Assembly: GCF_000382245.1 (NCBI RefSeq)
Contig: NZ_KB907882.1
Span: 1 to 62,210, forward strand
DNA length: 62,210 nucleotides
DNA from: Kushneria aurantia DSM 21353
GTDB lineage: Bacteria; Pseudomonadota; Gammaproteobacteria; Pseudomonadales; Halomonadaceae
Direction: 5' to 3'
The notes beneath the pieces were generated by a model. It had not been told where the DNA came from and made no database searches. It worked only from the letters and a program-made list of their open reading frames with translations. Position numbers and translations under genes: made by a program. Within the stretch, counting starts at the first letter, position 1; the number at the start of each line of letters is the position of its first letter. Below are positions 1 to 62,210 of the stretch, piece after piece.

Positions 1-326
1 GCCACCACCTGGGGTGAGACGCCGGGCAGTACACTGTCAACCCAACGGCGAAAGGCGGCTTCGAACTCTCCGGGGTTCATCAGTCCAAAGAGGCGCGCGA
101 AGGTATCGTGCGAGGGAATTCCGTTGGGCAGGGTAAGGTACTGGCGCAACCATGGCAGCTTCTCCCTGGCCCAGAACTCGATCTCCTCGAACGTGTCAGT
201 GCCGACCAGAATGCCGCAGGCCGCCACGGTCAGCACCTCCGGCAAGGAGTGCTGAACCTTGCTGGACTGGCGGGGATCGGTGACGGCGACGAAAACATCC
301 ATGATGGGCTTTGGGGACTGGGGCAT
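1..326 (-). CDS. ISAs1-family transposase, N-terminal part
   Basis: Starts at ATG 324-326 (MPQSPKPIMDVF) and runs off the left edge. About 108 residues are visible. They carry the conserved N-terminal domain of ISAs1/H-repeat transposases: a DPR near residue 16, a TVAACGIL helix, an IEFWAREKLPWLR segment and the PSHDTFARLFGLM block. The DDE catalytic residues would lie beyond the edge. It is the transposase of the element that truncates the neighbouring SorC gene. Whether it is intact cannot be judged here. Confidence 0.85.
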   Translation of the reverse strand, partial: MPQSPKPIMDVFVAVTDPRQSSKVQHSLPEVLTVAACGILVGTDTFEEIEFWAREKLPWLRQYLTLPNGIPSHDTFARLFGLMNPGEFEAAFRRWVDSVLPGVSPQVV

Positions 327-412
327 GAGGGAACTCCGAACAAATGCCTCAGCTATACCGATTCACACGTGATTCTTCAAATGCGATCGATTATCGACGT
401 GCGATCGCCCTG
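1..412 (-). mobile_element. ISAs1-family insertion sequence, partial
   Basis: The transposase 5' end and the outer end of an insertion sequence are visible; the rest lies left of the window. Read on the minus strand, the outer end begins CAGGGC at 412, which fits ISAs1-family termini. The adjoining host sequence from 413 is the coding frame of a SorC-type regulator, so the element sits inside that gene. The target duplication and the other end cannot be seen. Confidence 0.75.
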
Positions 413-784
413 GGTCCCCACATTGCGCCCCATCCCCACCGCCACGATAGTGCCGTCCTCCAGGGTACGTGTCAGATGGTCGGCCACCAGACTCGATACG
501 GCGTGGCGCTGCACCTCGGCGTCAACATGATCGAGAGCGATCAGCGCGCGGCGAATACCGAAGCGCTGTATCAGCGCCTGCTCGATCTCGGCCGAGACCG
601 CAGGGTGCTGGCGCACCCTGACATCGACGATGCCCTCTGCCTGGGCACGTTTGAGCATCCGCCCGACCTTGATGCGCGACATCCCCAGCCGACCGGCGAT
701 CGCCTCCTGGGTTTCGCCCTGCACATAGTAGAGAGTGGCGATCTCGGTCATCATCTCGATGTCGGGGTCGATGCGCTCGTTCAT
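413..784 (-). pseudogene. SorC/DeoR-type sugar-responsive regulator, truncated by IS
   Basis: Starts at ATG 784 (MNERIDPDIEMM). Residues 12-60 form the HTH typical of the SorC family (ETQEAIAGRLGMSRIKVGRML). The start of the sugar-phosphate-binding domain follows, ending in the family signature VAVGMGRNVG. At 412/413 the frame enters the IS and stops about ten codons later, so about 124 native residues remain of the usual 310-330. It lies 142 bp downstream of the rpiB-like gene on the same strand and was probably the local regulator of the kinase/isomerase genes. The effector domain is lost, so ligand-responsive control by this copy should be gone. The family call is firm; the regulated pathway is inferred. 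Confidence 0.8.
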
Positions 785-926
785 TACTGCCACTCCGCTG
801 GCGAAACATCCAGGGGATGATGCCGAATATCTGTTGAACCGGTATAAAAACGGCGCATCACCCGGATGCGCCGCGGCGCCGCATCGCGCCGGCACGGCTC
901 AACGCGACGTTAATGGCACCAAAGCC

Positions 927-1403
927 CTACCGGCCGGTACCCTGCTCCCGCTCGTACGCCTTGATACGGTCGACCTTGGCCTGCGAACCGCCGCCGCTGA
1001 AGTCGCTTTCAAGGAATGACTCGGCGATCTTTTTGGCCAGCTCGATGCCGATCACGCGCGCGCCCATTGTCACGATCTGGGCGTCGTTGCTCTTGCGCGC
1101 ACGCTCGGCAGAATAAGTGTCGTGCGCCTGAGCGGCGCGAATGCCCGGCACCTTGTTGGCCGAGATCGCCACGCCGATACCGGTACCGCAGATCAGGATG
1201 CCGCGATCGAAGCGACCATCATTGATGGCTTGCGCCACGGCGAAGGCAATGTCGGGATAGAGCACCGGCTCGGCATCATGGGTACCGAAATCCTCTACCT
1301 CGTAGCCCAGCGAGCGCACATGCTCGACCATTACCTGCTTCATCTCATAGGCCGCTTCATCACAGCCCAGCGCCACGCGCAATGTTTTACCCGCTGCTGT
1401 CAT
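927..1403 (-). CDS. RpiB/LacAB-type sugar-phosphate isomerase (candidate D-erythrulose 4-phosphate isomerase)
   Basis: 158 aa, full length for the RpiB/LacA/LacB fold. The substrate-site Asp is at 15 (GCDEA) and the catalytic Cys at 72 in the CGTGIG motif; NKVPGIRAAQAHD and NDAQIVTMGARVIG follow. Start ATG 1403 has GGGAG six bases upstream. Housekeeping RpiB interconverts ribulose 5-P and ribose 5-P, but members of this family (EryI, DerI) isomerise D-erythrulose 4-P to D-erythrose 4-P in tetritol catabolism. The neighbouring DhaKL-type kinase and TIM-like isomerase favour the tetrose role, an inference from context. It is divergent from the kinase across an AT-rich 356-bp gap. Confidence 0.85.
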   Translation of the reverse strand: MTAAGKTLRVALGCDEAAYEMKQVMVEHVRSLGYEVEDFGTHDAEPVLYPDIAFAVAQAINDGRFDRGILICGTGIGVAISANKVPGIRAAQAHDTYSAERARKSNDAQIVTMGARVIGIELAKKIAESFLESDFSGGGSQAKVDRIKAYEREQGTGR

Positions 1404-1759
1404 GTCTATCTCCCGGTGTGAAACACACCCTGTTGAGTGCTCCGCAACAGGTTACGCCAGCCGGATCATATGAACAAAGACAATTCAAATGAAAGTATCA
1501 TCGCGCTTTGGCCGAACGGGATGACAATGGAATAAAAAATACAAAACAATCAATACATTACAAAAACATCCTGCTTTATCGCACCAGAGACGCCGCTCCT
1601 TTAAACCAAAGTCGCATGCGTCTGTCGCCTGCATAGCGCTAATATGGCCCCATTGGATCTAACAAATGAACAAACCGGGATCATATTATCGTTAACGACC
1701 GGCGCACAGCGCGCCAACGACGATATTGCGATCCCGTTGCCATCAGGAGTAAGTCTGCC
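1404..1759. promoter_or_regulatory. Divergent regulatory region between isomerase and kinase genes
   Basis: 356 bp without a gene, clearly more AT-rich than its surroundings. ATGAACAAA occurs at 1470-1478 and 1666-1674, and GGATCATAT occurs beside each (1463-1471 and 1678-1686) but in swapped order. Such repeated words upstream of two divergent transcripts suit binding sites for the SorC-type regulator whose gene lies next door; that assignment is inference. No convincing sigma70 hexamer pair stood out by eye. Confidence 0.4.
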
Positions 1760-3475
1760 ATGACGCGCCTTTATAATGATCCTGCTGCTTTCGTCGATGA
1801 GGCGACCGAGGGCTTCGTCGCCGCCTACCCGCTGCGGGTGCGTCAGGTGCCCGGCGGCGTGATCCGCAGTACGCGCAGCGAACCGGACACGGTGGCGGTG
1901 GTGATCGGCGGTGGCTCCGGCCACTATCCGGCCTTCGCCGGCCTGGTCGGCCAGGGGCTGGCCCACGGCGCTGCCATGGGCAATCTGTTCGCCTCGCCCT
2001 CCGCTCAGCAGATCTACTCGGTGGCGCGTGCCGCCAACAACGGCGCTGGCGTGCTGCTGAGCTACGGCAACTACGCCGGTGACGTGCTGCACTTCGGCCA
2101 GGCGCGCGACCGGCTGATCAACGACGGCATTCCCTGCGAGATGGTCAAGGTCATCGACGACGTCTCCAGCGCCGAGATTGACGAAATCGACAAGCGCCGC
2201 GGCATCGCCGGCGACCTCACCGTGTTCAAGATCGCCGCCGCCGCCGCCGAGGCGGGCTACTCGCTTGACGAGGTCGTGCGTGTCGCCGAACACGCCAACC
2301 TGCGTACCCGCTCCTTCGGTGTCGCCTTCGACGGCTGCACCCTGCCCGGCGCCGATGACGCCCTCTTCCACGTTCCCGAAGGCAAAATGGCGGTGGGGCT
2401 GGGCATCCACGGTGAGCCCGGCATCAGCGAGCAGGCGATCCCCAGCGCCGACGAGCTGGCCGAGCTGCTGGTCGAAAAACTGCTTGGCGAGCTGCCGGAG
2501 GGCGTCGACAGAGCCGAGGGCGCACGCGCCTCGGTGCTGCTCAACGGTCTGGGCACCATCAAGTATGAAGAGCTTTTCGTGGTCTATCGCCGCGTCAATC
2601 AGCTGATCGAGGAGGCCGGCATCACCATCGTCGAGCCCGAAGTGGGCGAGCTGGTGACCAGCCTCGATATGGCCGGCGCCTCCCTGACCCTGTTCTGGCT
2701 CGACGACGAGCTGGAAAAATTCTGGGCCGCACCGGCGGATACTCCCGCTTACCGCAAAGGCAGCGTTACCACCAGCGAGCAGCTCGACGCTACCGAGCTG
2801 GACATTCCCGACCCGGACGACCTGCCAAAGGCGAGCAGCGAATCGCGTGAGGCCGCAGAAAAAGTGCTGGCGGCACTGGAAGCCACGGCCAGGGTGGTCG
2901 AAGAGAACGCCGAGGAGTTCGGCCGTATCGACGCCGTGGCCGGCGACGGCGATCACGGCATCGGCATGCAGCGCGGCAGTCAGGCCGCGCTGGAGAAAGC
3001 GCGCGAGCTGAAGGAGCGCGACGCCGGCGCCGGCAGTCTGCTGCGCATCGCCGGCGACGCCTGGGCCGACCGCGCCGGCGGCACCTCCGGCGCCATCTGG
3101 GGCGCGCTGCTGCACTCGCTGGCGATGGCCATGGGCGACGACAAAAAGCCTGATGCCGCCACCATCGCACGCGGCGTCGAGGAGGCACTCGACAACATCA
3201 TGACCTTCGGCAAGGCGAAAGTCGGTGACAAGACGCTGGTCGATGTGCTCTCGCCCTTCAGCGACACCCTGAGTGAGCGGGTCGAGGCCGGCGACGCCCT
3301 GGCACAGGCCTGGCAGAAAGCCGCCGAACGCGCCGACGAAGCCGCGCAGGCGACCGCCGACCTCAGGCCGAAGATCGGTCGCGCCCGGCCGCTGGCGGAG
3401 AAGAGCCTGGGCACACCGGATGCCGGTGCCGTATCGCTCGCCATGATCGTCAGGGCGGTGCAGGATGTGCTCTAG
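1760..3475 (+). CDS. DhaK-DhaL type ketose kinase (dihydroxyacetone or erythrulose kinase)
   Basis: 571-aa single-chain ATP-dependent kinase. The N-terminal DhaK domain (about 1-330) has the substrate-binding His at 217 in GLGIHGEPG. The C-terminal DhaL domain (about 365-571) has the Mg-ATP motif AGDGDHG and the RAGGTSGAIWG loop. The length matches Citrobacter-type DHA kinase. The family phosphorylates dihydroxyacetone, and close relatives (LerK, DerK) phosphorylate L- or D-erythrulose. It is followed by a TIM-like isomerase and faces an RpiB-type isomerase, which suits erythrulose better than dihydroxyacetone; this is inferred. Start ATG 1760 has AGGAG about ten bases upstream. Confidence 0.9.
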   Translation: MTRLYNDPAAFVDEATEGFVAAYPLRVRQVPGGVIRSTRSEPDTVAVVIGGGSGHYPAFAGLVGQGLAHGAAMGNLFASPSAQQIYSVARAANNGAGVLLSYGNYAGDVLHFGQARDRLINDGIPCEMVKVIDDVSSAEIDEIDKRRGIAGDLTVFKIAAAAAEAGYSLDEVVRVAEHANLRTRSFGVAFDGCTLPGADDALFHVPEGKMAVGLGIHGEPGISEQAIPSADELAELLVEKLLGELPEGVDRAEGARASVLLNGLGTIKYEELFVVYRRVNQLIEEAGITIVEPEVGELVTSLDMAGASLTLFWLDDELEKFWAAPADTPAYRKGSVTTSEQLDATELDIPDPDDLPKASSESREAAEKVLAALEATARVVEENAEEFGRIDAVAGDGDHGIGMQRGSQAALEKARELKERDAGAGSLLRIAGDAWADRAGGTSGAIWGALLHSLAMAMGDDKKPDAATIARGVEEALDNIMTFGKAKVGDKTLVDVLSPFSDTLSERVEAGDALAQAWQKAAERADEAAQATADLRPKIGRARPLAEKSLGTPDAGAVSLAMIVRAVQDVL

Positions 3476-3538
3476 CAGCCTGTCGGGTGGCATCATATGC
3501 CGCCCGGCATGTTCACTGCGGAAAAGGAGCCTCTGCCC

Positions 3539-4303
3539 ATGAGCCACGAACCGATTCTGATCGGCACCAGCCTCAAGATGTATTTCGGCTATCATCGCAC
3601 CCTGGAGTGGTGTCGCCGGGTGGCGGATGTCGCCGGCCGCCATCGAGCAGTCACCGAAGGGCATGTCGAACTCTTCGTACTGCCCTCCTTTCCGACGCTG
3701 GCGCCGGTACTGGAGATCTTCGCCGCAACGCCGGTGGCGGTGGGCGCCCAGCACGTTGCCGCTCAGGCTTCAGGCGCCTATACCGGTGAGGTCAGCGCGC
3801 AGATGCTCGCCGAGATGGGCTGTCGCTACGCCGAAGTGGGCCACGCCGAGCGCCGCCGCCTGTTTCACGAGGATGATGCCGACATCGCCGCCCGCACCGG
3901 CGCCGCCCTGGCTCAGGGCCTGACCCCGGTGCTGTGCGTCGGCGAGGCCGAGCGCGGCGACCCCGCGGCAGCGGCCAGTGAATGCATTCGCCAGGTCGAT
4001 GCGGCGCTTTCGGGCTACGGCCAAAAACCCGACTCACTGGTGGTGGCCTACGAGCCGCACTGGGCGATCGGCGCCGCCGAACCCGCCTCCAGTGCCCACA
4101 TCAGCGCGGTCTGCGCCGAACTACAGCGCCATCTCGATGCGCACTATGGCGGCGCGGTAATCTATGGCGGCAGCGCCGGTCCCGGGCTTCTGACCCAGCT
4201 GGCCGGGGCCACTCGCGGCATGTTCCTGGGCCGCTTCGTTCACGACGCCACCGCCTTCGAGACCATTTTCGACGAGGCGTTGAAACTGCGTGGTGTCCTC
4301 TGA
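3539..4303 (+). CDS. Triosephosphate-isomerase-like protein (candidate L-erythrulose 1-phosphate isomerase)
   Basis: 254 aa TIM barrel. The substrate Lys lies in GTSLKMYFG instead of the GNWKMNG of housekeeping TpiA. The catalytic His is in VGHAERR and the catalytic Glu in AYEPHWAIG. The mobile loop lacks the usual GTGK and reads AAEPASS; the phosphate loop is IYGGSAGPG. These substitutions are the ones seen in EryH/LerI proteins, which convert L-erythrulose 1-P to D-erythrulose 4-P. Start ATG 3539 has AAGGAG upstream and is preferred over ATG 3497. It lies 63 bp after the kinase, probably in one transcript. A true TpiA role in dihydroxyacetone use is the alternative. Confidence 0.8.
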   Translation: MSHEPILIGTSLKMYFGYHRTLEWCRRVADVAGRHRAVTEGHVELFVLPSFPTLAPVLEIFAATPVAVGAQHVAAQASGAYTGEVSAQMLAEMGCRYAEVGHAERRRLFHEDDADIAARTGAALAQGLTPVLCVGEAERGDPAAAASECIRQVDAALSGYGQKPDSLVVAYEPHWAIGAAEPASSAHISAVCAELQRHLDAHYGGAVIYGGSAGPGLLTQLAGATRGMFLGRFVHDATAFETIFDEALKLRGVL

Positions 4304-4483
4304 ACCCAACGTTGTCGGCCCGGAAAGCAGCCGGGGGGCGACATCATCGCCGCATGACGCTACTCTTTTCAGGACACGTCTTTCAGACAACGTAGCGCTG
4401 AACCACCGGTCGCCGGGCCGATATGGCATGGCCCGACGACCCTTTCTCGACATCCACCACCAGGGCAGGGAGTCCAACGAAAT

Positions 4484-6478
4484 ATGAGCTCGCGTCGCCA
4501 CCTCGCCAATGCCATTCGCGCCCTCTCGATGGACGCCGTACAGAAGGCCAATTCCGGTCACCCCGGGATGCCGATGGGCATGGCCGACATCGCCGAAGTG
4601 CTGTGGAACGACCATCTCAAGCACAATCCGGCCAATCCCGACTGGGCAGATCGTGACCGTTTCATTCTCTCCAACGGCCATGGCTCGATGCTGCACTACT
4701 CGCTTTTGCATCTGACCGGCTATGACCTGCCGATGGAGGAGCTCAAGAACTTCCGCCAGGTCGGCTCGAAAACGCCGGGCCACCCGGAGCACGGCCACAC
4801 CGCCGGTATCGAGACCACTACCGGCCCGCTCGGTCAGGGCCTGGCCAACGGTGTCGGCATGGCGGTCGCCGAACGTACCCTCGCCGCTCAGTTCAACCGC
4901 GACGGCTTTGATATCGTCAACCATCGCACCTGGGTATTCGCCGGCGATGGCTGCCTGATGGAGGGCATCAGCCATGAAGCCTGCTCGCTGGCCGGCCACC
5001 TGGGACTGGGCAACCTGATCGTCTTCTACGACGACAACGGCATCTCCATCGACGGCGAGGTCAAGGGCTGGTTCTCCGACGACAGCGCCGCCCGCTTCGA
5101 GGCCTACCACTGGCACGTGCTGCGCGACGTCGACGGCCATGACGCCGAGCAGATCAACGCCGCCATTCGTGAGGCAAAGGAAGTCACCGACAAACCCACC
5201 CTGATCATCTGCAAGACGGTGATCGGCTTTGGCTCGCCCAACAAGGCGGGCAAGGAAGAGAGCCACGGCGCCGCGCTGGGCGAAGACGAAGTCGCGGCCT
5301 CGCGCAAGGAACTGGGCTGGGACTACCCCGCCTTCGAGATTCCCGACGACGTTTACAAGGCGTGGGACGCCCGCGACGAAGGCAAAAAGCGCGAAGACGC
5401 CTACAAGGAGAAGCTCGCCGCCTATGAGAAGGCGCATCCGGAACTCGCCAGGGAGCTCAAGCGCCGCTACAGCGGCGAGCTGCCGGCCGACTTCGACGGC
5501 GACGCCCTGATTCAGCGCGCCCAGGAGAAGATGGAGACCACCGCCTCGCGCAAGGCATCGCTGGGCGTGCTCAACGAGCTGGCCCCCGAACTGCCGGAGC
5601 TGTTCGGCGGCAGCGCCGACCTCGCGCCCTCCAACCTGACGCTGTGGGAAGGCGCCCAGGCGGTCAGCAAGGAGAACTTCAAGGGCAACTACCTGCACTA
5701 CGGCGTGCGCGAGTTCGGCATGGGCGGCATCGCCAACGGCATCGCCACCCATGGCGGCTTCATTCCCTTCGATGCCACCTTCCTGGTGTTCATGGAGTAC
5801 ATGCACAACGCCGTACGCATGTCGGCGCTGTCGCACACGCGCCTTATTCACGTCTTCACCCACGACTCCATCGGCCTGGGCGAGGATGGCCCCACCCACC
5901 AGCCGATCGAGCAGATGTCGGATCTGCGCAACCTGCCCGGACTGGCCACCTGGCGCCCCTGCGACGCCACCGAAACGGCCGCCAGCTGGGTCGAGGGCAT
6001 CAAGCGCGAGCACGGCCCCACCGCGCTGATCTTCTCGCGCCAGAACCTGCCGGCGCAGAAGCGTGACCATGAGCAGGTGAAAAATATTCGCCGCGGCGGC
6101 TACATCCTGCGCGACTGCGACGGTCAGCCGGAGCTGATTCTGATCGGCACCGGCTCGGAGGTCGACCTCGCCATGCAGGCCGCCGAGCAGCTCGACGGCA
6201 AGGGCCACAGGGTGCGCGTCGTCTCCATGCCGTGCACCAGCCAGTTCGACGAGCAGGACCAGGGCTATCGCGATTCGGTGCTGCCACCCTCGGTGCGCAA
6301 GCGCCTGGCGATCGAAGCGGCCATTCCCACAAGCTGGTACAAGTACGTGGGCCTGGACGGCGACGTCTTCGGCATGACCACCTACGGTGAGTCCGGCAAG
6401 GGCCCGGATCTCTTCAAGCACTTCGGCTTCACCCCCGAAAAGGTGGTCGAGCGCGCCGTGGAGCTTTTGAAAAGCTGA
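4484..6478 (+). CDS. tkt: Transketolase
   Basis: 664 aa, full length. The thiamine-diphosphate domain has [10 protein letters not shown] near 20-29 and the [13 protein letters not shown] diphosphate/metal motif near 155; the pyrimidine domain ([10 protein letters not shown]) and the C-terminal domain follow. It transfers two-carbon units between ketose and aldose phosphates in the cytosolic pentose phosphate pathway and uses or makes erythrose 4-P, the predicted product of the isomerases upstream. A 180-bp gap separates it from the TIM-like gene, so it may have its own promoter. A strong palindromic terminator follows. Confidence 0.97.
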
Positions 6479-6490
6479 TATCGAAGACGA

Positions 6491-6564
6491 GCCGCTGTAC
6501 GTCATTGACGTACAGCGGCCGATAAAAAAAGGGCCCGGCGGTATACCGCCGGGCCCTTTCTTTT
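6491..6564. terminator. Double hairpin, bidirectional terminator between tkt and fbaB
   Basis: First hairpin 6491-6519 (arms GCCGCTGTACGTCA and its complement). Second is a perfect 26-bp palindrome at 6531-6556, preceded by seven A and followed by TTTCTTTT. The A-palindrome-T layout serves both convergent genes. Confidence 0.85.
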
Positions 6565-6578
6565 GATCCAGAATTCCC

Positions 6579-7631
6579 TCAGGCGACGCTGACGCTGTCG
6601 TCCAGATAGACATCCTGGATGGCGTTGATCAGCTCGACGCCCTCTTTCATCGGCTTCTGGAACGCCTTGCGACCGGCAATCAGCCCCATGCCACCGGCAC
6701 GCTTGTTGATCACCGCGGTACGGACCGCCTCGCCAAGATCGGAGTGGCCCTTGGAACCGCCGCCGGAGTTGATCAGCCCGGCGCGGCCCATGAAGCAGTT
6801 GACCACCTGGTAACGGGTCCAGTCGATCGGATTGTCGGTCAGCAGCTCGTCATAGATGCGGTCATGAGTATGACCGAAACCGATCGCCCGGTAGCCGCCG
6901 TTGTTCTCCGGCAGCTTCTGCTTGACGATGTCGGCCTTGATGGTGGCCGCCAGATGGATCGCCTGGCTGGTGAGGTCGGAGGAGACGTGATAGTCGGTGC
7001 CGTCCTTCTTGAATTCGGGGTTGCGCAGGTAGGACCACAGCACGGTCACCATGCCCAGCTCGTGGGCACGCTCGAACGCCTCGCTGATCTCCTGGATCTG
7101 GCGGCGGCAGTCCGGCGAACCGAAGTAGATCGTCGCGCCCACCGCAATGCAGCCCATATCGAAGGCCTGCTCGACCTGGGCGAACAGCGTCTGATCGTAG
7201 ATCGGCGGATAGGTCAGCGTCTCGTTGTGGTTGAGCTTGACCATCATGGGGATGCGATGCGCATAGCGCCGCGCCACCGAGGAGAGCACCCCGAGGGTGG
7301 AAGCGACGCAGTTACAACCCGCCTCGACGGCCAGCTCGACGATATTTTTGGGATCGAAATACTGCGGATTGGGCGCAAAGGAGGCACCGGCGGAGTGCTC
7401 GATCCCCTGGTCGACCGGCAGAATGCTCACGTAGCCCGTGCCACCCAGTCGGCCATGATCGAAAAGCGTCTGCATGTTGCGCAGCACGACCGGCGAGCGA
7501 TCGCTCTCCGTCATCACCCGATCGATAAAGTCGGGGCCCGGCAGATAGAGATCCTGTTTGGGGAAACCGGCACAGGTATGGCCCAGCAGACTATCCGCTT
7601 CCTTGCCCAGCAGGCTGGCGATATCAGTCAT
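6579..7631 (-). CDS. fbaB: Class I fructose-bisphosphate aldolase, FbaB/DhnA type
   Basis: 350 aa. DhnA-type markers are [13 protein letters not shown] near 92-104, [21 protein letters not shown], the Schiff-base region [11 protein letters not shown], and the phosphate-binding GGGSKG and [12 protein letters not shown] at the C-terminus. It cleaves fructose 1,6-bisphosphate to DHAP and glyceraldehyde 3-P. It is convergent with tkt and divergent from pgk across 217 bp that must hold both promoters. Many relatives carry a class II aldolase next to pgk instead; this one has the metal-independent form. Confidence 0.95.
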
Positions 7632-7848
7632 TTACATCATCCTCTCTTCAAATATCCCGCGAAAACCCCTTCCACTATAAAGCGCCGGGCGCGGCGACGC
7701 ATCCATCGCCGTGGCGAGGGCGACACCATCGCGCAGACACCACCAGGGGCTGCCCTGCTATGATGAAAGCCGGTTTTGTCGAGCCACGTAGCGTACGACC
7801 CACGGCTCGTTTTTCGTCAAAGGGTGTTTTCATCAAAGGAGAGTTCAC

Positions 7849-9018
7849 ATGAACGTGCGCAAGATGTCCGAACTGGAGCTCGGCGGTCAGCGTGTGCTGA
7901 TTCGTCAGGACCTCAACGTGCCGATCAAGCACGGCCGGGTCACCTCGGATGCCCGCATCCGCGCCAGCCTGCCCACCATCCGCACGGCACTGGAGCACAA
8001 TGCCCGAGTGATGCTGATGAGCCACCTCGGCCGCCCTACCGAAGGCGAGCCCAACGATGAAGAGTCGCTGGCGCCGGTGGCCCACCATCTCGGCGAACTG
8101 CTGGGCATGAAGGTGCGGCTGGTGAGCGACTATCTCGAGCAGGACCCGCAGGTGCAGGAAGGTGAGGTCGTGCTGCTGGAGAACGTGCGCTTCAACGTCG
8201 GCGAGAAAAAGGATGACGAGGCGCTGGCGAAGAAGTACGCCAGCCTCTGCGATGTCTACGTGATGGACGCCTTCGGCACCGCCCACCGCGCCCAGGCCTC
8301 CACTCATGGCGTGGCGCGCTTCGCGCCTGCCGCCTGCGCCGGACCGCTGCTCTCCTCCGAACTGGAGGCACTGGAGAAGGCGCTGTCGACGCCCAAACGT
8401 CCCATGGTCGCGGTGGTCGGCGGCTCCAAGGTGTCGAGCAAACTGGAAGTGCTCAACGCCCTCTCCGAGAAGTGCGATCAGCTGATCGTCGGCGGCGGCA
8501 TCGCCAATACCTTCATCGCCGCCGCCGGGTACAACGTCGGCAAATCGCTTTATGAAGCCGACCTGGTCGATCAGGCGAAGGCGCTGATGGAGAAGGTCAA
8601 GGTGCCGCTGCCGATCGACGTCATCGTCGCCAACGAACTCTCCGAGGAGGCCACCCCGGTGACCCGCCACCTCGACGAGGTGAAAGACGACGAGATGATC
8701 CTCGACGTCGGCCCGCAGACCGCACAGAGCTACGGCGCCGCCCTGCGCGAGGCCGGTACTATCCTCTGGAACGGCCCGGTGGGCGTATTCGAGATCGACC
8801 AGTTCGGCGGCGGCACCCACGCCATGGCACAGGCCATCGCCGACAGCGACGGCTTCTCGATTGCCGGCGGCGGCGATACCCTGGCGGCGATCGACAAGTA
8901 CGGCGTGACTGACGACATCTCCTATATCTCCACCGGCGGCGGCGCCTTCCTCGAGTATGTCGAGGGCAAGACGCTGCCCGCGGTCAGCGCCCTGCGTGAC
9001 GCCGCCAAACACGGCTAG
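7849..9018 (+). CDS. pgk: Phosphoglycerate kinase
   Basis: 389 aa, usual bacterial length. N-terminal 3-phosphoglycerate site [10 protein letters not shown] (canonical RxDxNVP) and SHLGRP; the [11 protein letters not shown] hinge; C-terminal nucleotide site with WNGPVGVFE and the GGGDTLAAI loop. It catalyses 1,3-bisphosphoglycerate + ADP to 3-phosphoglycerate + ATP in the cytosol. Start ATG 7849 follows AAAGGAGAG. The gene after it is unrelated and a GC hairpin follows. Confidence 0.98.
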
Positions 9019-9041
9019 TCGCCTTTTGCAGGCCATTGCAT

Positions 9042-9079
9042 CCGCGCCCGTCGCCCGTGGCGGCGGGCGCGGTAATTTT
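9042..9079 (+). terminator. Hairpin after pgk
   Basis: Arms CCGCGCCCG (9042-9050) and CGGGCGCGG (9064-9072), then TAATTTTT. Likely intrinsic terminator for pgk. Confidence 0.6.
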
Positions 9080-9135
9080 TGGCGCTGCCGGCTCGCGGCG
9101 GGTACACTCGCCGAAACTGCTGACAATGGCCAATA

Positions 9136-9582
9136 ATGAGCCAACCTTCCTTTCGCATTGGCGCCCTGCCCAATACCGCTGCCCTCGTAGAGGGCGCGGT
9201 ATGGGTCGGCTACGCCTGGAGCGCGCAGTGGACCCTGACTCGCGGCGACAGTCTCGTCTTTCTGATCGCCTCCCTGCTGCTGCTGTGCGGCGCCCTGACA
9301 TCGCTGATGTGGCGGCCCATGCGGCTGACGCTGGCGCGCTACAGGGCACGCAAGCGACGCACTGAAATGTGGATGCATATCCTCTACCCACCGCTATTGC
9401 TGGCACCGCCGCTGTGGTGGCTGCTGGAGCGACTGGTCGGCGACCTGCCCGCCGTCCAGCAGTGGACGCTCGCCTGCCTTTTGATGACCACCGGCTGGAT
9501 GGTGTTTCTGATCTCGGTGGTGATCAAACAGCTGATCGGCTACTACCGTCGCTCGCTGGACAACTACAGCGCCGAGGAGTAG
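9136..9582 (+). CDS. Small integral membrane protein, function unknown
   Basis: 148 aa. Hydrophobic stretches lie near residues 38-60, 80-98 and 113-135, with a basic loop (RYRARKRRTEMW) between the first two and a polar C-terminus (YYRRSLDNYSAEE). I recognise no family. It is the only gene between pgk and the convergent dld, and the frame is open with normal codon use. The start at 9136 gives the longest frame; no strong ribosome site decides it. Confidence 0.65.
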   Translation: MSQPSFRIGALPNTAALVEGAVWVGYAWSAQWTLTRGDSLVFLIASLLLLCGALTSLMWRPMRLTLARYRARKRRTEMWMHILYPPLLLAPPLWWLLERLVGDLPAVQQWTLACLLMTTGWMVFLISVVIKQLIGYYRRSLDNYSAEE

Positions 9583-9642
9583 CGCGGCGCCGCCCGCCAA
9601 CATCGCTCCGCGGGCGATGCGCGCATGGTGACTGCTGCCCCC

Positions 9643-11385
9643 TTACCCCTGCACCTCGTTGGCCTCGGCCGAGGCCCAGTGGCGGCACTTGCTGGTATGC
9701 CCGATGCCCGGGTTGAGCGCGTTGCAGGGATCCAGCTCGCGATAGAAACGCTTCAACTGCGGCTTGGCGTCATAGAGATGGCCGACATTGTGCTCGGCGG
9801 GATACTCCGCACCGCGCTCATCAAGCAGCGCCCACATGCGGTGCTCCAGCGCCTCGACGTCGTTGCCCCGCGCCACGATGTAGTCCTGATGCAGGACATG
9901 GCAGAGAAAGTGCCCGTAGTAGAGCTTTTTGACCAGCTTGCTGTCGATCTCCTCGGGCAGTGTCTCCATCCACTCCCGCTCGTCGCGCCGCAGCGCGATA
10001 TCCAGCGCCAGGATATCCTCGACGCTGTCGCGGTGCATGATGCGGTAACGCACCGCCGCCCCCGCCGCTGCGAAGCGGTGCAGGAAGGCTTTCGCACCGT
10101 CCTCGGCACTGCACTGGAAATAGTCGCCCTCATGGCTTTCAAAATGCGACGCCAGCAGCGCGCGCGTCGGCTCGGCGATATCCGCCGAGACCTTGAGCAG
10201 CAGATGGTGTTCGAAGCGGTCGCGATAGCCTCTCAGACTGGCCGGCAGATGCGAAGGGAAGAGCTGACTCAGGCGCTGCAGCAGACGGTCGGAGAAGTGA
10301 TCGGGCAGCAAGCCGACGCGCTCGCAGAGCGCGTCCAGACGGCTCTTGAGGGCGAAAAAGCGCGGCAGACGCGCCGTCCCCAGAAGCCGTACGGCCAGAA
10401 AGGTATCCTTGCCGTAGACCTCGGCCACATCGAAGGCCTCGCGGTGCATGTATTCACCGGATATCGGCAGCGTGTCGAGCTCGACCAGCAGGCGTCGCCG
10501 CAGCTCGGTCAGCGCCTGAGTGTCGTTGGTACCGATATAAAAGACCTGCGGGTCCCTTTCGCGTTCGAAGGTATCCAGCCGCAGGGCAAAGACCATCAGC
10601 CGCCCCGCCGAACCGGACGCCTCATAAAGCCGCCGTTCGTCGGCGTTGAAGCGGGCCGGCGTAGGGGCATCGACGTCACGCACGTGGTGGTCATAGTCGG
10701 GGTCGGAGGCGGCGGCCCCGCAGTGCTGGATATCCGCGTCGGTAAAATCACCGCGCTCCAGTCGCCCAAGGATCTCCTCGGGCGAATCGCCCAGCGCGAT
10801 GCCCAGATGATTGACCAGCCGCAGCTGGCCGTCGGCCTCCAGCCGGGCGTGCACCGAAAGCTCGGTATAGGCCGGACCTCGCTTGACCAGCGCGCCACCG
10901 GAATTATTGCACACGCCGCCGAACACCGAGGCGCCGAGACAGGAAGAGCCGATGACCGAGTGCGGTTCACGCCCCAGCGGCGCCAGCGCCTTCTCCAGCT
11001 GATCGAGAGTGGCTCCCGGCAGGCAGAGCGCCTGGCGCCCCTCCTCGATCAGCCGGATATGGGCAAGGCGCAGCGTATTGACGATCACGATGTCGCGGTC
11101 ATAGTCGTCACCATCCGGCGTCGAACCACCGGTCAAGCCGGTATTGGCGGCCTGAGTGATGACGATGCAATCGCCCTCGATACAGGCCTTGAGCACCTGC
11201 CACTGCTCAATGAGCGAACCCGGCCGTACCACCGCCAGCACGCTGCCACCGCCAAAGCGGTAGCCGTTTTGAAAGCGCCGCGTACGCGACGCCCCGGTGA
11301 GAACGTGATGACTGCCGACGATATGCCCCAGCGTTTCGAGAAGACGCTGCCTGTCAGCAGTTTCCGTGTGTCGAAGATGGTTCAT
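9643..11385 (-). CDS. dld: Quinone-dependent D-lactate dehydrogenase
   Basis: 580 aa, close to E. coli Dld (571 aa) with long collinear similarity: QAANTGLTGGSTP (FAD-binding PCMH domain), REPHSVIGSSCLGAS, NNSGGALVKRGPAYTE, and the C-terminal membrane-binding domain with KLYYGHFLCHVLHQDYIV and YPAEHNVGHLY. This peripheral inner-membrane FAD enzyme oxidises D-lactate to pyruvate and reduces quinone. The in-frame ATG at 11385 (MNHLRHTETADR) is chosen because the E. coli N-terminus aligns there; upstream codons look non-coding. No lactate permease is adjacent. Confidence 0.95.
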   Translation of the reverse strand: MNHLRHTETADRQRLLETLGHIVGSHHVLTGASRTRRFQNGYRFGGGSVLAVVRPGSLIEQWQVLKACIEGDCIVITQAANTGLTGGSTPDGDDYDRDIVIVNTLRLAHIRLIEEGRQALCLPGATLDQLEKALAPLGREPHSVIGSSCLGASVFGGVCNNSGGALVKRGPAYTELSVHARLEADGQLRLVNHLGIALGDSPEEILGRLERGDFTDADIQHCGAAASDPDYDHHVRDVDAPTPARFNADERRLYEASGSAGRLMVFALRLDTFERERDPQVFYIGTNDTQALTELRRRLLVELDTLPISGEYMHREAFDVAEVYGKDTFLAVRLLGTARLPRFFALKSRLDALCERVGLLPDHFSDRLLQRLSQLFPSHLPASLRGYRDRFEHHLLLKVSADIAEPTRALLASHFESHEGDYFQCSAEDGAKAFLHRFAAAGAAVRYRIMHRDSVEDILALDIALRRDEREWMETLPEEIDSKLVKKLYYGHFLCHVLHQDYIVARGNDVEALEHRMWALLDERGAEYPAEHNVGHLYDAKPQLKRFYRELDPCNALNPGIGHTSKCRHWASAEANEVQG

Positions 11386-11441
11386 GATGGTGATCCCGCT
11401 ATAGACCGATATCACAATCCCGAGCGGTACGCTTTCACCGC

Positions 11442-11564
11442 TCACTCCACCCCATACTGCGCCATCACCAGCTGCGGGTCGATGCGCGTATCGAACCCGT
11501 TAGCAGCCCTTGTCACCGGCAGCAGACGCAGAAGGGATACGGGCATGACGGGTTCCTTGTTCAT
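11442..11564 (-). CDS. Candidate 40-aa ORF coupled to the TraX-like gene
   Basis: Its ATG (11562-11564) overlaps the TGA of the TraX-like gene as ATGA, an arrangement typical of translational coupling. The 40-residue product (MNKEPVMPVSLL...) has a mildly hydrophobic start and ends MAQYGVE. I recognise no family. It could be a real small gene or a chance frame. Confidence 0.25.
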   Translation of the reverse strand: MNKEPVMPVSLLRLLPVTRAANGFDTRIDPQLVMAQYGVE

Positions 11565-12409
11565 CCGTTGGCCAGCCAGAAGGGCAGATAGACGATCAGC
11601 GCGATAATCGCGAGGTGGCCGGGATACCAGCCCAGCCACAGCCAGCGCGGCATTTTCAGCGCCCGCGGCAGGCGTGGCGTCACGCTCGCCAGCCCCGCTG
11701 CCAGCAGCAGCACCGCCAGACTGGTGGCGAAAGCGATGCTCTTGCTGACGCTATAGTAGTTGAGCTGGGCGGTAATCCACAGCACCGGCAACCCGGCAAG
11801 CCAGGCCCAGATACGCACCACGCCGCTGTCGAAATGGCGATAGCAGGCCATCGCCAGCATGAAGGTGGGCACCATCAGCACACCGAAGAAGCCGTACTCG
11901 AGGCGCATGTTGTAGCGCTCCAGCAGCGGCACCAGCAGATAGAGCGCCAGCAGCAGGGCAGACGCACCGGCGGTATGAACAAGGCGACGGCGCAGCTCAC
12001 CGGCCGGCAGACGGTAGACATGGCAGAACCAGCTTCCCAGCAGCAGACCGAGGGTGAGGGTAAAGCAGACGTTGATCATGATGACGCTGGTAAAGCGCGG
12101 CATCATCACATAGGGCAGCTGGGCGATCACGCCGATCACCAGAATACGGCGGGCATAGCGCAGCGGGTTGCGGGTGTCGAACAGGCCGTGCCATGCCACC
12201 ATGGCAGCAAACAGCGGAAACGCCACCCGGCCGATGGTGCTGCTGGCCCAGCTCAGCTGCCACGACAGCTCGTTGGAGAGCGCATAGCGCACCACATGGT
12301 CGGTGGTCATCGAGATCAGCGCCAGCCACTTGCCCCAGTCGGTCCAGTGCGAAGGTGCCCTTGCCATCCTGTTATGGTGCGATGACGTGGCGGTGGCAGT
12401 ATCGGTCAT
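11561..12409 (-). CDS. TraX-like polytopic membrane protein
   Basis: 282 aa. After a hydrophilic N-terminus come about eight hydrophobic segments. The TraX signature is visible: KWLALISMTTDHV with Asp-His in the first membrane segment, then GRVAFPLFAAMVAWH, RRILVIGVIAQLPY, and EYGFFGVL later. TraX of the F plasmid N-acetylates pilin; chromosomal relatives are acyltransferase-like proteins of mostly unknown substrate. Start ATG 12409 has GGAGAG upstream; longer in-frame starts run into the divergent gene. No conjugation genes are near, so a housekeeping envelope role is more likely. Confidence 0.8.
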   Translation of the reverse strand: MTDTATATSSHHNRMARAPSHWTDWGKWLALISMTTDHVVRYALSNELSWQLSWASSTIGRVAFPLFAAMVAWHGLFDTRNPLRYARRILVIGVIAQLPYVMMPRFTSVIMINVCFTLTLGLLLGSWFCHVYRLPAGELRRRLVHTAGASALLLALYLLVPLLERYNMRLEYGFFGVLMVPTFMLAMACYRHFDSGVVRIWAWLAGLPVLWITAQLNYYSVSKSIAFATSLAVLLLAAGLASVTPRLPRALKMPRWLWLGWYPGHLAIIALIVYLPFWLANG

Positions 12410-12512
12410 GGGCTCTCCACTTCGATTGGATCCGGCTGACGTCGGCACTTTACACCATAGGGCGGCGCGACCCGCATCGAAAGCTGCCCGGCCTGAAGAA
12501 GAGAGGAAAATC

Positions 12513-13562
12513 ATGGCCTTCCCATCTCCGGTTGATACCATCAATGTCCTGCTGGTCGGCTACGGCATGATCGGCCGGCTGATGCATGCCCCGCTGATCG
12601 ACAGCGTCGCCGGCCTTGAACTCCACGCCGTGGTATCGAGCCGGCCACAGGCGGTACACGCCGACCACCCGCAGTTGCGAGTATTCCAGACCCTCGACGA
12701 GGCGCTGCGTGACGCCGATATCGCGCTGGTGGTGATCGCCACCCCCAACGACAGCCACGCGCCGCTGGCGCACAGGGCGCTGGCCGCGGGGTGTCATGTC
12801 ATCGTCGACAAGCCCGCCACTCTGGATGCCGATGAGGCACGGGCGCTGGCCACGGCCGCCGCATCACGCGGGCTGATGTTCAGCGTCTTCCACAACCGCC
12901 GCTGGGACGCCGACTTTCTTACCCTCAAGCGGCTGATCGCCGACGATGCGCTGGGCGAGATCGGCCGCTGCCATATGCACTACGACCGCTTCCGACCCGA
13001 AGTGCAGGACCGCTGGCGCGAACGTCCCGGTCCGGGCAGCGGCAGCTGGTACGACCTCGGCTCACACCTGGTGGATCAGACGCTGGTCCTGTTCGGCCGG
13101 CCGCAGGCGGTGTGGGCCGAGCTGGCGGCGCTGCGCCCGGGCGGCGACACGGTAGACTTCTTTCACGTCGTGCTGCACTACCCGCGCCACCGGGTAGTGC
13201 TCGAAAGCCATGCGATGAGCGCCAGTAATGCCCTGCGCTACGCCGTCGACGGCCGCCGTGCCAGCTACCGCAAAAGCGGACTCGACAGCCAGGAGCAGAG
13301 CATGCGCGACGGCGGCTACCCCGGTCAGCCGCAGTGGGGCCTGGACCGCGAGCGCGGCACGCTGACCCACGGCGACGGCACTATCGAGTCGGTGGAAAAC
13401 GCAACCGGCGACTACCGCTGCTTCTACGCCAACGTCGCCGCTCACCTGCGTCACGGCGAGGCGCTGGCGGTTACGCCGGCCCAGGTGATCGACGTCATGC
13501 GCGTCATCGACGCCGCCATCGAGAGCAGCCGCAAGCGGCGCGAGGTGGTGCTGAGCGGTTAG
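12513..13562 (+). CDS. Gfo/Idh/MocA-family NAD(P)-dependent oxidoreductase
   Basis: 349 aa. Rossmann fold with VGYGMIG at about 15-21; the VDKPATLD motif (EKP-type, Glu replaced by Asp); then the C-terminal alpha/beta domain with SVFHNRRWD and WYDLGSHLVDQ, containing the catalytic Asp-x-x-x-His. The WYDLGSHL block resembles YdgJ/YhhX-like proteins. The substrate is unknown. Start ATG 12513 follows AGAGAGGAAA. The stop codon overlaps the convergent selO stop by four bases. Confidence 0.88.
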   Translation: MAFPSPVDTINVLLVGYGMIGRLMHAPLIDSVAGLELHAVVSSRPQAVHADHPQLRVFQTLDEALRDADIALVVIATPNDSHAPLAHRALAAGCHVIVDKPATLDADEARALATAAASRGLMFSVFHNRRWDADFLTLKRLIADDALGEIGRCHMHYDRFRPEVQDRWRERPGPGSGSWYDLGSHLVDQTLVLFGRPQAVWAELAALRPGGDTVDFFHVVLHYPRHRVVLESHAMSASNALRYAVDGRRASYRKSGLDSQEQSMRDGGYPGQPQWGLDRERGTLTHGDGTIESVENATGDYRCFYANVAAHLRHGEALAVTPAQVIDVMRVIDAAIESSRKRREVVLSG

Positions 13563-15049
13563 GTCCCACAGAAGGTCCGAAACACCCTCTCATCCGGCGC
13601 TGCCGGAAGCGTCCAGGCCTCGCGCCCGGGCTGCGCCTCGAAGGGCCGGGCAAGCACTTCGCGCAGCGTCTCGAAGGGGCCGAAGTCACCGTCGACGGCC
13701 GCCGACAGCGCCCGCTCGACCTGATGATTGCGCGCAATATAGAGCGGATTGACGGCCTGCATGCCCGCCGCGATCGTTTCACTGTCGCCCGCTTCACGCG
13801 CCAGCCGCGCCCGCCAGTCGTCAAGCCACGCCTCGATACCGCTGCCGGCATCGAACAGCGAGAGCAGCTCGCGCTCCGCCGCGCGGTCGCGGGCCACCTC
13901 ACCGAGCTGGCGAAAGGTGAGCGTAAAGTCGGCGCGGCCGGCCTTCATCGCCGCCAGCAGGGCGTCGACGAGATCATGATCGCCCTCTTCTTCAGGGCCC
14001 GTCAGCCCCAGTTTGGCGCGCATCAACACCAGCCACTCGTCGGCGTAGATCGCGCTGAAGTCCTGTACCACCTCGGTGGCCCGTTCGATGGCGCGCTCTT
14101 CGGAGTCATCGATCAGCGGCAGCAGCGTCTCCGCCAGCCGCGCCATGTTCCACTGAATGAGAGTCGGCTGATTGCCATAGGCATAGCGGCCGCGCTCGTC
14201 GATGGAGCTGAACACCGTGGCCGGGTCGTAGCGCTCCATGAAGGCACAGGGGCCGTAGTCGATGGTCTCGCCGGAAAGCGTGGTGTTGTCGGTATTCATC
14301 ACCCCATGAATGAAGCCCAGACTCATCCAGCGCGCCACCAGCGCCGCCTGACGCCGCTGTATCGCTTCGAGCAGCGCAAGATAGCGCTCGCCCTCGGGCC
14401 GTTCGGCGGCTTCCGGCAGCAGTTCGGGATAGTGACGCTCGATAACGTGATCGGCCAGCAGCCGGATCGCCTCGGCGTCGTGGCGAGCGCCGAAGTATTG
14501 AAAGGTGCCCACGCGAATGTGGCTGGCCGCCACCCGGGTCAGCACTGCCCCCGGCTCCAGCGTGCGGCGCATCATCCGCTCGCCGCTGGTCACCGCCGCC
14601 AGCGAGCGGGTAGTGGGCACGCCAAGGGCGTGCATCGCCTCGCTGACGAGGTATTCACGCAGCACCGGCCCCAGCGGGGCGCGACCGTCGCCACCGCGCG
14701 AGAAGGGAGTCCGCCCGGCGCCCTTGAGCTGAATGTCACGCAGCCGCCCGTGGCGGTCGGTGACCTCGCCCAGCAGCACCGCGCGGCCATCGCCAAGACG
14801 CGGCACAAAATTGCCGAACTGGTGGCCGGCGTAGGCCTGCGCAATCGGCTCGGCTCCCTCGGGCAGCTCATTGCCGGCCAGCAGTGCAGCCAGCCGCTCA
14901 TCATCCAGACCGCTGCGGTCGATGCCCAGCTCCTCGGCCAGCGCGTCGTTGAAGGCGATCAGCCCGGGAGCCGCCACCGGGTCGGGGCGGAAGGGTTCGA
15001 AAAAGCGCGCCGGCAGGCGAGCGTAATGAAGGGTGAAATCGGCAAACAT
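13559..15049 (-). CDS. selO: SelO-type protein adenylyltransferase (YdiU family)
   Basis: 496 aa pseudokinase of the SelO/YdiU family, which transfers AMP to protein hydroxyls and links to redox stress. Visible motifs are AYAGHQFGNFVPRLGDGRA, the Lys-bearing LKGAGRTPFSR, and HGVMNTDNTTL with the metal site, then IDYGPCAFM. It ends FRTFCGT, where eukaryotic SelO has selenocysteine; here it is Cys. Start ATG 15049 (MFADFTLHYARLP) is chosen over 15088 because family members begin with this segment. The tail overlaps the convergent oxidoreductase gene by four bases. Confidence 0.95.
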   Translation of the reverse strand: MFADFTLHYARLPARFFEPFRPDPVAAPGLIAFNDALAEELGIDRSGLDDERLAALLAGNELPEGAEPIAQAYAGHQFGNFVPRLGDGRAVLLGEVTDRHGRLRDIQLKGAGRTPFSRGGDGRAPLGPVLREYLVSEAMHALGVPTTRSLAAVTSGERMMRRTLEPGAVLTRVAASHIRVGTFQYFGARHDAEAIRLLADHVIERHYPELLPEAAERPEGERYLALLEAIQRRQAALVARWMSLGFIHGVMNTDNTTLSGETIDYGPCAFMERYDPATVFSSIDERGRYAYGNQPTLIQWNMARLAETLLPLIDDSEERAIERATEVVQDFSAIYADEWLVLMRAKLGLTGPEEEGDHDLVDALLAAMKAGRADFTLTFRQLGEVARDRAAERELLSLFDAGSGIEAWLDDWRARLAREAGDSETIAAGMQAVNPLYIARNHQVERALSAAVDGDFGPFETLREVLARPFEAQPGREAWTLPAAPDERVFRTFCGT

Positions 15050-15146
15050 GGTGAGCACTCCGCGGGCTGCTGCCCCTGTACGAAACATCTACCCGCAGAG
15101 TAGTTCAGACCCCGCCCGGCGGACCAGGCGGGGCACGCGACGATCT

Positions 15147-16205
15147 TCAGTCGTCGCCTTTCATGCCACTGACCAGCTGCTCGATGTTGTAGTGAAACAT
15201 CTGCAGATAGGTCGGCGCCGGGCCATCCGGCTCGGAGAGCGCGCCGGCATAGAGCGTACCGCCGGGACGCACACCGGTGGCACTGGCGATCTGCTCGACC
15301 AGCCGCGGGCTGGTGGCATTTTCGAAAAAGTAGCTGTGTACGTTATCGGTGCGAATCTGCTCGATGATACGCGCAACATCCTGCGCCGAGGCCTCGCTGG
15401 CAGTGGTAATGCCCTGCGGCGCGAGAAACTCGATGCCGTAGCGCGCGCCGAGATAGCCAAAGGCGTCATGGGAGGTGAGCACCTTGCGCTGGTCCGCCGG
15501 CACGCTGTCGACCTGTCCGCGCGCCCACTGATCGGCCTGTTCAAGCTCTTCACGATAGGCCTCGCCGTTGGCGCGATAGGTGTCAGCGCCGGCAGGGTCG
15601 ACCTGCGACAGCGCCGCCACGATATTGTCGACCCACACCTCGACGTTGACCGGATCGTTCCAGACATGAGGATCGGCACCATCATGGTGATGGTGGCCCT
15701 CATCGCCGCCGTGGTCGTGACCCTCGTGCGCATGGCCTTCATCGCCATGGCCGTGATCGTGACCCTCGCCGCCGTGGTCGTGGCCCTCGTGCGCCTGACC
15801 TTCATCGCCGTGATCATGGCCTTGAGCTTCACTGCCATGGTCGTGGTCATGGCCACCCGCCATCTCGCGGGGCTCGATGCCCTCGGAGACTACTACCGGC
15901 TCGCCGTCGTAGCCAGAGGCCGCGATCATGCGATCCATCCAGCCCTCCAGCCCCAGGCCGCTCATGAACACGATATCCGCGCTGCGCAGCGCCTGCACAT
16001 CCTGCGGCGTGGGTTCGAAAACATGGGGGTCGCCGTTGGGACCCACCAGGCTGGTCACCTCGACACGCTCACCGCCGACCTCCTTCACCACATCGGCCAG
16101 CACCGTAAAGGTGGCCACCGCCTTCACCTCGGCGGCCTGCGCCACCGCCGCCGCCAGCGGCGTCATCGCCAGTACCGCGCCCAGGCTCCATGCTTTGATG
16201 TTCAT
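15147..16205 (-). CDS. znuA: Zinc ABC transporter substrate-binding protein, His-rich loop
   Basis: 352 aa. Signal peptide (MNIKAWSLGAVLAMTPLAAA, cleavage after about AQA). Cluster A-I fold with zinc-ligand candidates His61 (GDPHVFEP), His near 170 (ADPHVWNDP), His in LTSHDAFGYLG and a C-terminal Asp/Glu region. Between 119 and 165 lies a loop with about 19 His built from GHDHG-like repeats, the zinc-capturing loop of ZnuA proteins, here unusually long. ATG 16205 has AGGAGAG five bases upstream and beats GTG 16211. It is the last gene of the Zur-boxed operon and is secreted to the periplasm. Confidence 0.93.
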   Translation of the reverse strand: MNIKAWSLGAVLAMTPLAAAVAQAAEVKAVATFTVLADVVKEVGGERVEVTSLVGPNGDPHVFEPTPQDVQALRSADIVFMSGLGLEGWMDRMIAASGYDGEPVVVSEGIEPREMAGGHDHDHGSEAQGHDHGDEGQAHEGHDHGGEGHDHGHGDEGHAHEGHDHGGDEGHHHHDGADPHVWNDPVNVEVWVDNIVAALSQVDPAGADTYRANGEAYREELEQADQWARGQVDSVPADQRKVLTSHDAFGYLGARYGIEFLAPQGITTASEASAQDVARIIEQIRTDNVHSYFFENATSPRLVEQIASATGVRPGGTLYAGALSEPDGPAPTYLQMFHYNIEQLVSGMKGDD

Positions 16206-16245
16206 CGCCACTCTCCTTATTCAAGGTTGAAAGAAACCGCACCGC

Positions 16246-17124
16246 TCAGCCGGCCAGATGAGGGCGCAGACGCCGCTGGCGCAGCACCCCCAAACGACCG
16301 AACAGAAACGACAGCAGATAGATACCGCTGGCCGACAGCACGATCGCCGGCCCCGAGGCCACCCCCAGGTGGAAGGAGACGATCAGACCGATCAGACCGG
16401 CGACGAAGGCGACCAGCATGGCGGTCAGCATCATGCCCGGCAGGCTGACCGCCCAGAAGCGCGCGGCGATCGCCGGCAGCATCATCAGCCCCACCGCCAT
16501 CAGGGTGCCCAGCGACTGAAAACCGGCCACCAGATTGAGCACCACCAGCAGCAGAAACAGCACATGGTAGAGATAACCGCGACCGCCCACCGCGCGCAGA
16601 TAGCCGGGGTCGAAGCACTCCATCACCAGCGGCCGGTAGATCAGCGCCAGCAGCACCAGGGTGAGCGAAGCGATGCCGGCGATCAGATAAAGCGCACTCG
16701 GATCGATCGCCAGAATGGTGCCGAACAGCACGTGCAGCAGATCGACACTGGAACCCCTGAGCGACACCAGCAGCACGCCGGCCGCCAGCGAAGTGAGATA
16801 GAAACCGGCGAAGCTGGCGTCCTCGCGCACCAGGGTGGTACGGCTGACCAACCCCGACAGCAGCGCCACCGCCAGCCCTACCACCAGTCCGCCCAGCCCC
16901 ATCGCCGGCAGCGACAGGCCGGCGACCAGAAAGCCGACCGCCGCGCCCGGCAGCACCGCGTGGCTCATGGCGTCGCCCACCAGACTCATGCGCCGCAGCA
17001 TCAGCAGCACGCCCACCGGCCCGGCGCCCAGACCCAGCGCCAGACAGGCCACCAGCGCGCGGCGCATGAAGCCGAAGTCGACAAAGGGTGCCAGCAGCCA
17101 GGTGTAAAGCGTCTCCAGCATCAA
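16246..17124 (-). CDS. znuB: Zinc ABC transporter permease (ABC-3 family)
   Basis: 292 aa with about eight membrane segments. ABC-3 features are RRMSLVGDAMSHAVLPGAAVGF, the coupling region contacting the ATPase, then LVREDASFAGFYLTSLA and LFGTILAID, with GTLMAVGLMMLPAIAARFW near the C-terminus. Its ATG overlaps the znuC stop as ATGA. It forms the inner-membrane channel for metal received from the periplasmic binding protein. Manganese or iron transport by the same family is possible, but the His-rich binding protein and Zur box support zinc. Confidence 0.93.
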   Translation of the reverse strand: MMLETLYTWLLAPFVDFGFMRRALVACLALGLGAGPVGVLLMLRRMSLVGDAMSHAVLPGAAVGFLVAGLSLPAMGLGGLVVGLAVALLSGLVSRTTLVREDASFAGFYLTSLAAGVLLVSLRGSSVDLLHVLFGTILAIDPSALYLIAGIASLTLVLLALIYRPLVMECFDPGYLRAVGGRGYLYHVLFLLLVVLNLVAGFQSLGTLMAVGLMMLPAIAARFWAVSLPGMMLTAMLVAFVAGLIGLIVSFHLGVASGPAIVLSASGIYLLSFLFGRLGVLRQRRLRPHLAG

Positions 17125-17915
17125 ATCGGCTCCTGTGCAGCCAGGGCGGCACAGGAGGGGGCGTTCTCCTGCCAGTGCTCGGTCATCATATTGGCGCGCG
17201 ACAGCGCGTCATCGTCGATCACCCACGCGGTCTCTCCCCAGGCGATCGGCTCGCGCGCCAGCAGCAGCGTCTGCGGAAAGTGGCGGCGCACCTGGCGCAG
17301 ATCGTGGAGCACCGCAATCAGGGTGCGCCCCTGGCCATGCCAGCGCTGAATCAGTTGCAGCAGGTCCTGGGTGGTACGTTCGTCGATGGCGTTGAAGGGT
17401 TCATCGAGCAGGATCACCGGCGCGTCCTGCAGCATCAGGCGGGCAAACAGCACGCGCTGGAACTGGCCGGCGGAGAGTTCACTGATACGCCGCTGCTCGA
17501 AGCCGGCCAATCCCACGTCATCCAGCGCCGCCAGTACACGCGCCACGTCGCCTTTTTTCATGCCGCCGAACAGACCCAGCCGGTGCCAGTCGCCCATCGC
17601 CACGGTGTCGAACACGCTGAGCGGAAAGCTGCGGTCCACCTCGGCAGCCTGCGGCAGATAGCCGTAGTGGCGCGGTGACAGACCGCCACGATCGATATGG
17701 CCCTCGCCGACCACCATGCTGCCGGCCAGCGCCTTGATCAGGGTCGACTTGCCGGCACCGTTGGGGCCAATGACGGCCGTCAGGCTGCCCGGCTCGAAGC
17801 AGCCGGAGAGATGATGCACCGCCGGGTGGCGCTGATAGGTGAGGGTGACGTTATCCAGCCGGATGGGCGCCGGAGCGCTGTTGCCCCGCACGGACCGGGT
17901 AGGGTGATGGCTCAT
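17121..17915 (-). CDS. znuC: Zinc ABC transporter ATP-binding protein
   Basis: 264 aa. Walker A GPNGAGKST, Q-loop YLPQAAEVD, signature ELSAGQFQRV (LSGGQ variant), Walker B VILLDEPFNAID and switch His in VLHDLRQV. It energises uptake with ZnuB. ATG 17915 overlaps the stop of the preceding 55-aa gene as ATGA, so it is probably coupled; no separate strong ribosome site is seen. The C-terminal 30 residues (MTEHWQENAPSC...) extend past the ABC core and contain a lone Cys. Confidence 0.93.
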   Translation of the reverse strand: MSHHPTRSVRGNSAPAPIRLDNVTLTYQRHPAVHHLSGCFEPGSLTAVIGPNGAGKSTLIKALAGSMVVGEGHIDRGGLSPRHYGYLPQAAEVDRSFPLSVFDTVAMGDWHRLGLFGGMKKGDVARVLAALDDVGLAGFEQRRISELSAGQFQRVLFARLMLQDAPVILLDEPFNAIDERTTQDLLQLIQRWHGQGRTLIAVLHDLRQVRRHFPQTLLLAREPIAWGETAWVIDDDALSRANMMTEHWQENAPSCAALAAQEPI

Positions 17916-18079
17916 GGGGTTGCCACCGCCCAGCCCACCGCCAGCCACAGCAGGGCGATACCCGCCAGCGCCAGCAGCAGACGCCACCACACCGGCGCTG
18001 TCAGCAGCGAACGGCGGCAGCGCTTCAGGCGCAGATCGGAAGAGGCGGGAGGCGGGTTATCGCGGGAAGAAACAGGCAT
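17912..18079 (-). CDS. 55-aa single-span membrane protein, first gene of the Zur-boxed operon
   Basis: ATG 18079 to TGA 17912. The product has a polar, proline-rich N-terminus (MPVSSRDNPPPASS), a basic patch (LRLKRCRR) and one long hydrophobic segment (about residues 31-53), ending VATP. The ATGA overlap with znuC and the Zur box 19 bp upstream of its start place it as promoter-proximal gene of the zinc operon. Classical znu operons lack such a gene. I do not recognise the family; a small transporter accessory is possible. Confidence 0.6.
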   Translation of the reverse strand: MPVSSRDNPPPASSDLRLKRCRRSLLTAPVWWRLLLALAGIALLWLAVGWAVATP

Positions 18080-18097
18080 GGCAGAGGCGTCATCGAT

Positions 18098-18120
18098 AAA
18101 GTGTTATACAATATCATTTC
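18098..18120. promoter_or_regulatory. Zur box of the zinc uptake operon
   Basis: A 23-bp imperfect palindrome built around GTGTTATACAATATCATTTC agrees at about 18 of 22 fixed positions with the gammaproteobacterial Zur consensus (GAAATGTTATA-N and its complement). It lies immediately upstream of the first gene of the operon. Zinc-loaded Zur would repress here. The zur gene is not in the window. Confidence 0.8.
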
Positions 18121-18174
18121 ACGAACGCCGTGAGTTGTAAATTGCCCGTATGGCCTCTCCCCGCGACGCCGCGA

Positions 18175-18462
18175 TCAATCCTCGATGCGCGCCAGCAGCC
18201 GCTGCCCGCGTCGCGTACGACGCACGCGGCGCATACCGCTGGAGGCCGCCTTCCAGCCCAGAATACGCGCCATGCCCACCGTCACCCCCGAGGCAGCGCC
18301 CCACAGCAGTGCATCGCGCCAGCGCACACCGGGCTCGTCGGGATTGACCGGCGGGGCGAGCAGGTGGCGGCGCGAGGTGCGCTTGAGCAGCTGACGGGTC
18401 GCCACGCCGGTGACGATCGCCGTAGAGGTGCCGACCAGCGTCCAGAGCGTTTCGGGTTTCAT
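18175..18462 (-). CDS. DUF4235-type small membrane protein
   Basis: 95 aa. Hydrophobic segment at the N-terminus (LWTLVGTSTAIVTGVATRQL), a polar middle (PPVNPDEPGVRWRDALLW), a second hydrophobic segment (GAASGVTVGMARILGW) and a basic C-terminus (RRVRRTRRGQR). This organisation matches DUF4235 proteins of unknown function. ATG 18462 has GAGGAG eight bases upstream. Divergent from the esterase gene. Confidence 0.6.
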   Translation of the reverse strand: MKPETLWTLVGTSTAIVTGVATRQLLKRTSRRHLLAPPVNPDEPGVRWRDALLWGAASGVTVGMARILGWKAASSGMRRVRRTRRGQRLLARIED

Positions 18463-18541
18463 CTTTGCACTCCTCGGGGTTATGTTCTCCCCAGCATGGT
18501 CGAAGGCGGGCCATACCACCAGTTATTGCCAGGGGCGCCCC

Positions 18542-19216
18542 ATGACCGATCAGCCACCCATTGTCATCGAACCCGCCGGCACGCCCAGCGCCGTGGTCAT
18601 CATGCTGCACGGCCTGGGCGCCGGCGGCAGCGACTTCGAACCGCTGGTGCCGGCGCTCGACCTGCCCGATGCATCGGGGGTGCGCTTTATTCTCCCCCAC
18701 GCGCCGGTACTGCCGGTAACCCTCAACGGCGGCATGACCATGCCGGCCTGGTACGATATCAGGCGTGCCGACCTGGACCGCGAGATCGACGAGGCGCAAC
18801 TGAGGGACTCGGCGCGCTACGTGCAGCGCCTGATCGACGAGCAGATCGCCGCCGGCATCGACAGCGAGCAGATCGTCGTCGCCGGTTTCTCGCAGGGCGG
18901 CGCGGTCGCCTACGAGGCGGCGCTCTCCTGTCCCGAACCGCTGGCCGGAGTACTGGCACTGTCGACCTACTTCGCCACCGCCGACTCGATTACCCTCAGC
19001 GACGCCAACCGCGGCCTGCCGATCGCTATTCACCACGGCAGCCAGGACCCCATCGTCGATGAGCGCCTCGGCCAGCGCGCCGCCGAGCGGCTGGAGGCAC
19101 TGGGCTACAGCGTCGAGTACCACAGCTGGCCAATGGCGCACACCCTGATCCCCGACCAGCTCCCGGTACTGCGCGAATGGCTGCTGAAACGGCTGGGCGA
19201 CGGGCGGGCGCGGTAG
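18542..19216 (+). CDS. Carboxylesterase/phospholipase family serine hydrolase
   Basis: 224 aa, typical for the EstB/acyl-protein thioesterase-like group. Oxyanion segment LHGLGAGGSDF near residue 22; complete catalytic triad Ser117 (GFSQGG), Asp169 (GSQDPIV) and His200 (PMAHTL). The cytosolic family hydrolyses short acyl esters. An equally long paralogue follows downstream with the triad destroyed, so this is the active member. Start ATG 18542. Confidence 0.9.
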   Translation: MTDQPPIVIEPAGTPSAVVIMLHGLGAGGSDFEPLVPALDLPDASGVRFILPHAPVLPVTLNGGMTMPAWYDIRRADLDREIDEAQLRDSARYVQRLIDEQIAAGIDSEQIVVAGFSQGGAVAYEAALSCPEPLAGVLALSTYFATADSITLSDANRGLPIAIHHGSQDPIVDERLGQRAAERLEALGYSVEYHSWPMAHTLIPDQLPVLREWLLKRLGDGRAR

Positions 19217-19400
19217 TGCCACCGGCGAGGGACCACAGTATGAGACGTGCCAGGCCGGCAGAGGGATAACCGGGCGAACACGAACGTCGCCAGCAGCTTA
19301 AAACGCTAGACCAAAGAGCGCATTTTCACTATTGCGTACTGGAAAGTCCTGGGCGCTGCGTCATGCTGAGGGTATTCGTCCATCTCATGAGGCGACTGCC

Positions 19401-20075
19401 ATGTCTCTTGCCCGCTCCTCGGTCATTGAACCTGCCGGTGCCGCCGACGCCTGCGTTATCTTCCTGCACGGCCAGGGCAGCAGCGGCTACGGCTTCGAGC
19501 CGCTGATCCACGCGCTGGCCCTGCCACCGGGTAGTCAGGTGCGCTTCGTACTGCCCGGCGCGCCGATTCGACCGCTCGACTGCCGCGGCGGCGAAGCCGC
19601 TGCCGCCTGGTACGACGCCAGTGTCGGCGAGACTGTCGGCAGCATCGCCGCGGCGCAGATCGATGCCGCCGTTGCCGAGGTCCAGGCACTGATCGGTGAG
19701 GCGCTCGAAGCCGGCATCGATGCCGGGCGCATTATCGTCGGCGGCTTCGGTCAGGGGGCGGATATCGCCGCCCGCGCGGCACTGGCCTACCGCAAGGGGC
19801 TGGGCGGACTGATGCTGCTGTCGCCGGAGCTCTCCTGCCCGCTCGGTGAATGTCACAGCGCCAACCGCTATCTGCAGATCACCCTGCACCATGGCCGGCG
19901 CGACCGCCTGATGGCAGAGGCCAGCGTGCGTCGCTACGCCGACCGGCTCGGCCGGCTTGGCTACAACGTCGACTACACCGCTCACGACATGGGCAATCAG
20001 TTCTGCGCCGAAGAGCTTAAGCACCTGCGCGCCTGGCTGATCGCAAGACTGGTGCGCACCCGGCTGGTGGCCTGA
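19401..20075 (+). CDS. Esterase paralogue lacking catalytic Ser and His (pseudo-hydrolase)
   Basis: 224 aa, same length and collinear with the upstream esterase: LHGQGSSGYGFEPL, FVLPGAPIRPL, AWYDASVGE. At the nucleophile position the motif is GFGQGA, so Ser117 is Gly (GGT). The triad Asp168 is retained (HGRRDRL). The usual His is Asn199 (MGNQF, AAT). Two of three catalytic residues are gone while the frame is open and the rest of the fold is well kept, which suggests selection for a non-hydrolytic role. It begins 184 bp after the first copy. A sequencing error would have to hit both codons. Confidence 0.85.
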   Translation: MSLARSSVIEPAGAADACVIFLHGQGSSGYGFEPLIHALALPPGSQVRFVLPGAPIRPLDCRGGEAAAAWYDASVGETVGSIAAAQIDAAVAEVQALIGEALEAGIDAGRIIVGGFGQGADIAARAALAYRKGLGGLMLLSPELSCPLGECHSANRYLQITLHHGRRDRLMAEASVRRYADRLGRLGYNVDYTAHDMGNQFCAEELKHLRAWLIARLVRTRLVA

Positions 20076-20078
20076 TCC

Positions 20079-21533
20079 CTATCGCCCGGGGCGACGGCCG
20101 GCGATGCGAATGAAGGTTTCGGCCTCGGCGGGCGCGCGCCCCGCCAGGCTGACCGCCACGAACAGTAACACCGCCAGCGGCAGCCCCCAGATGCCCGCCG
20201 GCAGCCCCAGCGGCCGGTAACCGCTGACAAAGCTCAACACCACCAGCGCCCCGGCGCCGATCACGCTGACCAGCACGCCGGCCGCCGTGCCACGGCGCCA
20301 GAAGAAAGCGCCGACGATTGCCGGCACGATCACCACCAGCCCGGCTGACGAGGCCACCGACAGCACCGCGATCAGATCGAGGCGCAGCTCGGCAAAGGCC
20401 AGCGCCAGCAGTGCAATCAGCGGCATCACCCACTTGCCGGCGGCCAGTTGGCGCTGTTCGCTGCGCTCACCGCCACCCTGCACGTCGCGCGCCACCATTG
20501 AGGCGAGCGTCAGCATGATGGAGTCGATGGTCGACACCGCCGCCGCCAGAATGCCCACCATTACGATCACCCCCAGCAGCGGCGGTACATAGTCAGAGGC
20601 CAAAAGCGTCGGCGTGGCGCGATCAGCGGCGGTCAGGTCAGGAAAGGCGACCAGCGCCGAGAAGCCCCACAGCACCGACACCAGGGTGTAGATAAAGCCG
20701 AATATCAGAAAGCCCAGCAGCATGCGGCGCATGGCACCGAGGCTTTTGGGCATGAACAGACGCTGGCTCACCTGAGGGTTGGAGAGGCTGAAAAAGAACC
20801 AGGGAATGGTCAGCGACAGAAAGGTCACCAGACTGAAGGTGTCACTGCCGGGCACCGCAAGCGACTGCGGATGCTCGGCGGCCAGCCGCGCGAAGAGCCC
20901 ACCGAAACCGCCCAGTTCAATCACCACCAGCAGCGCCACCAGCGTCGAGGCAACGATCATGAAAAGCGCCTGCAGGGCGTCGGTCCACATCACCGAGCGA
21001 ATACCGGCGATCCCGACGAACACCAGCGCCAGCACGGTCGCCACCAGTACCCCGGTGGTGAAGGAGATGGCGCCACCGCTCATACCGGAGAGCAGATAGC
21101 CCACCCCGGCCAGCTGTACCGAGGCGTAGGGGATCAGAAACAGGCAGCTGGCGAGCGTTACCGCGACGGCCACCGGCCGACTCGCGTAGCGCCTGCCCAG
21201 CATCTCGCCGGGCGAGACAAAGCCGTAGTGGCGCCCCACCGCCCAGAAGCGCGGGCCGAACACCGCTACCAGCGACACCCCGGCGAAGTAGATGATCTCG
21301 AAGCCCAGCGCGCCCACCCCGCCGGCGTAGGTCAACCCCGCCAACCCGACCATCATGAAGGCGCTGTAGGTGGTCGCGCTGTAGCTCAGCGCCGACACCA
21401 CGCCTCCCACCCGCCGACCGCCGAGAAAGAACTCCGTCATGCTGGTGGCGCGCCCGGCGCGGGAAGCCCAGGCAACCGCCAGTGCCGCGACCAGATAGAG
21501 CGCCACCGCACTCCAGATCAGCGTCTCACTCAT
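20079..21533 (-). CDS. Sodium:solute symporter family transporter
   Basis: 484 aa with about 13 membrane segments. The SSS signature is seen in EFFLGGRRVGGVVSALSYSATTYSAFMMVGLAG, GIRSVMWTDALQALFM and SNPQVSQRLFMPKSL, then VSTIDSIMLTLASMVARD. It probably imports an organic anion or osmolyte with Na+. The substrate cannot be told from sequence; PanF- and acetate-type members are relatives. It overlaps the upstream 67-aa membrane gene by eight bases. ATG 21533 (MSETLIW) is chosen as it lies just inside that overlap. Confidence 0.9.
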   Translation of the reverse strand: MSETLIWSAVALYLVAALAVAWASRAGRATSMTEFFLGGRRVGGVVSALSYSATTYSAFMMVGLAGLTYAGGVGALGFEIIYFAGVSLVAVFGPRFWAVGRHYGFVSPGEMLGRRYASRPVAVAVTLASCLFLIPYASVQLAGVGYLLSGMSGGAISFTTGVLVATVLALVFVGIAGIRSVMWTDALQALFMIVASTLVALLVVIELGGFGGLFARLAAEHPQSLAVPGSDTFSLVTFLSLTIPWFFFSLSNPQVSQRLFMPKSLGAMRRMLLGFLIFGFIYTLVSVLWGFSALVAFPDLTAADRATPTLLASDYVPPLLGVIVMVGILAAAVSTIDSIMLTLASMVARDVQGGGERSEQRQLAAGKWVMPLIALLALAFAELRLDLIAVLSVASSAGLVVIVPAIVGAFFWRRGTAAGVLVSVIGAGALVVLSFVSGYRPLGLPAGIWGLPLAVLLFVAVSLAGRAPAEAETFIRIAGRRPGR

Positions 21534-21729
21534 GATCGCTCTCCCGCTCGTCGGCATCGACGAAGCGCCGAGTGATCAGCACATTGGCGACGATGACCAG
21601 CACGCCCATCAGCGTCCACAGCAGAAAGCTGCCATACCAGGCCTGCACGCCGGAGAGCGGCCCGAAGGGCAGCACCACCCCCAGCAGCACCAGCACCCAT
21701 ACCGACCAGATCCAGCGACTCGTTGTCAT
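21526..21729 (-). CDS. Small membrane partner of the sodium:solute symporter
   Basis: 67 aa with two hydrophobic segments (about 7-27 and 33-53) and an acidic C-terminus (DADERESDHE). SSS transporters are often preceded by such a two-span protein (DUF3311, DUF485, DUF4212 or DUF997 groups). I cannot assign which. The eight-base overlap with the symporter gene argues for a complex or at least coupled synthesis. Confidence 0.7.
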   Translation of the reverse strand: MTTSRWIWSVWVLVLLGVVLPFGPLSGVQAWYGSFLLWTLMGVLVIVANVLITRRFVDADERESDHE

Positions 21730-21906
21730 CCGTTGCGTGCCTCGGAGCGTCTATTGAAAAGAGGCACAGCATAGCGCGATGGGGTTATGTTCGAAACAAG
21801 CAAAAGAAGGTGAGCACCATTCGCCTCGGCCGGCGGCGCGTGTCGCTCCTGCTTTTGATAGAGAGGCTGCCCCGCGCCCGCGGGGATCGACTGCGGCGGT
21901 TTTTTT

Positions 21907-21977
21907 GTGCCTCGCCATCCCTGGCGAGCACCCTTCGGGCCGCCTGCGGCGTCAACAATCACTCCCGGCGGTTTTTT
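21907..21977 (+). repeat. 71-bp structured repeat, single copy upstream of higBA
   Basis: Same layout as the tandem copies at 22751: an outer hairpin (GTGC-CTCGCC / GGCGA-GCAC), CCCTTCGGGCCGCCTGCGGCG, then a terminal hairpin with TCCCG loop and a T-run. Here the last stem is mismatched (left arm AATCAC, right arm GCGGTT), as if recombinant between two stem types. A run of seven T precedes it at 21900-21906. Confidence 0.85.
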
Positions 21978-21993
21978 GCGCCCAACCCTTATT

Positions 21994-22022
21994 TTGACAC
22001 CTGTAACTTTACACTATACAAT
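21994..22022 (+). promoter_or_regulatory. higBA promoter with candidate HigA operator
   Basis: TTGACA (21994-21999), 17-bp spacer, TACAAT (22017-22022), a near-consensus sigma70 promoter 34 bp before the higB start. The spacer holds the palindrome TGTAACTTTACA (22002-22013), a plausible HigA operator for autoregulation. Confidence 0.7.
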
Positions 22023-22056
22023 AAAGGAAAAATAACAACGCAAGAGGTAGAAATGG

Positions 22057-22347
22057 ATGATCGTTAATTTCAAACACAAGGGGTTGAAAGATTTATACAA
22101 AAAGGGGACGACAAAGGGAGTACAGCAAAGCCACATAAAGAAGCTTCGGCGCATATTGGCAAATCTGGATGAGGCAAAAGCACCGCCCGACATGGATTTT
22201 CCGAGCTACAAACTCCATGAACTGGAAGGAAAAAGAAAAGGAATCTGGTCAGTTTGGGTCAATGGAAATTAGCGAGTGACGTGGAAGTTTTCAGGCAGCG
22301 ACGTGGATATTGTCAATTATGAGGACTACCACGGGAAGAAAAAGTAA
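22057..22347 (+). pseudogene. higB: HigB-type toxin gene with in-frame amber codon
   Basis: The RelE/ParE-fold HigB family is clear: FKHKGLKDLYKKGTTKGV, HIKKLRRILANLDEA, YKLHELEGKRKGIWSVWVNGN. Codon 72 is TAG (22270-22272) where the family has Trp (NGNWR). Beyond it the frame continues in perfect family style (RVTWKFSGSDVDIVNYEDYH) to TAA 22347, so a single TGG-to-TAG change has cut a 96-residue toxin to 71. The lost part contains the final beta strands and the conserved DYEDYH-like end, so ribosome-dependent RNase activity is probably abolished. Confidence 0.88.
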
Positions 22348-22407
22348 AGGTAGTCCCGAAAGGGGCCGATCTGGCCGACATCATGAATTGTGAGAGGTAA
22401 TTTAGTC

Positions 22408-22695
22408 ATGGCCATGTTTAATCCGCCGCATCCTGGTGAGATATTGCGCGAAGATGTACTCGAAGCGCTGGATCTGAGTGTCAGCGAAGCCGCCAGGCAT
22501 CTCGGTATGACTCGCGTCCAGCTCTCCCGGGTCGTCAATGAACACGCCGGCATCAGCCCCGATCTGGCAGTGCGTCTTGAACGTGCAGGTATCAGTACCG
22601 CAAGGCAGTGGATGGCGCTGCAGTCGGCCTACGAGCTGTGGCAGGCCGATCACCGCGAACAGCCTGAAATAGGGAAGCTCGCCGCTACGGCTTGA
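22408..22695 (+). CDS. higA: HigA-type antitoxin, XRE family
   Basis: 95 aa. PPHPGEILREDVLEALDLSVSEAARHLGMTRVQLSRVVNEHAGISPDLAVRLE is the HigA/VapI helix-turn-helix. It follows the toxin gene, the order characteristic of higBA. ATG 22408 has GAGAGG upstream; ATG 22414 is an alternative. The antitoxin is intact although its toxin is broken. It would bind the upstream palindrome. Confidence 0.92.
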   Translation: MAMFNPPHPGEILREDVLEALDLSVSEAARHLGMTRVQLSRVVNEHAGISPDLAVRLERAGISTARQWMALQSAYELWQADHREQPEIGKLAATA

Positions 22696-22723
22696 TCAAC
22701 AGTCATTCCTCGCCGTATCTACT

Positions 22724-22750
22724 CCACCGCCAACGGCGGTGGGCTTTTTT
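22724..22750 (+). terminator. Intrinsic terminator of higBA
   Basis: CCACCGCC-AAC-GGCGGTGG followed by GCTTTTTT. The first 71-bp repeat begins directly at the end of this T-run. Confidence 0.8.
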
Positions 22751-23035
22751 GTGCCCTGCCATCCCTGGCGGGCACCCTTCGGGCCGCCTGCGGCGTCAAA
22801 AACCGCTCCCGGCGGTTTTTTGTGCCCTGCCATCCCTGGCGGGCACCCTTCGGGCCGCCTGCGGCGTCAAAAATCACTCCCGGTGATTTTTTGTGCCCTG
22901 CCATCCCTGGCGGGCACCCTTCGGGCCGCCTGCGGCGTCAAAAACCGCTCCCGGCGGTTTTTTGTGCCCTGCCATCCCTGGCGGGCACCCTTCGGGCCGC
23001 CTGCGGCGTCAAAAACCGCTCCCGGCGGTTTTTTT
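22751..23035 (+). repeat. Four tandem copies of a 71-bp repeat with covarying terminator stems
   Basis: Copies begin at 22751, 22822, 22893 and 22964, each exactly 71 bp. Each has a hairpin GTGCCC...GGGCAC with inner GCC/GGC, then CCCTTCGGG and GCCGCCTGCGGC mini-stems, then a hairpin with A-rich left arm, TCCCG loop and T-rich right arm. In copies 1, 2 and 4 the last stem is ACCGC/GCGGT; in copy 3 it is ATCAC/GTGAT, both arms changed together. Each unit therefore ends in a bidirectional terminator-like hairpin. With the spacer to 23169 this 474-bp stretch contains no gene; the open frames through it are a by-product of repeat length. Confidence 0.92.
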
Positions 23036-23104
23036 GTGTTTCCGCGTCAATCGAGCGCCATTAACCAATGACCGACCATGATAAGCACGATAGTCACGAC
23101 AACA

Positions 23105-23128
23105 GGCGCAGGCGCAGGCGCAGGCGCA
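23105..23128 (+). repeat. Hexanucleotide microsatellite, four GGCGCA units
   Basis: Four perfect GGCGCA copies, 41 bp before the aldehyde dehydrogenase start and followed by GGAGGTTATAAT, which contains a -10-like TATAAT. Slippage would shift promoter spacing, not reading frame. Confidence 0.8.
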
Positions 23129-23169
23129 GGAGGTTATAATAGCAGCAGTTCATCCACAGGAAGCTTCCT

Positions 23170-24633
23170 ATGTCCCGCGAAACAGTGTCCCGCGAAATGG
23201 CCTCCTATGCCGACGTCAGGCTTTTCATCGACGGTGAGTGGCGCGATGGCCGCGACGGTCACCATATCAAGGTAATCGAGCCGGCGACCGGCAACATCCT
23301 CGGCCGAGTGGCGCACGCCACGTGCGCCGATCTCGACGATGCGCTGGCAGCTACCGAGCGCGGCTTTAATATCTGGCGCACAACCCCGGCGTTCGAACGC
23401 TATAAAATCATGCGCCGGGCGGCGGAACTGCTGCGCGAGCGTGCCGACAACATCGCCCGTCTGATGACTCTGGAACAGGGCAAGCCGCTGGCCGAAGCGC
23501 GCGGCGAAACCCTGGCGGCCGCCGATACCATCGACTGGCTGGCCGAAGAGGGTCGGCGTACCTATGGACGCATCGTGCCGTCCCGCGCCGCCGGCGTCGA
23601 GCAGCGCGTGGTGCGTCAACCGGTGGGCCCGGTGGCCGCCTTCACACCGTGGAACTTCCCGATCAACCAGGTCGTGCGCAAGCTCTCCTCGGCGCTGGCC
23701 ACCGGCTGTTCGATTATCGTCAAGGCGCCGGAAGAGACTCCCGCCTCCCCCGCCGAGTTGATTCGCGCTTTCGCCGATGCCGGCGTGCCAGCCGGTGTCA
23801 TCGGTCTGGTCTACGGCATTCCGGCGGAGATCTCCGCATATCTGATTCCTCATCCCACCATCCGCAAGGTGACCTTCACCGGCTCTACCGCCGTCGGTAA
23901 ACAGTTGGCGGCGCTGGCCGGGGAGCACATGAAACTCGCCACCATGGAGCTCGGCGGACATGCACCGGCACTGGTCTTCGACGATGCCGATGTCGAGCAG
24001 GCCGCTCGTCTGCTCGCCGGATCGAAATTTCGTAACGCCGGTCAGGTCTGTGTGTCACCAACCCGCTTTCTCATTCAACGCAGCGTGTTCGACACCTTCC
24101 GCCAGCACTTCGTCGCTCAGGCCCGCGAGATCAGAGTCGGCAACGGGCTCGATCCCGCAACCACCATGGGGCCACTGGCCAACGAACGTCGCCGCCCGGC
24201 GCTGGAGGCACTGATCGAAGATGCCTGCCGTCAGGGCGCGACCCTCGAGCTCGGCGGCAAGGGCATCGAGGGGCCGGGTTACTTCTTCGAGCCAACCGTA
24301 CTGAGTGGATTGACGCCGGCGATGAAAGTCATGAACGAGGAACCCTTCGGGCCGCTGGCGCTGCTGATTCCCTTCGATGAACTCGATGACGCTCTGAACG
24401 AGGCCAACCGCCTGCCCTACGGGTTGGCCGCCTACGCCTTCACCGCCTCCTCGAAGACCGCTCAGGCGCTCAGCGACCGACTGCAGGCCGGCATGCTGAC
24501 CATCAATCACCTGGGCATCGCGTTGCCCGAACTGCCGTTCGGCGGCATCAAGGATTCCGGTTACGGCTCCGAAGGGGGCAGCGAAGCGCTGGAAGCCTAT
24601 CTCACCACCAAACTGGTGACTCATCTGGGATAA
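23170..24633 (+). CDS. NAD(P)-dependent aldehyde dehydrogenase, succinate-semialdehyde type
   Basis: 487 aa, full length. [13 protein letters not shown] (catalytic Asn), FTGSTAVGK (nucleotide loop), MELGGHAP (general-base Glu), [11 protein letters not shown] (catalytic Cys) and NEEPFGP. The pattern is closest to GabD-like succinate-semialdehyde dehydrogenases, though the substrate is not proved. The N-terminus is odd: a 15-bp tandem duplication (TGTCCCGCGAAA twice) encodes SRETVSREM before the usual [13 protein letters not shown], so ATG 23197 may have been the original start. AGGAAG lies upstream of 23170. No gabT or gabP is adjacent. Confidence 0.9.
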
Positions 24634-24670
24634 GCCGAGTCCGCGAGGAAAGCGCTCGCCACTCAACGCC

Positions 24671-24937
24671 TCAACGCAGTTGACTGTCCTTGCTGGCGCG
24701 GCGATTGACGCCCGAGCCTTTCGCCGCACGCCGGTCCTCCTCTTGCTGACACTGCACGCACAGCCGTACGCCGGGCAGCGCCTCGCGGCGGCGCTCGGGA
24801 ATCGGCGCCTCGCACTCCTCGCAGAACTCGAGGCTCTCGCCGCTGACGAGCCGGCTGCGCGCCCGCGCCACGCCCTCCTCCACGGTGTCGTCGATCTGCT
24901 CCTGTACCGCGCCGTCTCTTGCCCAACCGTTGGCCAT
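24671..24937 (-). CDS. DksA/TraR-family C4 zinc-finger protein (YbiI-like)
   Basis: 88 aa. N-terminal helix (DGAVQEQIDDTVEEGVARARSRL), then a four-Cys zinc finger: CEEC followed about 20 residues on by CVQC, with the PIPERRREALPG linker typical of short DksA/YbiI proteins. It lacks the long coiled coil of true DksA. It probably binds RNA polymerase or another partner; the function of YbiI-type proteins is not settled. Start ATG 24937 with GGAGGTTT upstream is preferred over 24973. Confidence 0.85.
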   Translation of the reverse strand: MANGWARDGAVQEQIDDTVEEGVARARSRLVSGESLEFCEECEAPIPERRREALPGVRLCVQCQQEEDRRAAKGSGVNRRASKDSQLR

Positions 24938-25005
24938 GAGAAACCTCCAGAAGTCTCGGATATGACATAGCATGGCACCGTATCAGTCGTTTGCGAAGCC
25001 GATGA

Positions 25006-25908
25006 TCATGCGCCCTGCTCACCGTCGGGCTGCCCCCTGGACGCTGCCTGCAACAGCGCCACAAAGGCGCTGGCGGCGGGCGACGCCAGCTTCGGCCAGA
25101 CCGCATGAAGCACCCGCACCGGGGCATCCTCTATGCCGATCGCCACGACCCCCGGCTGCGCATCCGCCATGGATTCAGGCACCAGGCCGACCGCCATCCC
25201 GGATGCGACGAACTGCACGATCAACGCCAGGTGATTGACCTCGAAGCGAATTCGGTAGTCGATATCGGCGGCGGCAAAGGCCTTGTCGGTCTGCAGGCGT
25301 GCGCTGCTGCCACGCGGGTAGCCCACCAGCGGCAGCGCGGCCAGTTGCGCCAATGTCAGCCGCCGGCAGCCCGCCAACGGATGCCCTACCGGCAGCAGTG
25401 CCACCAGCCGCTCACGCGCTATCGGCAGGTGCGGCAGGGTCTCGATGCGCGCTCCCGGCCACAGCCCCACCAGCGCAACGTCCAGCCGGTCCTGATGCAG
25501 CCATGCCAGCAGTTCGTCGCTGCCACTCTGGTGCAGATGCACCTCGACCTGCGGATGGCGCTCATGAAAGGCCGCGATCAGTGCCACGATATCGACACTG
25601 CCGGGGGCACTGATGGCACCGATCGACAGCTGGCCGCGCACCTCCCCGATCGCCGCGGCCACCGCCTGCGGAATGCGGCGCACCGCTTCCAGCGCCGTAT
25701 AGGCCTGACGTACGAAGGCCTCACCCGCCGATGTCAGGCACACGCGCCGCGAGGTGCGCGCGAACAGAGGCGTACCCAGTTCCTCTTCCAGCCGCGCCAC
25801 CTGATGGCTCAGCGCCGACTGCACCGTATGGCAACGGCGCGCGGCGCCTGTAAAGCTGCGCTCCTCGGCCACCGCCAGCGCGAACTCGATCTGTTTGAGG
25901 TTCATCAT
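25006..25908 (-). CDS. LysR-family transcriptional regulator
   Basis: 300 aa. The N-terminal winged HTH (LKQIEFALAVAEERSFTGAARRCHTVQSALSHQVARLEEELG) precedes a periplasmic-binding-protein-like effector domain. The paired ATG codons at 25906-25908 and 25903-25905 fit the family start. It is divergent from an MFS exporter, the usual layout for a LysR regulator and its target. A palindrome containing T-N11-A sits two bases upstream of the start codon and probably mediates autoregulation. Confidence 0.92.
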   Translation of the reverse strand: MMNLKQIEFALAVAEERSFTGAARRCHTVQSALSHQVARLEEELGTPLFARTSRRVCLTSAGEAFVRQAYTALEAVRRIPQAVAAAIGEVRGQLSIGAISAPGSVDIVALIAAFHERHPQVEVHLHQSGSDELLAWLHQDRLDVALVGLWPGARIETLPHLPIARERLVALLPVGHPLAGCRRLTLAQLAALPLVGYPRGSSARLQTDKAFAAADIDYRIRFEVNHLALIVQFVASGMAVGLVPESMADAQPGVVAIGIEDAPVRVLHAVWPKLASPAASAFVALLQAASRGQPDGEQGA

Positions 25909-25910
25909 GT

Positions 25911-25925
25911 ATCTCGTTTCGAGAT
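25911..25925. promoter_or_regulatory. LysR-type operator palindrome
   Basis: ATCTCG-TTT-CGAGAT is a perfect inverted repeat and contains the LysR T-N11-A core (TCTCGTTTCGAGA). It lies between the divergent LysR and MFS genes, against the LysR start. Confidence 0.6.
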
Positions 25926-26003
25926 GAATCGAATGACAACAATACATTGGCGATATGAATAGACAAGCATGACACTTGGGCCACATCCACGGAGCCTTGC
26001 ACC

Positions 26004-27206
26004 ATGACAACCGTCTCCTCGACAGACGCGACCTACCGCCTCTCCACACCGCTGCTGGGGCTAATGGCCACCGCCACCGGCCTTGCCGTCGCCAGCAATT
26101 ACTATGCGCAGCCACTACTGGCCACCATTGCCACACAGCTCGATATCTCCTCGGCGGCGGCGGCGAGTCTCATCACCGTGGCCCAGCTCAGCTACGGCGC
26201 GGGGCTGCTGTTGCTGGTGCCCGTCGCCGATCTGTGCGAGCGCAAGCGGCTGATCATTATCCTCATGCTGCTGGCCAGCGCGGGTCTGGCGCTCAGCGCG
26301 GCAGCCCCCGGACTCCCCCTGCTGCTGGTCGGCACCGCCCTCACCGGCGTGTGCTCGGCGGTGGCCCAGGTGCTGGTCCCGTTCGCCGCGACCCTGGCAG
26401 CGCCGCAACATCGCGGCCGCGCGGTGGGTGCCGTCATGAGCGGACTGCTGCTGGGGATCCTGCTGGCGCGCAGCGTCGCAGGTGGGCTCTCGTCGCTGCT
26501 GACGTGGCGGGCGATCTATGCGCTGGCGGCCATCGCCATGGTGCTCTGCACGCTGGCGCTAGCACGCGCCCTGCCCCGTTATCGGGAGGATGTCGGCATG
26601 CGCTATACGGCGCTGCTGACCTCGGTAGTACGGCTATTTGTCGATGAGCCGGTGCTGCGCGTGCGCGCCCTGCTGGGCATGATCTCGTTTGCCCTGTTCA
26701 GCCTGTTCTGGACACCGCTGGCCTTTCTGCTCTCGGCACCGCCCTACGGCTACGCGGATGCGCAAATCGGCCTGTTCGGGCTGGCCGGTGCCGCCGGCGC
26801 GCTGGCGGCCAACGGCGCGGGGCGGCTGGCCGACCGTGGCAAGGGGATCGCCGCGACACGACTGGGGCTTGCGGTGCTACTGCTGTGCTGGCTGCCTCTG
26901 GGCTTCGCCCCGACCTCTCTGGTGGCACTGCTGGCCGGCGTGCTGCTGCTCGATCTGGCCGTACAGCTGGTACACGTCAGCAACCAGAACGCTATCTATG
27001 CGCTGCGCCCGCAGGCGCGCAACCGCCTCAATGCCGGCTACATGACCTGCTACTTTCTGGGTGGTGCGCTGGGGTCGTGGCTGGCTGCCTGGCTCTACCC
27101 ATTCGCGGGGTGGTCAGGCATCGTCGCGATGGCAGTCGCCCTCGCCGGGCTGGGCCTCGTCGTCGGCGCGGTGGGCCTGAAAAACCACAGTTGCACCATA
27201 TCGTAA
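26004..27206 (+). CDS. MFS transporter, DHA1-like
   Basis: 400 aa with 12 predicted membrane segments. The loop 2-3 motif is recognisable (VPVADLCERKRLI), as is motif C-like GTALTGVCSAVAQVLVPFAATL. Relatives include the YgaY/YdhP-type exporters of drugs or sugars. The gene is divergent from the LysR regulator, which probably controls it. Start ATG 26004 with GGAG upstream. Substrate unknown. Confidence 0.88.
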   Translation: MTTVSSTDATYRLSTPLLGLMATATGLAVASNYYAQPLLATIATQLDISSAAAASLITVAQLSYGAGLLLLVPVADLCERKRLIIILMLLASAGLALSAAAPGLPLLLVGTALTGVCSAVAQVLVPFAATLAAPQHRGRAVGAVMSGLLLGILLARSVAGGLSSLLTWRAIYALAAIAMVLCTLALARALPRYREDVGMRYTALLTSVVRLFVDEPVLRVRALLGMISFALFSLFWTPLAFLLSAPPYGYADAQIGLFGLAGAAGALAANGAGRLADRGKGIAATRLGLAVLLLCWLPLGFAPTSLVALLAGVLLLDLAVQLVHVSNQNAIYALRPQARNRLNAGYMTCYFLGGALGSWLAAWLYPFAGWSGIVAMAVALAGLGLVVGAVGLKNHSCTIS

Positions 27207-27208
27207 GC

Positions 27209-27225
27209 CGCCATACTATATGGCG
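27209..27225. promoter_or_regulatory. Candidate MarR operator
   Basis: CGCCATA-CTA-TATGGCG, a perfect 7-bp inverted repeat 22 bp upstream of the marR-type start. The size and symmetry suit a MarR dimer site for autorepression. Confidence 0.55.
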
Positions 27226-27247
27226 ACATCACGACAAGGCGGCGACG

Positions 27248-27748
27248 ATGCAACTCGAACAGAAATATCTGGCGCTGATTCAGGAGGCGCAGCAGCGGGG
27301 CATGACGGAGGCTGAGGTGGAGAACATCCGCCTGTGTTTTCAGACGCTCTCGCTGGCGGCCGCGATCGACCGCGATTGCGCTGCCCTGCTGGCCCCTCAT
27401 GGTCTCTCCGAAGGGCGCTTCGTCATGCTGTTTCTGCTCGACGCCACCGCTGACGGGCTGGCCCCCAACGAACTCGCCGAGCGCGCCGGCGTCACTCGCG
27501 CCACGGTGACGGGGCTGCTCGATGGGCTGGAGCGCGCGAGGCTGATCGAGCGTCATGCTGCGGCCGGCGACCGCCGCGCCCAGCGCATCCGGTTGACGCC
27601 AGAGGGCAGCGAGGTGGCGAAACGGGTCTTCGAGGCGCATGGCCGCTGGATCGCAGGCCTGTTCGGCACGCTCGCGCCGGAGGAACAACGCCAGTTCGCG
27701 GCCTTGTTGCGCAAGGTGGCACGCAATACCGGCGGGCGCCCATCATGA
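27248..27748 (+). CDS. MarR-family transcriptional regulator
   Basis: 166 aa. Winged HTH: LSEGRFVMLFLLDATADGLAPNELAERAGVTRATVTGLLDGLERARLIER, then the wing HAAAGDRRAQRIRLTPEG. The long N-terminal helix (LEQKYLALIQEAQQRGM) is of the type used for dimerisation. ATG 27248 is used; the palindrome just upstream is the probable operator. The stop overlaps the next gene as ATGA, so both are co-translated. Confidence 0.92.
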   Translation: MQLEQKYLALIQEAQQRGMTEAEVENIRLCFQTLSLAAAIDRDCAALLAPHGLSEGRFVMLFLLDATADGLAPNELAERAGVTRATVTGLLDGLERARLIERHAAAGDRRAQRIRLTPEGSEVAKRVFEAHGRWIAGLFGTLAPEEQRQFAALLRKVARNTGGRPS

Positions 27749-28533
27749 CCGCCGCAACCTCTCACCAACCGCCACGCAAGGGCGCGTCCCGCGCCGCCGA
27801 CATTCCCGCCGAAGTGTTGCAGGCCCTGTCCCGCGGCGAGCTGGAGAGCGCCACCCTGACGGAGGGCCTGGCACTCGACCAGGCACTGCTGCTGCGCGCC
27901 ACCTTCCCCGAACTGTCGCCGGCGGCGCTGAAGGCCGCCGAGAGCGCCTGCCAGCTCGGTATCCTCAAGCGCATGAGCGCCATCGGCGCGCTTATGCTCG
28001 ACGAAAGAGGTACCGCCGCTATCGAACAGTGCCGCAGCCACGGCGCGGACACGGTACGCGGCTGGGCCTGCTTCATGATCGGCGCGCAGACTGAGTTGAC
28101 CCTGGCGGCACGGCTGGCGGCGATCCGGCCGCTGGCCGCAGATCCCCACTTCGCCGTGCGCGAATGGGCCTGGCTGGCGGTGCGTCCCCAGTTGGTGCAG
28201 GAGCTGGAGGCAGCCATCAACCAGTTGGCCGTCTGGACGACGGCGCCCTGCGAATCGCTGCGCCGCTTCGCCAGCGAGGCGCTACGCCCCCGCGGCGTCT
28301 GGTGTCGCCATATCGACGCACTCAAGCGCCACCCGGAGCGGGGGTTGCCCCTCCTCTCTCCACTGCGCGCCGACCCTTCCCGATACGTGCAGGACTCGGT
28401 GGCCAACTGGCTCAACGATGCTGCCAAAGATCATCCCGACTGGGTGAATGAGCTCTGCATCCAATGGTTACAACACGACCCCTGCCCCGCCACCCGGCGC
28501 ATCTGTCAACGCGCACGGCGCAATCTCAAATAA
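27745..28533 (+). CDS. HEAT-repeat protein of the DNA alkylation repair (AlkD/AlkC-like) group
   Basis: 262 aa, largely helical. HEAT-like repeats are visible as DTVRGWACFMIG, DPHFAVREWAWLAVRPQL, ESLRRFASEALRPRG and DPSRYVQDSVANWLNDAAKDHPDWV. The last, with the Ser-Val-Asn-Trp-Leu-Asn-Asp core, is characteristic of bacterial proteins annotated as DNA alkylation repair proteins. The family flips alkylated bases or scaffolds; catalysis by this member is unproved. It is coupled to the MarR gene by an ATGA overlap. Confidence 0.75.
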   Translation: MTAATSHQPPRKGASRAADIPAEVLQALSRGELESATLTEGLALDQALLLRATFPELSPAALKAAESACQLGILKRMSAIGALMLDERGTAAIEQCRSHGADTVRGWACFMIGAQTELTLAARLAAIRPLAADPHFAVREWAWLAVRPQLVQELEAAINQLAVWTTAPCESLRRFASEALRPRGVWCRHIDALKRHPERGLPLLSPLRADPSRYVQDSVANWLNDAAKDHPDWVNELCIQWLQHDPCPATRRICQRARRNLK

Positions 28534-28545
28534 TGGAGGTACTTG

Positions 28546-28698
28546 ATGGCACACTATCTCGTCGAACTCTATACGCCCAACATCGCCTGGCGAGCGCTGC
28601 TCGTCGAGCGTCGCCGCAGCAGTGTGCTCACCGGCACTCCCGCGAACGCCGCCAGGCAGCTGGCGTGCCGCGCTCGAAACGTTGCCACACCCGCCTGA
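28546..28698 (+). pseudogene. Remnant of a DUF6616-like gene
   Basis: A well-placed start (AATGGAGGTACTTG then ATG 28546) opens MAHYLVELYTPNIAWRAL, which looks like the N-terminus of DUF6616-type proteins (about 100 aa). After about 20 residues similarity stops and the frame ends at TGA 28698 inside the 3' end of the convergent GlxA-like gene. It looks like a gene whose 3' part was deleted. The family assignment is from memory and tentative. Confidence 0.35.
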
Positions 28699-29602
28699 GC
28701 TGGCGGTCGTCGCCAAGGCCGCAGTGCTCGGCGATGCGCGCCAGCGGCCAGTCGCTTTCGCGCATCAGCTGGCGCGCCAGCTGAAGCCTGAGGCGGGCCA
28801 GGTAGTCGGGCAGCGATAGCCCGGTTAGGGCGGTGAAGCGTCGCCGCAGCTGACGCTCGCTCATTGCTGCCCGGCGTGCCATGTTGGCCAGCGTCCAGGG
28901 ATGGGATGGGTCGGCGGCAAGCGCATCCTGCAGGCGGTGAATGCGCTCGTCGACGTGATTACGACCCTCCAGCCAGATGCCCAACTGTGGCTCCAGACCG
29001 CTGCGCCGCCAGTAGAGCACCAACTCCCGCGCGACCTGCTGGGCCAAGCGCTGTCCCTGGGTCCGCGCCAGCCAGTGCAGCATGGTATCGATACCGGTGG
29101 AGATGCCGGCGCTGGTGAGATAGTGGCCATCCTCGACGAAGATACAGTCGCCGCGCACCCGGGCGTTCGGTGCAAGGGCGCATAGTTCATCGAGCAGAGC
29201 GTGGTGGGTGGTGCAGCGTCGTCCGTCAAGCAGACCCGCCTGGCCCAGCAACAGCGCTCCGGAGCAGACCGCCATCAGGGTGTGGCTGGCCGGCGCCTGG
29301 CGCTGTAGCCAGGCGATAGCCTGCTGCTGAGCGTCGAGGTTGGTTCGAGCGCGATACTGCCCCGGCACCAGCAGCAGTTCGAGCGGCAGCGGTGCTGCGG
29401 GCAGCGGCTCGATGCCGGAGAGGCTCAGGGGCCCCAGCCAGGCAAGCGTTGTCTGCGGGCCGAAAAAGCGCAGTTCGAGCGGCGCGCCCAGTTGCACGGC
29501 GCTGGTCAACACCTGCAGCGGTCCGGCCAGGTCCAGCGGCACCTGACCGGGCAGCATCAGCACGCCGATCCGCTGTGGCGCCCGTGTCGAACTCTCGATC
29601 AA
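28628..29602 (-). CDS. GlxA-like transcriptional regulator (DJ-1/PfpI + AraC HTH)
   Basis: 324 aa. The N-terminal class I amidotransferase-like domain (about 10-185) carries the AVCSGALLLGQAG nucleophile-elbow-like segment. The C-terminal AraC HTH (about 230-320) has WTLANMARRAAMSERQLRRRFTALTGLS and ARIAEHCGLGDDRQLRRVWQRF. Such regulators usually sense small metabolites. The start overlaps the stop of the isochorismatase gene (ATGA), so they form one operon. Confidence 0.9.
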   Translation of the reverse strand: MIESSTRAPQRIGVLMLPGQVPLDLAGPLQVLTSAVQLGAPLELRFFGPQTTLAWLGPLSLSGIEPLPAAPLPLELLLVPGQYRARTNLDAQQQAIAWLQRQAPASHTLMAVCSGALLLGQAGLLDGRRCTTHHALLDELCALAPNARVRGDCIFVEDGHYLTSAGISTGIDTMLHWLARTQGQRLAQQVARELVLYWRRSGLEPQLGIWLEGRNHVDERIHRLQDALAADPSHPWTLANMARRAAMSERQLRRRFTALTGLSLPDYLARLRLQLARQLMRESDWPLARIAEHCGLGDDRQLRRVWQRFERGTPAAWRRSRECR

Positions 29603-30165
29603 GCCGCCTCACTCCCCGCGTGCCACTCTCGCGCCAGGGTATCGATGGTGACGATGCGCGCGAAGCGGTCTTCCAGCACCAGCTCGGTACGAGCGCGGAT
29701 CTCCTCGGCGCTCCAGGTGCGCCCGGCGCGGGTCATGGCAAAGGTCAACGTCGCCTCGCTGACGAAGTCGATGGCGAAGCCCAGATCCGAGCCGACCCGC
29801 GCGGTAGTTTCACAGCACTGTTCGGTACGGATGCCGCTGATCGCCAGCCGTTCGATGTGGTTGAGCCGCAGCCAGCGCTCCAGCCCGGTATCGCTGAAAG
29901 CGTTATGGGCAGTCTTGTGAAAGGTGACGGCGGCGTCATCCTCGAAACCCACCAGCGGACGAATCAGGCCGTTGGCGGGGTCGAAGGGAGTATGGCTGCC
30001 CGGCGCCTCGTGCAGGATACGCACCACCGGCACATCGGTATCGCGGGCCAGATCGAGCAGGCGGCGCTGACGGGGGCGCCATGAACTCGCCAGGTTTTCA
30101 TCCCAGTAGTCGCGGGCCGGAAAAGAGGCCTGAACGTCGATCAGCAGCAGGGCGGTAGCGGACAT
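29599..30165 (-). CDS. Isochorismatase-family cysteine hydrolase
   Basis: 188 aa. Putative triad: Asp10 (LLLIDVQASF), Lys in FHKTAHNAF and Cys in GIRTEQCCETTAR (the GxxTxxC motif). The fold hydrolyses amides or vinyl ethers (isochorismatase, nicotinamidase, peroxyureidoacrylate amidase). The substrate is unknown. ATG 30165 (MSATALL) is preferred over 30174. It is upstream gene of the GlxA-like regulator with an ATGA overlap. Confidence 0.88.
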   Translation of the reverse strand: MSATALLLIDVQASFPARDYWDENLASSWRPRQRRLLDLARDTDVPVVRILHEAPGSHTPFDPANGLIRPLVGFEDDAAVTFHKTAHNAFSDTGLERWLRLNHIERLAISGIRTEQCCETTARVGSDLGFAIDFVSEATLTFAMTRAGRTWSAEEIRARTELVLEDRFARIVTIDTLAREWHAGSEAA

Positions 30166-30280
30166 GGTGAACATCTCGAGTGGCAGGAGAGGTTTCAGCG
30201 TATACTCCCCCCGAGCGTCTCACGAGGGCGGGGGGGGGCAAAAAGCGGACGATTTCGGCCATCATTTCCTGAGGAAGAAA

Positions 30281-30823
30281 ATGTCACCACTCGATGACTA
30301 TCTGCCGGTCTATCAGTTCAGTGAACGACACTCCTGCCGCGTGGCGGCGGATGCGGCGACCATTCTCGACGCCGTGATGGTCTGGCGCATGGAGAGCGAT
30401 GCCCTTGTGCGTGCGATGATCGCACTACGCGAAGGGCCGATGCGTCTGTGGCAGCGTCACGAGCCGGCGCCCGCGCCATTTGGGCTACACCGTTTTACGC
30501 TGCTCGAGCGTACCGATCATGCCGTGATCTATGCGCTGGCCGGTCGATTCTGGCAGATGGATTACGGGCTGCAACCGCTGCCCGATGCACAGGCATTCAG
30601 AGCGCTGCCGTCAGAGGGCATCGCCAGGCTGGTACTCGGTTTTCAGGTGGCGGGGACGGAAAACGGAGCCCGTCGGTTGACGACCGAGACGCGGGTTTTC
30701 TGCCCGGATCGCGCCTCGCGGCGGCAGTTCACGCCTTACTGGTGGTTGATTCGCCCCGTCAGCGGCCTGCTGCGTCGGCGCATGCTGTCATCGATAAAAG
30801 CGCACAGCGAAGGGCGCGAATGA
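30281..30823 (+). CDS. DUF2867-like / SRPBCC-type protein
   Basis: 180 aa. Start ATG 30281 with CTGAGGAAG upstream. Features: a YQFSERHSCRVAADAATILDAV N-terminus, a central beta-rich region (LHRFTLLERTDHAVIYALAGRFWQ) and a C-terminus TETRVFCPDRASRRQFTPYWWLIRPVSGLLRRRML that resembles helix-grip polyketide-cyclase-like proteins. I cannot assign a ligand. It stands alone between divergent and convergent neighbours. Confidence 0.55.
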   Translation: MSPLDDYLPVYQFSERHSCRVAADAATILDAVMVWRMESDALVRAMIALREGPMRLWQRHEPAPAPFGLHRFTLLERTDHAVIYALAGRFWQMDYGLQPLPDAQAFRALPSEGIARLVLGFQVAGTENGARRLTTETRVFCPDRASRRQFTPYWWLIRPVSGLLRRRMLSSIKAHSEGRE

Positions 30824-30931
30824 GATGTTCCCACCATCAGGAGAGCTGGCACATTAATTGCCAGGAACGGTGTAAAGCCATCCGCGGGCGGCCTGTTCGA
30901 TCAGGCCAGTTTCACATGAAGTGCGAAGGAC

Positions 30932-31351
30932 CTATAAAAACTGCCCCGCTGCAATCACCAGCCCACCGACGGTAGTAATAAAACCGATCAGCCACAGAAA
31001 ATGGCGGTCGTGGCGACGCGTCATTTCATCGAAACGCCTGTCGACCTGTTCGAAGCGGGCCAGCATGTCCTGGCGCTGCTCTTCGAAGCGTTTGTCGACC
31101 TGCTCGAAGCGTTTGTCGACCTGCTCGGAGCGCGCCAGCATGTCCTGGCGCTGCTCTTCGAAGCGCCGGTCCATCTGCGCAAAGCCTTCACGCATCAGTT
31201 CGCGCTGGTGCCTGAGTTCCTCCTCGACACGTACCATGCGCTCGCGCAGCTCAATCTCGTAGACAGCCGGCGGCTTGCCCAGACTCTGCTCGGCCAGCCA
31301 CTCGCCAAGATGGGCCTTGAGGTAGGCGATGTCCTCTTCGGTCAGGGTCAT
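30932..31351 (-). CDS. Coiled-coil protein with C-terminal membrane anchor
   Basis: 139 aa. N-terminal 35 residues are globular (LTEEDIAYLKAHLGEWLAEQ), then a long coiled coil (about 35-115) with an internal duplication: DRRFEEQRQDMLAR, DKRFEQ, DKRFEEQRQDMLAR. A hydrophobic segment (FLWLIGFITTVGGLVIAAGQFL) ends the protein. Proteins of this layout occur in many halophilic and marine gammaproteobacteria without known function. ATG 31351 is chosen for its AGGAA; TTG 31357 also occurs. Confidence 0.75.
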   Translation of the reverse strand: MTLTEEDIAYLKAHLGEWLAEQSLGKPPAVYEIELRERMVRVEEELRHQRELMREGFAQMDRRFEEQRQDMLARSEQVDKRFEQVDKRFEEQRQDMLARFEQVDRRFDEMTRRHDRHFLWLIGFITTVGGLVIAAGQFL

Positions 31352-31425
31352 GGGCAAATTCCTGATCAGCGGGTCGAGAGCAGTCTAACACAGCGGACGA
31401 GTTCGGCCCCGGATGGCGCTACCCG

Positions 31426-31653
31426 TCAGCGGCGTAAATCGAGCACCCTCGCTTCGCGCCACATCCACTCGAAGTCGTAGCCGGCCATGGGGTCGTCATG
31501 GCGCAAACGCCCGGCGCTCTCATTGTCGAGATACCTGAACCGCTCGGCTACCTTTTCTCGCGTCCGCCGGACGATGCGGTAGCGCAGGCAGATCGGACAC
31601 CCGTCGCGGGAGATGAATTTCATCAGCCCCTTGAGTTCATGGGCATTGGCCAT
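31426..31653 (-). CDS. 75-aa hypothetical protein with CPIC motif
   Basis: ATG 31653 follows GGGAGTGTCC. The product MANAHELKGLMKFISRDGCP... carries one CxxC (CPIC), a strongly basic middle (RYRIVRRTREKVAERFRYLD) and an acidic/aromatic end (GYDFEWMWREARVLDLRR). No family recognised. Codon use is normal. Thiol or metal binding is possible from the CxxC, but with only two Cys this is weak. Confidence 0.5.
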   Translation of the reverse strand: MANAHELKGLMKFISRDGCPICLRYRIVRRTREKVAERFRYLDNESAGRLRHDDPMAGYDFEWMWREARVLDLRR

Positions 31654-31812
31654 GGACACTCCCTGGCCGGTAAAAAAATGGGCAGCCGCAATCATGGCAG
31701 TGAAATCATGACATGGGGCTGTCGCCACGTAGTTCAGGCGAAATATCGACTGGCATGTTCCCATTTTTGGTGCCCTGCGCTGCCATGGCCAGCAGATGCA
31801 CGCCAACCTGCC

Positions 31813-33120
31813 TCATGCCCGCTGCAGGCAGCCGCGCAACTGCGCTGCGAAGCGCACCGCATCCGCCGGTTCGAGCGTCGACGCCGTGATCCGCAGGGCG
31901 GACCGGGTCGACGCAATCGCAAAGGGCTCGCCGCTGCGTACGCTCCAGCCCAGTTGTGCCAGGGCATGCACGATGCCAGTCGCGTCGCTGCCCGGCGGTA
32001 GCGGTACCCAGACATTGAAGCCATCGCAGGGCTGCTGCGCCTCGATGCCTTCGCCATGCAGCGCCCACAGTAGCGCCCCGCGCCGCGCCGCGTAGGCATC
32101 ACCGGCAGCACGCAGGTGCGCCATGACGCTCTGCGCGCCGAGCAATTCGCGCACTGCGGCCTGCAACAGGTGGCTGACCCAGCAGGTGCCCGGCGCCAGC
32201 CGCATGGCAAGCCGCCTGGCAGTGCCCGCATCGCAGGCGATAAAGGCCAGCCGCAGGTCCGGGCCGAGACCCTTGGAAACCGAGCGGACCAGCGCCCGCC
32301 GCGTGGTGGTGACCGCCGCGATGGAGAAATAGGGCGTTCGGGCCAGCAGCGCAAAGTGGTCATCCTCGATCAACAGCACATGCGGATAACGGGCCAGCAC
32401 GCCGCGCAGTTCGGTCGCACGCCGTTCATCGAAGCCACAACCGGTCGGGTTGTGCGCCCGCGGCGTACACAGCAGCGCCTGAGCACCCTCGGCCAGCACT
32501 GTCTCCAGCGCCTCCGGGCGCATGCCTTGCGCATCCATCGCCACCGGCGCCGGCGTCAACCCGGCGCTGCGCAGGGTATTGAGGCTACCGAGAAAACAGG
32601 GGTCCTCCACCGCCACTTTGTCGCCGGCCACCAGATAGGCGACAAGCAGGCGTTCGATGGCATCCACCGCGCCGTGAGCCAGCACCAGACCGTCGTTCTC
32701 GCGGCAATCCGACCCGAACCAGCGACGCGCCAGCGCCTCCAACACCGGGTCGAACACCGGCTCCCCATAGAGTGTCGGCTGATAGCCACTACGGGACAGC
32801 ACCGCCAGTGGGTCGGGCAGCCAGCAGGGGTCCGGGTTGCCGCCAGCCAGATCCGCCAGCACCGCGTCGGGTGACTGTCCCTCCTGCTCCCCCGCGCATG
32901 CCGGCTCGCGCATCACCGTGCCGTTGCGGCCCCGCGTCTCGGCAATACCGGCCGCGACCAGCTTCCTGTAGGCGGCAGCGACAGTGTTGCGATTGACATT
33001 GAGCTGTCCGGCCAGTTCACGCACCGGAGGGAGCGCCTGACCGGCAACCAGCCGCCCCGACTGCGCCTCGCGACGAATGCTCTCGAAGATTCCCGCCGCG
33101 GTGTTGGCACTGATTTCCAT
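31813..33120 (-). CDS. ptsJ: PtsJ-type MocR regulator (GntR HTH + aminotransferase domain)
   Basis: 435 aa. GntR winged HTH at 5-70 (FESIRREAQSGRLVAGQALPPVRELAGQLNVNRNTVAAAYRKL), then a class I aminotransferase fold. DLAGGNPDP, VAVEDPCFLGSLNTLRSAG, CTPRAHNPTGC and RSVSKGLGPDLRLAF (Lys in the PLP site) follow E. coli PtsJ almost block for block. PtsJ represses the pyridoxal kinase gene pdxK in Enterobacteria. Start ATG 33120. It is divergent from a YggS-type PLP-binding protein gene, so a vitamin B6 theme is likely here too. Confidence 0.88.
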   Translation of the reverse strand: MEISANTAAGIFESIRREAQSGRLVAGQALPPVRELAGQLNVNRNTVAAAYRKLVAAGIAETRGRNGTVMREPACAGEQEGQSPDAVLADLAGGNPDPCWLPDPLAVLSRSGYQPTLYGEPVFDPVLEALARRWFGSDCRENDGLVLAHGAVDAIERLLVAYLVAGDKVAVEDPCFLGSLNTLRSAGLTPAPVAMDAQGMRPEALETVLAEGAQALLCTPRAHNPTGCGFDERRATELRGVLARYPHVLLIEDDHFALLARTPYFSIAAVTTTRRALVRSVSKGLGPDLRLAFIACDAGTARRLAMRLAPGTCWVSHLLQAAVRELLGAQSVMAHLRAAGDAYAARRGALLWALHGEGIEAQQPCDGFNVWVPLPPGSDATGIVHALAQLGWSVRSGEPFAIASTRSALRITASTLEPADAVRFAAQLRGCLQRA

Positions 33121-33144
33121 GTTTAATACTTTCCATTTTGTCAT

Positions 33145-33166
33145 AGGACAATATATATTCTGTCCT
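33145..33166. promoter_or_regulatory. Candidate operator between ptsJ and yggS
   Basis: AGGACA-N10-TGTCCT inverted repeat with an AT-only centre (ATATATATT), in the 81-bp divergent gap. Suitable for a dimeric MocR regulator acting on both promoters. Confidence 0.5.
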
Positions 33167-33201
33167 GTGACTAAATATAGCTGCTCGGAGAGAAGCCGTC
33201 G

Positions 33202-33747
33202 ATGTCCCTGCCCACACCTTGCTGGCCGACTGCCTATAGCGTCGAGAATTTCCGCCACAACCTGGCGGCGGTACACGCGCGCATCGCCGCTGCCTGCGCT
33301 CGCGCGGGGCGCGATCCAGCCGAAGTGCGCCTGCTGCCGGTGAGCAAGACCGTCCCCGAGGCGCACATTCGCCTGGCCTATGCCGCCGGCTGTAGAGAAC
33401 TGGGCGAGAATCGATTGCAGGAAGCACAGCGCAAGGCCGCAGCGATGGCGGACCTCGACGATCTGCGTTGGTCGGTGATCGGCCACCTGCAGACCAACAA
33501 GGCGCGGGCCGTGGCGCGGTTCGCCAGCGAGTTCCAGGCGCTGGACAGCCTGCGCCAACAGGCGCCGGCCGGCATCACCCTGCAAGCACTGTCGATGGGC
33601 ATGTCCGGCGATTTCGAGCTGGCCATCGAGGAGGGCGCCACCATCGTGCGCGTCGGCCAGGCGATTTTCGGCGCCCGCGCCACCCCCAACAGCGTTTACT
33701 GGCCCGACGGCGACCCAACTGACAATCCATCGGAGCATACCGCATGA
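33202..33747 (+). CDS. YggS/PLPBP-family protein with internal deletion
   Basis: 181 aa against about 230-250 for the family. The N-terminal part is normal (PLP Lys in LLPVSKTVPEAHI, ELGENRLQEA, WSVIGHLQTNKARAVA). At about residue 118 (ALDSLR) it jumps to the C-terminal block QQAPAGITLQALSMGMSGDFELAIEEGATIVRVGQAIFGAR. The missing 65-75 residues hold the middle barrel strands, including the HSK/NxxxExxK-type region and RGLMT. The deletion is in frame, probably through a short CTGCG-type repeat. PLP Lys and phosphate site survive, but folding is doubtful. Overlaps the next gene as ATGA. Confidence 0.82.
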   Translation: MSLPTPCWPTAYSVENFRHNLAAVHARIAAACARAGRDPAEVRLLPVSKTVPEAHIRLAYAAGCRELGENRLQEAQRKAAAMADLDDLRWSVIGHLQTNKARAVARFASEFQALDSLRQQAPAGITLQALSMGMSGDFELAIEEGATIVRVGQAIFGARATPNSVYWPDGDPTDNPSEHTA

Positions 33748-34916
33748 AGACTGCGCTGGCCCTGCGCCACGTTCACTTCGAAGACCTCGGCACGCTGGAG
33801 CCGCTGCTGCACCAGCGCGGCTTCGAGGTGCGCTATCTCGACCCCGCCGTGGAAGAGCTGTCGGAAATAGAGGCGACCGCCTGCGATCTGCTCATCGTAC
33901 TGGGCGGGCCGATCGGTGCCCTTGATGAGGCGATCTATCCCTTTTTGAGCGATGAACTTCGCCTGCTCGAACGGCGCCTGGCCAGCGGTCGCCCGCTGCT
34001 CGGCATCTGCCTGGGGGCGCAGTTGATCGCCCGCCTGCTGGGCGCGGCGGTAGTGCCCATGGGGTTCAAGGAGATCGGCTTCAGCGCACTGATACTGACC
34101 GACGAGGGCGACCACTCAGTACTGGCCCCGCTGGCCGGCGTGCCGGTGCTACACTGGCATGGCGACCGTTTCGAGCAGCCTGCGGGCAGCCGCCTGCTGG
34201 CCGGCACGGATCGCTGTGCGCAGCAGGCCTTCGCCGCCGGCGATGCCGTATCGGGATTGCAGTTCCACCTGGAAGCCGACGCCGATCGCATTGAACGCTG
34301 GCTGGTCGGCCACTGCTGCGAACTGGCCCGGGCCGGCATCGATCCGCGCACGCTGCGCGCCGATGCGCAACGCCATGGCGCCGCTCTGAGGGAGGCGGCG
34401 CACCAGGTCATCGGGGCGTGGCTGGACCAGCAGCCATCATCGAGCGAGGAACAGATGGAAACACGAGCAGCCTCGATAGACGACGCCGAAGCAATGAGCC
34501 TGGTGCTCCGGGAGATCATTGCGCACACCAAGCGGCAACGCGCCAGCGATGTGGCTTTTGTCATTGACCGCTATATCGCCGATCCGGCGGGCATCGCCTG
34601 CACCCTTGCCGTCGATGCCACAGGGAGGGTCGTTGGCTTCCAGTCGCTGAAAAGAGCCGTCGCCGACAATCCGTACAATGCCCCTCAAGGCTGGGGCATT
34701 ATCGGCACGCATATCAGCCCGCGCGCCCAGCGGCAGGGCGTCGGCAAACGGCTGTTTGCCTGCAGTACCGCAGCCGCGCGACAAGCCGGGCTGGAAAAAA
34801 TTGACGCCTGCATTGGCGCGGACAACCCCTCCGGCCTGCAATATTATGAGGCGATGGGCTTTCGCACCTATCGAACGCTGAATGACACCGTTCAAAAGGT
34901 ATATGACCTGTCATAA
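33744..34916 (+). CDS. Class I glutamine amidotransferase fused to GNAT acetyltransferase
   Basis: 390 aa. Residues 1-235: amidotransferase of the GMP-synthase-like type with Cys89 in GICLGAQL, the glutamine-site GGPIG, HWHGDRF, and the catalytic His/Glu in GLQFHLEAD. Residues 240-390: GNAT fold with ISPRAQRQGVGKRLF (acetyl-CoA loop) and ADNPSGLQYYEAMGFRTY. The junction carries GAGGAACAG followed by ATG 34455, a good ribosome site, so the GNAT was probably once separate and may still be made alone (153 aa). Coupled to the YggS gene. Substrates unknown. Confidence 0.85.
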   Translation: MKTALALRHVHFEDLGTLEPLLHQRGFEVRYLDPAVEELSEIEATACDLLIVLGGPIGALDEAIYPFLSDELRLLERRLASGRPLLGICLGAQLIARLLGAAVVPMGFKEIGFSALILTDEGDHSVLAPLAGVPVLHWHGDRFEQPAGSRLLAGTDRCAQQAFAAGDAVSGLQFHLEADADRIERWLVGHCCELARAGIDPRTLRADAQRHGAALREAAHQVIGAWLDQQPSSSEEQMETRAASIDDAEAMSLVLREIIAHTKRQRASDVAFVIDRYIADPAGIACTLAVDATGRVVGFQSLKRAVADNPYNAPQGWGIIGTHISPRAQRQGVGKRLFACSTAAARQAGLEKIDACIGADNPSGLQYYEAMGFRTYRTLNDTVQKVYDLS

Positions 34917-34920
34917 CGGC

Positions 34921-36411
34921 TCATCCTGACCGCAACCACGCCTTCGCCAGCCACTCACCGGCGCGTGCGATCTCCGCCTCGGGGCTGCCGGCATAGCCCA
35001 GTACCAGCCCGGGCTCGGCCGCGCCGCCGAGAAAATAGTGCGACAGCGGCGACAGTTCGATACCCGCCTCCCGCGCCGATTCGACCAGCGCGCGCTCCTG
35101 TTCGATACCTGCCAGTCCGGCCAGCAGATGCATGCCGGCGTGCCCCTCGGAGAGCGCAAGCCCTTTGGCGGTGGCCGGTGCCAGCGCCTCGCGCAGCGCC
35201 GTCTGTCGCGCGCGGTAGGCGCGGCGCATGCGCGCCACGTGACGGGAGAAGTGGCCGGCGTCGATAAACTCGGCCAGTGCCGACTGCACCACGTACTGCC
35301 CCTCGCGATGCAGCCGCGCGTTGGCGCGCCGAAAGGGATCGACCAGCCCCTCGGGCAGCACCAGATAGCCCAGCCGCAACCCCGGATAGAGCACCTTGCT
35401 GAAGGTGCCCACGTAAATCACCCGCGCCTCCTCGCTCAGCCCCTGCAGCGCGGCCAGCGGCGGCGAGGCGTAGCGAAATTCGCTGTCGTAGTCGTCTTCG
35501 ATGATCCAGCCGCCGCTGCGCTCAACGGTCTCGATCAGCGCCAGTCGCCGCGTCATGGAGAGCGTCACCCCGCACGGATACTGGTGCGACGGAGTGACAT
35601 AGACCAGCTGCGGCGACGCGCCCGACGGCGCCCGCTGCGGGTCGATGCCCTCGCCATCGACCGGTACCGGCGCCAGTGTCAGGCCGGCGGCCGCCAGTGC
35701 TGCCCGGGCACCGCCATAGCCGGGCTCCTCGATCCAGGCACAGTCGCCGGGATCGGCCAACAGACGGGCGATCAGCTCGAAGCCCTGCTGCGCCCCCTGG
35801 GTGATCAGAATCTGCGCCGGCGTGCAGCGCACCGAACGCGACAGGCGCAGATAGTCGCAAAGCGCCGCCTTCAGAGCCGCCACACCGCCCTCGCTGCGAT
35901 AGGCCAGCCACTGCTCGGGGGCGCGCTGACGATGCCGGCGCAGCAACCGCTGCCACTGCTCGCGGGGAAAGAGATCGAGCGCCGGCACGCCGGGTGCGAA
36001 GGCGCGATGGGTGATATTCAGGGTAGTGCAGTCATCGAGCAGCGCCGAACCGCGCTGCGACAGCGCCGTCGCCCCGCGCTCGGCCGAGAGCGGGGTATCA
36101 GCTGCCGGCATCGACAGCTCGACAACGAACAGCCCCGCGCCCGATCTGGCATGCACAAAGCCCTCGGCGACCAACCGGTCGAGCGCCGCCAGGGCGGTAT
36201 TGCGCCCCACCCGCAGCGCCCGCGCCAGCCGCCGCGACGAAGGCAGCGCACTGCCGGGGGCCAGCTCGCCGCTCTGAATCAGCTCGCGCAGGGCACCGTA
36301 AAGTGTCCTGCTCAGCGTTGACCCCTTGCGTTGTGCCAGGCGCATCGCCAGCGCCTCGATAATCCAGTCGCTGCGTTTATGCCGGTTCACCGGCCGCTGC
36401 GACTTTGCCAT
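34921..36411 (-). CDS. MocR/PdxR-type regulator (GntR HTH + aminotransferase domain)
   Basis: 496 aa. N-terminal HTH (TLYGALRELIQSGELAPGSALPSSRRLARALRVGRNTALAALDRL), a long linker, and the fold-type I aminotransferase domain with VTPSHQYPCG, EDDYDSEFRY and GTFSKVLYPGLRLGY (PLP Lys). PdxR-type members activate pyridoxal 5'-phosphate synthesis; GabR-type members sense GABA. The target here is unknown since no divergent enzyme gene is adjacent. ATG 36411 (MAKSQRPVNRH) fits family N-termini; ATG 36456, overlapping the antitoxin gene end, is the alternative. Confidence 0.88.
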   Translation of the reverse strand: MAKSQRPVNRHKRSDWIIEALAMRLAQRKGSTLSRTLYGALRELIQSGELAPGSALPSSRRLARALRVGRNTALAALDRLVAEGFVHARSGAGLFVVELSMPAADTPLSAERGATALSQRGSALLDDCTTLNITHRAFAPGVPALDLFPREQWQRLLRRHRQRAPEQWLAYRSEGGVAALKAALCDYLRLSRSVRCTPAQILITQGAQQGFELIARLLADPGDCAWIEEPGYGGARAALAAAGLTLAPVPVDGEGIDPQRAPSGASPQLVYVTPSHQYPCGVTLSMTRRLALIETVERSGGWIIEDDYDSEFRYASPPLAALQGLSEEARVIYVGTFSKVLYPGLRLGYLVLPEGLVDPFRRANARLHREGQYVVQSALAEFIDAGHFSRHVARMRRAYRARQTALREALAPATAKGLALSEGHAGMHLLAGLAGIEQERALVESAREAGIELSPLSHYFLGGAAEPGLVLGYAGSPEAEIARAGEWLAKAWLRSG

Positions 36412-36442
36412 CGCCGATGCCGATAAGCAGCACTCGTTTCGA

Positions 36443-36733
36443 TCAGCTGGCGTCATGCAGAGCGTCGATCACTGCATCGGGAGCGCGGGCGATAACACGC
36501 ATATAACTTAGCACCGCAGCTTCGGGGGTACGGCGCCCCTGCTCCCAGTCACGCAGTGAGCCGAGGGGGATACCGAACCGCTCGGCAAAGACGCGCTGCG
36601 ACAATCCGGTGGCGGCTCGGGCGCGACGCGCCAGGAGGGCGCTACGCCCCCGTTCGAACTCCTCATCGGTGAGCGGTGTATCAACATCCGCTTCAGCGCC
36701 GGGCGTTATGATAGCGCCGTGTTTCACGTTCAT
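36443..36733 (-). CDS. HTH (XRE-type) antitoxin partnered with BrnT
   Basis: 96 aa. The C-terminal HTH (GLSQRVFAERFGIPLGSLRDWEQGRRTPEAAVLSYMRVI) resembles NadS/HigA-type antitoxins. The N-terminal part (DVDTPLTDEEFERGRSALLARR) is the likely toxin-binding arm. The start lies 41 bases inside the BrnT gene, an overlap typical of toxin-first modules. Standard BrnA antitoxins are ribbon-helix-helix proteins, so this is a BrnT with a different antitoxin class. Confidence 0.85.
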   Translation of the reverse strand: MNVKHGAIITPGAEADVDTPLTDEEFERGRSALLARRARAATGLSQRVFAERFGIPLGSLRDWEQGRRTPEAAVLSYMRVIARAPDAVIDALHDAS

Positions 36734-36971
36734 TGGCTTTCCTCACGCTGATGATGCGATGAATCTGCTCTCGCATGGTAAATACGCAGACCCATACCCG
36801 TTCACCGACTTTCCCATAGGCAATCAAGCGCTCCTCGATATGGGTAAAACGGATATCGAGCATCTCCAGCCGTTCCGGATCGGCAAGCACCGCAGCGCCT
36901 TTGGTGAGAGAGACGCCATGCTTGTCACGATTGTTACCGTCCTTGACCGGATCAAAGTCAATCTTCATCAT
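36693..36971 (-). CDS. brnT: BrnT-family toxin
   Basis: 92 aa. BrnT signature: IDFDPVKDGNNRDKHGVSLTKGAAVL, then the beta-sheet with ERLIAYGKVGERVWVCVFTMREQIHRIISVRKANERETRRY. This RelE-like ribonuclease fold inhibits translation, and the conserved Arg/Ser/Arg of the RIISVRKA strand are present. Start is one of two adjacent ATG (36971 or 36968). It is the first gene of the two-gene module. Confidence 0.9.
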   Translation of the reverse strand: MMKIDFDPVKDGNNRDKHGVSLTKGAAVLADPERLEMLDIRFTHIEERLIAYGKVGERVWVCVFTMREQIHRIISVRKANERETRRYHNARR

Positions 36972-37124
36972 CCTAAAGTACGGCAATCCCGCACTCTCAG
37001 CAAGATTTACCCTGACCGCTACTGCTGATTCACCGGCTCCCCCGTTTTGATTGAAACCGGCCCTTACAGGCGAACCGGCGCCTGGCCATGATAGTGACAC
37101 ATGAGCCACTCGCGGGAGCCCCTG

Positions 37125-37568
37125 ATGACCGATATTCGCACTGCCACCCTTGATGATCTGGACGCCCTGGTACCGCTGCTCGACGGCTATCGGGTCTTCT
37201 ACGGTCAGAACAGCCATCAGGCCGCCGCACGTGAGTTCCTGCATCAGCGGCTGACACAAGGCGATTCACATCTTTTGGTACACGACAGCGGTGCCGGGCC
37301 GGATGGCTTCGTGCAGCTCTACCCGCTGCTCTCCACCGTCAGTCTTGCCCCGCGCTGGCTGCTCAACGATCTGTTTGTCGACCCCGAAGCGCGCGGGCGA
37401 GGCACCGGCCGCGCGCTGATGAACGCCGCCGCCGAACTGGCCAACGCGCACGGCGTACCGGGACTGATGCTGCGCACCCAGACCCACAACCACACCGCGA
37501 AGGCGCTCTACGCCTCGCTGGGCTGGCAGTGCGACAGGGCATTCGAAAACTGGACGCTAAAGGTCTGA
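37125..37568 (+). CDS. GNAT-family N-acetyltransferase
   Basis: 147 aa. Acetyl-CoA binding motif LFVDPEARGRGTGRALM and C-terminal LYASLGWQCDRAFENWTL. The first 40 residues (DIRTATLDDLDALVPLLDGYRVFYGQ) are the usual GNAT opening and resemble proteins near PaiB. ATG 37125 with GGGAG is preferred over 37101. It precedes the paiB-like gene by only three bases, so they are one operon. Substrate unknown; polyamine or antibiotic amines are common for the group. Confidence 0.88.
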   Translation: MTDIRTATLDDLDALVPLLDGYRVFYGQNSHQAAAREFLHQRLTQGDSHLLVHDSGAGPDGFVQLYPLLSTVSLAPRWLLNDLFVDPEARGRGTGRALMNAAAELANAHGVPGLMLRTQTHNHTAKALYASLGWQCDRAFENWTLKV

Positions 37569-37571
37569 GTC

Positions 37572-38201
37572 ATGTATCTACCCCGTCACTTCCGGCTCGA
37601 CGAGCCCGAAGCGCAGCGCTCGCTGATGCGGCGCTACCCTTTCGCCACTCTAGTGACCGTCACCGGCGAGGGCCGCCCGGAGGCCAACCCGTTGCCGCTG
37701 CTGCTGCATGCCGAAGAGGGTGCAAAGGGCGTGCTGCGCGGCCATATTGCCCGCGCCAATCCGCTCTGCCGGCAGTCACCGGCGCACGCCATGGCGCTCT
37801 TCCACGGACCCAACGCCTACATCACACCGAGCTGGTATCCGGCCAGGGGCGAGCACGGCAAAGTGGTGCCCACCTGGCACTATCTGGCGCTCGAGGCCCA
37901 CGGCCGGCTGCGCCTGATAGATGACGCCCACTGGCTGCGGGCGCACGTCGCGGCGCTGACGACACGCTTCGAACACGACCGCGCAGCGCCCTGGTCGATC
38001 GACGACGCCCCGGCGGATTACATCGACGGCATGTGCCGCGCCATCGTCGGTATCGAACTGACCATCGAACGGCTGGTGGGCAAGCAGAAGGCGGCGCAGC
38101 ACAAGGACAGCGCCACCCAGCGCAGCGTCAGGGACGGACTGATGGCAGAGGGCATGGCGCAACAGAGCGCCGGCTGGCTGAGCGGCGCCATTTTTGAATA
38201 A
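37572..38201 (+). CDS. PaiB-family FMN-binding split-barrel protein
   Basis: 209 aa. MYLPRHF opening, FATLVTVTGEGRPEANPLPLLL, AHAMALFHGPNAYITPSWYP and KVVPTWHYLALEAHGRLRL are the hallmark blocks of PaiB/FMN-binding negative regulators. Bacillus PaiB works with the PaiA acetyltransferase; here too a GNAT gene lies directly upstream, so a PaiAB-like pair is plausible. Direct DNA binding by the family is not well established. Confidence 0.9.
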   Translation: MYLPRHFRLDEPEAQRSLMRRYPFATLVTVTGEGRPEANPLPLLLHAEEGAKGVLRGHIARANPLCRQSPAHAMALFHGPNAYITPSWYPARGEHGKVVPTWHYLALEAHGRLRLIDDAHWLRAHVAALTTRFEHDRAAPWSIDDAPADYIDGMCRAIVGIELTIERLVGKQKAAQHKDSATQRSVRDGLMAEGMAQQSAGWLSGAIFE

Positions 38202-38287
38202 TCCCGACCAAACGGCGCCGCCGGCGCATTATCCGCATAGCGCAGCGCGAGCGGGTTATCCTTCAAAAGGCCCGCGCAACGACCTCA

Positions 38288-40435
38288 TCACGCCCGGGTC
38301 AGCTGACGACGCGTATCGAGCGCCTGCAATCTCACTGGCTGGCGGCTGGCCTGTTCATCAGACGGCGTCTCGCCATCCTGCGACGTCAACGCCCGGTACC
38401 CGCCGGCCTTTTCCGCGCTACTACCGGGCAGGCGGAACACGGCGATCGACTGAGTCAGATGTTCGACGCTGGCGCGCAGGTCGCCAGCGGAGTCGGCGGT
38501 TGTCTGCACCTGTTCGGCGTTGTGGCGGGTCACTTCATCGATCTGTGCCACCGCCTGGCTGATCTGCTCGATACCGCTGGTCTGCTCGCCGGAAGCGGCA
38601 GATATCTCCCTGATGATGTCGTTGACCCGGGTGACCGCATCGACCACCTCGCCGATCGAAACCTCGGCGCGGTGCACCAGCTCGGCACCCTGTGATACCT
38701 GCTGACCGGAGCCATCGATCAGCTCGCGAATTTCCCGCGCGGCCTCCGCACTGCGGCCGGCCAGGTTGCGCACCTCACCGGCCACCACGGCAAAACCACG
38801 CCCCTGCTCGCCGGCGCGTGCCGCCTCGACCGAGGCGTTGAGCGCCAGCAGGTTGGTCTGGAAAGCGATCGAGTCGATCACCCCGACGATATCTGCCATG
38901 CGCTTCGAGCCCTCGGTGATGTTGTGCATGGTATCGACCACCTGGTTCATCACCTCGCCGCTGCGACGCACCGACGCGGTCGCGCCGTCGGCGAGTTCGC
39001 TGGCCTGCCGGGCGTTGTCGGCGTTCTGCTTCACCGTTGCGGTCATCTCCTCCATGCTGCTCGCCGTCTGCGCCAGCGAATTCGACTGCTGCTCGGTGCG
39101 TCGCGAGATATCGCCATTGCCGCTGGCGATGTCATGGGTCGCCGGCCTGACGACCGCAACGTTGCCGTTCACGTCTTCGACGATAGTCACCAGGCTGCGC
39201 TTCATGCGATCGAGAGCGCCGATGAGGCGGCCCACATCATCGTTACGGCGCTGCTGTAGATTGGCAGCGAGGTTGCCGCTGGCGATCTGCAGCGTGAAGT
39301 CGAGCGCTTCGCGCAGGGGTTTCAGCACCGCGCGTATCGTCATCAGGCCCAGTAAAAGCAGTACGGCCAGTCCGGCAGTGAAAAGTCCCGCCAGGAGAAC
39401 GAACGCCGTCTGCTGGCGCTGTGACGCCTGCGTCGCCAGCTCGATGGCACTGTCACGCTGCTGCTGTACGAGCGCGTTGAGATGCTGGCTGATCTCATCC
39501 CGGTGGCCGACCAGCACATCGTTATAGGTCATCAGCGCGTCGTAGTAGTCATCATTGCCAAGTGCGGTCACCACCGCTTCAATTCCGTTATCGAGATAAT
39601 TGGCGATGTCGGCGTTGAGAATCCCGGCGGCCGGCGTGCGGTTGGCCTGGCGATCATGGTAGCCCTGCCAGGCAGTGCGTATCTCATTGGCCAACTGCTC
39701 GGCCTGCGCCTCGATCGGTGCCATCTCGGTGCCCACCGGGTTATTCACCGGGTCACCGAGCAGGTTGACGCCACGCCCCATCAACTGATCGATCTGCTGC
39801 AGGCGCGCTATATCCTCGACGCCATTTTGGCTCAGCTGCTGCAGGCTCTGCTGGCTGCCCTGCTGCATGGACAGAGAGAGGCCGCCGCCCAGCGCCACTA
39901 CCGCCAGCGCTACCGCCACCAGGGTGATCAGCCTTCCCTTGAGCGAGCGCAGCGAAAGCCGCTGCAGCCAGCCGATGGTGCCGCGCCGGCGCAGCTCGCC
40001 GTGATCCAGCCGGTAACGGCTTTTCTGGCCGGCCCGCATCTGCGGATAGACGCGCTCGGCCAGTCGTCGCGCCTGATCCGATGGCCTGACCCGCACCGAG
40101 GTGTAGCCGACCACTCGGCCCGCTTCAAAAATCGGCGTCACGGTGGACTGCACCCAGTAAAAGCCGCCATCCTTGCGACGATTCTTGATGATGCCGCTCC
40201 AGGCCTCGCCCTTTTTGAGCGTTTTCCAGAGGTTCTCGAAGGCTGCCGCCGGCATGTCGGGATGACGCACCAGATTATGAGGTGCTCCGATCAACTCTTC
40301 GCGAGGAAAACCGCTGGCTTTCACAAAAGCCGGGTTGGCGTAGGCAATCTGTCCACTGGCGTCGGTTCTCGAGATCAGATAGTCGTCGTCAGTAAGAACA
40401 AACTCCTGATTATAAACGGGCTGGTTATTTCGCAT
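38288..40435 (-). CDS. Aer-like methyl-accepting chemotaxis protein with PAS domain
   Basis: 715 aa. N-terminal PAS (about 10-120) with ISRTDASGQIAYANPAF and RRKDGGFYWVQSTVTPIF; transmembrane helix about 171-190; a periplasmic helical segment (about 192-345); second helix about 348-368; HAMP; then the methylation helices and signalling tip IDSIAFQTNLLALNASVEAARAGEQGRGFAVVAGEVRNLAGRS. Unlike short Aer it has an extra periplasmic domain. The PAS probably holds FAD or haem for redox/aerotaxis, by analogy. No CheR-tethering NWETF end is present. Confidence 0.92.
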   Translation of the reverse strand: MRNNQPVYNQEFVLTDDDYLISRTDASGQIAYANPAFVKASGFPREELIGAPHNLVRHPDMPAAAFENLWKTLKKGEAWSGIIKNRRKDGGFYWVQSTVTPIFEAGRVVGYTSVRVRPSDQARRLAERVYPQMRAGQKSRYRLDHGELRRRGTIGWLQRLSLRSLKGRLITLVAVALAVVALGGGLSLSMQQGSQQSLQQLSQNGVEDIARLQQIDQLMGRGVNLLGDPVNNPVGTEMAPIEAQAEQLANEIRTAWQGYHDRQANRTPAAGILNADIANYLDNGIEAVVTALGNDDYYDALMTYNDVLVGHRDEISQHLNALVQQQRDSAIELATQASQRQQTAFVLLAGLFTAGLAVLLLLGLMTIRAVLKPLREALDFTLQIASGNLAANLQQRRNDDVGRLIGALDRMKRSLVTIVEDVNGNVAVVRPATHDIASGNGDISRRTEQQSNSLAQTASSMEEMTATVKQNADNARQASELADGATASVRRSGEVMNQVVDTMHNITEGSKRMADIVGVIDSIAFQTNLLALNASVEAARAGEQGRGFAVVAGEVRNLAGRSAEAAREIRELIDGSGQQVSQGAELVHRAEVSIGEVVDAVTRVNDIIREISAASGEQTSGIEQISQAVAQIDEVTRHNAEQVQTTADSAGDLRASVEHLTQSIAVFRLPGSSAEKAGGYRALTSQDGETPSDEQASRQPVRLQALDTRRQLTRA

Positions 40436-40659
40436 GATGTTATCCCGGTGCCGCTGTTAAACCAGTGGTGGCTTTTTGTGCAACAAAAGCTGACGAATAT
40501 CTTCAGTACCATTTAATCGGCGGCAATGGATCACAGCTTGAGTTGACGCAATGTCGCACCGCACCAGGAAATGTCCGAATCGGTGGGGCACAGGTCGTTG
40601 TCGACGCATCGAAAGTCGCCGCAGACTGCGTCTATCACCTTCTGCGGAGTCAGCCGCCC

Positions 40660-41619
40660 ATGCACCGCCTCGACCTGCTGATCTACCCCGACTGTCAGAT
40701 GCTCGATGTCAGCGGCCCCTGGCAGGTATTTGCCACCGCCAATGTCCTCAACGAAACGCCGCTCTACAGCCTTCGGCTACTGGCCCCGAGGGCCGGTACA
40801 GTAGCGACCAACGGCGGCCTGGTGCTGCACGCCCCCCATGCACTGGCGGACACGCCGCCCGGCGACACCCTGCTGATCGCGGGGGGCTCGGGGGTTCACG
40901 GCCTGGACGACGCTCTGATCGCCGCCATCGCTCGTCGCGCCGCAAGGACGCCGCGCGTCGGTTCGGTCTGTACCGGCGCCTTTGCACTGGCTCGCGCCGG
41001 GCTGCTCGACGGCCGCCACGCCACCACCCACTGGCGCCACGCCGAAGCGCTGGCGCGGGCTTTCCCGGCAGTGCATGTGGACGCCGATGCCCTCTACTGC
41101 GAAAGCGGCGGCATCCATACCAGTGCCGGCATTACCGCCGGTATCGACCTGGCCCTGTCGCTGCTGGCCAGCGATCACGGATCGGCGCTGGCCGGCCGGG
41201 TAGCGCGCGAACTGGTGATGTTTCTGCACCGCCCCGGTAACCAGGCGCAGTTCAGCGAAGCGCTGCGCTGCCAGCTCGGCAGCCGCGGCCGGCTGCGCCA
41301 GTTGGTCGATCGCGTTACCGCCGACCCGCTCGGCGACTGGACGCTGGAGACCATGGCAGCGTCGATGGCGGTCTCGCCCCGCCATCTGACCCGGCTGTTT
41401 CAACGTGAACTGCAGCTCTCGCCGGCGGCGCTGGTCAGCCGCCTGCGGCTGGAGCACGCCCGCCGTCTGCTGCTGGAGAGCGATGTACCGCTGAGCCGGA
41501 TCGCCACCCACTGCCGGCTCGGCGGCGCCGAACAGCTGCGGCGCCTTTTTCAGCGCCGCTTCGGCCTGCCGCCGTCACTCTATCGTCAACGCTTTGGTCC
41601 ATCGGGAGCCACCCCATGA
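40660..41619 (+). CDS. GlxA-like transcriptional regulator upstream of MFS gene
   Basis: 319 aa. DJ-1/PfpI-like domain with LLIYPDCQMLDVSGPWQVF, GSVCTGAFALARAGLLDG and GGIHTSAGITAGIDLAL; C-terminal AraC HTH with WTLETMAASMAVSPRHLTRLFQREL and SRIATHCRLGGAEQLRRLFQRRF. ATG 40660 is taken because the family starts with the LDLLIYP strand. It overlaps the following MFS gene by ATGA and so probably co-regulates with it. A second regulator of the same class lies at 28.6 kb. Confidence 0.9.
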   Translation: MHRLDLLIYPDCQMLDVSGPWQVFATANVLNETPLYSLRLLAPRAGTVATNGGLVLHAPHALADTPPGDTLLIAGGSGVHGLDDALIAAIARRAARTPRVGSVCTGAFALARAGLLDGRHATTHWRHAEALARAFPAVHVDADALYCESGGIHTSAGITAGIDLALSLLASDHGSALAGRVARELVMFLHRPGNQAQFSEALRCQLGSRGRLRQLVDRVTADPLGDWTLETMAASMAVSPRHLTRLFQRELQLSPAALVSRLRLEHARRLLLESDVPLSRIATHCRLGGAEQLRRLFQRRFGLPPSLYRQRFGPSGATP

Positions 41620-42809
41620 ACACGCCCTCCACAACCGCCAGTCAGCGACTGCCCGCTACCGTATGGGGGCTGGCACTGTGCCAGGCACTGCTGGTCAGCG
41701 GCAACATTTTACTGATCACCATCAACCCGCTGATCGGTGCCCGGCTGGCGCCGGGCGCGGCGCTGAGCACGCTGCCGGTGGCCGCCCAGATGCTGGGCGT
41801 CACGCTCGCCACCCTGCCCGCCGGCGGGTTGACGGCACGACTGGGGCGGCGACGCACCTTCATCGTCGCCAATCTGGTGGGGCTTGCGGGCATTGCCGTG
41901 GCGCTGGCGGCGCTGCTGGCGGAGAGCTTCATCGGCTTCAACCTGGGCACCCTGGCCATTGGGGCCAGCGTCGGCGCCGGCATGCTCTACCGTTTTGCCG
42001 CCGTCGATGCCGCCCCGGACAAGCGCGATCGAGCACTGTCGCTGGTGATGGCCGGCGGCGTACTGGCCGCGCTGTTCGGCCCCTGGCTGGCAACCGCGAC
42101 CCGGGATCTGCTGGCAGTGCCCTTCGCCGGCAGCCTGCTGGGTTTGGGAGTGCTCTATCTTGTCGCGCTGGCGCTGGTCAGCCGGCTGGCGCTGCGCAAC
42201 CCGGTCACACCGGGGCAGGCGCGGCGCACGCCCACCATGGCACTGCTGCGGCGGCCGGTGCTGATCGCGGCAGTCGCCGCGGCGGCGCTCGGCTATACGG
42301 TGATGAACCTGGCGATGACCGCCACGCCGCTGGCCATGGCACATCAGGGACACAGCTTCGAGGCCACTTCGGGAGTCATCAGCGCCCATGTGCTGGCGAT
42401 GTTCGCACCCTCCTTTATTACCGGCCACCTGACCCGACGCTTCGGCCATGTGGCGATGATTGTCACGGGAGCCGCCCTGCTGGCGCTGAGCGCGCTGTGC
42501 GCGCTGCTGACGCCTTCCCTCTACGCCTTCGGCGTCGGTCTGGTACTGCTGGGGCTGGGCTGGAACTTCACCTTCCTGCCCGCCAGCGGCTGGCTGACCA
42601 CCGCCCATCGGCCCGAGGAAGCGCCCGGCGTTCAGGCACTCAACGACTGCCTGGTGTTCGGCCTGGTGACCCTCTCGGCACTGCTGGCGGGGCCGCTCAA
42701 CGCCTGGCTGGGGTGGTCACGGCTCAATCTGTGGCTGCTGCTGCCGGTGGTCGTGCTGACCGCGCTGGTGCTGCGCGGCGCGGCACAGAGCACCAGGCGT
42801 TGTGGCTGA
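41616..42809 (+). CDS. MFS transporter
   Basis: 397 aa, about 12 membrane segments. Loop motif TLPAGGLTARLGRRRTF and GRR-type basic loop are clear; the second half has GHLTRRFGHVAM. It is coupled by ATGA to the GlxA-like regulator and followed, after 139 bp, by a TonB-dependent receptor. MFS exporters next to siderophore receptors can export siderophore (PvsC type), but no siderophore synthesis genes lie here, so the substrate is open. Confidence 0.88.
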   Translation: MNTPSTTASQRLPATVWGLALCQALLVSGNILLITINPLIGARLAPGAALSTLPVAAQMLGVTLATLPAGGLTARLGRRRTFIVANLVGLAGIAVALAALLAESFIGFNLGTLAIGASVGAGMLYRFAAVDAAPDKRDRALSLVMAGGVLAALFGPWLATATRDLLAVPFAGSLLGLGVLYLVALALVSRLALRNPVTPGQARRTPTMALLRRPVLIAAVAAAALGYTVMNLAMTATPLAMAHQGHSFEATSGVISAHVLAMFAPSFITGHLTRRFGHVAMIVTGAALLALSALCALLTPSLYAFGVGLVLLGLGWNFTFLPASGWLTTAHRPEEAPGVQALNDCLVFGLVTLSALLAGPLNAWLGWSRLNLWLLLPVVVLTALVLRGAAQSTRRCG

Positions 42810-42948
42810 CGCCATCCTTGCGGTACTCCTTCGCCGCTGGCGTTGCGTCTTGTTCATCGTGACGCGGGCAGGTACTGTGCCGGAATGACAAAAAGAAACA
42901 TTCTCATTTCGGCCATCTCCCGCGAAGGGATCCCAGGGAACAGACATC

Positions 42949-45177
42949 ATGAGCCCATACAACTTCTCACGCGGCTTCGGGCTGACGCTGGGCGCCGGCG
43001 TGCTGCTGAGCGCCGCACCGCTGCAGGCCGCCGAAGAGCGTCCGTCCGACGCATCGCTCGCAGCCACTGCACCACCCGCAGCAACCTCGACGACGACCAC
43101 GGCCGCCAATACCGCCGCGGCGCAGGAAGACATGGTGGTCGTCGGCTCACGCACCCCGGCCTCGCCGGACCGCATTCCCGGCGCGGTATGGATCGTCGAT
43201 GCCGAGCAGATCGAGAGCCGCACCCAGGCTGGCGAGGATCTCAAGACAGCGCTGGGCAAGCTGATTCCGGGAATGGACTTCGCCCCCGAGGGGCGCACCG
43301 AATACGGTCAGAACCTGCGCGGTCGCAGTCCGCAGATCCTGATCGACGGCGTACCGATGACCAGTTCGCGTGGCCTGTCGCGCCAGTTCGACTCGATCGA
43401 CCCGTTCAATGTCGAGCGTGTCGAGGTGCTCTCCGGTGCCAACAGCCTCTACGGCGGCAACGCTACCGGCGGCACCATCAACATCGTCACCAAAGCGCCG
43501 CAGGCGGGTGGCCCCCACTTCGAGACGCAGGTGAGCACCACCTCGGGTTTTGATAACCATCGCGACTTCGACCGCCGGGTGGCGCAGTCGGTCAGCGGCG
43601 GCAACGAACGCCTGCGCGGTCGGCTGGGGGTGGCCTACGCCGAGAACGGGCGCTTCTACGATGGCCATAACGAGGAGATCTTCCCCGACCTGGCGCAGAC
43701 CGACCTGCAGGACAACCGCTCGGTGGATCTGCTCAGCACGATGGAGATCGATCTCGCCGAGCAGCAGCGTCTCGAACTGCTGGCGCAGTATTACGACTCC
43801 GGCTTCGAGGGCGAGCGCGGCGTCTATTTCCCCGAGCTCGAGCAGGGCAGTCTGGGCAACGCCGGGATTCGCGGCGGCTATGCCTCGGACCGCGACCCCG
43901 GCACCGAACGCCAGCTCTATAATGCCAACTATCACCACGCCGATCTGCTGGGGCAGGATTTCTACCTGCAGGGCTACTATCGCGAAGAGACCAGCACCTT
44001 CTCGCCCTTCCCCTACTACGTGGACGACCGCGCTGCCGTCGAGTTTCGCGCCTCCGAGCAGCGCACCGATCTGGGCGGCGCCCGGGCGCTGTTCGTGGCG
44101 CCGCTGCGCGACGACCTGGAACTAACCTATGGCGTGGATTACTACCACGAGCGCTTCGGCTCCGATCAGGCCTACTTCGACCGCGCCACCTCCGATGCCA
44201 GCGGCGGCCTCGAGCTGGATATCGACCGCATCGGGCCGCGCTATCCCGGCTACTCGGTGGACGGCTTCGCCGGCTACGCCCAGTTGGAGTGGCAGGCCAC
44301 CGAGCGGCTGAGCGTGCAGGGCGGGGTGCGTCAGGAGCACGCCGATGTCGATGTCGACGCCTTCAGCGTAGGCAGCGCCACCAATCCCGGCGGCCGCAAC
44401 GACTACGACACCACGCTGTTCAACCTCGGCGTGGTGCAGGAGTACGACAGCGGCCACCGCTTCTGGTCGAGCTACAGCCAGGGCTTCGAGCTGCCCAACG
44501 TCGCCAGCGTCTACAGCGGCGCGCAGTTCGATATCGGCCGCAACCCGGTCGACGGCATCCAGACCGACCAGGTCGAACTGGGCTGGGGATATCGCAGCCA
44601 GGCCTGGGACAGCCAGCTGGCGCTCTATTATTCATGGTCCGACCGGGCGCTGGAAAACGACCGCCAGCTGGGCACCGAAATCGTCGATGACAAGCGCCGC
44701 GACTACGGCATCGAGGCCGCCACCTCGCGCTATATCGGCCGCCACTGGGAAGTGGGCGGCACCGCCCATCTGACCCGCTCCGAACAGCTGGCCGACGACG
44801 GCGAATGGTACCGCCGCGATGCCCGTTACGCCTCGCTCTCCAGCGCCACCGCCTTCGTCGAATGGGACGATAACCAGCGCTCGCTGCGCCTGCAGGGCAA
44901 CCACGCCTTCGACCTGTCCGACGACGCCAGTGAGCTGGGTTCGGCCAGCGACAACGAAATCGACGGCTTCACCACCTTCGATCTGATCGGCCGCCAGCGC
45001 ACCGCGGATTACGGCACCTTCACACTGGGTATCGAAAACCTGCTGGATAAACGCTACGCCACCGTCTGGGGACAGCGCGCAGCAGTGTTCTATGCACCGA
45101 CCTACGGCCCCGAGGCGCTCTACCGCTTCCAAGGGCGCGGACGCACCTTCTCGCTGGGCTGGAACATGAACTGGTAG
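42949..45177 (+). CDS. TonB-dependent outer-membrane siderophore receptor
   Basis: 742 aa. Signal peptide (to about AAPLQAA), then a Thr/Ala-rich linker and a TonB box candidate (DMVVVGSRT). The plug domain carries IPGMDFAPEG, LIDGVPMTSSRGLSRQFD and the NVERVEVLSGANSLYGGNATGGTINIVTK core; a 22-strand barrel ends in the terminal aromatic SLGWNMNW. The plug resembles PvuA/IutA-type citrate-hydroxamate receptors. A weak Fur-like stretch (GAAACATTCTCATTTC, 42895-42910) lies upstream. Energised by TonB-ExbBD; ligand not certain. Confidence 0.9.
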   Translation: MSPYNFSRGFGLTLGAGVLLSAAPLQAAEERPSDASLAATAPPAATSTTTTAANTAAAQEDMVVVGSRTPASPDRIPGAVWIVDAEQIESRTQAGEDLKTALGKLIPGMDFAPEGRTEYGQNLRGRSPQILIDGVPMTSSRGLSRQFDSIDPFNVERVEVLSGANSLYGGNATGGTINIVTKAPQAGGPHFETQVSTTSGFDNHRDFDRRVAQSVSGGNERLRGRLGVAYAENGRFYDGHNEEIFPDLAQTDLQDNRSVDLLSTMEIDLAEQQRLELLAQYYDSGFEGERGVYFPELEQGSLGNAGIRGGYASDRDPGTERQLYNANYHHADLLGQDFYLQGYYREETSTFSPFPYYVDDRAAVEFRASEQRTDLGGARALFVAPLRDDLELTYGVDYYHERFGSDQAYFDRATSDASGGLELDIDRIGPRYPGYSVDGFAGYAQLEWQATERLSVQGGVRQEHADVDVDAFSVGSATNPGGRNDYDTTLFNLGVVQEYDSGHRFWSSYSQGFELPNVASVYSGAQFDIGRNPVDGIQTDQVELGWGYRSQAWDSQLALYYSWSDRALENDRQLGTEIVDDKRRDYGIEAATSRYIGRHWEVGGTAHLTRSEQLADDGEWYRRDARYASLSSATAFVEWDDNQRSLRLQGNHAFDLSDDASELGSASDNEIDGFTTFDLIGRQRTADYGTFTLGIENLLDKRYATVWGQRAAVFYAPTYGPEALYRFQGRGRTFSLGWNMNW

Positions 45178-45200
45178 TCGCGAGCATTATAAAAGCCGGG

Positions 45201-45239
45201 AGGCAGCGCGGCGGCTCGTCGTGGGCCGCCACGCTGCCT
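45201..45239 (+). terminator. Hairpin after the TonB receptor gene
   Basis: Arms AGGCAGCGCGGCGGC (45201-45215) and GCCGCCACGCTGCCT (45225-45239) pair at 14 of 15 positions. No T-run follows. Just after it a 21-bp sequence (GCTGCCTGCGTGCATCGAAAA) is repeated directly at 45233 and 45257. Confidence 0.45.
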
Positions 45240-45384
45240 GCGTGCATCGAAAACGCGCTGCCTGCGTGCATCGAAAAATAGTGCCGGGCGTTTCACACAG
45301 GGCATTAAAATGGTAGTGGTAATAGCCACATTGCCACTGAACCGAAGACTGAATTCTCAAGTCTGCCGTGCGAGACACGCTGTG

Positions 45385-46023
45385 ATGCCGACACACCTCG
45401 ATCAAGATTTTTGCTCCCGCCGCACCACTTTACGGCAGCGCTACTGGCAGTGGCTGGTACTGCTGTGTCTCTGCGTCCTGCTTTCCGGCTGCGGTATCAA
45501 CAACATCCCGACGCTGGATGAAAGAGTGAAATCGGCCTGGGCGCAGGTTCAGAATCAATACCAGCGCCGCGCCGACCTGATCCCCAACCTGGTCGAGACC
45601 GTGAAGGGCTTCGCCACCCAGGAGCGCGAGACGCTAACGGCGGTGGTCGAGGCGCGCGCCCGGGCGAGTTCGATTCAGGTCGATGCGCAGACGCTCAACA
45701 ACCCCGAGCGACTACAGCAGTTCCAGCAGGCGCAGAGCCAGCTGGGCAGCGCCCTGAGCCGCCTGATGGCGGTCTCCGAACGCTACCCCGAGCTGCGCTC
45801 CAATCAGAACTTTCTGGCCCTGCAGTCCCAGCTCGAGGGCACGGAGAACCGTATTGCCGTCGCTCGACGCGACTTCATCCAGGCGGTCGAGGCCTACAAC
45901 ACCGAAATCCGCACCTTCCCGGGCACGATCTGGCACAGCCTGCTGTACAGCGATATGCCGCTGCGCGAGAACTTCGAGGCGACGGCGTCGAATGCCGACC
46001 AGCCGCCGCAGGTGAATTTCTGA
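45385..46023 (+). CDS. lemA: LemA-family lipoprotein
   Basis: 212 aa. Cytoplasmic N-tail, hydrophobic segment (WLVLLCLCVLLSGC) with a lipobox Cys, then the LemA helical domain: VKSAWAQVQNQYQRRADLIPNLVETVKGFATQE, SERYPELRSNQNFLALQSQLEGTENRIAVARRDF and FPGTIWHSLLY. ATG 45385 is chosen over the long upstream frame. It heads a lemA-TPM-TPM operon, a conserved trio of unknown envelope function. Confidence 0.92.
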   Translation: MPTHLDQDFCSRRTTLRQRYWQWLVLLCLCVLLSGCGINNIPTLDERVKSAWAQVQNQYQRRADLIPNLVETVKGFATQERETLTAVVEARARASSIQVDAQTLNNPERLQQFQQAQSQLGSALSRLMAVSERYPELRSNQNFLALQSQLEGTENRIAVARRDFIQAVEAYNTEIRTFPGTIWHSLLYSDMPLRENFEATASNADQPPQVNF

Positions 46024-46069
46024 TCTCCCTGGACCTTTGCGACCACAGGTGAACTCGTCATGCGCTTGA

Positions 46070-46210
46070 GAGGGTGTTTATAAAACAGGCGAGCGAAGGC
46101 AAGACAGGGCAAAATTGACCGAAAACGCGGAGTTTACATGGGGATAAATGAGCATTTGAGGTCAATTTTAATGCCGTATTGTCGAGCGCAGCCCTTTTGT
46201 CAACACCCTC
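46070..46210. mobile_element. 141-bp MITE-like element inserted in the TPM gene start
   Basis: Ends GAGGGTGTT and AACACCCTC form terminal inverted repeats (14 of the first 16 bases match), and AAAATTGACC sits at offset 42-51 from both ends. It is flanked by TGA direct repeats (46067-46069 and 46211-46213), a 3-bp TNA duplication like that of IS5-family (IS1031 group) elements. It has no transposase. It carries GGAG-TTTAC-ATG (46129-46140), which now starts the host gene. Confidence 0.85.
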
Positions 46211-46926
46211 TGAGCCGCTCGCTCATTATCGGCCTCTGGCTTTTGCTGTGCGCCACCGCCGTCCAGGCCGCAGCCGATTTTCCCGAGCTGACCGGGCGTG
46301 TGGTGGACAACGCCAACCTGCTCGACAGCACCGCCGAAAGGCAGCTCACCGAGAGCCTGGCCGCGCACGAACAGGCGACCGGTGAGCAGATCGTGGTGGT
46401 CACGCTACCCGACCTGCAGGGCGACACCATCGAGCAGTATGGCTATCAACTCGGTCGCCACTGGGGCATCGGCCAGGCCGAGGAGAACAACGGCGCCCTG
46501 CTGATCGTTGCCCGCGACGAGCGCCGGGTACGCATCGAGGTGGGCTATGGGCTGGAGGGGCGCCTGACCGATGCCCAATCCTCGATCATCATCAACCAGC
46601 GCATCCTCCCCGCCTTTCGCGAAGGCGACTTCTCCCGCGGCATCGTCGCCGGCAGCGAAGCGATGATCGAAGTACTCGGCGGCGACCCGCTGGCACAGCC
46701 CGAGCAGCGCAATCAGCGCGACGCCGCCCCTGTCGGCCGTGCCGGCATCTGGTTTTTCATTCTCCTCGCCATCGTCATGATCATCGTCCGCAGCGGGGGC
46801 GGCGGCGGCGGCGGCGGCTTCGGCGGCGGTTTCATGGGCGGCAGCAGCGGGGGTGGCTTCGGTGGCGGCGGTTTTGGCGGTGGCGGCGGCGGTTTTGGCG
46901 GCGGCGGTGCCTCAGGCGGCTGGTAA
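46138..46926 (+). CDS. TPM-domain membrane protein, N-terminus rewritten by MITE
   Basis: 262 aa from ATG 46138. Residues 1-24 come from the inserted element; from LSRSLIIGLWLLLCATAVQAAA the native signal peptide continues. The TPM domain (about 45-180: RVVDNANLLDSTAERQLTESL, VVTLPDLQGDTIEQYGYQLGRHWGIG, VRIEVGYGLEGRLTD) faces the periplasm, followed by a membrane helix and a glycine-rich tail. Removing the element and one TGA restores ATG (46060)-CGC-TTG-AGC in frame, so the original protein began MRLSRSLIIG. The second in-frame ATG (46171) is an alternative. Partner of LemA. Confidence 0.88.
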   Translation: MGINEHLRSILMPYCRAQPFCQHPLSRSLIIGLWLLLCATAVQAAADFPELTGRVVDNANLLDSTAERQLTESLAAHEQATGEQIVVVTLPDLQGDTIEQYGYQLGRHWGIGQAEENNGALLIVARDERRVRIEVGYGLEGRLTDAQSSIIINQRILPAFREGDFSRGIVAGSEAMIEVLGGDPLAQPEQRNQRDAAPVGRAGIWFFILLAIVMIIVRSGGGGGGGGFGGGFMGGSSGGGFGGGGFGGGGGGFGGGGASGGW

Positions 46927-46957
46927 TCAGGCAGGCGATGAACAAGGATCGAACGTC

Positions 46958-47587
46958 ATGTCCCTATTGAGCGAAAGCGAACAGCGCGAGGTCGGCGAGG
47001 CCATTGCGCGTATCGAGCGGGAGACCGATGCAGAGATCGTTACGGTGCTGGCGGCACAGGCGGACGACTATGCCTACATTCCGCTGCTCTGGGCGGGGCT
47101 CCTGGCGCTGATCGCGCCCGGCGCGCTGGCGGTTATCGCCAGCTGGATCGGTCTTGTCGTGGGCCCCTGGAGCGTGCTGCTGGTGCAGTGGGTCTGCTTT
47201 GTGGTACTGGCCCTGCTGTTTCGCACCCCGCGAGTGACCACGCGCCTGATCCCGCGCCATGTGCGCTTCTGGCGCGCCTCCAACCTCGCTCGACGGCAGT
47301 TTCTGGAGCAGAACCTGCACCACACCGAAGCCGGTACCGGGGTGCTGATCTTCGTCTCGCAGGCGGAGCGCTACGTCGAGATCCTGGTCGACCGGGGCAT
47401 CTCCGCACGGCTGGATGACGCGGCGTGGGCCTCCATCGTTGCCGATTTCACCCACAAGGTAGGCGCAGGGCACACTCGGCAGGGCTTTCTCGACTGCATC
47501 GAGGCCTGCGGCGAGCTCCTGAAAACGCACTTCCCCGCCACGCACGAGCGTAACGAGCTGCCCGATCGGCTGGTGGTGCTCGACTAG
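46958..47587 (+). CDS. TPM-domain protein, second copy
   Basis: 209 aa without a signal peptide. Short N-terminal TPM-like helix (LLSESEQREVGEAIARIERETDAEIV), two membrane segments (about 46-90), then the second TPM half (RRQFLEQNLHHTEAGTGVLIFVSQAERYVEILVDRGISARLDDAAW). The insertion of two membrane spans inside the TPM fold is the usual form of this paralogue next to lemA. Starts 32 bp after the previous gene; GGATC precedes ATG 46958. Function unknown. Confidence 0.88.
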   Translation: MSLLSESEQREVGEAIARIERETDAEIVTVLAAQADDYAYIPLLWAGLLALIAPGALAVIASWIGLVVGPWSVLLVQWVCFVVLALLFRTPRVTTRLIPRHVRFWRASNLARRQFLEQNLHHTEAGTGVLIFVSQAERYVEILVDRGISARLDDAAWASIVADFTHKVGAGHTRQGFLDCIEACGELLKTHFPATHERNELPDRLVVLD

Positions 47588-47592
47588 CTGGC

Positions 47593-50659
<3,067 letters not shown>

Positions 50660-50694
50660 TTCCGCAACACACGACACGTTGCGGTAACAGCGAA

Positions 50695-50723
50695 ACCGGC
50701 GCCACAGGGGCGCCGGTTTTTTT
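50695..50723 (+). terminator. Intrinsic terminator after icd
   Basis: ACCGGCGCC-ACAGG-GGCGCCGGT followed by a T-run to 50723. The structured repeat begins in that T-run. Confidence 0.88.
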
Positions 50724-50793
50724 GCCCTGCCTTCTCTGGTGGGCACCCTGCGAGCCGCCTGCGGCATCAAAAAATCGCTCCCGGCGATTTTTT
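50722..50793 (+). repeat. 72-bp dispersed copy of the structured repeat
   Basis: TGCCCTGCC...GGTGGGCA outer stem, CCGCCTGCGGC, then a terminal hairpin with TCCCG loop whose stem is ATCGC/GCGAT. This is a third stem version, again complementary on both sides, and differs from the copies at 21.9 and 22.8 kb. The rest of the 412-bp gap (50794-51071) holds no gene I can support and must contain the gcd promoter. Confidence 0.85.
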
Positions 50794-51071
50794 ATGTCTC
50801 AACGACGCTTTAAGGCGGCCCTATAGCGACGAGGAAAATAGCGTCACCGCCAGCGCGCGGGCTGCGAGCCAGATCAGCGCAAGATTAAACCGGATCATGA
50901 AAAAATAGTCTTGCAGAACTTGATTTTTGCGCCGAGCCCTTCGATAACTTTAAACGTAACTTAAAAAAATCCGGGCAGTCTCCTGCAAGGAGACCCCCTT
51001 TTGCGCAACACGCCACCTGAAGACGCATGTGCTCAAAGCCTGCAGGGTTGCGCTCGCCAACGGAGAGCTTA

Positions 51072-53618
51072 ATGAGCGTATCGAACAAACGAAGCACTGG
51101 CACCCTCCTTGCCCTGATCGTCGGTATTCTTGTCGCCCTGAGCGGCATCGCCATTGCCGGCGGTGGACTCTATCTGGTGATCCTCGGCGGCTCCTGGTAC
51201 TACCTGATCGCCGGTGTCGCCATGCTGATCGCCGCTATCCAGCTGATGCGCGGCCGCATGTCGGGGGCCTGGATCTTTGCACTGGTGCTGATCGGCACCT
51301 TTTTGTGGACCGCCTGGGAGTCCGGGCTCAACTACTGGCGCTGGATTCCAAGGTTGGACCTGGTGCTGATTCTCGCCATTTTGGTGGCGCTGGTAACACC
51401 GGCGCTGCGTGACGGCCCCTCGCAGCGCGCCGGTTTCAGCGCTGCGGGTGTCCTGTTTCTGGGCCTTGTGGTCGCCGGCGCGCTGGCCTTCGTGCCGGGT
51501 CGCGGCTACGACAAGCCCGGCAACCTGCCCGCCGTGGCCGATAACAGCTACGCCACCGACGTAGGCAGCGCGCAACCCGCCGATGTGCCAGAGCGCGGCG
51601 ACTGGAGCGCCTACGGTCAGGACTCGGCCGCCACACGCTACTCATCGCTGGATCAGATCACGGCGCAGAACGTGGGCAATCTGCAGGTCGCCTGGCAGTA
51701 TCAGACCGGCGATGTCGTCCAGAAGGGCTGGGGTACCGAAAACACCCCGCTCAAGGTCGGCGATGACGTTTTTGTCTGCACCGGGCACGATATTCTGATC
51801 TCGCTCGATGCCGCCAGCGGTAAGGAGAACTGGCGCTACGACCCGGGCGTCAGCGACAAGTCGATTCCCTATACCGCCGCCTGCCGCGGCCTCGTCTACT
51901 ACCGGGTGCCCGACGACAACGCGAATAACGCAGCCTCGCAGAGCGCATCAGGTGACGGCGCGTCAAACGCTGCGGCGGACCAGAGCGGCGGCAATACCTC
52001 CTCTTCAAACGCCGCTGGCGCGCAGACTGTCGCCGACGACAACAGCATGTGTCGCGACCGCATCATCGTCGGCACCCTGGATGCGCGCCTGATCGAGGTC
52101 GACGCCCACAGTGGTGAGCCCTGCAGCGGCTTCGGCAACAATGGCCAGGTGAGCATCACCGATCACATGGGCGAGGTGCCACAGGGCTACGTGTCCATCT
52201 CCGGTGTGCCGGTGGTGGTGCGTAACGTGCTGATCACCGGCCATGAGGTCATTGACGGCCAGAGCAACCATGAGCCTTCGGGGGTGATCAAGGGCTTCGA
52301 TGTGGTCACCGGCAAGGAACTGTGGGCCTGGGATGCCGCCAACCCCGACCACAGCGAGCCATTGACCGGCGACGCCACCTACCCCCGCGCCTCGCCCAAT
52401 ATGTGGACCACCGCAGTGGGCGACAGCAAACTGGGCATGGTCTATCTGCCTATGGGTAACGCCCTGCCCGACTACTGGAGCAGCAGCCGTACCGAGGCCG
52501 AAAAGACCTACTCCAGCGGACTGGTGGCGCTTAACGTGGAAACCGGCCTGCCTGCCTGGCACTTCCAGACGGCGCATAACGACGTATGGGATTACGACGA
52601 GGGTGCGCAGCCAACCCTGATCAACTTCCCCACCGGCAACGGTGAGCGGGTTCCCGCCTTGATTCTGCCCACCAAACAGGCGGAAATCTATGTCCTCGAT
52701 CGGCGCACCGGCAAGCCTCTGGGCGGCGGCGCCGAAGAGCGCAAGGTGCCACAGGGCGGCGCCGAGCCCGACCAGCGCGCAGCAACCCAGCCCTTCTCAC
52801 TGTATGCCAATCTGCGCTTTCCCGATCTGACCGCGCGCGACACCTGGGGCATGACGCCGTTCGACCAGCTCTACTGCCGCATTCAGTTCGAGCGCGCTCG
52901 CTACGACGGCCCCTACACACCGCCGATGGCCGACCAGCCCTACATCGAGTATCCCAGCTACAACGGCGGTTCCGACTGGGGGAGCGTTGCGGTCGACCCG
53001 CAGCGCGGCGTGATCATCGCCAACTACAACAACATGGCGATGTACGATCAATTGATCTCGCGGGGAGAAGTGAACCAACTGGGCTGGAAAACCCGCGCCG
53101 AGCTGAATCAGGGCGCTACCCCCATCGAGGGCGCAGGTGCGCCCCAGGTGGGGGCCCCCTACGGCGTCGAGATCAACGCCGGCTGGCGTAACCCCTACAC
53201 CGGCCTGCTCTGCACCCAGCCGCCCTACGGCGGTATCCGCGCCATCGACCTGGCCAGCGGCAAAACCCTCTGGGATCGTCCGCTGGGTACCGCCCGCGCC
53301 AACGGCCCGTGGGGCATCGAGTCCGGCCTGCCGATCAATATCGGCACGCCCAATAACGGCGGTTCGGTGGTCACCGCCGGCGGCCTGATCTTCATCGCCG
53401 CCGCCACCGACAATCTCTTCCGCGCGATCGACATGGAGACCGGCAAGACGGTGTGGAGCGTGCCCCTGCCCGCCGGTGGCCAGGCCAGTCCCATCGTCTA
53501 TGAAGCCAACGGACGTGAATACGTGATGATTCGTGCCGCCGGCCACCACTTCATGCACACGCCAAAAGGGGACTATGTGATCGCCTATGCCCTGCCGCAG
53601 TCCGGCTCGGGCGCCTGA
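51072..53618 (+). CDS. gcd: Membrane-bound PQQ-dependent glucose dehydrogenase
   Basis: 848 aa. Five N-terminal membrane helices (about 1-145) that hold ubiquinone, then an eight-bladed PQQ propeller. Blocks: ERGDWSAYGQDSAATRYSSLDQI, CTGHDILISLDAASGKENWRYDP, NDVWDYDEGAQPTLI, VDPQRGVIIANYNNMAMYD, GTARANGPWGIESGLPINIGTPNNGGSVVTAGGLIFIAA. It oxidises glucose (or a related polyol) to lactone in the periplasm. Odd feature: a low-complexity Ala/Ser/Asn/Gly insert of about 45 residues (about 285-325, NNAASQSASGDGAS...) before CRDRIIVGTLDARLI. ATG 51072 with GGAGAG. Confidence 0.93.
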   Translation: MSVSNKRSTGTLLALIVGILVALSGIAIAGGGLYLVILGGSWYYLIAGVAMLIAAIQLMRGRMSGAWIFALVLIGTFLWTAWESGLNYWRWIPRLDLVLILAILVALVTPALRDGPSQRAGFSAAGVLFLGLVVAGALAFVPGRGYDKPGNLPAVADNSYATDVGSAQPADVPERGDWSAYGQDSAATRYSSLDQITAQNVGNLQVAWQYQTGDVVQKGWGTENTPLKVGDDVFVCTGHDILISLDAASGKENWRYDPGVSDKSIPYTAACRGLVYYRVPDDNANNAASQSASGDGASNAAADQSGGNTSSSNAAGAQTVADDNSMCRDRIIVGTLDARLIEVDAHSGEPCSGFGNNGQVSITDHMGEVPQGYVSISGVPVVVRNVLITGHEVIDGQSNHEPSGVIKGFDVVTGKELWAWDAANPDHSEPLTGDATYPRASPNMWTTAVGDSKLGMVYLPMGNALPDYWSSSRTEAEKTYSSGLVALNVETGLPAWHFQTAHNDVWDYDEGAQPTLINFPTGNGERVPALILPTKQAEIYVLDRRTGKPLGGGAEERKVPQGGAEPDQRAATQPFSLYANLRFPDLTARDTWGMTPFDQLYCRIQFERARYDGPYTPPMADQPYIEYPSYNGGSDWGSVAVDPQRGVIIANYNNMAMYDQLISRGEVNQLGWKTRAELNQGATPIEGAGAPQVGAPYGVEINAGWRNPYTGLLCTQPPYGGIRAIDLASGKTLWDRPLGTARANGPWGIESGLPINIGTPNNGGSVVTAGGLIFIAAATDNLFRAIDMETGKTVWSVPLPAGGQASPIVYEANGREYVMIRAAGHHFMHTPKGDYVIAYALPQSGSGA

Positions 53619-53643
53619 GCGATCCATCGTTCACACGCCATAT

Positions 53644-53673
53644 CGCCCCGGTCAGTTGGCCGGGGCGTTTTTT
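53644..53673. terminator. Terminator between gcd and ligB
   Basis: CGCCCCGG-TCAGTTGG-CCGGGGCG followed by TTTTTT. Serves gcd; the convergent ligB ends ten bases further on. Confidence 0.88.
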
Positions 53674-53682
53674 ATGGTGTGT

Positions 53683-55464
<1,782 letters not shown>

Positions 55465-55599
55465 CTACCGGCTCAGCTCCACCTCGGTCGTACCGCCTTC
55501 GCGCACCCGTACCTGCTTGAGAATAAAGGGGCTGCGGCCGCCGCCCGGCAGCGTCAGGGCCATCAGGCCGACGCCGACAAGTTTTTGCCAGTCACTCAT
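55465..55599 (-). CDS. Candidate 44-aa protein coupled to the DUF1003 gene
   Basis: ATG 55599 overlaps the DUF1003 gene end and has AGGAGG six bases upstream, an ideal ribosome site. The product (MSDWQKLVGVGLMALTL..., ending TEVELSR) has a short hydrophobic start, PGGGRSPF and a charged C-terminal half. No family recognised. The strong ribosome site and the overlap make a real gene more likely than chance. Confidence 0.5.
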   Translation of the reverse strand: MSDWQKLVGVGLMALTLPGGGRSPFILKQVRVREGGTTEVELSR

Positions 55600-56293
55600 G
55601 GCCATCCTCCTGCCGCGCTCGGGCCTGCTGCAGCTCGGCCAGCTGCATCATGGCGTGGTCGAGCTTGTCGTGCAGCTGCAGAATCTCCAGCTCGGCCTTG
55701 AGATTGATACGGTAGTCGCTCTCCGCGCGGGCACGATCCTTCTCCTCCTGCCGACGCTGGCTCATCATGATCACCGGCGCCTGCAGCGCCGCCAGCGAGG
55801 AGAGCACCAGGTTGAGCAGAATAAAGGGGTAAGGGTCGAAGGGGTGCGCCAACAGGCCGATGGTGTTGAGCAGCATCCAGCCGATCAACACGACCGCGAA
55901 ACTCAGAATGAACCCCCAACTGCCGCCGAACGTCGCCAGCCGATCCGCCGCCCGGTTGCCGAAACTTTCGCGCTCCGGCAGCACCTCCTCGGGGGGCCGG
56001 GTGACCGGTTCGCCGCGCTCGATGGCTTCGATCACCTGCTCGCCGAGTGTGCCGGTAGCGTGATGGCGATGCAGCCAACTGCGCAGGTGGCGTCGTCGCG
56101 CCCGCATCAGATCGCTGCGACACAGATAACACCCCTGCCCCCAGCCGGCAGCGAGCGCCTCGATTTCCGGGCTCAGCGAGGGGCGTACGGCGCCGAACGG
56201 TATCAGTTCGACATCGGGCGAGTGGCGGCCGCAGACGTGGCAAAAGGGCGTGGTGCCGGCGGGTTGCGCTTCGTGGGAGTGACCTTGTGGCAT
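55592..56293 (-). CDS. DUF1003 membrane protein with N-terminal Cys pairs
   Basis: 233 aa. An N-terminal zinc-ribbon-like part (CHVCGRH near 18-24, CYLCRSD near 55-61), then the DUF1003 core with two membrane helices (GSWGFILSFAVVLIGWMLLN and FILLNLVLSSLAALQAPVIMM) followed by QRRQEEKDRARAESDYRINLKAELEI and a coiled-coil tail. DUF1003 proteins are widespread and uncharacterised. Start ATG 56293. Confidence 0.88.
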   Translation of the reverse strand: MPQGHSHEAQPAGTTPFCHVCGRHSPDVELIPFGAVRPSLSPEIEALAAGWGQGCYLCRSDLMRARRRHLRSWLHRHHATGTLGEQVIEAIERGEPVTRPPEEVLPERESFGNRAADRLATFGGSWGFILSFAVVLIGWMLLNTIGLLAHPFDPYPFILLNLVLSSLAALQAPVIMMSQRRQEEKDRARAESDYRINLKAELEILQLHDKLDHAMMQLAELQQARARQEDGHE

Positions 56294-56666
56294 GGCGATA
56301 GAAGTGGCGTTTCCATGGATCGATGCGTTGCAATATCGCCTGGCGGCCAGGCGCGGTGCAACCAGCCGATAGCGCAGGGGTGAAGTGAAAACTGCATAAA
56401 TGCCTGCACGAGCGAATGACTACGTTGCGCGGTACTGGTACGCCAGCCCGGTCGAAGGCTCATCTAACCCCATGTTATGTCTCGCGTGACGCGTTGCCTT
56501 CGGCAACTTGCCCTGACGGGCCGCCCTGCGGGCGTTCTCTACGCGTTGCTTCGAGTCTGCGTTCCGTGCGCCTTGCCCTTCATCTCGTTCGGCGATTTAG
56601 TCAGCGCTTCCTTAATGCCCGCTAACGGTGCAGGCTGTTTTACTCTGATGCCACTCTGGAGCCCTC
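56294..56666. other. Gene-poor 373-bp spacer with repeat-like block
   Basis: No credible gene. From about 56470 to 56630 there is a block of short inverted words: GTTGCC-TTC-GGCAAC, GCCGCCCTGCGGGC, and the direct word GCGTTGC twice (56489 and 56542). Open frames through it read like low-information Arg/Ser-rich translations. It may be a dispersed repeat or an untranslated leader for the EamA gene. Confidence 0.4.
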
Positions 56667-57539
56667 GTGCCGCCACGTGATCTGCTGCTCGGCCTTTTCG
56701 TGATCGCCATCTGGGCGCTCAACATCATCGTCGTCAAGGTGGGCGTCACCGAGCTGCCACCGCTGCTGTTGATGACGCTACGCTTTGCGCTGGTCACGCT
56801 GCTGCTGGTGCCCTTTACCCGCATCAATCGCGCCCAGCTCCCCTGGCTGCTGGTGCTGTCGGTGACCCTCGGCGGCCTGCACTTTCCGCTGCTGTTCATC
56901 GGCCTGAGCCAGGCGGAGGCCGGCACCGGCGCACTGCTGGTGCAGATGGGCACGCCTTTCGCTGCCATTCTGGCCGCCATTTTTCTCGGCGACCGGCTCG
57001 ATACCCGCCGCTGGCTGGGGCTTGTGATGTCGTTCGCCGGCGTGGTGGTGATCGCCGGCGGGCCGTCGCTGCCGGGACCGCTGGCCACCGCTCTGCTGCT
57101 GACCAGCGCTTTTTTCTGGGCGGTCTCCAACCTGATCATCAAATCCGCGCCCGCCATCCCCCCACTGACCATGGCGGGCTGGATCGCACTGTTCGCCACG
57201 CCCCAGGTGGCGCTGGCAAGCCTGCTGTTCGAAAGTGGCCAGTGGCAGGCGCTGCAGACCGCCGGCTGGAGAGGCTGGAGCGCAGTCTTCTACACCGCCG
57301 TGATGTCGTCGATACTGGCCTATGGGCTGTGGTACTGGCTGCTGCAGAAGCACCCGGTCAGCCGGGTGGTGCCGCTGTCGCTGTTAATGCCGGTGTTCGC
57401 GGTACTGCTCGGCATGTGGCTGCTGGGCGATCCGCTGGGTGCCAACAAGCTGATCGGCGGGCTGCTGGTGGTCGCCGGGCTGGCAGTGATCAACGTGCGC
57501 CTGCGGCGGCCGGCCCGGGCCGGGCCGCGTCAGCCGTAA
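56667..57539 (+). CDS. EamA-family (DMT) transporter
   Basis: 290 aa from GTG 56667 (CTGGAG seven bases upstream). Ten membrane segments in two EamA repeats. The first repeat has FVIAIWALNIIVVKVGVTELPPLLLMTLRFALV and GALLVQMGTPFAAILAAIFLGD. The second has YGLWYWLLQKHPVSRVVPLSLLMPVFAVLLGMWLLGD, near-identical in layout to E. coli EamA/YdeD, an O-acetylserine and cysteine exporter. The substrate here is inferred only. Confidence 0.9.
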   Translation: MPPRDLLLGLFVIAIWALNIIVVKVGVTELPPLLLMTLRFALVTLLLVPFTRINRAQLPWLLVLSVTLGGLHFPLLFIGLSQAEAGTGALLVQMGTPFAAILAAIFLGDRLDTRRWLGLVMSFAGVVVIAGGPSLPGPLATALLLTSAFFWAVSNLIIKSAPAIPPLTMAGWIALFATPQVALASLLFESGQWQALQTAGWRGWSAVFYTAVMSSILAYGLWYWLLQKHPVSRVVPLSLLMPVFAVLLGMWLLGDPLGANKLIGGLLVVAGLAVINVRLRRPARAGPRQP

Positions 57540-57586
57540 CCCGTCTACGCTGAGAAGATATTCTCGATCGCAGGAAGACAGCGCCC

Positions 57587-59851
57587 ATGCCGACTCTTGA
57601 TACCCTGATCGCCCAGCTGACGCTCGAAGAGAAAGCAAGCCTCTGCTCGGGGCACGACTTCTGGAGCACCAAAGCGATCGAACGGCTCGCCATCCCCGCG
57701 ATGCGGCTATCGGACGGCCCCCACGGCCTGCGCGTGCCGGCCGGCGACGATCACCTGGGGCTGACCCACAGCAAGCCGGCCACCTGCTTTCCCACTGCCG
57801 CCGGGCTGGCCTGCTCGTGGAACCCGGCGCTGGTCGAGGAGATGGGCCGCGCGCTGGGCGATGAAGCCCGCGCCGAAGGCCTGCATGTGGTGCTCGGACC
57901 GGGCGCCAATATCAAACGCTCGCCGCTGTGCGGGCGCAATTTCGAGTACTTTTCCGAGGACCCGCTGCTCTCCTCGCGACTGGCTGCCGCTCATATTCGC
58001 GGCGTGCAGTCGCGCGGCGTGGGGGCGTCGCTCAAGCATTTCGCCGCCAACAATCAGGAGCACCGGCGCATGTCGGTCAACGCCGTGATCGACGAACGCA
58101 GCCTGCGCGAGATCTATCTGGCCAGCTTCGAGTCGGCGGTCAAGGAGGCGCAGCCGTGGACAGTCATGTGCGCCTACAATCGCCTTAACGGTGAGCTCTG
58201 CGCCGAACATCCGTATCTTTTGACCGACATTCTGCGCAACGAATGGGGCTTCGAGGGTTTCGTCGTCTCCGACTGGGGCGCGGTCAACGAGCGCGTGGCA
58301 GGGCTTGCCGCCGGCCTGGAGCTGGAGATGCCGCCCGGCGGCGAAGCGCGCGACCGGCAGATCGTCGCCGCAGTGCGCGAAGGAGCGCTCGATGAGGCGA
58401 TACTGGATCGCGCCGTGGCACGTCTGCTCGCGGTCACGCTGCGCGTCCGCGACAACGAGGACGACAGCGTCGGCGTCGACCACGAGGCGCACCATCAGCT
58501 CGCCCGCCGCGTGGCGCGGGAGAGCATGGTACTGCTCAAGAACGACAACGCGCTGCTGCCGCTGGCCGCCAACGCCGAGGTGGCGCTGATCGGTGAATTC
58601 GCGAAACGGCCACGCTACCAGGGCGGCGGCAGCTCCCACGTCAATGCCACCCGGGTGGCGTCCCTTTACGAAGCGCTTGATAGCCGACTGGGAGAGCGCC
58701 TGCACTATGCACAGGGCTTTGCCATCGATCGCGACGATATCGACAGCGCCCTGCAGCAGGAAGCGGTGGCGCAGGCCCGCGAGGCCGGCGTGGCGGTGCT
58801 CTGCCTCGGCCTGCCGGAGCGTATCGAATCCGAGGGCTATGACCGCGAACACCTTGACCTGCCGCCCAATCAGATCGCGCTTATCGAGGCAGTACGCAGC
58901 GTGCAGACCAACACCCTGGTGGTCCTCGCCAGCGGCGCGCCCATTGTCATGCCCTGGGTCGAACACGCCGATGCCATTCTGGCGGGCTATCTCGGCGGCC
59001 AGGCCTGCGGTGAGGCGCTGGCCGACCTGCTGCTGGGCGACGTCTCGCCGTGCGGCAAGCTCGCCGAAACCTTTCCGCAGCGACTGGCGGATACCCCCTG
59101 CTATCTGAACTTCCCCGGCGAGGGCGACAGGGTGCGCTATGGCGAGGGTATTTTCGTCGGCTACCGCTACTACGACAGTGCCGAAGTCGCCCCGCTATTC
59201 CCCTTCGGCCACGGCCTGAGCTACAGCCGCTTCGACTACACCGACCTCGAACTTTCCCGGGACACTTTCAGCGGCGAAGACGAACTGACAGTTCGCCTGT
59301 CACTGACCAACAGCGGCGGCGTCGAGGCCAGCGAAGTGGTACAGCTCTATGTCAGCGACGCCACGCGCACCATACCGGTCGCCGAGCAAACACTGCGCGC
59401 CTTCGACAAGATCGCACTCAGGCCAGGCGCAACGCAGCACATCGCGTTCACCCTGCGCCGCCGCGATTTCTGCTTCTACGATGCGGCCCACGGCGACTGG
59501 CGCCTGCCCTCCGGTACCTTCGAGATCCGTATCGGCGCCTCGTCGCAGGATATTCGCCTCGTGGCACCGTTCGAGGTAGCAGGCGATCCGGTGATGCTGC
59601 CACCGCTCGATCGCAACACCCTGCTGGGCGATCTGCTGGTCAGTGATGCCGCTGTCGCCGTGCTGCGCGAACAGCTGGCCGATATCGCCGACGAGCTGCC
59701 CATGATTGATCCCATCATGGGGCGCGAGGGCGACGGCGGCATGATGGAGGCGATGAGCCGCTACCTGCCGCTGCGCGCGCTGGTCTCCTTCTCCAGCTTC
59801 ACCGAAGCGCAGCTGGATCAGTTGCTGACAGCACTGCGCGCGGTGCGCTAG
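57587..59851 (+). CDS. Glycoside hydrolase family 3 beta-glucosidase
   Basis: 754 aa. N-terminal TIM barrel with CSGHDFWST, GPGANIKRSPLCGRNFEYFSEDP, KHFAANNQEHRR and nucleophile Asp229 in VVSDWGAVNERV; second domain with YQGGGSSHVNATRV; C-terminal fibronectin III-like domain (LTNSGGVEASEVVQLYVSD). No signal peptide, so it is cytosolic and would cleave imported oligosaccharides, releasing glucose. A C-terminal extension of about 75 residues past the FnIII-like fold is unassigned. Stands alone without transporter genes. Confidence 0.95.
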   Translation: MPTLDTLIAQLTLEEKASLCSGHDFWSTKAIERLAIPAMRLSDGPHGLRVPAGDDHLGLTHSKPATCFPTAAGLACSWNPALVEEMGRALGDEARAEGLHVVLGPGANIKRSPLCGRNFEYFSEDPLLSSRLAAAHIRGVQSRGVGASLKHFAANNQEHRRMSVNAVIDERSLREIYLASFESAVKEAQPWTVMCAYNRLNGELCAEHPYLLTDILRNEWGFEGFVVSDWGAVNERVAGLAAGLELEMPPGGEARDRQIVAAVREGALDEAILDRAVARLLAVTLRVRDNEDDSVGVDHEAHHQLARRVARESMVLLKNDNALLPLAANAEVALIGEFAKRPRYQGGGSSHVNATRVASLYEALDSRLGERLHYAQGFAIDRDDIDSALQQEAVAQAREAGVAVLCLGLPERIESEGYDREHLDLPPNQIALIEAVRSVQTNTLVVLASGAPIVMPWVEHADAILAGYLGGQACGEALADLLLGDVSPCGKLAETFPQRLADTPCYLNFPGEGDRVRYGEGIFVGYRYYDSAEVAPLFPFGHGLSYSRFDYTDLELSRDTFSGEDELTVRLSLTNSGGVEASEVVQLYVSDATRTIPVAEQTLRAFDKIALRPGATQHIAFTLRRRDFCFYDAAHGDWRLPSGTFEIRIGASSQDIRLVAPFEVAGDPVMLPPLDRNTLLGDLLVSDAAVAVLREQLADIADELPMIDPIMGREGDGGMMEAMSRYLPLRALVSFSSFTEAQLDQLLTALRAVR

Positions 59852-59876
59852 ACGCCTTGGGTTCTCTCCCCGATAA

Positions 59877-59892
59877 CTGTATATTTAAACAG
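59877..59892. promoter_or_regulatory. LexA (SOS) box of the PA0069-type gene
   Basis: CTGTATATTTAAACAG matches CTGT-N8-ACAG exactly and has the AT-rich centre of strong SOS boxes. It lies 18 bp upstream of the start codon, in the position to repress the radical SAM gene. Confidence 0.85.
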
Positions 59893-59910
59893 CTACCAGG
59901 GAGAAACAGT

Positions 59911-60975
59911 ATGACGGAAAGAGAACGCCCGCGCGGCCGGGGCGCCAGCCACAATCTGCATCACCGCTTCGAGCGCATTGCCGTCGAACAGATCGATGAC
60001 GGCTGGTGGCAGGAGAGCGCCCCCGCCAGCCACGCCACCGAAGTCAGATGCGAGCAGAGCCGCAGCGCGATCTCGAAAAACCGCTCCCCCGATCTGCCCT
60101 TCGAGCGTTCTCTCAACCCCTATCGCGGCTGCGAACACGGCTGCATCTACTGCTTCGCGCGGCCTTCCCACGCCTACTGGGACTACTCGCCGGGGCTCGA
60201 CTTCGAAACCCGATTGATCGCCCGTACCAACCTCCCCGAATTGCTGGAGAAGGAGCTGTCGCAACCCGGCTACGACTGCCAGCCAATCGCACTGGGCGCC
60301 AATACCGACCCCTATCAACCCATCGAGCGTGACTACCGCCTGAGCCGCGAAATACTGACGATCATGCTGCGCTATAGCCATCCGCTCACCGTCACCACCC
60401 GCAGCGCCCTGGTGCTGCGCGACATCGAGTTGCTCCACGCACTGGCACAGCAGCGGCTGGTGCGCGTTTTCATCAGCTTTACCACCCTGGACAACACGCT
60501 CAAGCGGTGCATGGAACCGCGCGCCGCTTCGCCCGCGGCACGGTTGAAAGTGATCCGCGAACTGCGCGCAGCAGGCGTACCGGTGGGCATTATCACCGCG
60601 CCGATGATCCCCATGATCAACGACATGGAGCTGGAAAAACTGCTTCAGGCCGGCCATGATGCCGGCGCCACCAGCGCCGGCTACACCTTCCTGCGTCTAC
60701 CGCATGAGGTGAAACCACTGTTCGAGGCCTGGCTCGACGAGCACTTCCCCGAGCGCGCCGCCCACGTCATGAGCCTGGTACGCCAGTCGCGAGGCGGACG
60801 CGACTACGACAGCCGCTTCGGCCACCGACTGCGCGGTGAGGGCCATTTCGCCGACCTGCTGTCGCAGCGTTTTCGCCTCGCCGTGCGGCGTATCGGCCTC
60901 AACCGGCGCCGCCAGGAGTTTGCGCTGGATACCACGCAATTCGCGCCGCCGGGAGAGCAGATGACGCTGCTGTAG
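59911..60975 (+). CDS. PA0069-family radical SAM protein (spore photoproduct lyase-like)
   Basis: 354 aa. Radical SAM cluster Cys74-x3-Cys78-x2-Cys81 (CEHGCIYC) after RSLNPYRG; GANTDPYQPIERDYRLSREIL and FISFTTLDNTLKRCMEPRAASPAARL follow the family. The C-terminal half contains the RGGRDYDSRFGHRLRGEG segment. Relatives are the PA0069 proteins, reported in the P. aeruginosa LexA regulon. Similarity to spore photoproduct lyase and the SOS box suggest DNA repair, but the reaction is unknown. ATG 59911 with AGGGAG. Confidence 0.92.
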   Translation: MTERERPRGRGASHNLHHRFERIAVEQIDDGWWQESAPASHATEVRCEQSRSAISKNRSPDLPFERSLNPYRGCEHGCIYCFARPSHAYWDYSPGLDFETRLIARTNLPELLEKELSQPGYDCQPIALGANTDPYQPIERDYRLSREILTIMLRYSHPLTVTTRSALVLRDIELLHALAQQRLVRVFISFTTLDNTLKRCMEPRAASPAARLKVIRELRAAGVPVGIITAPMIPMINDMELEKLLQAGHDAGATSAGYTFLRLPHEVKPLFEAWLDEHFPERAAHVMSLVRQSRGGRDYDSRFGHRLRGEGHFADLLSQRFRLAVRRIGLNRRRQEFALDTTQFAPPGEQMTLL

Positions 60976-61006
60976 GCGGACAGCTACGGCACCGGAGAGT
61001 CACCCC

Positions 61007-61819
61007 TTGACCACCATCTCGAACATGGCACTGCGCTACCACCGTTTCGGCTCGCCGCCACAAGTGCTGCAACTGGAGTCGCAACCAATCCGGGAGCTGC
61101 CCGCAGACGGCATCCGGGTCACCATGCTGAGAGCGCCCCTCAATCCCTCCGACCTGATACCGATCAGCGGCGCCTATCGCCACCGCGTGGCGCTACCGCA
61201 GACTGCCGGCCATGAAGGAGTAGGCATGGTCAGCGAAGCGCCGCAGCGCTGGCGACATCTGCTGGGCCGACGGGTGCTGCCGCTGCGCGGTGCCGGAACC
61301 TGGTGCTGCGAACTTGTCTGCGACCCGGCGCTGGCTGTTCCGGTACCGAACGACATCAATGACGACCTGGCCGCGCGTGCCTTCATCAACCCCATGGCGG
61401 TGCTGACGATGCTCGACCGCTGGCCGGTAACCGGGAAGCGCTTGCTGCTGACGGCGGCGGGTTCAAACGGCGCCCGCCTACTGGCGCAGTGGGCACTGCA
61501 TCGCGGCGCCCGTTCGGTGACCGGCATCGTACGCAGCGAAGTTCACCGCGAGCCCCTCACTGCGCTGGGACTGACCGTGCTCAACGCCACCGAACATGAC
61601 GATATTCGGCGCGCCGCCGCCCACGCTGAACTGATCTTCGACGCCGTGGGCGGCCCGCTCGCCGAGCAACTGTTGATGCGAATGCCGGCCGACGCCCTGA
61701 TGATCTCGTGGGGACTACTCAGTGGTGTGGCGCCGCGCCGCGAACTGCTCAACGCACAGGTATGCCGTTTTCACCTGCGCGACGTACTCATCGGATTGAC
61801 AGCCGATGACTGGGTGTAG
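61007..61819 (+). pseudogene. MDR-type quinone/alcohol oxidoreductase, 3' truncated
   Basis: 270 residues remain of the usual 320-330. LRYHRFGSPPQVLQLE, LNPSDLIPISGAYRH, PQTAGHEGVGMV, then the Rossmann region LLLTAAGSNGARLLAQWAL and AELIFDAVGGPLAEQLLMRM identify an MDR enoyl-reductase/quinone oxidoreductase. The sequence stops at LIGLTADDWV, where the family continues for 50-60 residues; transposon debris begins just beyond. GGAGAG lies eight bases before the TTG at 61007, so TTG is the likely start; ATG 61025 is possible. It follows the radical SAM gene by 31 bp. Confidence 0.8.
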
Positions 61820-61852
61820 AACAAGCAGTCGTGTCACCAGCCGCCACTTCGA

Positions 61853-61983
61853 TCACGACAAGTTGAGCCTGGTATTCATATCGAGGTCGAAGCGTCCGTA
61901 CGGGTTGACATGTTCCCAGATCAACGGCGTCAAGGCGGCGTAGTCACGCGGCGTGAGCCTACCCTTCCAGTGCGGTTGTGCTA
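61853..61983 (-). pseudogene. C-terminal fragment of a Tn3-family transposase
   Basis: Minus-strand frame ending at TGA 61853-61855 reads [20 protein letters not shown] then [19 protein letters not shown], the typical end of Tn3-family TnpA. Only about 43 residues remain. Its other side is cut by the IS5-family element at about 61984. No 38-bp Tn3 terminal repeat is evident between 61815 and 61852. Confidence 0.75.
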
Positions 61984-62210
61984 GAGAATGTCGTCATGAG
62001 ATGTGGTTAAATGACTACTTTCGAGGCGGAACCTGGGATCACAATGACTAAAGCTCATCGGCGTCACGACCTCTCAGATAAGGATTGGGCCTTGCTGGAG
62101 CCCCACTTGCCGGGGCGAGCAGGTCAGTGGGGAGGCGTGGCCAGGGATAACCGACGCTTCATCAATGCGGTGTTCTGGATTTTGCGCACGGGCGCGCCAT
62201 GGCGTGACCT
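61984..62210 (+). mobile_element. IS5-family insertion sequence, left end, partial
   Basis: Begins at about 61984 with GAGAATGTCGTC, directly after the Tn3 fragment, and continues past the right edge. The preceding CTA may be its target duplication. The element sits inside the Tn3 transposase remnant, so it arrived later. Its ends do not match those of the 141-bp MITE at 46 kb beyond the initial GAG. Confidence 0.7.
62044..62210 (+). CDS. IS5-family transposase, N-terminal part
   Basis: ATG 62044 opens MTKAHRRHDLSDKDWALLEPHLPG, followed by RRFINAVFWILRTGAPWRDL, the conserved N-terminal DUF4096 domain of IS427-group transposases. 55 codons are visible before the window ends; the DDE catalytic domain is not seen. 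Confidence 0.88.
   Translation, partial: MTKAHRRHDLSDKDWALLEPHLPGRAGQWGGVARDNRRFINAVFWILRTGAPWRD

Follow-up and report, generated by a model that had tools for sequence, protein, structure and literature searches.

The window analysed here, a stretch of 62,210 nucleotides from the genome of Kushneria aurantia DSM 21353, contains at positions 22751-23034 four head-to-tail copies of a 71 bp unit (TRF score 552, 96% matches). The locus raises the question of what this unit is and how its copies came to lie directly behind a transcription terminator. An earlier note had counted six copies in the window, the four in tandem and single ones at 21907 and 50722. It had placed the start of the first copies in the T-tract of the higBA and icd terminators, the copy at 21907 following a T-run without a clear hairpin. 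Both observations were confirmed: copy 50722 begins inside the T-run of the icd terminator, and copy 21907 is preceded by T7 with no clear hairpin. The features, all on the plus strand, are listed below with the scores given by two covariance models, R1 trained on copies of the K. aurantia genome only and R2 built from other genera, this genome excluded.

21907..21977, plus strand: single unit behind T7, partly decayed, with one H4 mismatch (R1 80.5 bits)
22723..22750, plus strand: intrinsic terminator that follows the HTH (HigA-like) gene, with hairpin 22723-22743 and T-run 22745-22750; the array starts here, its first copy beginning after the T-run
22751..22821, plus strand: repeat unit 1 (R1 100.1 bits, R2 90.9 bits)
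22822..22892, plus strand: repeat unit 2, H4 variant ATCAC/GTGAT (R1, R2)
22893..22963, plus strand: repeat unit 3, same sequence as unit 1 (R1, R2)
22964..23034, plus strand: repeat unit 4, same sequence as unit 1 (R1, R2)
50694..50723, plus strand: terminator of icd (monomeric isocitrate dehydrogenase, by Pfam), arms 50694-50702 and 50710-50718, T-run 50717-50723
50722..50793, plus strand: single unit following the terminator of icd, its H4 being the ATCGC/GCGAT variant (R1 74 bits, R2 61.6 bits)

The HigB-like toxin gene at 22057-22347 (PF05015, E 5e-13) has an in-frame TAG about three quarters along, and the toxin of this TA pair looks broken, its HTH partner being open. A perfect 6-bp repeat, CAGGCG, is present in 4.7 copies at 23103-23130, just upstream of an aldehyde dehydrogenase gene.

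The unit consists of four hairpins in series, H1-H2-H3-H4. H1 reads GTGCCC-T-GCC-ATCCCT-GGC-GGGCAC and H2 reads CCC-TTC-GGG. The stem GCCGC-CT-GCGGC originally suggested for the third hairpin is better read as CGCC-TGC-GGCG, the form of the window units, since in longer copies this stem grows to CGCCAC-TGC-GTGGCG and CGTTGC-TTC-GCAACG. H4 of unit 1 reads AAAAACCGC-TCCCG-GCGGTTTTTT; for the units as a group it was written AAAAATCGC-TCCCG-GCGATTTTTT. This hairpin is terminator-like and, being nearly symmetric, could work in both directions. Over positions 22400-23200 a pattern scan gave three terminator-like sites against 0.8 expected, two of them overlapping at the host hairpin and the third corresponding to H4 of unit 4 (23011-23033); the H4s of units 1-3 were not among them. 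The sole difference between unit 2 and units 1, 3 and 4 lies in the last stem, where ATCAC/GTGAT stands for ACCGC/GCGGT. Compensatory change in this stem, as proposed in the earlier note, holds for the array and for copy 50722 but not for copy 21907, the last stem of which (ATCAC/GCGGT) contains an A-C mismatch and thus an uncompensated pair.

Dispersal of the unit and its junctions

In the 3.75-Mb draft genome 66 matches were found by blastn (E<=0.001), far beyond chance, and 66 also by R1 (E<=0.01). The genome-wide covariance-model search suggested in the earlier note yielded these 66 matches, and stem covariation and T-run placement, described below, were borne out. Many of the copies lie in arrays of two to five with a period of 71-76, and some arrays are interrupted by a contig end or by stretches of N. 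Two contigs (C23:58055-58124 and C31:70-139) carry at their ends an identical unit with an identical downstream flank, perhaps beside a collapsed multi-copy region, e.g., an rRNA operon. The unit measures 71-76 bp.

An exact-pattern H4 scan of the genome collection, which fixed the 3' end of the unit (TTTTTTG) and not its 5' junction, returned 56 stretches from Pseudomonas/Stutzerimonas, Alcanivorax/Alloalcanivorax, Salinicola, Halomonas and one unplaced gammaproteobacterial MAG. R1 matched in all 56, with 36-93 bits, a few of them without part of H1. Counting the present genome, the repeat was found in 1/10 genomes of the genus (this one alone), 78/275 of the family and 44/390 of the order; these are lower bounds due to strict filters and to the few candidates scored per genome. 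No unit was found in the nine congeners, also when all candidates were scored with blastn. The distribution is patchy. Six Pseudomonas genomes contain 45 (P. daroniae), 48 (P. dryadis), 12 (P. flavescens), 12, 7 and 8 copies. The unit was further found on two closely similar IMG/VR viral contigs (L288:600-673 and L289:77-150, 84.6 bits) in phage-like late genes, in the order short terminator, unit, tail-sheath gene. These contigs were obtained with a second H4 pattern, the first giving no match in viral contigs. The window array itself had no match in plasmids or phages, and a Pseudomonas array matched four plasmid records.

The junctions showed a marked preference for T-runs. Among 60 first-in-array copies of the named genera, 52 had a T-run at their start and 30 a hairpin plus T-run in front (simple rule), compared with 1.1% and 0.15% of 20,000 random positions; in the remaining 8 there was no T-run at the junction. 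The corresponding counts in the K. aurantia genome were 24/33 (random 1.4%) and 12/33 (random 0.2%), the 33 including truncated copies and a few later ones whose predecessor was unlisted. The units point the same way as the terminator that precedes them. The host genes identified in K. aurantia code for proteins, icd being assigned by Pfam and rplT, rplQ, erpA, dps, nrdB and others by reading; one unit (L152) follows a tRNA-like end, also by reading. Gene-orientation context from a crude ORF caller, which placed 24/60 named-genera and 5/26 own arrays inside called ORFs, was discarded. Repeats shared by the two flanks were searched in 36 chosen arrays, most of them preceded by a terminator. They measured 9 bp at most, against 18 bp in the rrnB control, and were T-run-based in 31/36. 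The direct repeat TTTTTTGTG stood on both sides in 11/36, of which two then have a broken further unit, a G after T6 being favoured by the scan pattern. The integron attC R box, GTTRRRY, was seen in 0/36 of these arrays.

The state of the same sites in relatives could be read from 91 congener loci, in which no unit was detected (R2, best 16.8 bits). A hairpin and T-run followed the same gene in 63/88 unit-free congener loci at 11 sites, as judged by reading, leaving 25/88 without a counted terminator. At icd a terminator without unit was present in 9/9 congeners. At ten further sites, whose gene names were assigned by reading, it was present in 54/79 loci: rplT 8/8, erpA 9/9, dps 7/7, rplQ 8/9, hcd (a dehydrogenase gene) 6/8, amtB 6/9, nrdB 5/7, purN 3/5, the sulfatase gene 2/8 and ppsR 0/9. 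These counts disregard two weak amtB calls and, for the sulfatase gene, calls lying at a distance. The hairpin itself was recognisably conserved at rplT, erpA, rplQ and icd, and elsewhere only its position was alike. Because the unit-free congeners possess a terminator after the same gene, these comparisons argue that the units arrived after the terminators. The ppsR target is a T6 run within coding sequence (ATTTTTTGA), which one congener has as well; what is recognised may thus be the T-run and not the hairpin. By eye, congener terminator T-runs often continue with RTG or RTC (loci L086-L094 and L159-L240), resembling the start of the unit (TTTTTTGTG, TTTTTTATG).

Sister species of Pseudomonas provided further comparisons. 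Of three P. daroniae sites that are unit-free in P. flavescens, two have a T-run in the latter species and the third a hairpin whose T-run is poor. P. flavescens and three other species show a terminator without unit at a fourth site, at which P. dryadis has the unit. At one further site the subtype and number of units differ among three sister species, and at another P. dryadis has neither the unit nor a comparable T-run. A fully clean two-sided filled/empty pair was not obtained, the right flanks realigning only some distance from the junction; the exact unit ends therefore rest on many junctions and not on one pair. The T-run placement, the unit-free loci with a terminator, the patchy distribution and the two viral contigs support the terminator-associated mobile repeat that the earlier note had considered.

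Copies belonging to the same array had an average identity of 0.951 (50 pairs) as compared to 0.78 between arrays (1078 pairs), a value reached in 0/2000 permutations, and the nearest neighbour was in the same array for 33/38 copies of multi-copy arrays. This near-identity and the position of the nearest neighbours indicate that arrays probably grow locally after the first insertion. On these figures, local duplication is a likelier source of arrays than successive insertions beside the T-run of the unit itself.

What could have moved the unit was approached through protein domains. Y1_Tnp had 0 matches in this genome (5/14 controls positive) and no positive association with the repeat family-wide, with 26/78 repeat-bearing genomes against 31 expected (by eye). 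The association with RAYT/TnpA-REP genes raised in the earlier note was thus not found. The unit does resemble REP/BIME elements as an intergenic palindromic repeat with many copies, and the retention of the target on one side is reminiscent of Y1 chemistry. It differs from them in being longer, with four hairpins, a direct tandem order and a T-run target. All multi-copy arrays of this genome are head-to-tail, none with alternating orientation; one pair of opposite neighbours about 70 bp apart was seen in Alcanivorax sp. 24 (L148, units 2653-2803 on the minus and 2874-2949 on the plus strand). Given the lack of Y1_Tnp in this genome, of an association in the family and of alternating order, a REP/BIME element moved by a RAYT transposase was rejected and appears very improbable.

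RVT_1 was present in 10/27 chosen genomes, with three matches in this one. It was absent in 9/12 repeat-bearing genomes of one genus (g4), in 7/12 of which both RVT_1 and Y1_Tnp were absent (by eye). Neither Y1 transposases nor reverse transcriptases track the repeat. Group IIC introns insert directly after intrinsic terminators in sense orientation, as the unit does, but the unit is only 71-76 bp long, and a reverse transcriptase mover on this analogy was rejected owing to the g4 genomes without RVT_1. On one K. aurantia contig (C5, L035), about 4.3 kb are flanked by a left unit fragment at 82441-82480 and a right one at 86814-86874. Both have the same orientation, and the right one lies inside a LysR-like reading frame (by reading). 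An autonomous element with unit halves as its ends was also rejected, no transposase being seen among the ORFs of this 4.3-kb stretch (by reading).

Covariation of the hairpins and a test for strand preference

The four hairpins were recovered by RNAalifold, unaided, from 34 distinct copies of this genome, with both-side change in 10/23 pairs. With the structure given, 93.1% of the cells were paired in this genome, and both-side changes numbered 44 against 12.2 after shuffling. In 87 copies of other genera aligned with R1, 94.8% of the cells were paired, with 91 both-side changes against 18.2 and both-side change in 16/24 pairs; these figures lean towards the structure, to which the alignment was fitted, R1 not having seen the copies. 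When the partners were slid by 1-3 columns, pairing in the other genera fell to 31-54%. The covariation of the hairpins is therefore real in two separate sets.

Selection on one RNA strand should leave more G-U than A-C at paired positions. The G-U and A-C cells numbered 55 and 51 in the other genera and 19 and 27 in this genome (74 and 78 in total), and 27 distinct tRNAs present in the fetched loci gave 32 and 0. Since G-U and A-C are about equal, unlike in the tRNAs, nothing favours one RNA strand, and the strand test does not support selection of the unit as one RNA strand. The step from covariation to selected RNA or DNA structure, taken in the earlier note, is thus only half supported, and template switching that repairs imperfect palindromes could give covariation as well. 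The only clear lean of a helix was that of H3, with G-U 7 against A-C 20 on the sense strand (both sets). Taken alone, folding energy tilts towards the sense strand, with z values of -3.12 (unit 22751) and -3.10 (unit 50722), the antisense values being weaker (-2.21 and -1.05, respectively). The palindromes look as if they were maintained, or generated, at the level of the double strand, the copies then decaying without strand preference.

The loops were nearly invariant. TCC was present in the H1 loop of 80/87 copies from other genera and 50/53 own full copies, and in the H4 loop of 86/87 and 51/53, respectively. The own-genome counts refer to 53 of 61 aligned copies, eight short or N-bearing ones being left out.

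Two alternatives bear on these data. In the first, the unit would be an RNA module selected by the host, its hairpins being needed at the transcript 3' end for termination, exonuclease protection or protein binding, and recombination would spread the copies. Sense-strand folding, covariation and the TCC loops are in line with it, as are same-site copies of two Alcanivorax-type species (L113, L114), in which the pairing of H1 and H2 was kept through paired changes. Such a module is, however, difficult to reconcile with the balance of G-U and A-C, with the absence of the unit from all nine congeners at the traced sites and with the differing subtype and number of same-site copies in sister Pseudomonas, and we regard it as unlikely. 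In the second, there would be no selection on structure: template switching, which could also give covariation by repairing imperfect palindromes, together with slippage multiplying the units, would make covariation and arrays mutational by-products. This is compatible with strand-symmetric mismatches, locally homogenised arrays and stable hairpins. It leaves unexplained the dispersal to dozens of T-runs, the unit boundaries common to several genera and the nearly invariant loops, and it seems to us still less likely than the RNA module.

Relation to the E. coli tRNA-linked repeats

The earlier note had recognised no named family. This agrees with Rfam, which gave 0 matches at gathering score in the window, the best sub-threshold match being isrK on the plus strand (27.1 of 50 bits), but comparison with E. 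coli suggests a relative, the tRNA-linked repeats (TLRs). According to PMC8144298, this repeat family of tRNA/rRNA operons has been known since 1978 and is reported from Enterobacterales. In a text search of the literature covering few subscription papers, three unit strings and the repeat itself were not found, and TLRs of this kind appeared only in PMC8144298 among the matches listed. BoxC of E. coli, named in PMC2267715, is a structured repeat of about 50-56 bp, likened here by description.

For the TLRs of E. coli K-12 rrnB and rrnD, R1 gave 54.9 bits and R2 66.3 bits, and for the rrnA TLR of strain PSJ-23 R2 gave 61.9 bits. The R2 background reached at best 16.8 bits in 188 kb of unit-free control and 18.9 bits at non-unit places within the window. 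Like the unit, the rrn-linked TLRs (RrA, RrB, RrF; rrnB T1-T2 spacer) have four hairpins in the same order, the H4 loop TCCCG, a CCG linker, a location at a transcription terminator and a direct repeat at their ends. A chance resemblance of the rrn copies seems unlikely, as they share four hairpins in order and the same H4 loop. They differ in being antisense to the RNA gene, whereas the units read with the preceding terminator; in carrying an 18-bp repeat of the 5S end (rrnB), the units having no copy of the upstream gene end; and in their few copies and the lack of a T6 run at the ends. The tRNA-linked TLRs (argQZYV, lysT-lysQ, tyrTV / RtT RF00391) resemble the unit in their CCCTNCGGG..CGTTGC core, which lies opposite the RNA gene. 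They do not share H1 and H4, and with 8.8-19.3 bits they are at background level, having mainly H2-H3 in common with it. RtT (Rfam RF00391) was found in tyrTV and is absent from the window. More generally, TLRs are located within tRNA/rRNA operons and duplicate 18-19 bp of the 3' end of the RNA gene, unlike the units, which lie behind protein genes and show no such duplication.

The H2-H3 core was found at 14 places in 5/9 K-12 tRNA/rRNA regions fetched, always on the strand opposite to the RNA genes. A strict 16-mer core was present 11 times in 35.6 kb of K-12 regions versus 0 in 188 kb of unit-free congener loci. UUCG-type hairpins being common, convergence is possible for this core alone. 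With blastn against 5426 E. coli genomes, one Alcanivorax unit matched 273 records; of the two places inspected, one is the 3' flank of an rrn operon (E 3e-4), the other a spacer next to tRNA-Arg (E 2). The window unit gave 13 weakly matching records (E 0.6-8), five of them long, the one inspected being a 5S flank; the short ones listed lie in a restriction gene. These comparisons point to a unit related to the E. coli TLRs in another genomic setting and orientation.

We propose that the unit is a non-autonomous dispersed element, forming the terminator-linked branch of a family that includes the E. coli TLRs, and we give this reading a probability of about 60%. The simplest account is that the element targets T-runs and carries its own terminator-like hairpin and T-run at its end. 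The unit would be joined at a T-run as a DNA copy, the hairpins probably serving for its recognition, and the T-run (often TTTTTTGTG) would be left on both sides of the inserted unit. Arrays would then grow mainly by local duplication. The host terminator and the unit together would form terminators in series, acting two ways, at little cost to the host. On this account the TLR family would widen from the tRNA/rRNA operons of Enterobacterales to the terminators of protein genes in Halomonas, Salinicola, Alcanivorax and Pseudomonas, and would include a repeat with a very specific target, the T-run at a gene end, which neither a RAYT nor, apparently, a reverse transcriptase explains.

The TCC loops, nearly invariant, correspond to GGA on the other strand, ANGGA being present on the complement of H1 in 77/87 copies of other genera and 47/53 own copies; in E. 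coli this strand would have become the CsrA-binding sRNAs. As described in PMC8144298, the TLRs of rrn operons are the sRNAs RrA, RrB and RrF, which bind CsrA and Hfq in vitro, RrB binding CsrA through GGA. Termination by H4 and CsrA binding of the complementary strand may be predicted from the sequence. In a stronger version, the unit would be a CsrA/RsmA-binding decoy, antisense transcripts of the array with GGA in the H1 and H4 loops binding CsrA in the manner of RrB, RsmY and CsrB. Besides the ANGGA motifs and the corresponding strand of RrB, the H3 excess of A-C over G-U on the sense strand leans towards the other strand, and weak Rfam matches to RsmY (E 0.022) and RsmW (E 0.65), far below gathering score, fall on the minus strand of 22680-23060, the one with the GGA loops. 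In Halomonas and Pseudomonas, however, the strand read from the upstream gene has UCC. Antisense transcripts would be cut short by H4, the pattern scan (22400-23200) showed no promoter-like site at the window array, and the top Rfam match, itself sub-threshold, belongs to a different family (isrK) and to the plus strand. We consider a decoy role unlikely, and the dispersed element remains the preferred reading.

A wider view of the dispersed element can be offered tentatively, as one that is rather less probable than the element itself. The TLRs would be what is left of a class of small mobile elements widespread in Gammaproteobacteria, targeting the 3' ends of transcription units, the T-runs of terminators here and the 3' ends of RNA genes in E. 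coli, and also riding on phage-like DNA. The insertion of a TLR might then explain the double terminators of exactly three E. coli rrn operons, the GGA strand having later become the CsrA-binding sRNAs RrA, RrB and RrF. The idea fits with the 18-bp direct repeat and with the restriction of a TLR together with two terminators to rrnA, rrnB and rrnD (PMC8144298). It suggests a testable origin, by insertion of a mobile unit, for double terminators whose significance is described in the same source as puzzling since their discovery.

An Alcanivorax array matched 13 plasmid records and one phage-collection record (blastn). Among these and the four plasmid records of the Pseudomonas array, three were inspected. 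Two, from the plasmid matches of the Alcanivorax array, contain rrn-type TLRs and correspond to the spacer between two rRNA-operon terminators, as in K-12; double rrn terminators are used in many plasmids. The third, the conjugative IncP plasmid pADP-1, carries a degenerate unit (L290:3004-3070, 39.8 bits).
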